DNA of 34,585 nt, taken from positions 1 through 34,585 of the forward strand of contig JABIUV010000058.1 of NCBI GenBank assembly GCA_018700895.1, written 5' to 3'. Both the position numbers and the translations under genes were made by a program. Source of the stretch: Bacteroidota bacterium (lineage in GTDB: Bacteria > Bacteroidota > Bacteroidia > NS11-12g > UBA9320). Of the stretch, positions 1 through 34,585 are shown one piece after another; position 1 is the first letter of the stretch; the number at the start of each line of letters is the position of its first letter. The notes under the pieces were generated by a model. It saw only the letters and a program-made list of their open reading frames with translations, had not been told where the DNA came from and ran no database searches.

Positions 1-1374
1 CTAGGGATTAGTGGCAGTACACAAGAGGAATATTCTGCCACTGTGAAATATGTAACTGGCAAGAAAAAATGGTACTACGGAATAAGCGGTATCGCTACAC
101 AGTCTGAAAATGTGGTGGATCTTGACCACTATAATATGCCAGATGTACAGCCTAATACCGATTTTAAAAGAGCGAGCATACTACAAACCGTAGGGTACAA
201 ATGGGCCAGAAGTCAATGGACCAATACGTTATATCTGCAAGGGGCTGAGCGTGGTATTCCTCCTCCTTTTTATCAGATAAATAAAAGTAGACAGCAGGAT
301 GCTAATGCTATGATGGTGAATAAGTTTCGTCATAGATCTCGGAATTACTGGGTGTGGGAAATAGCAAATCAGCTATGGGCAGAACAGATTGTTTTTGATA
401 ATTGGAAAAGCGGAGAGACCACCGATAGCCGAGTACTCAATGTGAATAATACTGCATCAGTAAGCAAGTATTTTAAAAGAACGTGGTCTGCCAGACTTGG
501 AGCAGCACTGGATATGGCCAACTATGAGTCAGAAGCGTTAGTAGCAAATGCAACTTGGAATAGACCACGAGTGTTTTTTGATATAGCTAAGCGATTCAAA
601 AAAGTGAAACTAGAGCTGCACCAAAACACCATAGCCTATGAAGGAAAGTTAGCAACGAGCGGTGGGTTAACGGCAAATGGTGGGTTTGCTAAAATATACC
701 AATGGACTGCAAGTGTACAGCGTGTATATCGACTACCTGTGCTCAATGAGCTTTACTGGTATAACCCTGGGAAGGAAATGGGCAACGACTCCTTACTACC
801 AGAACAAGGCTACAAAGCAGAAGCAAAGTTAAGCCGCTACGGAAAAAATATGCAGGTAACGATAAATCCGCATATTGGTACTTTTGAAAACTGGATACAA
901 TGGACAGGAGCTACTGAAATCTCACCCGTAAATATTCACAGTGTAATGGTTTATGGTGCCGTACTTACGGCGAATCACGAGAAGAAATTTAAGGGGATAC
1001 GACTACTTACTCAGGCAAATATAAATTATGTACGTGCCACTTATCAGTATGAAGATGAGAATGATACACGAAATGGAAAGCAGCTCATATTCACCCCGCA
1101 GCTTACGGGTAACCTAACATTTACAGTAGTTCACAGCAATTTGGGTCTATATGCCAATGCACACATGGTGAGTAATAATTATTACTCATCCGATAATATA
1201 AGCTCATTAGATCCTTACCAACTTTATGAACTAGGAGGCTACTACGAATGGCCACAAATCAGAATAGGAGCGGTAGCCAGCAATGTGCTAAATACACCCT
1301 ACTTTACGCAACCACGCACACCGTTGCTGGGCAGAAATTTTAAAATCAACATTAATTATACCATCAAATCATAA
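1..1374 (+). CDS. TonB-dependent outer-membrane receptor, C-terminal part (BtuB-like by context)
   Basis: The reading frame is open from base 1 (reading LGISGSTQEEYSATVKYVTG), so the gene begins left of the window and its N-terminal signal and plug are missing. About 457 codons remain. They alternate polar and hydrophobic residues rich in Tyr/Trp, as expected of beta-barrel strands, and include an RLPVLNELYWYNPG stretch followed by LLPEQGYKAE, which matches the R-P-x-x-x-E-L ... LxPE pattern of TonB receptors late in the barrel. The protein would import a ligand across the outer membrane using TonB energy. The ligand is inferred as a corrinoid because the next three genes, including a BtuG-like propeller, are the families that recur beside BtuB-type receptors in Bacteroidota. 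A cobalamin riboswitch would lie outside the window. The next ATG is 5 bases after the stop. Confidence 0.85.
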   Translation, partial: LGISGSTQEEYSATVKYVTGKKKWYYGISGIATQSENVVDLDHYNMPDVQPNTDFKRASILQTVGYKWARSQWTNTLYLQGAERGIPPPFYQINKSRQQDANAMMVNKFRHRSRNYWVWEIANQLWAEQIVFDNWKSGETTDSRVLNVNNTASVSKYFKRTWSARLGAALDMANYESEALVANATWNRPRVFFDIAKRFKKVKLELHQNTIAYEGKLATSGGLTANGGFAKIYQWTASVQRVYRLPVLNELYWYNPGKEMGNDSLLPEQGYKAEAKLSRYGKNMQVTINPHIGTFENWIQWTGATEISPVNIHSVMVYGAVLTANHEKKFKGIRLLTQANINYVRATYQYEDENDTRNGKQLIFTPQLTGNLTFTVVHSNLGLYANAHMVSNNYYSSDNISSLDPYQLYELGGYYEWPQIRIGAVASNVLNTPYFTQPRTPLLGRNFKININYTIKS

Positions 1375-1379
1375 CCATC

Positions 1380-3053
1380 ATGAAAAGAAATCTACTCCTA
1401 ATTTTCACAGCATTTTTGGTGCAAGCCACCTTCGCTCAGATTACCCACCCACGTGTGTATTCTACCTTTGATAACCTACCGTTGGCTAAAGCGGATACCT
1501 TTAATAATGGAGTAGACGGTAGTGCTGGGTTTACCCATTACGGAAGAACGTGGAACAATGCTTACAATGATGCTTGGGGAAGTTGGAGTGGATGGGCACT
1601 TAGCAATATGACCGATACGGTTACTGCTGGGTTTATCAATCAGTATAGTGCTATCACTGGTAGTGGTGTTAGTGGAACTCCAAATTATATGGTCAGCACC
1701 GGAAATGGAGCATATATCAAGCTAGATGAGGCTACGCCAATAAGTGGAGCATATTTTACAAATGCTACCTATACAGCTCGTGATATGGAGCAAGGAAGTG
1801 GATTTAGTAAAAAGTTTGGTGGAGATGATGGTAATGATGAAGACTATCTGCGAGTTATCATTAGGTCGTACGTGGATGATACTTTTGTGGACAGCACGAT
1901 TTTTTACTTAGCAGACTTTCGTTTTGCGGATAATAGCCAAGATTATATAGTGAAGGATTGGACGTTTGTAGATTTTAATGAGGATGTTACGACAGATATA
2001 GAAGTAGATAGTATTTCGTTCAGATACGAAGGGAGCGATGTTGGTGAGTTTGGCTTGAATACGCCAAAATACTTTTGTATGGATGATTTTAATGCAATAA
2101 GCGAAGGAAAAGTCTTTGGTGATAGATTCACACTGGCAGCAGATACATTTTATAATGGAAATGATAATTCTGGGGGATTCGTCTTAGACCAAATGTTTTT
2201 CCCAAATAGTTTTAATTCGACGTGGAATAGTTGGAGTGGATGGAGTATGAGCACGATGTATGATACTGTGACACCTGCTTACGGAAATCAGTACTCAAGT
2301 ATGATGATGCCCTTAAGTACTTTGCCAAGTTCTAACGATGTAGTACATCAGCAGTGTTTTATTAGTGGGGGAGTGACCAATGAAATACGTGGGCCATATT
2401 TAGACGGTAATGACCCTTCACTATTTGGCTTGTTTGTACCACCTGCACCTATTGCATTGTACCTTACAAACACGACGTATGCTTACAGAGATATGGAGCA
2501 GGGGAGTGGCTTTAGTAAGAAATTTGGAGGAGCAGGCGGTAACGACCCTGATTATTTTAGGTTACTGATACATAGTATTTCTGTGCAAGGAGATATCCTG
2601 GATACCGATACGGTATACCTTGCAGATTTTAGATTTGAAGATAACTCGAAAGACTACATCCTGAAGGAATGGAAAGAAGCAAAAATATCACAGTGCCATA
2701 AGATTGGATTTGAATTGCAGTCATCTGATAATGGAAGTTTTGGGATGAATACGCCAGCTTATTTTAGTCTGAGCCTTATTCAGCTACGCCCGGCATCTAT
2801 TGCGACTCAGAATGCTATAATACGGTTAAAAGCTTTTCCAAATCCTGCTATAAATAAACTAAATCTGCAGGCAGATGAGATGATACTAGAAGTGAAAATA
2901 CAGGGCTTGGATGGTAGAGTATTAATGCATATTGATAATAGGGTGTTATCAAAAAAAGTGGAGGTAAGTACAACATCTCTAACGTCAGGTATTTACTTCG
3001 CTACCGTAACCACCGCAAAAGGCACAGCTACCAAACGATTTATAAAACAATGA
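1380..3053 (+). CDS. T9SS-exported surface protein with two tandem DUF4465 domains
   Basis: 557 residues. A Sec signal peptide (MKRNLLLIFTAFLVQATFAQ) is followed by two copies of one domain, roughly residues 37-240 and 252-470. Each copy has a DTF-N-G-D/N opening, a W-SWSGW motif, an RDMEQGSGFSKKFGG block, a VYLADFRF-like strand, and an NTP-(K/A)YF end. I recognise this as the DUF4465 family. The last 75 residues begin with AFPNPAINKL and form a type A T9SS sorting domain, so the protein should be secreted and anchored at the surface. It sits 5 bases after the TonB receptor and overlaps the next gene by ATGA, so it belongs to the same transcript. It may bind or present the receptor's ligand, probably a corrinoid; that function is inferred from neighbours only. 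Confidence 0.85.
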   Translation: MKRNLLLIFTAFLVQATFAQITHPRVYSTFDNLPLAKADTFNNGVDGSAGFTHYGRTWNNAYNDAWGSWSGWALSNMTDTVTAGFINQYSAITGSGVSGTPNYMVSTGNGAYIKLDEATPISGAYFTNATYTARDMEQGSGFSKKFGGDDGNDEDYLRVIIRSYVDDTFVDSTIFYLADFRFADNSQDYIVKDWTFVDFNEDVTTDIEVDSISFRYEGSDVGEFGLNTPKYFCMDDFNAISEGKVFGDRFTLAADTFYNGNDNSGGFVLDQMFFPNSFNSTWNSWSGWSMSTMYDTVTPAYGNQYSSMMMPLSTLPSSNDVVHQQCFISGGVTNEIRGPYLDGNDPSLFGLFVPPAPIALYLTNTTYAYRDMEQGSGFSKKFGGAGGNDPDYFRLLIHSISVQGDILDTDTVYLADFRFEDNSKDYILKEWKEAKISQCHKIGFELQSSDNGSFGMNTPAYFSLSLIQLRPASIATQNAIIRLKAFPNPAINKLNLQADEMILEVKIQGLDGRVLMHIDNRVLSKKVEVSTTSLTSGIYFATVTTAKGTATKRFIKQ

Positions 3054-3988
3054 GATTAGTTACGCTAATATTTACTGTAATTTCACTTGCTGCTCAAGCT
3101 CAGTTTGATGGGCCGGGAGGCCAATCGGGCAGCATGTCGATAGATAAAGATCACGCAAGTATTACAGCATGGGCGACGTCAGCTGATTTGCAAGTAGGCC
3201 CTTTGCAAAATAGTGACTCATCGCTTGGTTATCCTACCCTAGGCACAGTAGCAAGTGCCTTGGGAGCTTTTGATGGCGACTTAGTAAGCCTAGGCGATGG
3301 AGGTACTATTACTTTAAGCTTTGCACGGCCTATACAAAATGGCGACGGGTATGATTTTGCGGTTTTCGAAAATGGATTTAACGTTGGACTCTCATATTAC
3401 CTAGAGTTAGCCTTCGTAGAGGTAAGTGAAAATGGAACTGACTTTGTGCGTTTTCCGAATGAGAGTGTGATAGATACGGGTTTTCAAACGGATAATTTCG
3501 GATATACCGACCCAACTAAAATATATAATTTGGCGGGAAAGCATCAAGCACCTTATGGTACGTTGTTCGATTTGGAAGAAGTGGGTATGAACGAAGTAAA
3601 CTACGTGCGACTGATAGATGTGGTGGGGAGCGTAAACGATAGCTTCGGCTCCCGAGATAGCAAGGGTAGGATTATAAACGACCCTTGGCCTACACCTTTT
3701 GCCAGTAGCGGTTTTGACCTAGACGCTGTGGCAGTGGTGAATGGCACATTGTTAAAGCGTGAAGAGCACGTATTAACAGGTGTAAATATTTATCCAACCC
3801 GTGCAAATGTATACCAGTACATAACTGTAGAGTCACCTCAAGATGCCAGAGTAGAACTGATGGATATGCAGGGGAAAATCATCTTGGAAACTATCGAAAG
3901 ACAATTTTCGGTAGATCAACTAGGAATTTATTTGGTAAGGGTGATTCAAGCGGATAAGGTGTACACACAGAAGATTGTGGTAGAATGA
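3050..3988 (+). CDS. T9SS-exported cell surface protein found beside BtuB-type receptors
   Basis: 312 residues with a short signal peptide (MRLVTLIFTVISLAAQAQF). The body contains GPGGQSGSMSIDKD near the start, then AWATSADLQVGP, VSLGDGGTITLSFARPI, YDFAVFENGF and ELAFVEVSENGTDFVRFP. I recognise these motifs from a poorly characterised surface protein family often encoded next to cobalamin-type TonB receptors. The C-terminus (from about residue 245, GVNIYPTRANVY to KIVVE) is a T9SS type A sorting domain. The start codon overlaps the stop of the preceding gene (ATGA) and its own stop overlaps the next start the same way, which indicates translational coupling within one operon. Its biochemical role is unknown; a ligand-capture or receptor-accessory role is inference. 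Confidence 0.8.
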   Translation: MRLVTLIFTVISLAAQAQFDGPGGQSGSMSIDKDHASITAWATSADLQVGPLQNSDSSLGYPTLGTVASALGAFDGDLVSLGDGGTITLSFARPIQNGDGYDFAVFENGFNVGLSYYLELAFVEVSENGTDFVRFPNESVIDTGFQTDNFGYTDPTKIYNLAGKHQAPYGTLFDLEEVGMNEVNYVRLIDVVGSVNDSFGSRDSKGRIINDPWPTPFASSGFDLDAVAVVNGTLLKREEHVLTGVNIYPTRANVYQYITVESPQDARVELMDMQGKIILETIERQFSVDQLGIYLVRVIQADKVYTQKIVVE

Positions 3989-4998
3989 AGTGCGTTAGAC
4001 TAGTTACTTTTTTACTCGTATCGAGTTTAATTTTACACGGCTGTAGCGACGAACAACCCACGCCCGAAGTAACCGTAAATGGAGGAGAGGTACTCATTGC
4101 CAATCAAGGTAACTTTGGCTGGGGAGAAGGCACACTCAGTGCTTATAATCCTGCAAGTAAGGAGATACAAAACGATGTTTTTAAGTCTAAGAACAACGAG
4201 GCATTGGGCAATGTGTTTCAGTCTATAACCAAGATTGACAATCGCTACTTTATGGTGATGAATAACTCCGGCAAAGTAGTGGTCACCGATACCAATTTTG
4301 TAAAAACAGGCGAAATCACAGGATTGATCTCACCGCGATACATTTACGAAGTAGCGGAAGGTAAGGCTTATCTTACAGACATTTACGCAGATGTTATTTC
4401 GGTAGTGGACCTGAATACACTAACCGTTACCAGTACTATCACTACCAATGGTTGGTCGGAGCGTGGTGTGGTGGTAGACGGACTGTTTTGGTTTGCTGCA
4501 CCCGAAACAGATAAGGTCTTTCGCATAGACATATCACGTGACAAGATGTATGATAGCATTCAAGTAACATATGCCCCGATAGACTTGGTGATAGACCAAA
4601 ATGAGACGGTATGGGTAGCCTGCCAAGGAGACGAAACCAAAGATGTGAAGCCTATAATCTCACGTATAGATAAAACCTTGACATCTGTGCAGGATGTAGC
4701 TGTACAGATAAACGGAACTCCGTCTAAACTGGTTTTTCACCCGCAGAATAACTCCGTACTTTATCTCGGAGACGGCGTGTGGGAAATAGAAGATTTGGGT
4801 TTTACCCAAAGTCAATTGTTACCACAAAGCGATGAGGTGTTCTTCACCATGGGTGTAGATCCTCGTAATGGGGACGTGTACGTTGCCGATGTGGTAGATT
4901 ACGTTTCTAGAAGCAGAATAACCCGACTGGATGGTCAAGGAGCACTGCTCGACGAGTTTTCGGCGGGTATTATCGCAGGTGATTTCTTTTTTCCGTAG
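3985..4998 (+). CDS. BtuG-like YncE/DUF5074 beta-propeller lipoprotein
   Basis: 337 residues. The signal peptide ends in a lipobox (LILHGC, Cys20), so this is a lipoprotein, probably exported to the outer-membrane surface. The rest reads as a seven-bladed YncE-like propeller. Signature pieces include LIANQGNFGWGEGTLSAYNP, MVMNNSGKVVVTD, GLISPRYIYEV, KAYLTDIYADVISVVD, VDPRNGDVYVADVVDYV and the closing GIIAGDFFFP. These correspond closely to what I recall of the Bacteroides BtuG family, which caps BtuB and binds B12 very tightly. The gene overlaps the preceding one by ATGA and is the last of the four-gene unit. The family call is confident; corrinoid binding itself is inferred from family and context. 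Confidence 0.82.
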   Translation: MKCVRLVTFLLVSSLILHGCSDEQPTPEVTVNGGEVLIANQGNFGWGEGTLSAYNPASKEIQNDVFKSKNNEALGNVFQSITKIDNRYFMVMNNSGKVVVTDTNFVKTGEITGLISPRYIYEVAEGKAYLTDIYADVISVVDLNTLTVTSTITTNGWSERGVVVDGLFWFAAPETDKVFRIDISRDKMYDSIQVTYAPIDLVIDQNETVWVACQGDETKDVKPIISRIDKTLTSVQDVAVQINGTPSKLVFHPQNNSVLYLGDGVWEIEDLGFTQSQLLPQSDEVFFTMGVDPRNGDVYVADVVDYVSRSRITRLDGQGALLDEFSAGIIAGDFFFP

Positions 4999-5007
4999 GA
5001 TAAAATT

Positions 5008-5027
5008 GCTACGATTATCTTCGTAGC
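5008..5027. promoter_or_regulatory. Inverted repeat containing the -7-like box of the ABC exporter gene
   Basis: A 7-bp perfect inverted repeat (gctacga / tcgtagc, 6-base spacer) spans the only gap before the exporter gene. TATCTTCG at 5016-5023 matches the Bacteroidota -7 consensus TAnnTTTG in all but one position and ends 5 bases before the TTG start. The repeat could be an operator, or a weak terminator hairpin for the preceding operon, although no T-run follows it. Confidence 0.4.
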
Positions 5028-5028
5028 C

Positions 5029-6843
5029 TTGATTAAGTTTAAAGATATATTCAAGCTAGCCAAGCCCTACAGGCCGCAGCTATTTAAGTTTTTAGGGTTT
5101 AACATACTTACGGCTATTTTTAATGTGCTGAGTATTGGGATGGTTATACCCTTCCTCAAAGTACTTTTCAGAAAAAATCCAGAGGTAATTCCAGTTGCTT
5201 TTTCTTATAATCCTACGGACTTTATCGCATTTTTAGATTATTGGATTAGCTACAAGATTCAGGAGTTGGGTCAGTTCAATGCTCTTATTTACTTTTCGCT
5301 GGGTATAATTATTGCTTTTTTTCTCAAGAATATCTCGTTGTACTTCTCATTTTTTAATCTGGCCTACGTGCGAAGTGCCGTAGTGCGAGACATCAGAGAA
5401 CGAGTGTATAATCATATCTTAAAGTTGCCACTTAGCTACTTTAATAAGGAGAAGCGAGGAGATACCATTAGCAGATTTACCAATGATGTAAAAGAGGTGG
5501 AATGGAGCCTGCTGGGTGTGATTGAGCTTTATTTCAAGCATCCAATATCTATTCTTATTCCTTTTATCGCCTTGTTTATTATCAGTTGGCAGCTCACACT
5601 ATTTGTGCTTATAGTATTACCACTGAGTGGGTATCTGATAAGTAGAGTAGGTAAAAGACTGAAAAACGCCGCACAAGCAGGACAGGAGAAAATGGCAGAA
5701 GTTCTTTCTCACTTAGAAGAAAGCCTTCACGGTATTAAGATTATTAAAGCATTCAACGCGGGAAAGGATAAAGAAGAAAAATTTAAATCGCTAAATGATG
5801 ATCACTTTGTTCAAATGGTAAAACTCCACAGAAAGGAGTTTTTAGCATCACCATTGAGTGAGTTTATGGCAAGTATCGTGATGAGTGCGATATTAATCTT
5901 TAGCGGATACCTTATTATCAAAACAGATTCACCGCTAGACCCGGAGTTTTTGATCGGATACATTGCGATGTTTTCTCAGCTCATTCCACCCGCCAAAGCC
6001 ATATCTGAAGCCTTCTTTAGACTCAAAAAAGGAGCTGCATCACTCGATAGAATAAACGACGTACTTAAGGCAGAAGTGGAGATAGACAAAAATGGTGTCC
6101 CCGCACCAGAGTTCAGCGAAGAAATAAAATTGACCAACGTAAACTTCTCGTATGGAGATGGCCCTCTGGTGCTCCAAAACATCAATCTGAGCATCAAAAA
6201 AGGTGAAACTGTAGCCTTGGTAGGAGCTAGTGGAGGAGGTAAGTCTACGCTTGCGGATTTGATACCACGTTTTCATGAATTGAATAGCGGAAGCATTAGC
6301 ATAGATGGTCAAGACATAAGCAATATACAGCTCCACTCACTGCGTAGGATGATGGGCATCGTAACCCAAGATGCCATATTGTTTAACGATACGGCAGCCA
6401 ACAATATTAAGATGGGGGACTTTTACCTAAGTGGAGACCAACTGATGACTGCCGCCAAGGTAGCCAATGCCCACGAGTTTGTAAGAAACTTGCCTAAAAG
6501 CTATAACACCAACCTAGGCGAGAAAGGCATGAACCTCAGTGGTGGCCAACGTCAGCGTATGAGTATAGCACGAGCGGTAGCCAAAGAGCCACCAATTCTT
6601 ATCTTGGACGAGGCAACTAGTGCCTTGGATACCGAAAGCGAAAAAATGGTGCAAGATGCCTTGGAAAAGGTAATGCAAAATCGCACGAGTATCGTGATAG
6701 CCCATAGACTCAGCACTATACAGAATGCCGATAAAATTGTGGTCCTAGACAAAGGTCAAATAGCTGAGCAAGGAAGTCACGCAGAGCTCATTGCAAAAGG
6801 CGGTATTTATAAAAAATTGGTCGATTTGCAGACGTTTGAATAA
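5029..6843 (+). CDS. ABC transporter, fused permease and ATPase (MsbA-like exporter)
   Basis: 604 residues. The N-terminal half (about residues 15-320) has six hydrophobic helices of an ABC exporter membrane domain. The C-terminal half carries Walker A (VGASGGGKST, about residue 398), the signature LSGGQRQRMS (about 502), Walker B ILILDEATSALD (about 522) and the H-loop in IVIAHRLST. Length and fusion order match homodimeric MsbA/lipid-A or drug exporters. The start is TTG; no upstream ATG is in frame, and the N-terminus reads naturally (MIKFKDIFKLAKPYRPQLFK). A -7-like box ends 5 bases upstream, so the transcript may be leaderless. The substrate cannot be told from sequence. It is not a BtuCD-type importer, so it is not an obvious inner-membrane partner for the preceding locus. 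Confidence 0.9.
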   Translation: MIKFKDIFKLAKPYRPQLFKFLGFNILTAIFNVLSIGMVIPFLKVLFRKNPEVIPVAFSYNPTDFIAFLDYWISYKIQELGQFNALIYFSLGIIIAFFLKNISLYFSFFNLAYVRSAVVRDIRERVYNHILKLPLSYFNKEKRGDTISRFTNDVKEVEWSLLGVIELYFKHPISILIPFIALFIISWQLTLFVLIVLPLSGYLISRVGKRLKNAAQAGQEKMAEVLSHLEESLHGIKIIKAFNAGKDKEEKFKSLNDDHFVQMVKLHRKEFLASPLSEFMASIVMSAILIFSGYLIIKTDSPLDPEFLIGYIAMFSQLIPPAKAISEAFFRLKKGAASLDRINDVLKAEVEIDKNGVPAPEFSEEIKLTNVNFSYGDGPLVLQNINLSIKKGETVALVGASGGGKSTLADLIPRFHELNSGSISIDGQDISNIQLHSLRRMMGIVTQDAILFNDTAANNIKMGDFYLSGDQLMTAAKVANAHEFVRNLPKSYNTNLGEKGMNLSGGQRQRMSIARAVAKEPPILILDEATSALDTESEKMVQDALEKVMQNRTSIVIAHRLSTIQNADKIVVLDKGQIAEQGSHAELIAKGGIYKKLVDLQTFE

Positions 6844-6856
6844 CGTGAAACGTTTT

Positions 6857-6889
6857 TGTATAAACACGCCACTAAGGCGTGTTCATACA
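6857..6889. repeat. Hairpin between the ABC exporter and aldolase genes
   Basis: A 14-bp stem with one mismatch (tgtataaacacgcc / ggcgtgttcataca) and a 5-base loop. It lies just after the exporter stop and just before the aldolase -7-like box. No T-run follows on the plus strand, so a standard intrinsic terminator is not clear; it may end or protect the exporter mRNA, or act as an operator. Confidence 0.5.
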
Positions 6890-6899
6890 GAAAAAAACA

Positions 6900-6907
6900 T
6901 AAATTTG
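6900..6907 (+). promoter_or_regulatory. Probable -7 promoter element of the aldolase gene
   Basis: TAAATTTG is a full match to the Bacteroidota -7 consensus TAnnTTTG. It ends 26 bases before the aldolase ATG, giving an ordinary short AT-rich leader. A clear -33 TTTG was not found at the usual spacing. Confidence 0.5.
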
Positions 6908-6933
6908 TCGCCACATAAACATAAAGAACGCAT

Positions 6934-8001
6934 ATGAGTCATAACATCACACCAGGAGTAGCCACTGGAGACGAAGTACAAGCAATATTTGCACACGCTA
7001 AAGCAAACAACTACGCATTACCAGCAGTAAACGTAACGAGTAGTAGTACTGTAAACGGTGTGTTGGAGGCAGCAGCAAAGCTAAACTCGCCTGTTATTAT
7101 ACAATTCAGTAACGGAGGAGCACAGTTTTTTGCAGGCAAGGGACTAAGCAACGAAAATGAGAAAGCAGCGATTGCTGGTGGTGTAGCAGGTGCAAAGTAT
7201 GTACACGCTATGGCCGAAGCCTATGGGGTAAGTGTGATATTACACACCGACCACGCAGCGAAAAAATTACTTCCCTGGATAGACGGTTTGTTAGACGCAA
7301 GTGAGAAACATTTTGCAGAGACAGGAAAGTCACTTTACAGCTCACATATGATTGACCTCTCAGAAGAGCCTATAGAGGAGAATATCGAAATATGTAAGAC
7401 CTATCTAGAGCGTATGTCTAAGATGAATATGACACTAGAAATAGAGCTAGGAATCACAGGTGGAGAAGAAGACGGAGTAGATAATACAGACGTAGATAGC
7501 AGCAAACTGTATACACAACCAAGTGAGGTAGCTTATGCCTACGAAGAGTTGATGAAAGTAAGTCCTAGATTTACAGTAGCAGCGGCATTTGGCAATGTGC
7601 ACGGCGTGTACAAGCCAGGAAACGTAAAACTGACTCCTATTATCTTGAAAAACTCTCAAGATCACGTTCAGGAAAAATATAATACTGGTGCTAACCCAAT
7701 TGATTTCGTATTTCACGGTGGGTCAGGTTCTACGCTAGAAGAAATAAGAGAAGGAATCTCTTACGGTGTAATCAAAATGAACATTGATACCGATACGCAA
7801 TATGCATTTACCGAAGGAGTAAGAGATTATATGCTAGAGAAGAAAGAATATGTGAGTCGTCAGATTGGTAACCCAGACGGAGATGATATTCCAAATAAGA
7901 AATACTACGATCCACGTAAGTGGGTAAGAGAAGGTGAGTTGACATTCATCACTCGTTTAGAAAAAGCGTTCGCTGATCTTAACAATGTAGAGACACTATA
8001 A
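6934..8001 (+). CDS. fbaA: Class II fructose-bisphosphate aldolase
   Basis: 355 residues, matching the size of class IIA (E. coli FbaA-type, 359 aa) enzymes. It cleaves fructose 1,6-bisphosphate to glyceraldehyde 3-phosphate and dihydroxyacetone phosphate in glycolysis, and the reverse in gluconeogenesis, using a Zn ion. Visible signatures are VILHTDHAAKKLLPW with metal and catalytic residues (about residues 100-115), LEIELGITGGEEDGVDN, AAFGNVHGVYKPGNV, FHGGSGSTLEEI, and VIKMNIDTDTQYAFT with phosphate-binding residues. The gene stands alone between a promoter box and a strong terminator, consistent with separate, probably high, expression of a central-metabolism enzyme. Confidence 0.97.
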   Translation: MSHNITPGVATGDEVQAIFAHAKANNYALPAVNVTSSSTVNGVLEAAAKLNSPVIIQFSNGGAQFFAGKGLSNENEKAAIAGGVAGAKYVHAMAEAYGVSVILHTDHAAKKLLPWIDGLLDASEKHFAETGKSLYSSHMIDLSEEPIEENIEICKTYLERMSKMNMTLEIELGITGGEEDGVDNTDVDSSKLYTQPSEVAYAYEELMKVSPRFTVAAAFGNVHGVYKPGNVKLTPIILKNSQDHVQEKYNTGANPIDFVFHGGSGSTLEEIREGISYGVIKMNIDTDTQYAFTEGVRDYMLEKKEYVSRQIGNPDGDDIPNKKYYDPRKWVREGELTFITRLEKAFADLNNVETL

Positions 8002-8013
8002 GCTTAAAATATA

Positions 8014-8049
8014 AAGGTCCATTTGCAGAGCAAATGGACCTTTTTTTTT
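8014..8049 (+). terminator. Intrinsic terminator of the aldolase gene
   Basis: A perfect 13-bp stem (aaggtccatttgc / gcaaatggacctt) with a 3-base loop, followed by a run of nine T. This is the clearest terminator in the window. The T-run directly abuts the -7-like box (8051-8058) of the next gene. Confidence 0.93.
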
Positions 8050-8050
8050 G

Positions 8051-8058
8051 TTTCTTTG
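8051..8058 (+). promoter_or_regulatory. -7-like box of the small lipoprotein gene
   Basis: TTTCTTTG differs from TAnnTTTG at one position and ends 5 bases before the ATG at 8064. Because the aldolase terminator lies immediately upstream, this gene needs its own promoter, which supports the call. Confidence 0.4.
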
Positions 8059-8063
8059 GAATT

Positions 8064-8468
8064 ATGAAAATCAAGTATGCTGTAATCTTATTACTGTTTT
8101 TGGGAAGTTGTAGCAAGGTAGATTTGCCTACACAAGAATCGGGAAAAATAGTGGGTGAGTGGGAATGGGTAGAAAGTAGAGGTGGTTTATCTGGAGATGA
8201 TGTACTTACTCCAGAGACTCAAAGCGAAACACGTGAGCTAGAATTCAAAGAAAATGGTAAATATAGAGATTGTATAGATGGTGATACGGAAAGAGGCAAG
8301 TATTCACTCGAGGTCAAATCCAATTCACAAGGAGACTATTTGTCAATATACCTAGACGGTAAGTCCTTTGCAGCTAAGTCTAGGCTCACTTTTTCAGGTC
8401 AAGACACCATGTCTCTATTCCCGGAGGATTGTGCAGACTGCTTTGTAACTACTTATGCGAGAAAGTAA
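8064..8468 (+). CDS. Small lipoprotein, lipocalin-like, unknown function
   Basis: 134 residues. A longer frame starts at 8034, inside the terminator T-run, but the ATG at 8064 begins a textbook lipoprotein signal peptide (MKIKYAVILLLFLGSC, lipid-modified Cys16), so I chose that start. The mature part (GEWEWVESRGG..., then RELEFKENGKYRDCIDGDTERGKYSLEV) resembles the small lipocalin-like beta-barrel lipoproteins common in Bacteroidota, with a W-x-W near the start and a GKY pattern. Two Cys in the closing DCADCF may pair or bind something. No function can be assigned, and neighbours give no clear hint. Confidence 0.75.
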   Translation: MKIKYAVILLLFLGSCSKVDLPTQESGKIVGEWEWVESRGGLSGDDVLTPETQSETRELEFKENGKYRDCIDGDTERGKYSLEVKSNSQGDYLSIYLDGKSFAAKSRLTFSGQDTMSLFPEDCADCFVTTYARK

Positions 8469-8487
8469 GTTCCACTTGCTTTTTTTA
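8463..8487 (+). terminator. Intrinsic terminator of the small lipoprotein gene
   Basis: Stem aagtaag / cttgctt (7 bp with one G-T pair) and a 5-base loop, followed by eight T. The stem includes the stop codon of the lipoprotein gene. Confidence 0.7.
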
Positions 8488-8585
8488 CAGACCCCTGTGA
8501 TATTTTGAAAAGTTCCAGGCTTGTCTTCAAGAGTTATTCTTTAAACTTAAACTTTGCTCCGTAACTTTATCCAATCTTCTGCGTA

Positions 8586-8604
8586 GTGCATCCATAGGAT
8601 GCGT
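8586..8604 (+). promoter_or_regulatory. Hairpin enclosing the hydrolase start codon
   Basis: gtgcatcc / ggatgcgt pairs over 8 bp (outer two are G-T) with a 3-base loop. The hydrolase ATG (8599-8601) is in the 3' arm, so folding of the mRNA would hide the start codon. Confidence 0.35.
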
Positions 8605-9303
8605 ACACTTTTATGGCTGCTTACTTTATTTGTGATGATGACTGCTGTGGCTCAACATACACTTTACCTTTTCCCGGGGCAGGGTTCAGACTCGGCTATC
8701 TTCGGCAAGATGGATTTTCCAGGTACGTTTGAGCTGAAGTATATGACTTTGCCAACTCCCGATAAAGGGGAGATGATGCCTGAGTATGCTCAGCGTTTTG
8801 TGAGTCAGATAGATACGACCCAGCCATATAGTCTTATCGGTGTTTCGCTCGGAGGTATGATATGCTCAGAGCTGGCAGATGTGCTACAGCCCGATAAGGT
8901 GATTCTCATCTCTAGTGCTAAGTGTGTGGCAGAATTGCCTGTTAAATATCGATTTCAACAAAAAATTCCTTTGAATAAAATGATTCCTGCAAGTTGGTAT
9001 AGAGGCGGAGCGTTACTTCTTCAACCCATCGTGGAGCCAGACCGAAACAAAGAAAAAGATACCTTCAAGCGAATGTTGAAAAGCAAGGACAAGGTATATA
9101 TGAAACGAGCGGTGAATATGATTGTCAATTGGCAGAAACAGACTTTCAACTCTAACATTATTCACATACACGGAGATAAGGATAATACCATTCCAATCAA
9201 AAATGTAAGACCAACTGTAACCATAGAACAAGGAAGCCACATGATGGCACTCACAAAGGGTGAAGAAATAGGTAAACTCATCGTGGATCGGTTGTCACAC
9301 TGA
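8599..9303 (+). CDS. Secreted or periplasmic alpha/beta hydrolase
   Basis: 234 residues. A signal peptide (MRTLLWLLTLFVMMTAVAQ) is followed by a small alpha/beta-hydrolase fold. LYLFPGQGSDSAIF holds the oxyanion-hole region, GVSLGGMICSELAD is the nucleophile elbow (Ser about residue 83), HGDKDNTIPI supplies the acid (Asp about 193), and GSHMMAL the catalytic His (about 214). The full triad suggests an active esterase or lipase-like enzyme, but the substrate is unknown. The start is fixed by the signal peptide; the ATG lies inside a small hairpin (8586-8604). It has its own terminator upstream, and a TAACTTTA promoter-like box at 8562-8569 fits an independent transcript. Confidence 0.82.
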   Translation: MRTLLWLLTLFVMMTAVAQHTLYLFPGQGSDSAIFGKMDFPGTFELKYMTLPTPDKGEMMPEYAQRFVSQIDTTQPYSLIGVSLGGMICSELADVLQPDKVILISSAKCVAELPVKYRFQQKIPLNKMIPASWYRGGALLLQPIVEPDRNKEKDTFKRMLKSKDKVYMKRAVNMIVNWQKQTFNSNIIHIHGDKDNTIPIKNVRPTVTIEQGSHMMALTKGEEIGKLIVDRLSH

Positions 9304-9335
9304 GTGTTATTCGACGAAAGGAGAATAACACTCAG
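9300..9335. repeat. Perfect 13-bp inverted repeat over the hydrolase stop codon
   Basis: ctgagtgttattc / gaataacactcag are exact reverse complements separated by 10 bases. The 5' arm contains the TGA stop. No T-run follows, so it may be a factor-dependent terminator, an mRNA-stabilising hairpin, or a protein site. From 9336 to 9493 I see nothing recognisable. Confidence 0.75.
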
Positions 9336-9493
9336 CGGCGGCTCTAACAAGGGGTGATTGAAGTTACATTTATAGTGAGCTTTACACATATTAGTCGTGC
9401 TACTTTTAGGGTGGGTCCACTCTTGCCTGTAAGATACTTACTCCCAATAGTTTAGAAAGTTTTATCAGTTTTTTGTGTCGAATTTCAAATCTC

Positions 9494-10858
9494 TTAACTA
9501 GAAAGAGCCCCAATCAAATCATACTTCGTCAAGATATGCACCGTGCCGCTGAGTTCTTTTACAAGTACAGCTGGGTTTTCTTTATTGATAAGGCTTGATA
9601 CTTGTTCTGTGCTTGCGGAAGCTGCTACCATTGGAAAAGGTGCTTGCATGACTTCACTTATCTTATGGTCTGCTAGGCTAGGGTTTTTGAGCAATTGGCT
9701 CAATAGGTTATTGTCATTTATACTTCCTACAAACTCACCCGCGGCATTGGTCACAGGTAGTTGGCTTATGCCGTGCTTCTCCATTAAGTCAAAAGCAGCT
9801 TTCACGTGGTCTGTATCGTGTACCGTGAGCATAGGTAGGTGTCTGTGTGCCGAAATCATATCCTCTGCCGTTTTGGGTGTGCTGTCTAAGAAACCGCGTT
9901 CTTTCATCCACTCATCATTAAACGCCTTGCCCATGTAGCGAGTAGCGTGGTCGTGAAAGAGTACCACTACTACGTCCGTTGGTTTGAGCATATGAGCACA
10001 TTGTAATATTCCTTTTACAGCACTTCCCGCACTATTTCCCACGAGCATTCCTTCCTCCTTAGCGAGCTTACGCTGCCATAGCAGTCCGTCTTTGTCTGTC
10101 ACCTTCTCAAAGTGATCTATGATGTCAAAGTCTACATTCTCTGGCAATATATCTTCACCTATACCTTCGGTTATGTATGGGTAGATTTCCTTCTCGTCAA
10201 ATTCTCCTGTTTCCTTATACTTCTTAAAAACGGAGCCGTAGGTATCTATTCCCCAGCATTTTATATCGGGATTTTTTTCTTTTAGGTATTTACCCACGCC
10301 GCTTATTGTTCCGCCAGTTCCTACACCTACTACAAAGTGTGTGATTTTGCCTTCGGTTTGTTCCCATATCTCAGGGCCGGTACTTTCGTAATGAGCTATG
10401 GCATTACTCGGATTGTCATATTGGTTTACGTACCACGCGTTGGGTATCTCGCTGCCCAGTCGTTTACTTACCGAGTAGTAGGAGCGAGGGTCTTTGGGGT
10501 CTACATCTGTAGGGCACACAATGACATCTGCACCTACTGCTTTTAGAGCATCTACTTTTTCCTTACTTTGCTTATCAGTCGTCACAAAGATGCACTTGTA
10601 CCCCTTCACAACGGCTGCTATCGCTAGACCCATACCCGTGTTACCACTTGTACCTTCCACTAGGGTGCCACCTGGCTTTAGTCTACCGTCTGCCTCGGCA
10701 TCTTCTATCATTTTCAGAGCCATACGGTCCTTTACAGAGTTCCCAGGATTGGTTGTTTCTATTTTGGCTAGTACCAAACACGGAAGACTCTCTACCGTTT
10801 TATTGAGTTTTACAAGGGGAGTATTTCCGATAGTTTCGAGTATGTCGTTGTAATACAT
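9494..10858 (-). CDS. Cystathionine beta-synthase-like PLP enzyme with CBS domain pair
   Basis: 454 residues. The N-terminal two thirds is a fold-type II PLP enzyme of the cysteine synthase / cystathionine beta-synthase family. The opening is ETIGNTPLVKL, the PLP lysine lies in NPGNSVKDRMA (Lys43), the substrate loop is EGTSGNTGMG, and the phosphate-binding loop is GVGTGGTISG. Residues about 335-450 form two CBS motifs (TVHDTDHVKAAFDLMEKHGI and LPVTNAAGEFVGSI), as in eukaryotic-type CBS, where this module regulates activity. It would condense homocysteine and serine, or act in cysteine synthesis; sequence alone does not separate these. A TTGTTTTG box ends 5 bases before the ATG. No clear terminator is seen after the gene. 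Confidence 0.92.
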   Translation of the reverse strand: MYYNDILETIGNTPLVKLNKTVESLPCLVLAKIETTNPGNSVKDRMALKMIEDAEADGRLKPGGTLVEGTSGNTGMGLAIAAVVKGYKCIFVTTDKQSKEKVDALKAVGADVIVCPTDVDPKDPRSYYSVSKRLGSEIPNAWYVNQYDNPSNAIAHYESTGPEIWEQTEGKITHFVVGVGTGGTISGVGKYLKEKNPDIKCWGIDTYGSVFKKYKETGEFDEKEIYPYITEGIGEDILPENVDFDIIDHFEKVTDKDGLLWQRKLAKEEGMLVGNSAGSAVKGILQCAHMLKPTDVVVVLFHDHATRYMGKAFNDEWMKERGFLDSTPKTAEDMISAHRHLPMLTVHDTDHVKAAFDLMEKHGISQLPVTNAAGEFVGSINDNNLLSQLLKNPSLADHKISEVMQAPFPMVAASASTEQVSSLINKENPAVLVKELSGTVHILTKYDLIGALSS

Positions 10859-10863
10859 AGGTG

Positions 10864-10871
10864 CAAAACAA
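10864..10871 (-). promoter_or_regulatory. -7-like box of the cystathionine beta-synthase-like gene
   Basis: On the minus strand TTGTTTTG (one mismatch to TAnnTTTG) is followed by CACCT and then the ATG at 10858. The 5-base gap predicts a leaderless or near-leaderless mRNA. Confidence 0.42.
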
Positions 10872-11027
10872 CATAATTTTTGTGAGGTACGTGTGCGATT
10901 ATTGATTTGGAACAGGAATAAAGTTGAGTTGCTAATGCACTAAGACTAAAGACTTGAGAATAAAGGAGCAAGAGACTTTTGTATTTCCAACTATTACTGC
11001 GAATATTGAATCCTTTCAATTACTTGT

Positions 11028-12350
11028 ATGCCGCGTTTCACCATCCATAGCGTTATGAAGAATTATCACTTTTGGGTAGTCTTATGTTTTGCAATTTCTT
11101 TACTATTTGTCTGCGTTGCCCGCTTTAATCATCCTGTACACAAGCATAATGTGGTGATAGAAGATGCTAAAGGCTATTACGCCCATTTGCCTGGCATTTT
11201 CATATATGATGATCTCAATTTTAAGTTTAACCAAGATATAGAATATCATAAGCACAAGGAAACCCGATATACGGATTATAGATACAAGCTAGATAAGCAG
11301 CGGATTTTTACAAAATATTATGTAGGCACAGCTATTGCTTATGCTCCGTTTTTTCTGATAGCCCACGGCACGAGTAGGGCTATGGGATGGGATAGTGATG
11401 GATACACGGCGTGGTACCACGGATGGATAGTGATAGCCGCCTTATGCTATTTACTTATTGCTATGTTTTTTATAGGCAAAGTGCTTGATTTTTTTGGCAT
11501 AAAGCAATGGGCGAAAATTTTTGTGGTTGTTGCTTCGTTTTTTGGGACCAATTGGTTTTACTATACTACGTGGGAGAGTGGTATGTCGCACATCTATTCG
11601 ACCGCAGTTATAGCTGCTTTTTTGTATTTCTTTATCCGATTTAAGCACGACAGTAATTGGCGACAAGCCATAGTGCTTGGTTTCTTGCTTGGGTTCATTG
11701 TCTTACTTAGACCTAGCAATTTATTTGTTATGGTATTCTTGCCGTTATTTTTTAACTCTTGGTCAGCATTTTGGGAATTTGTAAAGTCAAAATTACTCAA
11801 ATTTAAAGTGTTATTGAGTGTTCTGCTCGCTTTTGTCGCTGTAGTCTCCATCCAATTTATTATCTATAAAATTCAATTGGGTCAGTGGTTTATTTATGGG
11901 TATATAGGTGAAACTTTTTATCTATCAAAGCCTCACATATCGGAGTTTCTATTTAGCATACGCAAAGGATTTTTTATCTATACGCCCTTATACGTGTTTA
12001 GTATTATTGGACTTAAGTTTTGGTACGGACAAAGCAGATTTCAAGCTATATGGTGGATAGTCGCAATGTTTGTGCACATTTATGTCTTATCCTCGTGGCA
12101 TATGTGGTGGTATGGCGGTACATTGGGGACACGTGTTATGGTTGAGTATTACGTTTTTTGGATGATACCGCTCGCTTATTTACTGCAATCCATTAAGCGA
12201 ACGCACTTATTTTGGGTTATTCCACTTAGTATATGTTTTGTGCTAAATGGTGTCTTACAACAGTACCAATACCGCCTCGGCATATTGCATTGGGATAGTA
12301 TGACATGGGATATGTACAAGGATATCTTTCTGTTCCCTATAGTCAAATAG
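11028..12350 (+). CDS. Multi-spanning membrane protein, GT-C/family 39-like glycosyltransferase candidate
   Basis: 440 residues with about ten hydrophobic helices. After the first helix comes an extracytoplasmic loop with VIEDAKGYYAHLPG and FIYDDLNFKF. Acidic residues in this first loop are where GT-C enzymes carry the catalytic Asp/Glu, and similar D/E-GKGYYAYLP loops occur in Bacteroidota proteins annotated as family 39 glycosyltransferases. A polyprenyl-phosphate sugar-dependent transferase at the outer face of the inner membrane is plausible but unproven. Translation may begin at 11028 or at the second ATG (11055, MKNYHFWVVLC), which gives a cleaner membrane start. The gene is followed by its own terminator. 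Confidence 0.65.
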   Translation: MPRFTIHSVMKNYHFWVVLCFAISLLFVCVARFNHPVHKHNVVIEDAKGYYAHLPGIFIYDDLNFKFNQDIEYHKHKETRYTDYRYKLDKQRIFTKYYVGTAIAYAPFFLIAHGTSRAMGWDSDGYTAWYHGWIVIAALCYLLIAMFFIGKVLDFFGIKQWAKIFVVVASFFGTNWFYYTTWESGMSHIYSTAVIAAFLYFFIRFKHDSNWRQAIVLGFLLGFIVLLRPSNLFVMVFLPLFFNSWSAFWEFVKSKLLKFKVLLSVLLAFVAVVSIQFIIYKIQLGQWFIYGYIGETFYLSKPHISEFLFSIRKGFFIYTPLYVFSIIGLKFWYGQSRFQAIWWIVAMFVHIYVLSSWHMWWYGGTLGTRVMVEYYVFWMIPLAYLLQSIKRTHLFWVIPLSICFVLNGVLQQYQYRLGILHWDSMTWDMYKDIFLFPIVK

Positions 12351-12363
12351 CTGTAGTTGATTT

Positions 12364-12392
12364 AAAACCTATCTGTTTATCAGAGGTTTTTA
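12364..12392 (+). terminator. Probable terminator after the membrane glycosyltransferase-like gene
   Basis: aaaacc-(ta)-tctg pairs with caga-ggtttt around a 5-base loop, giving a 10-bp stem with a two-base bulge that ends in a short T-rich stretch. It separates this gene from the S46 peptidase gene. Confidence 0.55.
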
Positions 12393-12451
12393 TCCAAAAG
12401 GGTTTCATAGTTTCCCAAAAATTAGAGATTTGTGCCAGTTAAAAAATAATA

Positions 12452-14641
12452 ATGAAAAAAGTATATACATTTATTTTAGGAATTGCTGCCGTATTTAGCA
12501 GCTTCTTTGCCAAGGCAGACGAGGGTATGTGGATACCAGCATTGCTTACTGATAACTATGCTCAAATGGAGCAAATGGGTCTCAAACTCACTGCCGAGCA
12601 ACTTTATAGTATCAATAATAGCAGTATGAAAGATGCTATTGTAAGACTAGGAAGCGGTTTCTGTACAGGAGAGATTATCTCTAGCCAAGGACTTATCCTT
12701 ACCAATCACCATTGTGGATATAGTGCTATTCAAAAATTAAGTACTACTACTGCAAATCATCTAAAAAATGGTTTTTGGGCTAAGGATCATTCTGAAGAGC
12801 TAGATGCTGGTTTCTCAGTATCATTCTTGGTACGTATAGATGATATCACCACCAAAGTACTAGATGGTATAGCAGATGGTGCTACCTCAGATGAACGCAA
12901 CAAGATGGTTGCTGAAAACTCTTCTGCCATTAAAAAAGAACTTTCTATGGATGATACATACTCGGTAGATATCAAAGAGATGTTTAGTGGTAATAAATAT
13001 TATGCTTATGTATATGAAGTGTTTGGCGACGTAAGATTGGTAGGAACCCCACCAGAGAGTGTAGGTAAGTATGGAGGTGACACAGATAACTGGATGTGGC
13101 CACGTCATACAGGTGATTTTTCTATGTTCAGAGTATATGCTGATAAGAACAATAAAGCTACGGTAGGATATAGCGAGGATAATATACCTTATACTCCTAA
13201 GCATCACTTGCCAGTAAGTGTAAAAGGTGTAGAGCAGGGAGATTTTGCCATGATATGGGGTTTCCCGGGGAGTACAGATAGATACTTATCATCGTATGGG
13301 GTGAAAAATGCCACAGATATAGACCAGCCTGCACGTGTAAAAATACGTAGAACTAAACTAGACGTTTACGAAAAGTACCAAACACAAGATGAAGCTGTAG
13401 ATCTTATGTACGCTGCAAAACATGCTCAAGTAGCCAACTACTGGAAATACTTTATGGGTCAAACCAGAGGACTCAAAAGACTAGATGTAGAAGGAAAGAA
13501 AAAAGGGGAAGAAGATGCCTTTGTTGCTTGGGTAAATAAAGGAGACGCTGCTCGCAAATCTAAGTATGGCAATGTGATCACTATGTACCAAGATGCATAC
13601 AAAGTATACGATGAGAAAGTTTTAGCTCAGACCTACTGGATGGAAGCCATTTATGGAATTGAGTTTACCAAGTATGGTTTTGGATTTCACCGTTTGAATG
13701 GCATGTATCAAATGCTTGGAGCGGAGAAAGACAAAGAGAAAAAAGCTAAAATTCAAGAAAAGATAGACGGAATGGTGAAGCGATTAGAAGGTTCTACTCC
13801 GGCTAACTTCAAAGATTATTATGCACCTATAGACAGAGAAGTAGCAGAAGCTATGATCAATTACTATGTGAATGACATACCTGCAGATCAACGCCCAAAA
13901 GAGTTTAACACGATGCTCACCAAGAGCAAAGGCAGTATTGCTAAACTAGTAGATTACATTTTTGCAAAATCAATATTAGTGGACCAATCCAAAGCAGAAG
14001 CTTTTTTGGCTAGTCCGAGTGCTAAAAAATTGAAAAAAGATCCTGGAGTGAAATTCAGTGGTATTATGCTCGATTTCTATTTGCAAGATCTACAAGGAAT
14101 GTTTGCTGAGGCAGAACAAAACAGAGCGACAGCAGACCGACTGTACAAAGCAGCTTTATTCGAAATGCATCCAGACAAACTATTTGCTCCAGATGCAAAT
14201 AGCTCTATGCGATTCACCTATGGACAAGTATTGGATTACTCACCGGGTGATGCTATGATGTATAAGCACTTCACCACTATGAAAGGTGTGTTAGAAAAAT
14301 ATCAACCGGGAGATCACGAGTTTGATTTGCCTAAGGGCTATCTCGCAAAAGCCAAAGAAGGTGATTTTGGTGAGTATGCTAAAGAAGGAGAAGATCTACG
14401 TATCTGTTTTCTTACCAATCACGATATTACAGGTGGTAACTCAGGAAGCCCCGTAATTAATGGTAATGGCGAACTTATTGGTCTTGCTTTTGATGGTAAC
14501 TGGGAGGCAATGAGTGGAGATATCGCTTTTGAGCCAGAGTTGCAGCGTACTATCTCAGTAGATATACGCTATGTACTGTGGTGCATAGATAAGTTAGCAG
14601 GAGCTAAACACATTGTAGACGAAATGACATTGGCAAGATAA
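12452..14641 (+). CDS. S46 family dipeptidyl-peptidase, DPP7-type
   Basis: 729 residues with a signal peptide (cleavage near FFAKA, residue 22). S46 enzymes are periplasmic or surface serine exopeptidases that remove dipeptides from the N-terminus of oligopeptides. The chymotrypsin-like core is visible: catalytic His in TNHHCGY (about residue 87) and catalytic Ser in GGNSGSP (Ser664). The conserved PPESVGKYGGDTDNWMWPRHTGDFSMFR and FDGNWEAMSGDIAFEPELQRT blocks are present. The residue 18 positions after the catalytic Ser is Gly (FDGN), where DPP11 enzymes specific for Asp/Glu carry Arg, so preference for hydrophobic P1 residues (DPP7-like) is inferred. A GAGATTTG promoter-like box (12425-12432) lies 19 bases upstream of an A-rich leader; a strong terminator follows. 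Confidence 0.95.
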   Translation: MKKVYTFILGIAAVFSSFFAKADEGMWIPALLTDNYAQMEQMGLKLTAEQLYSINNSSMKDAIVRLGSGFCTGEIISSQGLILTNHHCGYSAIQKLSTTTANHLKNGFWAKDHSEELDAGFSVSFLVRIDDITTKVLDGIADGATSDERNKMVAENSSAIKKELSMDDTYSVDIKEMFSGNKYYAYVYEVFGDVRLVGTPPESVGKYGGDTDNWMWPRHTGDFSMFRVYADKNNKATVGYSEDNIPYTPKHHLPVSVKGVEQGDFAMIWGFPGSTDRYLSSYGVKNATDIDQPARVKIRRTKLDVYEKYQTQDEAVDLMYAAKHAQVANYWKYFMGQTRGLKRLDVEGKKKGEEDAFVAWVNKGDAARKSKYGNVITMYQDAYKVYDEKVLAQTYWMEAIYGIEFTKYGFGFHRLNGMYQMLGAEKDKEKKAKIQEKIDGMVKRLEGSTPANFKDYYAPIDREVAEAMINYYVNDIPADQRPKEFNTMLTKSKGSIAKLVDYIFAKSILVDQSKAEAFLASPSAKKLKKDPGVKFSGIMLDFYLQDLQGMFAEAEQNRATADRLYKAALFEMHPDKLFAPDANSSMRFTYGQVLDYSPGDAMMYKHFTTMKGVLEKYQPGDHEFDLPKGYLAKAKEGDFGEYAKEGEDLRICFLTNHDITGGNSGSPVINGNGELIGLAFDGNWEAMSGDIAFEPELQRTISVDIRYVLWCIDKLAGAKHIVDEMTLAR

Positions 14642-14668
14642 TTCATTGATTGCCAAGTAAATATATTG

Positions 14669-14696
14669 AGCCACTCTTAGGAGTGGCTTTTTTTTT
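14669..14696 (+). terminator. Intrinsic terminator of the S46 peptidase gene
   Basis: Perfect 8-bp stem agccactc / gagtggct with a 4-base loop, followed by nine T. It isolates the peptidase from the sigma-factor operon. Confidence 0.92.
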
Positions 14697-14749
14697 GAAT
14701 ATATTGTAACTTTATTCAAACCTTAGCGTAATATCAACACTACCTACCA

Positions 14750-15235
14750 ATGACCACGGCAGAATACAATGAATGTGTGAAGAACTATTCTGATGGAATA
14801 TTTCGCTTTATTGTAAAAAATATCCGTGATGAATTTGAAGCAGAAAATATTGTTCAAAATACTTTTGAAAAGCTTTGGATACGCCTTGATAAAGTAGAAA
14901 TGAAGACGGCAAAGTCATATCTCTTCAAAATAGCATACAATAATATGATAGATGTGATACGTAAAAATAAAAAACATACCGACATAGAAAGTGCTCGCCA
15001 TGTTGCTTCGGAATTGTATGAGTATGACAATCTGATGGAGTATGTAAATAAGGCCGTAAGTCAACTCCCCGAAAAACAACGAAGTGCAATTACACTGCGT
15101 GATTTTGAAGGTCACGATTATAGAAGCATAGGTGAGATTACTGGAATGAGCGAAAGCCAAGTGAAGGTGAATATTTTTAGAGCTCGAAAGTTTATAAAGG
15201 AATATGTACGTAAACTTGAAATAATGCTGTTTTAG
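14750..15235 (+). CDS. ECF-family RNA polymerase sigma factor
   Basis: 161 residues. Region 2 is visible as GIFRFIVKNIRDEFEAENIVQNTFEKLW (core binding and -10 recognition, residues about 14-43) followed by KSYLFKIAYNNMIDVIRKNKK. Region 4 is SQLPEKQRSAITLRDFEGHDYRSIGEITG plus a helix-turn-helix ending in VKVNIFRARKFI (about 105-150). The absence of region 3 and the small size are typical of ECF sigmas. The gene is followed by a membrane anti-sigma candidate and an outer-membrane barrel, an arrangement common in Bacteroidota for envelope sensing. A TAACTTTA box (14708-14715) is 34 bases upstream. A perfect hairpin lies directly after its stop. Confidence 0.93.
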   Translation: MTTAEYNECVKNYSDGIFRFIVKNIRDEFEAENIVQNTFEKLWIRLDKVEMKTAKSYLFKIAYNNMIDVIRKNKKHTDIESARHVASELYEYDNLMEYVNKAVSQLPEKQRSAITLRDFEGHDYRSIGEITGMSESQVKVNIFRARKFIKEYVRKLEIMLF

Positions 15236-15236
15236 G

Positions 15237-15270
15237 TTCTAATGATGCAGGAATGGCTGCATCATTAGAA
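15237..15270 (+). promoter_or_regulatory. Perfect 14-bp hairpin between sigma and anti-sigma genes
   Basis: ttctaatgatgcag and ctgcatcattagaa are exact reverse complements with a 6-base loop (gaatgg). It begins one base after the sigma stop and ends 27 bases before the anti-sigma ATG. No T-run follows, so it is not a standard terminator. An intercistronic attenuator, RNase processing or stabilising element that sets the sigma to anti-sigma ratio is likely. A possible ATG in the loop (15253) belongs to a longer, less convincing start of the next gene. Confidence 0.8.
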
Positions 15271-15297
15271 TTAACAATAGGAGATAGAAGAAATAAA

Positions 15298-16296
15298 ATG
15301 AAATTGAATAAACATAATTATGAGTTGGTCATGTTTGACTTGTTAGAGGACAACCTCAGCCAGTCGGATGAGCTACGTGTAATGAAGCAAATAGAGGAAG
15401 ATGAATTTTTTTTCAAAGAGTGGAAGTTATTTAAATCAACAATCTTAGTAGCCGACAGTGATATAGTATATTCTAATAAGTCTGCTTTGCTCAAAAAAGA
15501 GAACGCAATAGTGTTGATTTACAAACCGTGGATGGCAGTAGCAGCAGGAGTTACTCTATTAGCTATGGTATTTGTACTTTGGCCAAGTGCGGCACCTAGT
15601 GAGTTAGCAGATATGCCCACCAATAAGCCAGAGGAAGCTACACCATTGGTATCCTTACCTGCTATTGATGATCTAACACAAAATGAAGAGGTGACAACCT
15701 TATTGACCGATAATACACCCAATATGAAAGAGCAAGAACCTAACAATGTAGGTGCTAAAAGTAGTGACGAGTCTTCAAAGATTAGGCTTGAGCAAGTTGT
15801 GCATGATGCACCCGCCAGTGCTGAGCAAGAGGCTATAATAACTCCCGAAAGCAGCAAAACACTCATAGCTGGGAGGCAAGAAATAGATAATGCCCGTAAG
15901 GCCGTGGATGAGCGACAGTTGGATAAACACTATAACGATGAACACAAAAAAGAAGAAGAGACTCCTGCCTCACAGCAAATAGCAAAGGGAGACGATGTTA
16001 AGCTAAATATAGAAATGACACCTATCCCTGAGGCTAAACTATTAGAAGAGAACTCCCGTAATGAAGCTATAGCGTCTACAGAAAATCAGACATCTAAAGA
16101 AAAGATATCAGCTTTTGTAACTAATAGCCCCTTAGAGCGTATTACATCTATAACACTAGCAGTGGCAGCTAAAGCAAGACATCCTAAGGTGAGATTAAAA
16201 CCGAATTTTAAGAGAGATAGCCGGCCAAGTCTGGATATCGAATTTGAATCAGACGGATACCAAGCCATAGCAAGTTTGCAACCATTTAAAAAATAA
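15298..16296 (+). CDS. Candidate membrane-bound anti-sigma factor
   Basis: 332 residues from the ATG at 15298, which follows an AGGAGA-like site. The alternative upstream ATG at 15253 lies in a hairpin loop and is rejected. The N-terminal 75 residues (KHNYELVMFDLLEDNLSQ..., then VYSNKSALLKKE just before the membrane) match the cytoplasmic head often seen in Bacteroidota anti-sigma proteins encoded after ECF sigmas. One transmembrane helix follows (about residues 77-97, PWMAVAAGVTLLAMVFVLW). The remaining 230 residues are a Glu/Lys/Ser/Thr-rich, probably disordered periplasmic region ending in a basic segment (KARHPKVRLKPNFKRDSR). No zinc-binding HxxxCxxC motif is present. It should hold the sigma factor inactive at the inner membrane. 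The signal sensed is unknown. Confidence 0.75.
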   Translation: MKLNKHNYELVMFDLLEDNLSQSDELRVMKQIEEDEFFFKEWKLFKSTILVADSDIVYSNKSALLKKENAIVLIYKPWMAVAAGVTLLAMVFVLWPSAAPSELADMPTNKPEEATPLVSLPAIDDLTQNEEVTTLLTDNTPNMKEQEPNNVGAKSSDESSKIRLEQVVHDAPASAEQEAIITPESSKTLIAGRQEIDNARKAVDERQLDKHYNDEHKKEEETPASQQIAKGDDVKLNIEMTPIPEAKLLEENSRNEAIASTENQTSKEKISAFVTNSPLERITSITLAVAAKARHPKVRLKPNFKRDSRPSLDIEFESDGYQAIASLQPFKK

Positions 16297-16318
16297 GAAC
16301 AAATAAATCAGCATAACA

Positions 16319-17236
16319 ATGAAACGTATACTTAAGCACACGGTGGCATTTGCCTTCATTTGTATCTCGTCGTTGGCATTTGCACAGACAGATAGTACTG
16401 CTAATAACGAGAAAGAAACGGTATTTGAAACCAATAAAGTAAAGGTAGTTATAAAAGAGAAAGTAATCGTAACCAACGATGGAAAAGATACTATCGTAGA
16501 GCGGACCAAAGAAATAGTAGATGGTTCGTTGGACTATCTAAAAAATGAAATTGAGAAAGAAATAGAAGAAGAGGTAGTTGAGGATTTTGAAGTCGTAGAA
16601 GGACCAGAATTTATTGAGACAAGATGGAATAAATTCCACCTTGGGCTTAACAACCTGATGAATACAGACGGAAAATTAGAGACGGATGCCAATTATGGCA
16701 AAATGGAAGTTTCTCTTGCTAATTCGGTTAATTTTCGATGGGATGTTGTGACCCAAGCGATGAATCTATACAAAGGCAAGGTTCGGTTGGTATATGGTAT
16801 AGGTATAGATTATAACAACTATCGCTTCAAAAATGATATTTCTTTAATGCCTGATTCCATTCCGCTTATGGTCCTAGAAGATGGTATAAATTATGATAAA
16901 AATAAGTTGGTCACTCAGCACCTAAATATTCCTGTGATGATTAACTTTAAGCTAGCTCCCAAAAATGCAAAAGAGGTAGTATATGTTTCTGCAGGGGCAA
17001 ATTTGGGTTACCTGATAAGAAGCCACCAAAAACAAGTTTGGGATGTTAAGGGTAAAAAGAAAAATAAAATACGAGATGACTATAACCTAGAGCAATTTAG
17101 AATTGGATATGAAGTGCAGTTTGGGTACAAAAACATAGTACTCTTCGGCAAATATTTTCCAAAGAGCATCTTCAAAGCAAATCAAGGTCCAGAGTTACGT
17201 ACTGTATCTGCCGGGATATTGATAGGCAAGGTTTAA
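16319..17236 (+). CDS. Outer-membrane beta-barrel protein of the sigma operon
   Basis: 305 residues with a signal peptide (MKRILKHTVAFAFICISSLAFAQ). Residues about 30-95 are highly charged and alternate Val/Lys/Glu (KVKVVIKEKVIV..., KNEIEKEIEEEVVEDFEVVEG), possibly a strand-rich or helical periplasmic segment. From about residue 100 to the end, amphipathic strands (KFHLGLNNLM, VRLVYGIGIDYNNYRF, HLNIPVMINFKL, VVYVSAGANLGYLI, RIGYEVQFGYKNIVLFGKYF, VSAGILIGKV) describe a small barrel of the PorT/OmpW-like type. The gene lies 22 bases after the anti-sigma gene in the same operon, so it may be a regulated target or part of the sensing chain. A terminator follows. Confidence 0.75.
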   Translation: MKRILKHTVAFAFICISSLAFAQTDSTANNEKETVFETNKVKVVIKEKVIVTNDGKDTIVERTKEIVDGSLDYLKNEIEKEIEEEVVEDFEVVEGPEFIETRWNKFHLGLNNLMNTDGKLETDANYGKMEVSLANSVNFRWDVVTQAMNLYKGKVRLVYGIGIDYNNYRFKNDISLMPDSIPLMVLEDGINYDKNKLVTQHLNIPVMINFKLAPKNAKEVVYVSAGANLGYLIRSHQKQVWDVKGKKKNKIRDDYNLEQFRIGYEVQFGYKNIVLFGKYFPKSIFKANQGPELRTVSAGILIGKV

Positions 17237-17266
17237 GAATTCATATATTTAGCTTTTATACAAAGG

Positions 17267-17296
17267 GCCTCGGTTGCATAGCAGCTGAGGCTTTTT
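17267..17296 (+). terminator. Intrinsic terminator of the sigma operon
   Basis: gcctcggttgc / gcagctgaggc pair over 11 bp including two G-T pairs, with a 3-base loop and five T. It lies between convergent genes; the minus-strand side has only a weak T-run, so termination is mainly for the plus strand. Confidence 0.8.
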
Positions 17297-17299
17297 AGC

Positions 17300-19102
17300 T
17301 TAGTACCACTCCATAGCTTGTGTTATGAGCTTATTTTGATCGTATATATCATAAGCAAAGTGCAATTGCCAATCCTCATCGTAGTATACAGTGCGGTAGT
17401 CCAGATATAATGGCATAGGTTTATCGAGACGTATTTTAGTGGTTTCTTCTAGTTTTTGTACTAAGGCGGTGGAATCATTTGGGTCAAATTCTTTAAGTCT
17501 ACTAGGGTCTCTAGGGGGGTAACCCATCATAATTCTGAAATCATCTGCATCGTACTCATTGCTGTTTTGCATTAAAAACTCGCCAAATAAAATGGGTTTC
17601 TGTAATCGCACACAACCGTGGCTTACCGCACGTTGTGTCCTGCCAAAAGCACTTTTGCTGGGCGTGTCGTGAAGGTAGATGCTAAATGGGTTGTTAAACA
17701 TGTACTTTACCGTACCCAATGCATTTTCGGGCCCGGGGTTTTGAACGATGTGGTAAGGTATTTTATTCTTGTTGATACGACTCCATTGTATGGTGTCTCC
17801 ATTTATCTCTTCCTTACCTCTAAATACCTTGTAACCAGACCTACTTAGGTAAGAAGGGTCTTTGACTAATTTCCACCACATTTCTCTTTTGATTATACTG
17901 TAAGGAATAGTCCAAGTAGGGTTGACCATCATATAAGTGATATTACTAGCAATTTGTGGTGTTTCCATATTTTTCGGAAGTTTATATAACCATCCACTAT
18001 CGGTATATTCTCGCACCATTGCATCATAGTTGTCTGGTAAATTTTTGCCAATACACACTCGGAATGATTTTACGCTATCTTTCCAATGTAGGTCTACGTC
18101 ATACTTGGGCATATTTACGTAAACAAAAGGTCCTTTTTGCGGTTTATCAAACCAGCGTTGCCTTTCTAGGTTGGCACGTATTTGATTTATTTTATCACTA
18201 GGAGTAGCGTTTATAAGTCTGTAAGTTTTGTAACCCATAATGCCATCGGGTGTGAGATTATACTTGGCCTGTAGTTTTTTTATTTCTTTGTGCAGTGCCC
18301 TGGTATATACATTGGTGTCGGGCACTTGGTGTATGTCTGCGTCTGGCAGATTCTTACTTTTAAGCTTAGCTATAATGAGTGAGATAATAGGAGTGGAGTC
18401 ACCCAACTCTATCTTAGGATGATCGGAGAAGTCAATGGCTGAAGATCGCTCCTGAGTGTTTTTAGCGAGATAATATTTTAGCACCGCCAATAATTCTTTG
18501 TACGTTCTGTCATCTTCGTGTATTTCCGATAGTTCCTCTATATGATTATCGCTTAATAAAAAATCAGAGTAGGCCCATTCCTTAAGATTATTACGCGGTA
18601 GCATGTATGTATAACCATACACATCCGCAGGATCGGTGCGCCCGTTTGCTATGTCTTCATAAAGTTGTAATAATCCGTTGCTCACTAAGACTTCGCACTC
18701 AGCCATTAATTGATAGGCACTATCTGCTGTTTTAGAATGCTCTATTTCTTTACGGTAGTAGTCCACTATTGGTAAGTGATAGTAATGCTTATTCATACCG
18801 TGTAATTGACCGTATATGAATGTCTCTTCTAACTTGGCCCAACTTGAACTATCTCCTAGCAGTGCATTCCACCAGAGTGGTTCGTAGTTTCTATTAGCAT
18901 AAATAGACTTTAATGTATCGTGAAAATGCAAATTTTCTTTGCAAACTTCAGTAAGATCCGTTTCAAACTGGTCTTTTAGTTTTTGCGAAAATGCTTCGGG
19001 CGTGAGTTCAATACCACTTTGAACTACGGTATTTTCGACATGAGTAGTACAGCTACTGATTGCAAGCAGGGTGATGAGTAGAAAGTTAATCAGATCTTTC
19101 AT
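17300..19102 (-). CDS. YcbB-type murein L,D-transpeptidase (lipoprotein)
   Basis: 600 residues. I place the start at 19102 rather than an upstream ATG at 19126, because it begins a lipoprotein signal (MKDLINFLLITLLAISSC, Cys18). Domains in order: an N-terminal scaffold domain with IYANRNYEPLWWN and NGLLQLYEDIANGRTDP, a peptidoglycan-binding domain around KEIKKLQAKYNLTPDGIMG, then the YkuD catalytic domain with a substrate His in IYLHDTPSKSAFG and the catalytic motif SHGCVRL (Cys about residue 497). It would form 3-3 cross-links in peptidoglycan or attach proteins to it, in the periplasm. It follows a second, unrelated-subfamily L,D-transpeptidase gene by 43 bases. Confidence 0.92.
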   Translation of the reverse strand: MKDLINFLLITLLAISSCTTHVENTVVQSGIELTPEAFSQKLKDQFETDLTEVCKENLHFHDTLKSIYANRNYEPLWWNALLGDSSSWAKLEETFIYGQLHGMNKHYYHLPIVDYYRKEIEHSKTADSAYQLMAECEVLVSNGLLQLYEDIANGRTDPADVYGYTYMLPRNNLKEWAYSDFLLSDNHIEELSEIHEDDRTYKELLAVLKYYLAKNTQERSSAIDFSDHPKIELGDSTPIISLIIAKLKSKNLPDADIHQVPDTNVYTRALHKEIKKLQAKYNLTPDGIMGYKTYRLINATPSDKINQIRANLERQRWFDKPQKGPFVYVNMPKYDVDLHWKDSVKSFRVCIGKNLPDNYDAMVREYTDSGWLYKLPKNMETPQIASNITYMMVNPTWTIPYSIIKREMWWKLVKDPSYLSRSGYKVFRGKEEINGDTIQWSRINKNKIPYHIVQNPGPENALGTVKYMFNNPFSIYLHDTPSKSAFGRTQRAVSHGCVRLQKPILFGEFLMQNSNEYDADDFRIMMGYPPRDPSRLKEFDPNDSTALVQKLEETTKIRLDKPMPLYLDYRTVYYDEDWQLHFAYDIYDQNKLITQAMEWY

Positions 19103-19145
19103 TGATACCTTTTTGGGTGTCAGCAAATATGGGAAAAATGTTCGA

Positions 19146-19964
19146 TTATGAACTTAGGTCGTCTACAGTTACGTATATATTGGCATTTAGAAGTTGGGAT
19201 TTTTCTAAATAGGAAGGGGTAGGATGCCATATAAATAGACAAGTTCCACCTTGTATGGTGTTAACGAGTATTTCATTAATCTCTTGGCGAACTGCGGGGC
19301 AACCAAAACTTCGTCCTATACGTTCATTCCTGTTAACGATAGCTTCGCTTATATAATTGGCTCCGTGTATGACAATACCTCGGGCAAAAGCATTTTGGTT
19401 AAAGTTTTTTTCTAGGCCGTTTAGCTTTAGCGAGAGCTTATTACGCCCTTGATATAACCCGCCAGTGGTATAAAATCCTAGCGAACTCTGTTTGCTACTG
19501 TGCCTATTACTGAAGTACTTAGCATAGCGATCACCCGTACGAGCACCATGAGCCACCCATTCATTAAAAACGACGTGCTTAGTATCTAAGTCTATAACCC
19601 ACATACGTTTATCATTGCAGTCCTGCGAAAAGTCGATTACAGTAAGATATTGAGGATTGGTGAGTTGTTGTGTTTGTTTGAGGTAGATGTATCCTCTTAG
19701 AGCGTGAGCTAAAACTTGCCCATTAAGTGTATCACAGCCCAGAGGATAAGTCAGCTGGCGATGAATACGGTTCGTGTAGTTAGAAAATTCATCAGAATAA
19801 AGTGACACAAGACGTTTACCATCTTCACTATCTGGGGGATGGTAAACGGTTATTTTCGGCTGAAAAGCCGTGGTGATAGTCAATAAAAAAAAGTAAGTTA
19901 GACCTTTTGCCGCTACTCTAACATAACGACTCCATCGAGATACGATAAGGTCTGACTTGCTCAT
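19146..19964 (-). CDS. L,D-transpeptidase catalytic domain protein (YkuD_2-type)
   Basis: 272 residues. An N-terminal hydrophobic stretch (residues about 18-35) should export or anchor it. The catalytic part reads SSLGFYTTGGLYQGRNKLSLKLNGLEK, then RGIVIHGANYISE with the conserved His, and RIGRSFGCPAV with the catalytic Cys222. This is the murein L,D-transpeptidase family abundant in Bacteroidota with SxGCP in place of SHGC. The gene starts only 12 bases after the pyrophosphatase stop and precedes the YcbB-type enzyme, so all three are probably co-transcribed. Whether it makes cross-links, or cleaves or exchanges peptide ends, cannot be decided from sequence. Confidence 0.88.
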   Translation of the reverse strand: MSKSDLIVSRWSRYVRVAAKGLTYFFLLTITTAFQPKITVYHPPDSEDGKRLVSLYSDEFSNYTNRIHRQLTYPLGCDTLNGQVLAHALRGYIYLKQTQQLTNPQYLTVIDFSQDCNDKRMWVIDLDTKHVVFNEWVAHGARTGDRYAKYFSNRHSSKQSSLGFYTTGGLYQGRNKLSLKLNGLEKNFNQNAFARGIVIHGANYISEAIVNRNERIGRSFGCPAVRQEINEILVNTIQGGTCLFIWHPTPSYLEKSQLLNANIYVTVDDLSS

Positions 19965-19976
19965 GTAATAATATTG

Positions 19977-22391
19977 TTATTCTGCTACTTGCATAGCTTC
20001 TTCTATAGCTTGTGCTACCTCAGTATCCAAAACGTTGGTAGACTCTATTTCAGTATCTACGACAGCAACTTTATTTTTATCCGCACAGCAGCTCTTCTTT
20101 TTACTACTAACAGCGACAAAACAAGCTGTATGGTCTGCACTTGCATGATCACATTTTGCAACATGAGCTGCAAGATCTTTTTTATTGCAAGATGTATCGT
20201 TAGAGCTACTATCTTCTGCATGACCACCTAGCATCGGAGCGATTACTAACCCTATAAGACAAGTAAGCTTGATAAGAATGTTCATAGAAGGACCCGATGT
20301 ATCTTTAAAAGGGTCACCAACCGTATCTCCTGTAACAGCTGCCTTGTGAGCTTCAGAACCTTTGTAGGTCATTTCTCCGTTGATTTCTACACCTGCTTCA
20401 AATGATTTTTTGGCATTATCCCAAGCACCACCAGCGTTGTTTTGGAAAATAGCCCAAAGTACGCCTGATACAGTTACCCCTGCCATATATCCACCTAGCA
20501 TTTCTGCTACCAATTGTTTTCCTTCCATTCCATATATAGCTAATCCTAATAATACGATAGCTATTGGGAATCCGATAGTAAGAATACCTGGAAGCATCAT
20601 TTCTTTCAAAGAAGCTTTAGTAGATATAGCCACACACTTATCGTATTCTGGCTTACCTGTACCTTCCATTATTCCTGGGATTTCTCTAAACTGGCGTCTT
20701 ACCTCTTCTACCATTTCCATAGCAGCCTTCCCTACGGCATTCATAGCAAGAGCAGAGAAGACTACGGGTATCATGCCACCAACGAAGAGCATAGCCAATA
20801 CTGGAGCTTTAAATATATTGATACCGTTTATTTCGGTAAAGGTAACATATGCAGCAAATAGTGCTAATGAAGTAAGTGCAGCAGAAGCAATAGCAAAACC
20901 TTTACCAGTAGCCGCAGTAGTGTTACCGACAGAGTCCAGGATATCTGTACGTTCACGTACGATAGGATCTTGCTCACTCATCTCAGCTATACCACCTGCG
21001 TTATCTGCGATAGGACCAAATGCATCAATAGCCAACTGCATAGCAGTAGTAGCCATCATAGCAGAAGCAGCCATTGCAACTCCGTAGAATCCTGCAAAAG
21101 CGTAAGAAGACCATATAGCACCTGCAAATAACAATACAGTAGGGAAGGTTGAGATCATACCTGTAGCAAGACCAGCAATGATGTTAGTACCAGCACCTGT
21201 GCTAGATTGTTGAACTATTTTAAGAATTGGTTTTTTGCCAAGACCGGTATAATACTCAGTAACAGAAGATATAACAGCTCCTACAATAAGACCAACGATA
21301 GTTGCTCCAAAAACTCTTATCGAAGATATATCTTTATCAGCCTCTCCGAAGAAAGTCATATTCATTGTTTCTGGAAGCATCCAAGTAACAAGTCCATAAC
21401 ATGATACGGCAACTAGACCTATAGAAACCCAGTTTCCAATGTTCAATGCTCCCATAACTTGCTTTTCTTTAGCATCATTGCTTTTGATTTTCACTAGCAG
21501 AGTGCCGATCACTGATATAATGATACCTACACCCGCAATAGCCATTGGCAATAGGATAGGTCCCATTCCATTAAAGTCATCAGTGAAGCCTAAATTATCT
21601 CTGATCACATAGTTTCCGAGAACCATTGCTGCAAGAACTGTAGCTACGTATGAACCAAATAAATCAGCACCCATACCTGCTACGTCACCTACGTTATCAC
21701 CTACGTTATCTGCAATAGTTGCAGGGTTACGAGGATCGTCCTCAGGAATACCAGCTTCTACTTTTCCTACAAGGTCAGCACCTACATCTGCAGCTTTTGT
21801 GTATATACCACCACCTACACGAGCAAATAATGCTATAGACTCAGCTCCAAGAGAGAATCCCGCTAGAGTTTCTAAAACAATAGTCATATTGTCGCCAAAT
21901 GACATATCCGCTTCCCAAAGGAATTTATAAAAGAGAATAAAGAAAGCTGTAAGTCCTAAAACTGCAAGACCAGCAACACCAAGACCCATAACGGTACCAC
22001 CACCAAAAGACACTTTAAGTGCTTGTGGTAAACTCGTACGTGCAGCTTGTGTTGTTCTAACGTTAGTCTGTGTGGCTATTTTCATACCCATATTTCCAGC
22101 AAAAGCTGAGAATAAAGCACCAAAAATAAATGCTATAACTATCAGGTAGCTTGTAGTATCTACAAAGTATGCAACCCCCGCAAGGACAATACTTACTCCT
22201 ATAACGAAGTAGGTTAGAAGTTTGTATTCTGCATTAAGGAAGGCAAGAGCACCTTCGTAAATGTGATCAGCAATTTCTTTCATTTTGCCGTTTCCAGCAT
22301 CTTGTTTCATTACCCAACTTTTTTTCACTACCATATATAATAGACCAATAACGGCCATAACTATCGGCATGTAAATCATCAATTCTCCCAT
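19977..22391 (-). CDS. hppA: K+-dependent membrane pyrophosphatase (ion pump) with Cys/His-rich tail
   Basis: 804 residues and about 16 transmembrane helices. It hydrolyses pyrophosphate to pump H+ and/or Na+ across the inner membrane. Signatures are [31 protein letters not shown] and [18 protein letters not shown] (residues 193-245), and [10 protein letters not shown] (489-498). Ala493 in the last motif, where K+-independent enzymes have Lys, indicates K+ dependence. The Glu commonly found near LFxSY in helix 6 is absent (LFGSYVATV) and a Glu sits one helix earlier (GAES, Glu184), so ion specificity is uncertain. Residues 721-804 form a hydrophilic extension with five Cys and four His, ending in an acidic helix. 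The start follows a TATTTTTG promoter box and a 42-base AT-rich leader. Confidence 0.96.
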
Positions 22392-22433
22392 GATTAGTAT
22401 TTGTTTTTTCGTGTTCGTTTATTTTAAAGCGTG

Positions 22434-22441
22434 CAAAAATA
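22434..22441 (-). promoter_or_regulatory. Probable -7 promoter element of hppA
   Basis: On the minus strand TATTTTTG fully matches TAnnTTTG and ends 42 bases before the hppA ATG. The divergent gap of about 205 bases up to the plus-strand gene at 22597 shows no other clear element. Confidence 0.45.
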
Positions 22442-22596
22442 GAATTATATAAGTGAATTGACGTTTTTTAAGTAGGGTATTTATTAACTTAGAAGGAGTA
22501 GAAATAGGCCCGACTAGTAATTTTTGTGTGATAGGTTATATGCTGATGTGCATTATCATAATTTTCATACTACTTTTGATTTTTATAGAGAGGATT

Positions 22597-24309
22597 ATGA
22601 ATGTAATAAAAGGTTTTTTAAGCATTGCTTTTATGTTGTCCGTTGGTATAGTGTATGCTCAATTAAACATTCAAATAAAGGGCGGGAATACTTCCGTATG
22701 TGCTAATTCTACGCTTATACTCACAGATAGTGTGGTGAGCGGGAAGGCGGTTACGTATGAATGGACAAGTAATGTAGCATCTTTTAGTTCTATTGCTCCC
22801 AATATTGTAGAAGCGACATTCACAGGGAGTGGCGACGTGATATTGAAAACGGTAGGGGTCACGAATACATTTTATGATACTGTATACGTCGAGTACAAGC
22901 TTCTGCCTTCTATAATATTAACCGAAAAAACGCAGTGTCAAGATGGAGGGAGTATTCAACTTGATGATTTAGTGCTGACTCCTACTAATACGAGACTTGG
23001 TTCATCTGAATGGGAGTGTCTAAATACTTCGGTTCACGATACCGTGTTTGCCAATATGCTTGAAAATAGGGGTGCAAACATCTTTGAAGACTGGTGGCTT
23101 AATGTAGATACCTCTTTTTATTCAATGTACAACAATGATGTTGACACGTTGAACTTGGCACTTACATATACCAACGCAGTGGGTTGTAGCAATATTGATA
23201 CAACTACAGTAAGGCTAAACAAAGTCCCTGAGATTAATTTCTCATATTCGAACACGCTGTGCTACGATGATGGTGAAGTTACGTTGACTGACTTTTTTGG
23301 GGTAAGCCCGGTGGGAGGGAGTTGGACGGTGTTAGATTCTACAGGATTTCGACCGGTATCAGCTTTGGGAGGTATAGTAGACGGTAAAATAAACACCCTA
23401 AATAGTACAGTACTTAGTGGAGGAGCTTCTCCCACAGATTTCTTATTACATTACACTCAAATTGCTAATGGATGTAAGGCGAGTAAAGAGGTGTCGCTAC
23501 AGATAAACGCTCTACCAAATCTGATCTTGTCTTCATTGCCAAACCGAATGTGTGAAACAGAATCAGATTTTTCCTTAGAGGCATCTCCATCAGGCGGTAT
23601 TTGGTATTCAAGCGATTCATTATCAGTACTTAATGATACTTTTAGCCCTGCAAAAACGACTTTTAGAGATGAGTCAATAGCCGTGTTTTATGAATATTAT
23701 AACCCGATTACAGGATGTGGATCGATTGATTCTATGTTTACACAAATAGATGCACCTCCATATTTTGTAGCTTTTTGGGAGCCAGATTCATTTACGGTTA
23801 CCAAAAGTAACCGCTCGTTTACCCACCCACGTAAGGTGCAAGTAGAAAATGCAAGCTATGCTTCGGCATTTTTGACTAATGTTTATAATAATGCAGATCG
23901 AGCTGAGGGCACGTGGTTATTTGAAAAGGATAGCCTAAGCATCGGTTTGTCAAATATTCAAACAGTGGATTGTGATACATTCCGGTTAGGTGTGGTATTA
24001 GGTGGAATAGGAGCGTGCAATGATGTAGGTCGTGTGGTAGATTTCAAAGTCTGCGTCATTCCATCAGCAAGCATACCAAATCTGCAGTCCGAAACGGTAA
24101 ATATTTTTCCTAATCCAAGTACGGGAACGTTCCGCATTCAAGGTGTTCAGGATTACACCATTAGTGTACGTGATTTAAACGGTAAACTCTTTCAGCTCAC
24201 CAAATTGACTAATGATGAATTTTATTTACCACAAAGTGGGTTATACTTTATTGAGCTAACCAACCAAGATACAGGCCTACGTAATGTGAAAAAATTGCTG
24301 GTGAAGTGA
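22597..24309 (+). CDS. Large secreted protein with T9SS type A sorting domain
   Basis: 570 residues from the ATG at 22597, chosen over a longer frame from 22528 because it begins a standard signal peptide (MNVIKGFLSIAFMLSVGIVYAQ) after an agagagga ribosome site. The mature part carries Ig- or PKD-like repeats seen in Bacteroidota adhesins: Cys-containing openings (NTSVCANSTLILTDS, TEKTQCQDGGSIQLDD, NTLCYDDGEVTLTDFFGVSP, PNRMCETESDFSLEASPSGGIWYS) that look like CHU-type repeats spaced about 100 residues apart. The C-terminus (VNIFPNPSTGTFRIQG to KKLLVK) is a T9SS sorting domain. It is probably a surface adhesin or matrix protein. It is followed closely by lepA. Confidence 0.8.
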   Translation: MNVIKGFLSIAFMLSVGIVYAQLNIQIKGGNTSVCANSTLILTDSVVSGKAVTYEWTSNVASFSSIAPNIVEATFTGSGDVILKTVGVTNTFYDTVYVEYKLLPSIILTEKTQCQDGGSIQLDDLVLTPTNTRLGSSEWECLNTSVHDTVFANMLENRGANIFEDWWLNVDTSFYSMYNNDVDTLNLALTYTNAVGCSNIDTTTVRLNKVPEINFSYSNTLCYDDGEVTLTDFFGVSPVGGSWTVLDSTGFRPVSALGGIVDGKINTLNSTVLSGGASPTDFLLHYTQIANGCKASKEVSLQINALPNLILSSLPNRMCETESDFSLEASPSGGIWYSSDSLSVLNDTFSPAKTTFRDESIAVFYEYYNPITGCGSIDSMFTQIDAPPYFVAFWEPDSFTVTKSNRSFTHPRKVQVENASYASAFLTNVYNNADRAEGTWLFEKDSLSIGLSNIQTVDCDTFRLGVVLGGIGACNDVGRVVDFKVCVIPSASIPNLQSETVNIFPNPSTGTFRIQGVQDYTISVRDLNGKLFQLTKLTNDEFYLPQSGLYFIELTNQDTGLRNVKKLLVK

Positions 24310-24355
24310 CCTGAGTTGTTTAAAAGTAGGAGTGCTCAAAAGACACTAAAAAACA

Positions 24356-24363
24356 TACTTTTG
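24356..24363 (+). promoter_or_regulatory. -7 box of lepA, nearly adjoining the start codon
   Basis: TACTTTTG fully matches TAnnTTTG and is followed by CACCCA and the lepA ATG at 24370. The 6-base gap predicts a leaderless or near-leaderless mRNA. Confidence 0.5.
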
Positions 24364-24369
24364 CACCCA

Positions 24370-26163
24370 ATGGAGAACGTTCGAAATTTTTGCATTATAG
24401 CCCATATTGACCACGGTAAAAGTACCTTGGCCGACCGTTTGTTACAAACTACCGGTACCGTAAGTGACCGCGATATGAAAGAGCAAACGCTTGATGATAT
24501 GGATATTGAGCGTGAGCGTGGTATTACCATTAAGTCGCACGCCATTCAGATGAAATACAAGCGAGATGGTGTAGAGTATACCCTCAACCTTATAGATACC
24601 CCTGGCCACGTAGATTTTAGTTACGAGGTAAGTAGAAGTATTGCCGCTTGTGAGGGAGCACTACTCATTGTAGATGCAGCTCAAGGTATACAAGCACAAA
24701 CGATATCTAATCTATACCTTGCCTTAGACCACGAGCTGGAGATTATCCCAGTTCTCAATAAGATGGACCTGCCCGGTGCAGAACCAGAAGAGGTAAAAGA
24801 CCAGATAGAAGAACTCATACTTTGTAATAGAGAAGATATTATCCCTGCCAGTGGCAAAACTGGTATGGGAGTACTCGATATACTAAATGCTGTAATAGAT
24901 AGAGTGCCAGCTCCTAAGGGCAACCCAAAAGGTGCACTCAAGGCATTGATTTTTGACTCTGTGTTTAATCCTTTTAGGGGAATTATTGCCTATTTCCGAA
25001 TCATAGATGGGGAGCTCAACAAACGAGATCACATCAAATTTATGAATACGGGTAAATCGTATTACGCCGAGGAAATAGGTGTACTGAAACTAAAACCCGA
25101 AGTACGTCAAACTGTGAAAACAGGTGATGTAGGTTATATTATTTGTAGTATCAAGGAAGCTAAAGAGGTGAAAGTAGGTGATACTATTACTATAACCGAT
25201 AATCCTACCGAGAAGCCTATTGATGGTTTTGAGGATGTAAAGCCCATGGTTTTTGCAGGAATTTTTCCGGTAGATACGGAAGATTTTGAAGAGCTACGTG
25301 ATTCAATGGGTAAGCTGCAGCTGAATGATGCAAGTTTGGTATTTGAGCCTGAAAGTTCGGCGGCATTAGGTTTTGGCTTCCGTTGCGGTTTCCTTGGGAT
25401 GCTGCACATGGAGATTATCCAAGAGCGACTAGAGCGAGAATTTGGTATGACGGTAATTACCACCGTACCCAACGTTAGTTACCACGCCTACCTGAAAAAA
25501 TCACCAGATGATATTGTAATTGTAAACAACCCGAGTGACCTTCCTGAGCCCAATTATTATGATAGAGTAGAGGAGCCTTATATCAATGCTCAGATAATCA
25601 CCGCAGGAGATTATGTAGGAGCTATTATGTCCCTCTGTATTGAAAAGCGTGGAACTATAAAAAATCAGGTGTACCTCACGAGTAATCGTGTGGAGTTGAC
25701 TTTCGAAATGCCAATGGCCGAAGTAGTATTTGATTTTTATGATAAACTCAAAAGTGTAAGTAGAGGTTACGCTAGTTTCGATTACCATCCTATAGGCTAC
25801 CGCCAATCACAATTGGTGAAGCTGGATATCCTTCTCAACGCTAAGGTAGTAGATGCACTTAGTGCAGTAATACACCGAGATAAGGCGTACTCTTTTGGTA
25901 AGAAAATATGTGAAAAACTACGTGAGCTTATACCGCGTCACCAGTTTGAGATACCTATACAAGCGGCAATTGGTGCTAAGGTAATATCCAGAGAGAACAT
26001 TAGAGCAATGCGTAAGGACGTAACAGCCAAGTGTTATGGTGGTGATATCTCACGTAAGCGTAAGCTACTCGAAAAGCAGAAGAAAGGTAAGAAACGTATG
26101 CGATCAGTAGGTAACGTAGAGATACCTCAAAGTGCGTTTATGGCGGTGCTTAAAATCGACTAA
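24370..26163 (+). CDS. lepA: Translation elongation factor 4 (LepA)
   Basis: 597 residues, the usual LepA length. The start at 24370 ([19 protein letters not shown]) agrees with the family; an in-frame TTG at 24316 would add 18 non-conserved residues across the promoter box. The GTPase domain shows G1 AHIDHGKST, switch [14 protein letters not shown] and G4 NKMDLPGA. The LepA-specific C-terminal region is present, including [21 protein letters not shown], then [25 protein letters not shown] and the basic [16 protein letters not shown]. It binds ribosomes and affects translocation, initiation or assembly under stress. It stands next to, but probably separate from, the T9SS cargo gene. Confidence 0.98.
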
Positions 26164-26299
26164 ACGCAATTACATAATTCCAAATAACCCGTCTATAATA
26201 TCAGCGAATAAGCTGATTTACAATAGATTTAACACAGTTATGAGCGATGATACTGTCGCTAGAATTGCACTCTACGAGTATGGTTTACTTATCTCATGT

Positions 26300-26327
26300 T
26301 ATGGTTTCATATGAACCATATTTTAAT
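26300..26327 (+). terminator. Weak terminator-like hairpin after lepA
   Basis: tatggtt / aaccata, 7-bp perfect stem around tcatatg, then a short T-rich stretch (attttaat). It lies in a 200-base gap between convergent genes that otherwise holds only a 6-bp hairpin (atcagc / gctgat near 26200) and nothing else I can recognise. Confidence 0.4.
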
Positions 26328-26363
26328 GTATATCCTTTTTGGTAAGTGAAGGTTTTGTTTTCA

Positions 26364-27620
26364 TTACTTGGTGTTCTCTTCTAACACACCTTGGGTGAGC
26401 CAGTTGGCAATAGCTTGACGGTTATTCACGATGAGTAATCGCTTTTGATCAAACTTGTTGGTAATATTACCAAGTTCTATATACACCACAGGAGGTTTAC
26501 TCTCTCTTAATGTGTGGAGGTCTCTACTTTTTACCACGCCTCTGTATCCTCTATTGGCTTGATGCTCCTCATACTCAGACTTGATGGTTTGTAACATAGT
26601 ATTGGCCATAGACTTACCCAATGTGCTGCCGGGATAGTAATAGAAAAATATATCTACTTTCTGATTCACGTACCTACTGTCTATATGTATTTCTACTACA
26701 CGTTGTATCGTCGCACCTTGTTTTTTGTGCTTGGCGTATAGTTCATTTATTTTGGATGTACGTTGTTTGAGTCTGCGGACTTGGTTCAGTGGGATGGTTT
26801 GGTTATACCATACTGTTTCATCTTTGTCTGCATCTAGAAATTCAATGTCTCTTATGCCATCGGTATCTCTTGTTATTAGGTATACTGTGGCACTATGTTG
26901 CAAGAGGTCACGAGCAAAACGTAAGGTAATATCATAAGCGTATTCATCCTCACATAACACGTGCCCATCTTTTTTGCCTATGGCTCCCGGGTCTGGGCCT
27001 CCGTGTCCGCTTATGAGGTAATATACTTGTCCTTCTAGTCGAGTTGTATAAATTGGGGTTTTTTCGTGTTTCTTGCCAAATATGGGAAATACCGACCACT
27101 TGAGTGGTTTGGTCGTTTCTTGGTCTATATTTTCTTCTTTTTTTGTGAGGTTAGGGTCGCCTTCGTTGGTCTTTATTTTTTCCTCATTTATTTTGTTTAT
27201 CTCCGAGAGTTCGGGACAATGAAGTGCGTGAATTGGCACCCATAGAATTTTATCTACCCGATAGTCGAACTCACGTAAACCAGCGTTGTAGAGGTCTTCG
27301 TTAAACTGCTGTATGTACACCGCTAAGTTGTAATCATTGTTTTTTATCGTGGTACGAATGCTCTGATCGTTGTAATCGTATACATAGATAGGAAGCTTGT
27401 ACGTTTTTGCCAATTGGAGTTGGTCACTTTGCTTCAAGTTGTTGATAGCCAAGAATGTATCTACATTGCATTGATAAGCTGCGAGGTTGTATCTATTCAG
27501 AATAACTGAGATACCATCTCCTTGCTTTGCTCTTATCTTAAAGTAGTCCTGAGCCTCAGTAAAATGTGCACTAAATACGAGTAGGGTTAATGCAAGGTAG
27601 TTCTTAATTTTTCCAACCAT
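26364..27620 (-). CDS. N-acetylmuramoyl-L-alanine amidase with LysM-like domain
   Basis: 418 residues from the ATG at 27620, which begins a signal peptide (MVGKIKNYLALTLLVFSAHFTEAQ); a longer frame from 27677 is not supported. A divergent LysM-like segment follows (AKQGDGISVILNRYNL...FLAINNLKQSDQLQLAKTYKLPIYV). The C-terminal half is an Amidase_3 domain: zinc ligands in SGHGGPDPGA, the Glu in CEDEYAYD, and the His in VVEIHIDSRYV, with catalytic Glu in VYIELGNITNKFD. It should cleave peptide stems from glycan strands in the periplasm, in cell separation or turnover. Its start overlaps the end of pcm by 17 bases, so the two are translated from one mRNA. Confidence 0.9.
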   Translation of the reverse strand: MVGKIKNYLALTLLVFSAHFTEAQDYFKIRAKQGDGISVILNRYNLAAYQCNVDTFLAINNLKQSDQLQLAKTYKLPIYVYDYNDQSIRTTIKNNDYNLAVYIQQFNEDLYNAGLREFDYRVDKILWVPIHALHCPELSEINKINEEKIKTNEGDPNLTKKEENIDQETTKPLKWSVFPIFGKKHEKTPIYTTRLEGQVYYLISGHGGPDPGAIGKKDGHVLCEDEYAYDITLRFARDLLQHSATVYLITRDTDGIRDIEFLDADKDETVWYNQTIPLNQVRRLKQRTSKINELYAKHKKQGATIQRVVEIHIDSRYVNQKVDIFFYYYPGSTLGKSMANTMLQTIKSEYEEHQANRGYRGVVKSRDLHTLRESKPPVVYIELGNITNKFDQKRLLIVNNRQAIANWLTQGVLEENTK

Positions 27621-28257
27621 AAGTTCCTGTGAGTGGCACAAAGTTAAAATCGCCGTGTGTTGTTTTGGTGTATGCATTATCGTCAGCGCGGGTTACTCGT
27701 ATCATTTTTTGGACAGCAAGGTCACCTACTGGTGCTACAAGTTTGCCGTTCACTTTCAGCTGATTAGTAAGGACTTCGTTCAGATTAGGTGCGGCGGCAG
27801 TCATTATTATCTTGTCAAAAGGAGCCACATCAGGCAGCCCTTTTGAGCCGTCACCAAGTATAGTTACAATATCTAGGCCCAATTTTTTAAACAGAGCCTT
27901 AGCTTGGGTGTGTAACACCTCTACCGTTTCTATACTGTACACATCGGCACCTAGCACTTTGAGTATCGCACCTTGGTAGCCAGACCCTGTTCCTATCTCT
28001 AGTATTTTATCTCCCGGTTGTACATCCATCAGCTCTGTTTGCTTGGCTACCGTGTAGGGATGGCTAATGGTTTGGCCTCCTTTTATGGGGAATGCGATGT
28101 TCTGATAGGCCTTGTCCGAAAAATCCGCTGGAAAGAAAAAATGACGCGGCACAGCCTGCATTGCTTTTAGCACTTTGGGAGAGGTGATACCCATTGATTG
28201 GAGCTCCTTAATGAGCTGCGAACGCTGACCTTGTAATTTGTAAGAATCTTTGAGCAA
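27604..28257 (-). CDS. pcm: Protein-L-isoaspartate O-methyltransferase
   Basis: 217 residues, the usual length. It methylates isoaspartyl residues of damaged proteins with S-adenosylmethionine, starting repair. Family motifs: VPRHFFFP, GGQTISHPYTVAKQTELM, the SAM site LEIGTGSGYQGAIL, VYSIETVE, ILGDGSKGLP, and FDKIIMTAAAP. The start codon is TTG (reading MLKDSYKLQGQR, which fits the family N-terminus); no ATG is available in frame upstream. A GATATTTG promoter-like box lies 22 bases upstream. It is the first gene of a two-gene unit with the amidase. Confidence 0.96.
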   Translation of the reverse strand: MLKDSYKLQGQRSQLIKELQSMGITSPKVLKAMQAVPRHFFFPADFSDKAYQNIAFPIKGGQTISHPYTVAKQTELMDVQPGDKILEIGTGSGYQGAILKVLGADVYSIETVEVLHTQAKALFKKLGLDIVTILGDGSKGLPDVAPFDKIIMTAAAPNLNEVLTNQLKVNGKLVAPVGDLAVQKMIRVTRADDNAYTKTTHGDFNFVPLTGTYGWKN

Positions 28258-28334
28258 GTGTTTAGTTTTTGGTACGCAGCAAATATCATTGTTTTTAGCT
28301 CACAAAAAATTCAACCGTATTTCGCACTCGAACA

Positions 28335-29288
28335 GTGAATCAAAAAGCTAAGGTGAGAATCGGATTATTAGGTGCTGGAAATTTTTCAGAAAAGGTGTTA
28401 GAAAGCCTAAGGGCCAGCGGCCATTATACGGTGGTGGGTGGTTTTGACTGCTCTGCTCACGATGATTTTGAAACCTTTCATAGGTTTAATGACTTTTTGT
28501 TAGCAGTAGATAGTGTACTTGTCTTGGACATACTATCCAGCAATTTTGCCCAACTTAGCCAAGTTGTAAAGTACGGTAAGCACCTGTACATAGAAAATCC
28601 TGGATTATGCGGAAGGCGAGATTTAAGAAGCTTAGAGCTATTAGCGTATGAATCGGGTACTCATATCCAAATAGGACTTAAGCAGCGATTTTACTCCTAC
28701 TACGAAGATTTGCAAAAGTATCATCTCACCCCACGTATCATAGAGTCAAGTAGGTACGTGAAGTTTAATAAAAATTCAACCCAACTTAGTGTTATAGATG
28801 ATCTTATGCAGCACGATATTGATGTGGCATTGATGCTAAGCTCGGCAGACGTAAAGTCGGTATACAGTACTGCAGTGGGTATCGTATCCAAAGATCCAGA
28901 CGTGGTAAATACACGAATAGAGTTTTACAACGGTTGTGTTGCTAACTTGTCAGCAAGTAAAATTTCGAATAAAGAAGTACATCAAACCAAGTTTTTTCAG
29001 AGTAACACCTATTGCTCCATAGACTATGAGAAGCAACTCCTCAAGGTGCAAACCAACGCTAAAGAAGAGCCAGATAGTCACGAAGAGTGGGGAGTAAGAA
29101 CCTCCTATAGTCAAGCCAAAGATAGTGTAGGCTACATTGCTATGTTCGCAAAAGAAATGAATTCGTTTTACCATTGTATTACAAATGGTGTGGAACCTAT
29201 TGCTGGGATTTCACAATATTTGCAACTCCAGTCAGTGACGGATAAAGTAAAAGAACAATTAGAACGCAATTTCACCACCAACGCATAA
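28335..29288 (+). CDS. Gfo/Idh/MocA-like protein lacking the usual active-site lysine
   Basis: 317 residues, GTG start. The N-terminus is a Rossmann NAD(P)-binding fold (IGLLGAGNF, residues about 9-17). LYIENPG (about residue 93) occupies the place of the family's EKP motif, so the usual catalytic or substrate-positioning Lys is Asn. A later DDLMQHDIDVALML matches the D-xx-xHDID helix of many family members. It could still bind a dinucleotide and act on, or sense, a sugar. Its neighbours (a lipoprotein and a sugar transferase, translationally close) suggest a link to surface polysaccharide synthesis, but this is inference. Its 3' end may overlap the next gene. Confidence 0.78.
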   Translation: MNQKAKVRIGLLGAGNFSEKVLESLRASGHYTVVGGFDCSAHDDFETFHRFNDFLLAVDSVLVLDILSSNFAQLSQVVKYGKHLYIENPGLCGRRDLRSLELLAYESGTHIQIGLKQRFYSYYEDLQKYHLTPRIIESSRYVKFNKNSTQLSVIDDLMQHDIDVALMLSSADVKSVYSTAVGIVSKDPDVVNTRIEFYNGCVANLSASKISNKEVHQTKFFQSNTYCSIDYEKQLLKVQTNAKEEPDSHEEWGVRTSYSQAKDSVGYIAMFAKEMNSFYHCITNGVEPIAGISQYLQLQSVTDKVKEQLERNFTTNA

Positions 29289-30181
29289 TACCCCTTGTAC
29301 TGCTAATTACGGTGCTAGGTGCAGTATTGCCTGGCTGTACGGACAAAGAAGAACCGATACCGTCATACTTATACATTCCTCGTATAGATTTACAAGTAGC
29401 AGATGATGGAACTCAGGGCAGTAATGCTCACGACATACGTGATGCTTGGGTATACGTAAATGGTTCGCTTATAGGAGCATTTGAGATGCCTGCGACTATT
29501 CCTATACTAGAGAGCGGTGTGAGTACTATCAATGTTTTTGCGGGGATAAAAAAAAATGGACTCACCCAAGATCGTATTCGATATCCCATGTTTCGCTCGT
29601 TTGATACGGAAATGGAGCTTACACCAGGCGTGGTAGATACACTTATTCCCGTAGTTGTATATAATCAGAGCGTTAAGTTTTCTTGGATTGAAGATTTTGA
29701 GGATAGAACCATCTCCTTAGAAAAAAGTGGTGGTGACGACACCAGTGTAGATAGCCTGTACGTTATTGATAATGAGCAAGATGTATACGCCTATGATGGT
29801 ACTTCTAATAAGTACAGCGGTAGGGTAGATATCCCCTCAGGTTTTCAGATTTTTGAGAATCGTACGATTGGGCAATATGAACTCCCCCGTTCAGGCCAAG
29901 ATATCTACCTTGAACTCAATTTTAAGTGCAACACAGAGTTTGTAGTAGGAATGTACCCTCTGTCGGGCAACATTATCAATGGATATTCTGTAGTGAATCT
30001 CTTTTCTACTGCCGATGCGGATGGCGTTTTACAATGGAAAAAAGTGTACGTAAGTCTTTCGGAGGATGTAAATAATCCTAAGTACAATGGTCTTCCCTTT
30101 AAGCCGTTTTTTGCTGCTCAAACCAACAAGGATGAAAACTCAGTATTGTTTTTTGATAATATAAAATTGGTTCACTTTTGA
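29258..30181 (+). CDS. Lipoprotein with possible ATT start, beta-sandwich-like, unknown function
   Basis: The frame beginning with the first ordinary start (GTG 29312) would cut off most of the signal peptide. Reading upstream without a stop gives RTQFHHQRIIPLVLLITVLG then AVLPGC, a complete lipoprotein signal with a positively charged front. The only plausible initiator preserving it is ATT at 29258, inside the end of the previous gene; I use that start, with low certainty. The mature protein (about 290 residues) has a Lys/Glu/Pro-rich linker and a domain with FSWIEDFEDRTISLEKSGGDD, NKYSGRVDIP, IYLELNFKCN and VLFFDNIKLVHF, resembling carbohydrate-binding jelly rolls. The stop overlaps the TTG start of the sugar transferase (TTGA). 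Confidence 0.6.
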   Translation: MRTQFHHQRIIPLVLLITVLGAVLPGCTDKEEPIPSYLYIPRIDLQVADDGTQGSNAHDIRDAWVYVNGSLIGAFEMPATIPILESGVSTINVFAGIKKNGLTQDRIRYPMFRSFDTEMELTPGVVDTLIPVVVYNQSVKFSWIEDFEDRTISLEKSGGDDTSVDSLYVIDNEQDVYAYDGTSNKYSGRVDIPSGFQIFENRTIGQYELPRSGQDIYLELNFKCNTEFVVGMYPLSGNIINGYSVVNLFSTADADGVLQWKKVYVSLSEDVNNPKYNGLPFKPFFAAQTNKDENSVLFFDNIKLVHF

Positions 30182-31590
30182 ATAAGACAAGGCTCATAAT
30201 CAAGTATATAGCATTAGATTTCTTGGCGGCTATGCTCGCCTGGGGTTTGTTTTTTATCTATCGTAAATGCTATGTAGATGGTGGGTTTAATTCTTACTAC
30301 CTCCGGTATGTATGGATAGATGCTAAGTTATATCTGGGTCTTGTATTCATCCCCTCCTTTTGGATTGTGCTGCACGCTCTTATAGGGTTATATCGGAGTG
30401 TATATCGCAAGAGTAGACTCAAGGAGTTTTTTCAGGTGCTTACCACCAGCATTCTGGGTGTACTCATTTTGTTTTTCCTTCTATTGCTCGACGATGAGGT
30501 AAATGCCTACAGCAGCTATTATGAGTCTATCGCAGTTCTTTTTACCCTCCATTTTATACCTACGTCACTCTTTCGCATCATACTCTCATCACAAATAGCC
30601 CACAAAATACAACGCCGCAAAATTGGTTTTCAGACACTACTTGTAGGCTCAGGTCCTCGTGCTCAAAAAATTTATACAGAACTCGTCTCTGCCAAAAAAT
30701 CAGAAGGGCATTTCTTCGCAGGTATTGTAAATATCAACGGGGAGAATACGGCCATAAGCGAAATACCCCGTATAGGGAGCAAAGATGAATTGCCACAGCT
30801 CATAGAGGAGCTTAGCATACAAGAGGTGATCATTGCAACTGAAGAGCATCAGAAGGATCAGATAGCCTCTATTATATCTAAGCTAGATGGTTTGCAGATT
30901 ATCATCAAGGTAATACCCAACCTGCATCAGCACTTGGCGGGCATGGTCAAGATGGGAAACGTATTTGGTGCGGTACTCATAGAGATAGAGACCAATGTAC
31001 TGCCTCCGTGGCAAAAATTCTTAAAACGCACCTTTGATATCATTACCGCTTTAACAGTATTGGTTATCGGTTTACCGTTTTATGTATTGGTGGGTGTGCT
31101 TGTGAAGATGGGAAGCAAAGGCCCTGTTTTTTATACCCAAAAACGTATAGGGTTGGGTGGTAAGCCGTTTGATATCATTAAGTTCCGGAGTATGTATACT
31201 GATGCAGAAGCCGCCGGTCCTCAACTCAGTAAGGAGGACGATCCACGCATTACGCGTATGGGTAAGTTCTTACGCAAAACCCGTATAGATGAGTTTCCGC
31301 AGTTTTATAATGTGCTGGTAGGTGATATGAGTTTGGTAGGTCCACGGCCAGAACGTCAGTTCTTTATAGACCAAATAGTAGTACAAGCTCCTCACTACCG
31401 ACGACTACAGAAAGTGAAACCCGGTATTACCTCGTGGGGTCAGGTGAAATATGGCTACGCCGAAAATGTAGACGAAATGATAGAACGGCTGGAATATGAC
31501 CTACTCTACTTAGAAAATATATCCATTGTACTTGACCTTAAGATTCTGATATACACGGTAATTATTATGTTTCAAGGGAGAGGGCAGTAG
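30178..31590 (+). CDS. Polyisoprenyl-phosphate sugar-1-phosphate transferase (WcaJ/PglC superfamily)
   Basis: 470 residues. The first third has four to five hydrophobic helices (residues about 8-140). A Rossmann-like CoA-binding-type domain follows (LLVGSGPRAQKIY, about 160-260). The C-terminal transferase has one reentrant hydrophobic segment (FDIITALTVLVIGLPFYVLV), then KFRSMYTDAE, KFLRKTRIDEFPQFYNVLVGDMSLVGPRPE and KPGITSWGQ. This is the catalytic core that loads a sugar phosphate onto undecaprenyl phosphate to begin a surface polysaccharide or glycan. The TTG start overlaps the preceding stop (TTGA), showing coupling with the lipoprotein gene. No other polysaccharide genes are adjacent, so the initiator stands apart from a large cluster. 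Confidence 0.92.
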   Translation: MNKTRLIIKYIALDFLAAMLAWGLFFIYRKCYVDGGFNSYYLRYVWIDAKLYLGLVFIPSFWIVLHALIGLYRSVYRKSRLKEFFQVLTTSILGVLILFFLLLLDDEVNAYSSYYESIAVLFTLHFIPTSLFRIILSSQIAHKIQRRKIGFQTLLVGSGPRAQKIYTELVSAKKSEGHFFAGIVNINGENTAISEIPRIGSKDELPQLIEELSIQEVIIATEEHQKDQIASIISKLDGLQIIIKVIPNLHQHLAGMVKMGNVFGAVLIEIETNVLPPWQKFLKRTFDIITALTVLVIGLPFYVLVGVLVKMGSKGPVFYTQKRIGLGGKPFDIIKFRSMYTDAEAAGPQLSKEDDPRITRMGKFLRKTRIDEFPQFYNVLVGDMSLVGPRPERQFFIDQIVVQAPHYRRLQKVKPGITSWGQVKYGYAENVDEMIERLEYDLLYLENISIVLDLKILIYTVIIMFQGRGQ

Positions 31591-31679
31591 GAGAGGTTAG
31601 CTACTTTGGCCACAACTTAGGTTGAACGTTAATCGTTTATTTATGCTATCATCTGCTATTTTAACTGCCTTTACATCAT

Positions 31680-32177
31680 ATGAAATACTATTATCTTATT
31701 AAGTCAGCGATAATTCTATTTTTCTTATTCCAAGTTTTAGTGGTGATTGCACAGCTCCCTTCCACGCTGTCTACATTGTATTTTACTGGGCTTACATCCG
31801 ATAGTTTATGGGGGCTTGCGACAATAATCCTATTCATAGCTGCTATTTTAGCAATCGTGTATTACTGCATTTTCAAAATTGATGCCATATTACATTTCTT
31901 CAATATCCATCTTTTATTTAGAGATGATGCCGAACTGCAAGTTCCTAATAAAGTTTCTTCGCGGTGGACCAGTCTGGTCATTATTGCAGTGGGGATTTAT
32001 GTACTTGAGCCCGCATTGTTGGATATTTTGGTTCAAGGTACAACAATGGTGCAAAACAGTGTTGCCAATAGCGGTTATGATTATATGATAATGAAAGATC
32101 TCAATGACCAGAATTCTCTCATCGCCATTATTCTAGAATCAATCTGTGGGTTGATACTCATTACGCAAGCTAAGTAG
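31680..32177 (+). CDS. Small four-helix membrane protein, unknown
   Basis: 165 residues with four hydrophobic segments (about 7-30, 45-68, 97-117, 144-162). Between helices 2 and 3 is a loop with FNIHLLFRDDAELQVPNKVSSRW. Layout and the closing DLNDQNSLIAIILESICGLILI weakly recall small four-helix DUF2975-type proteins, but I do not recognise it with confidence. There is no signal peptide beyond the first helix. It lies 90 bases after the sugar transferase with no visible terminator between, so co-transcription is possible. Confidence 0.65.
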   Translation: MKYYYLIKSAIILFFLFQVLVVIAQLPSTLSTLYFTGLTSDSLWGLATIILFIAAILAIVYYCIFKIDAILHFFNIHLLFRDDAELQVPNKVSSRWTSLVIIAVGIYVLEPALLDILVQGTTMVQNSVANSGYDYMIMKDLNDQNSLIAIILESICGLILITQAK

Positions 32178-32237
32178 CTCGGTTTTCATATCAATAAGTG
32201 AGTTTTGGAAGATTCGAAGCAAGAAGACGAATCCTAG

Positions 32238-32999
32238 CTACACCTCTATCACCAGCCTATCGTGTGCCAATTGCATTCCTGCTGGTAGTTGTGCGTTTAC
32301 TTCCTCGTGTAAGCCCATCTGATGGCTCATGTGGGTAAAGTATGTTTGTTCGGCACCTATCTCTTGGGCTACAGCTATGGCTTGGGCAAGGCTGTAATGC
32401 GATATATGTTCGCTCTGTCGTAGGGCACTCAGTACGAGTACCTTGCTACCTTTTAGTTTCTCTTTCTCTGTAGGGCTAATGTAGTTCACATCTGTAACGT
32501 AAGAGAAATCACCTATCCGATAGCCGAAAACGGGTAATTTATAATGCACAACCTCAATGGGCGTGAGTTGCACATCATTTACCATAAAGGGTTCATTATC
32601 CAAGATATGCAAATTAAGATTAGGCACACCGGGATATTTATTTTGAGCAAAGGCGTAATGAAAATCACGCTTCAGGAGGACTTCTACATCGGGCGTAGCA
32701 TATACCTCCATAGGCATCTTCGTTTTCCAATTGAAACCGCGTATATCATCAAAACCTGCGGTGTGGTCCTTATGCTCGTGAGTGAATACCACGGCATCTA
32801 GCTTGGTTATCCCTTCGCGTAGCATCTGGTACCTGAAATCGGGCCCCGTATCTATCACGATGTTGGTGTTCTTGGTTTCTATAAAAATACTACTGCGTAA
32901 GCGTTTGTCTCTGCTATCGGCAGATTGACATACGTCGCATTGGCAAGCAATAATCGGAACACCTTGTGATGTGCCTGTCCCCAAGAATGTAATCCTCAT
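32238..32999 (-). CDS. MBL-fold metallo-hydrolase, phosphoribosyl cyclic phosphodiesterase-like
   Basis: 253 residues. The N-terminus (LGTGTSQGVPII) is followed by a Cys cluster (CQCDVCQSADSRDKRLRSS). The metal motif is FTHEHKDHTAGFDDIRGFN (HxHxDH), with later ligands in YVTDVNYI and FTHMSHQMGLHEEV. This is the PhnP-like branch of the metallo-beta-lactamase fold, whose members hydrolyse cyclic phosphodiesters or act as cytoplasmic phosphodiesterases. The true substrate is unknown. A perfect -7 box (TAACTTTG) ends 5 bases before the ATG. The PorP/SprF-like gene upstream on the same strand is 50 bases away. Confidence 0.88.
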   Translation of the reverse strand: MRITFLGTGTSQGVPIIACQCDVCQSADSRDKRLRSSIFIETKNTNIVIDTGPDFRYQMLREGITKLDAVVFTHEHKDHTAGFDDIRGFNWKTKMPMEVYATPDVEVLLKRDFHYAFAQNKYPGVPNLNLHILDNEPFMVNDVQLTPIEVVHYKLPVFGYRIGDFSYVTDVNYISPTEKEKLKGSKVLVLSALRQSEHISHYSLAQAIAVAQEIGAEQTYFTHMSHQMGLHEEVNAQLPAGMQLAHDRLVIEV

Positions 33000-33004
33000 T
33001 GCAG

Positions 33005-33012
33005 CAAAGTTA
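33005..33012 (-). promoter_or_regulatory. -7 box of the MBL-fold hydrolase gene
   Basis: Minus-strand TAACTTTG fully matches TAnnTTTG, then CTGCA and the ATG at 32999. The 5-base gap predicts a leaderless or near-leaderless mRNA. Confidence 0.5.
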
Positions 33013-33049
33013 GGGGATATTGTGTCAAGTAGTAATGTTATACTTTTAC

Positions 33050-34009
33050 TTAGTAAAAACGTCTCATTCGCTTCGCAAAATCACCCTTGAATAGGTCTCT
33101 ACTTTTGAATAGGGTAGAATTAAAAAACAAATTAAACGAGGGCAACTCTGATGATAGGGTAGGCGTAGCATTCTCACTCAACGGATGATTATACTTAATG
33201 CCTGCAAACGATTTCTTAAATCGGTAGCCGACAGCGGCACTTAGGTCTTGAAAATCATTTTCGAGTACATAGGCCGTGGTAAAGTTAAATTGTTTGACAC
33301 TGAGATCGAGTGATGCTTTGGTGTAGAAATTATCTTTGTTTGAAACAATAAGAGCCGAAGGGAATACAACAAACTCCTCACCAATATTGAAGAAACCACC
33401 AATGAGTACATTAGCTGTAAAGGGGATTTGGCGTTGTTCTAAGGTATTGAGCGACACATTTTGGCCCAAAAAATCTTCGATAGAAAGACCAGCTAGGAGG
33501 TTGCGATAGTTGAGATTGATACCCAATTGAGCATCAAAATAGTTGACACCGCTGAGTATTTCATCTCTGTTTTTGATATAGCGTACCTCACCATCTAAGT
33601 CGCGATAGGTGTAGCGTTGTGATGTAGAATCATAACCTGGCATGGAAATACTTTTTTGATTGAACTGAATGCTACCGCCATATCTCCATTGTAGTTTTTT
33701 GTCATTTTCCTTAGATTTACGACCGTATGTTATGTTAAACATGTTGTTGGCCACATCATCGGTAAAGGTGCGTTCCACACCCACCATATAGTTGCCCAGT
33801 CCTAGTGGTATTCTTCCTTCTAGCATAAACTGGGCACTCTCGTTGAGTTGAAAATCAGAAATAACACGAATAAGATCACCACCCGAAGCTACTAGTGCAG
33901 GGTTGAGCTTGCCTGGTTGCTTGATGTCTTTTCCATTAAAAAGTTCGATGTTCTGGGCAAATCCCATTTGCATAATTGCTACGCTCAGTAATACTACAGC
34001 TATTCTCAT
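33050..34009 (-). CDS. PorP/SprF-like outer-membrane protein, divergent
   Basis: 319 residues with a signal peptide (MRIAVVLLSVAIMQMGFAQ). The region after it (GKDIKQPGKLNPALVASGGDL) stands where PorP/SprF proteins have their N-P-A(Y) motif. The rest is beta-strand rich with repeated barrel strands (YMVGVERTF, WRYGGSIQFNQKSI, FDAQLGINLNYRNLLAGLSIEDFL, TKASLDLSVKQFNFTTAYVL, SFAGIKYNHPL). Family members are T9SS accessory barrels, often paired with long modular cargo. No large cargo gene is adjacent here; the minus-strand neighbour downstream is an MBL hydrolase. An AACCTTTG box ends 5 bases before the ATG. Confidence 0.68.
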   Translation of the reverse strand: MRIAVVLLSVAIMQMGFAQNIELFNGKDIKQPGKLNPALVASGGDLIRVISDFQLNESAQFMLEGRIPLGLGNYMVGVERTFTDDVANNMFNITYGRKSKENDKKLQWRYGGSIQFNQKSISMPGYDSTSQRYTYRDLDGEVRYIKNRDEILSGVNYFDAQLGINLNYRNLLAGLSIEDFLGQNVSLNTLEQRQIPFTANVLIGGFFNIGEEFVVFPSALIVSNKDNFYTKASLDLSVKQFNFTTAYVLENDFQDLSAAVGYRFKKSFAGIKYNHPLSENATPTLSSELPSFNLFFNSTLFKSRDLFKGDFAKRMRRFY

Positions 34010-34014
34010 GGATA

Positions 34015-34022
34015 CAAAGGTT
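34015..34022 (-). promoter_or_regulatory. -7-like box of the PorP/SprF-like gene
   Basis: Minus-strand AACCTTTG has one mismatch to TAnnTTTG and is followed by TATCC and the ATG at 34009, a 5-base gap. Confidence 0.42.
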
Positions 34023-34138
34023 GATTAAAAATATGGTTCATCTATACGAACGAGAATGGTGGGTTTAAAATTTCACAAAAGGGGGATGGTTTATCGTGTG
34101 AAAAGTTGTTGTTCGTTATAATTCAGGTCAAGAAATAG

Positions 34139-34146
34139 TACATTCG
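34139..34146 (+). promoter_or_regulatory. -7-like box of the CCA-adding enzyme gene
   Basis: TACATTCG (one mismatch to TAnnTTTG) is followed by CCGC and the GTG start at 34151. A stop codon in frame at 34136 rules out any longer protein. Confidence 0.42.
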
Positions 34147-34150
34147 CCGC

Positions 34151-34585
34151 GTGTTATCAGAACATCTTTCTCACCCTATATTTAAGATAGTTTCGGAAGA
34201 ATCCCAAAAACTGGGTTTCCAAACCTTTGTGGTAGGAGGTTTTGTACGTGATATTTATCTTAATCGAGCTTCTAAGGATGTAGATTTTGTGACAGTAGGT
34301 AGCGGCATAGCTCTGGCTACCGCGGTGAAAGCAAGGCTCAAAGGTTCGTACCTCAATGTGTTCAAAAACTTTGGTACCGCTCAGATTAAAACCAACGAAT
34401 GGGAGTTTGAGTTTGTGGGAGCTCGCAAGGAATCGTATGACCGCAATAGCCGCAAACCCAAGGTAGAAGATGGCACATTTGAAGATGATATATACCGACG
34501 GGATTTTACCATAAATACCTTAGCCATAAGTCTAAATGCAGATGATTACGGACAATTGGTAGACACTTTTGATGGTTTAGCTGAC
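34151..34585 (+). CDS. cca: CCA tRNA nucleotidyltransferase-type protein, N-terminal part
   Basis: 145 codons are seen before the window ends. The start is GTG (reading MLSEHLSHPIFKIVSEESQK), the only ordinary start after the in-frame stop at 34136. The nucleotidyltransferase head is clear: VVGGFVRDIYL followed by KDVDFV, which holds the two metal-binding Asp, then FGTAQIK, FEFVGARKESYD and RRDFTINTLA. These fit class II CCA-adding enzymes and poly(A) polymerases, which complete or repair the 3' CCA of tRNAs. In Bacteroidota such proteins usually carry a C-terminal HD domain, which would lie beyond the window. It diverges from the PorP/SprF-like gene across about 140 bases. Confidence 0.9.
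   Translation, partial: MLSEHLSHPIFKIVSEESQKLGFQTFVVGGFVRDIYLNRASKDVDFVTVGSGIALATAVKARLKGSYLNVFKNFGTAQIKTNEWEFEFVGARKESYDRNSRKPKVEDGTFEDDIYRRDFTINTLAISLNADDYGQLVDTFDGLAD

Follow-up and report, generated by a model that had tools for sequence, protein, structure and literature searches.

Gene content and order

The window, the whole 34,585-nucleotide stretch of DNA analysed here, begins with four genes that all run in the same direction, on the forward strand. The first (1–1374) is the 3' part of a gene for a BtuB-like TonB-dependent receptor, its 5' end cut off by the contig end. After a gap of 5 nt comes a gene (1380–3053) encoding a tandem DUF4465 protein of the BtuJ type, a B12-binding-type protein with a signal peptide and a type A sorting tail of the type IX secretion system (T9SS). 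The third gene (3050–3988) encodes P3, which has a signal peptide, a predicted BtuH-like domain (the FENGF...INDPWPT...GFDLDAV family) and a T9SS tail, and the fourth (3985–4998) encodes a BtuG-type β-propeller surface lipoprotein. An earlier note on this DNA had described the four genes as coupled and had seen ATGA overlaps. Such overlaps are present at the DUF4465/P3 (3050–3053) and P3/BtuG (3985–3988) junctions; at the first there is the 5-nt gap.

Contig C19 starts at base 1 of the window, which is thus a contig break. A search of the whole window against Rfam found no RNA, and hence no cobalamin riboswitch inside it. The sole cobalamin riboswitch in the genome (RF00174, 70.5 bits) lies on contig C13 (743–561, minus strand), and downstream of it lies an open frame that encodes a TonB plug domain and is cut off by the end of the contig. 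This C13 segment (L002:743–2, minus strand), comprising the riboswitch and the signal peptide and plug of a receptor, would supply the N-terminal piece of the receptor in the window. When the intact receptors of four relatives are aligned to both pieces, only 12–13 residues or so (~38 nt) are left between them, so that C13, in reverse, is probably the neighbour of C19, with ~38 nt missing. The operon order put together from the two contigs would be riboswitch–BtuB–DUF4465x2–P3–BtuG, and riboswitch, BtuB, DUF4465, P3 and BtuG occur in the same order in relatives with unbroken contigs. The earlier note had pointed to the sequence left of base 1 as the place to look for a cobalamin riboswitch; the genome's only copy does directly precede the receptor N-terminus, and intact relatives have a riboswitch in the same position. 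At one related locus (L062:10199–11338) a T9SS-tailed protein of no recognised family lies between BtuB and P3, in the usual place of the DUF4465 protein.

The receptor and BtuG

The receptor fragment in the window had no match by itself in Pfam, NCBIfam or the PDB sequences. A full-length relative (L033), which is 55–60% identical to both the C13 and the window pieces, matched only BtuB chains among the PDB sequences (E = 2e-19); together with the plug domain on C13, this agrees with the earlier identification of a TonB receptor. The product of the fourth gene matches PF16819 and the known BtuG structures (best, 8p97_B, E = 5e-44), and a lipoprotein signal, LHGC-SDE, can be read from its sequence, as expected for the BtuG-like propeller lipoprotein that the earlier note had proposed. 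BtuG is thus predicted to have remained a lipoprotein, unlike the T9SS-tailed DUF4465 protein and P3.

The receptor relative also has a weak match to the TonB-hemlactrns model (45 bits against a cut-off of 324), which could be taken to mean that the locus imports another TonB-dependent ligand, haem or a siderophore, and that its likeness to B12 systems is incidental. However, the cobalamin riboswitch, the BtuB-only PDB matches, BtuG and DUF4465 all agree on B12, and we saw no gene set of another ligand. Import of a different ligand is therefore extremely improbable, and the B12-capture locus claimed in the earlier note is borne out by riboswitch, receptor relative, BtuG and DUF4465 alike.

The DUF4465 protein and predicted T9SS sorting

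PF14717 (DUF4465) matches the second protein in two stretches (243 bits), in line with the tandem architecture noted before; the protein can now be described more precisely as BtuJ-type, not BtuH-type. The B12 contacts of the BtuJ family have been defined by the structures of BtuJ1 and BtuJ2 (PMC12751083). In our alignment, BtuJ1 contacts W78, Y146, N241, T242 and Y245 are retained in both repeats, as W66, Y131, N227, T228 and Y231 in repeat 1 (1572–2090) and as W282, Y367, N457, T458 and Y461 in repeat 2 (2220–2771). The position of BtuJ1 Y97 is occupied by Phe in repeat 1 and by Tyr in repeat 2. Since the contact residues are retained in each repeat, both B12 sites look functional. B12 binding is reported for eight divergent members of the DUF4465 family (PMC13398666). 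The protein has in common with that family (IPR027828) the B12-binding jellyroll, the HI-loop NTPxY motif and the DE-helix Tyr (PMC13398666, PMC12751083), but differs in having two repeats within one T9SS-tailed protein. C-terminal sorting domains (IPR026444) are recorded in 229 of 824 DUF4465 members (PMC12751083); the available parts of PMC13398666 and PMC12751083 make no mention of a P3 partner or of P3 fusions.

The type A sorting tails of the DUF4465 protein (2835–3050, residues 486–557) and of P3 (3788–3982, residues 247–311) score 41.2 and 35.3 bits, respectively, against TIGR04183, which has a cut-off of 23. Neither protein has a lipobox. SprA, the T9SS component that we searched for, is present in the genome (2456 bits over 2319 positions). 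Given these tails and the presence of SprA, T9SS sorting of the two accessory proteins, which the earlier note had suggested, is supported, and both seem to be delivered to the cell surface in this way; their export and the way in which the complex is assembled are inferred.

P3 resembles the B12-binding domain of BtuH2

Upstream of its tail, P3 belongs to no Pfam family (20 relatives searched; one chance match aside). Its core shows some likeness to the LIC_13355 family lipoprotein model of Leptospira (NF033170), but the match is weak, was obtained for 40 of 58 members and, at 25 bits, is far below the model cut-off of 120. An AF2 model of P3 (58 relatives) has a pLDDT of 95 and a pTM of 0.92. 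The sole Foldseek match to the PDB with E below 1e-3 was 8blw_B, which is BtuG1 with a fused H-domain (E = 1.9e-4). With VIA, the first match was the B12-binding domain of BtuH2 (7biz, residues 318–592; Z 13.2, rmsd 3.0 over 156) and the second the H-domain of BtuG1 (8blw; Z 12.3), followed by the CBM32 of AlyQ (Z 10.1). Sequence identity to BtuH2 and the BtuG1 H-domain in the structural alignment is ~16–19%. A sequence profile of P3 also had 8blw_B as its best PDB match; on its own this match is weak (E = 0.084 and 0.026). In the profile alignment P3 N108, an invariant residue of the FENGF motif, pairs with an Asn of BtuG1, which pairs by further alignment with chain position 299 of 7biz. Judging from the length of the construct, position 299 should be Asn399, a contact of the B12 phosphate, and P3 F110 should correspond to Phe401. 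Among the BtuH2 contacts (Gln333, Asn399, Phe401, His476, Tyr510, Trp511 and Trp577), the mapping covers Asn399 and Phe401.

Because the fold ranking, the 8blw_B profile match and the Asn-x-Phe alignment agree, we consider it likely that P3 is a BtuH-like domain, and it may bind B12. The BtuH2 C-terminal domain and the BtuG1 H-domain are its best fold matches and the Asn-x-Phe contact is apparently retained; P3 differs from both in being a single domain with a tail, sorted by the T9SS. The discoidin/CBM32-like fold class to which P3 belongs is a common one, and P3 might instead be a discoidin-like module that binds carbohydrate or a surface and serves to anchor or position the B12-binding proteins at the surface, without binding B12 itself. 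CBM32 and discoidin domains reach a Z score of 10.1 and the sequence similarity to BtuH is weak, with a profile E value no better than 0.026; in part of the sister-family genomes, moreover, P3 lies outside the B12 operon. Against this, BtuH2 and the BtuG1 H-domain rank clear of CBM32 in the fold comparison, and AlyQ, the next match, is itself listed in the BtuH2 paper as modestly similar in structure to the BtuH2 B12-binding domain (PMC8941943). The invariant N108-x-F110 of P3 aligns with Asn399/Phe401, and the sister-family P3 genes outside the operon still have a btuC-type gene 9–16 kb away in 18 of the 19 genomes that have both on one contig. We thus think an anchoring module rather unlikely and keep to the BtuH-like assignment.

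P3 and DUF4465 occur together

Among 108 genomes of the order, 73 hold both P3 and DUF4465, 11 hold only one (7 and 4) and 24 hold neither. The Fisher p-value of this co-occurrence (6e-14) is overstated because the genomes are related by ancestry and do not represent independent events. In a genus represented by 17 genomes, P3 and DUF4465 are confined to the same five, and riboswitch and BtuG are found in 15.

We also inspected 80 P3 loci from Bacteroidota and a few other records. The earlier note had called P3 a second family often found near BtuB-type receptors, and a BtuB-like receptor is indeed nearby in at least 46 of these loci; by fold, the family can probably be specified as BtuH-like. 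BtuG is nearby in at least 48 loci, DUF4465 in at least 29, a riboswitch core in at least 35, and at least 67 have a T9SS-type tail; all of these are minimum counts, since many of the contigs are short. The regular expression used for the riboswitch core recovered 8 of 12 known sites and gave no match in 1 Mb of shuffled sequence. DUF4465 was counted with a domain-only profile, as other T9SS proteins were matched falsely when the profile also covered the tail. DUF4465 and P3 are fused in single proteins at two loci (L143:4315–6096 and L145:5275–6918). Taken together, P3 and DUF4465 seem to belong together, with T9SS tails in Bacteroidota. We found no description of T9SS-sorted BtuH-like proteins or of the P3–DUF4465 pair in the literature that our search, incomplete in its coverage, took in.

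Two further arrangements were seen. At L098 (5189–6783), a DUF4465 gene and the P3 gene next to it each have a PEP-CTERM-like signal at the end instead of a T9SS tail, which suggests that surface-sorting signals have been exchanged between lineages. At L049, L050, L055 and L057, a P3 homologue that is not part of the B12 operon adjoins a glutamate formimidoyltransferase-like gene and lies 9–16 kb from a btuC-type gene.

A proposed surface system for B12 capture

We are confident that the locus is a cobalamin-riboswitch-controlled operon for outer-membrane capture of B12 (cobamide), with T9SS-sorted BtuJ-type and BtuH-like proteins. This reading draws on gene order, riboswitch, protein families and folds, contact residues, sorting tails, SprA and B12-dependent enzymes, all computed here. 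The operon would be switched on by B12 shortage. BtuB, the TonB-dependent transporter, and the lipoprotein BtuG would form a transporter–lid pair. The tandem BtuJ-type protein and P3 would travel by way of Sec and then the T9SS to the surface or into the medium, where they may bind cobamide and hand it over to BtuBG; we infer B12 binding, surface location and hand-over to BtuG.

The B12 loci of Bacteroides thetaiotaomicron, as described in PMC10404256, PMC8941943 and PMC12751083, are alike in having the riboswitch, BtuB, the BtuG lid lipoprotein and BtuJ-/BtuH-type accessories. There, however, the accessory proteins BtuH, BtuJ and BtuK are lipoproteins, whereas both accessories here are T9SS-tailed; in addition, BtuJ is a tandem repeat here and the genome has no BtuCDF. 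The functions of BtuB, BtuG, BtuH and BtuJ, riboswitch control, DUF4465 as a B12 binder and sorting tails on many DUF4465 proteins were already known. New are the proposed assignment of the T9SS-sorted P3 family as BtuH, its pairing with DUF4465, and the missing BtuC-type permease in most genomes of the host family (see below). Surface B12 capture would thereby no longer be confined to gut Bacteroides and would include another route of surface sorting, and a widespread T9SS-tailed family that lacks a Pfam model gains a testable function.

The inner-membrane step

The genome encodes several B12-dependent enzymes: MetH, methylmalonyl-CoA mutase, an IcmF-like mutase and a B12-binding radical SAM protein. 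The earlier note saw no BtuCDF in the window, and this extends to the whole genome, in which we found neither BtuC nor BtuF. The FecCD matches in the genome were rejected as BtuC, being ABC-3 Zn/Mn-type metal permeases, and there is no Peripla_BP_2 protein in the genome. With no BtuC or BtuF detected, the B12 pathway is incomplete as known; BtuCD-F belongs to that full pathway but not to the outer-membrane BtuBG unit. Genuine FecCD permeases are found in 2 of 38 genomes of the host family (G003 and G025) versus 64 of the 70 sister-family genomes; a BtuC-type FecCD permease is missing in the other 36 host-family genomes, although 33 have a cobalamin riboswitch. Given the scarcity of FecCD permeases, most of the host family is predicted to have the riboswitch operon without any known inner-membrane B12 importer. 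In G025 the B12 locus is present, with BtuG cut by a contig end.

A gene for an MsbA-like ABC half-transporter (5029–6843) begins 30 nt after BtuG. Its position behind the operon in several genera makes it a tempting candidate for a B12 transporter: it lies 25–42 nt after BtuG in nearly all the loci that we read from the genus, as well as in a second genus (L041), and a third genus has the order riboswitch–DUF4465x2–ABC. As a fifth operon member it would carry out the inner-membrane step performed elsewhere by BtuCD, which would suit a family from which BtuC is missing. There is also a precedent in the exporter-fold protein BacA/Rv1819c, which transports cobalamin (PMC3603451, PMC10960864). 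Yet the best model for the gene is MsbA (500 bits, below its cut-off of 602), and almost every genome of the order has an orthologue, also where BtuC is present. Genome G011 lacks the B12 riboswitch, BtuG and P3 but has kept the ABC gene near efp, as if the operon alone had been lost, and a conserved promoter-like element, TATCTTCG, directly precedes the ABC gene. The gene belongs to PF00664, and PF06472 (ABC_membrane_2), which we take to be the type of BacA, had no match in the host family. A role for the half-transporter in B12 import therefore seems improbable. A hairpin that lies between BtuG and the ABC gene is not conserved in relatives.

The capture operon points to a bacterial family that combines B12-dependent enzymes and an outer-membrane B12 system with no known inner-membrane importer. 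We tentatively propose, as a conjecture somewhat short of even odds, that in free-living Bacteroidota two T9SS-sorted proteins, one BtuJ-type and one BtuH-like and in some cases fused, form a B12 trap that feeds BtuBG, and that the inner-membrane transporter of the host family is unrelated to BtuCDF. At L156:3088–4374, an ABC-3 metal permease is fused to an iron-dependent-repressor C-terminal domain (Fe_dep_repr_C).
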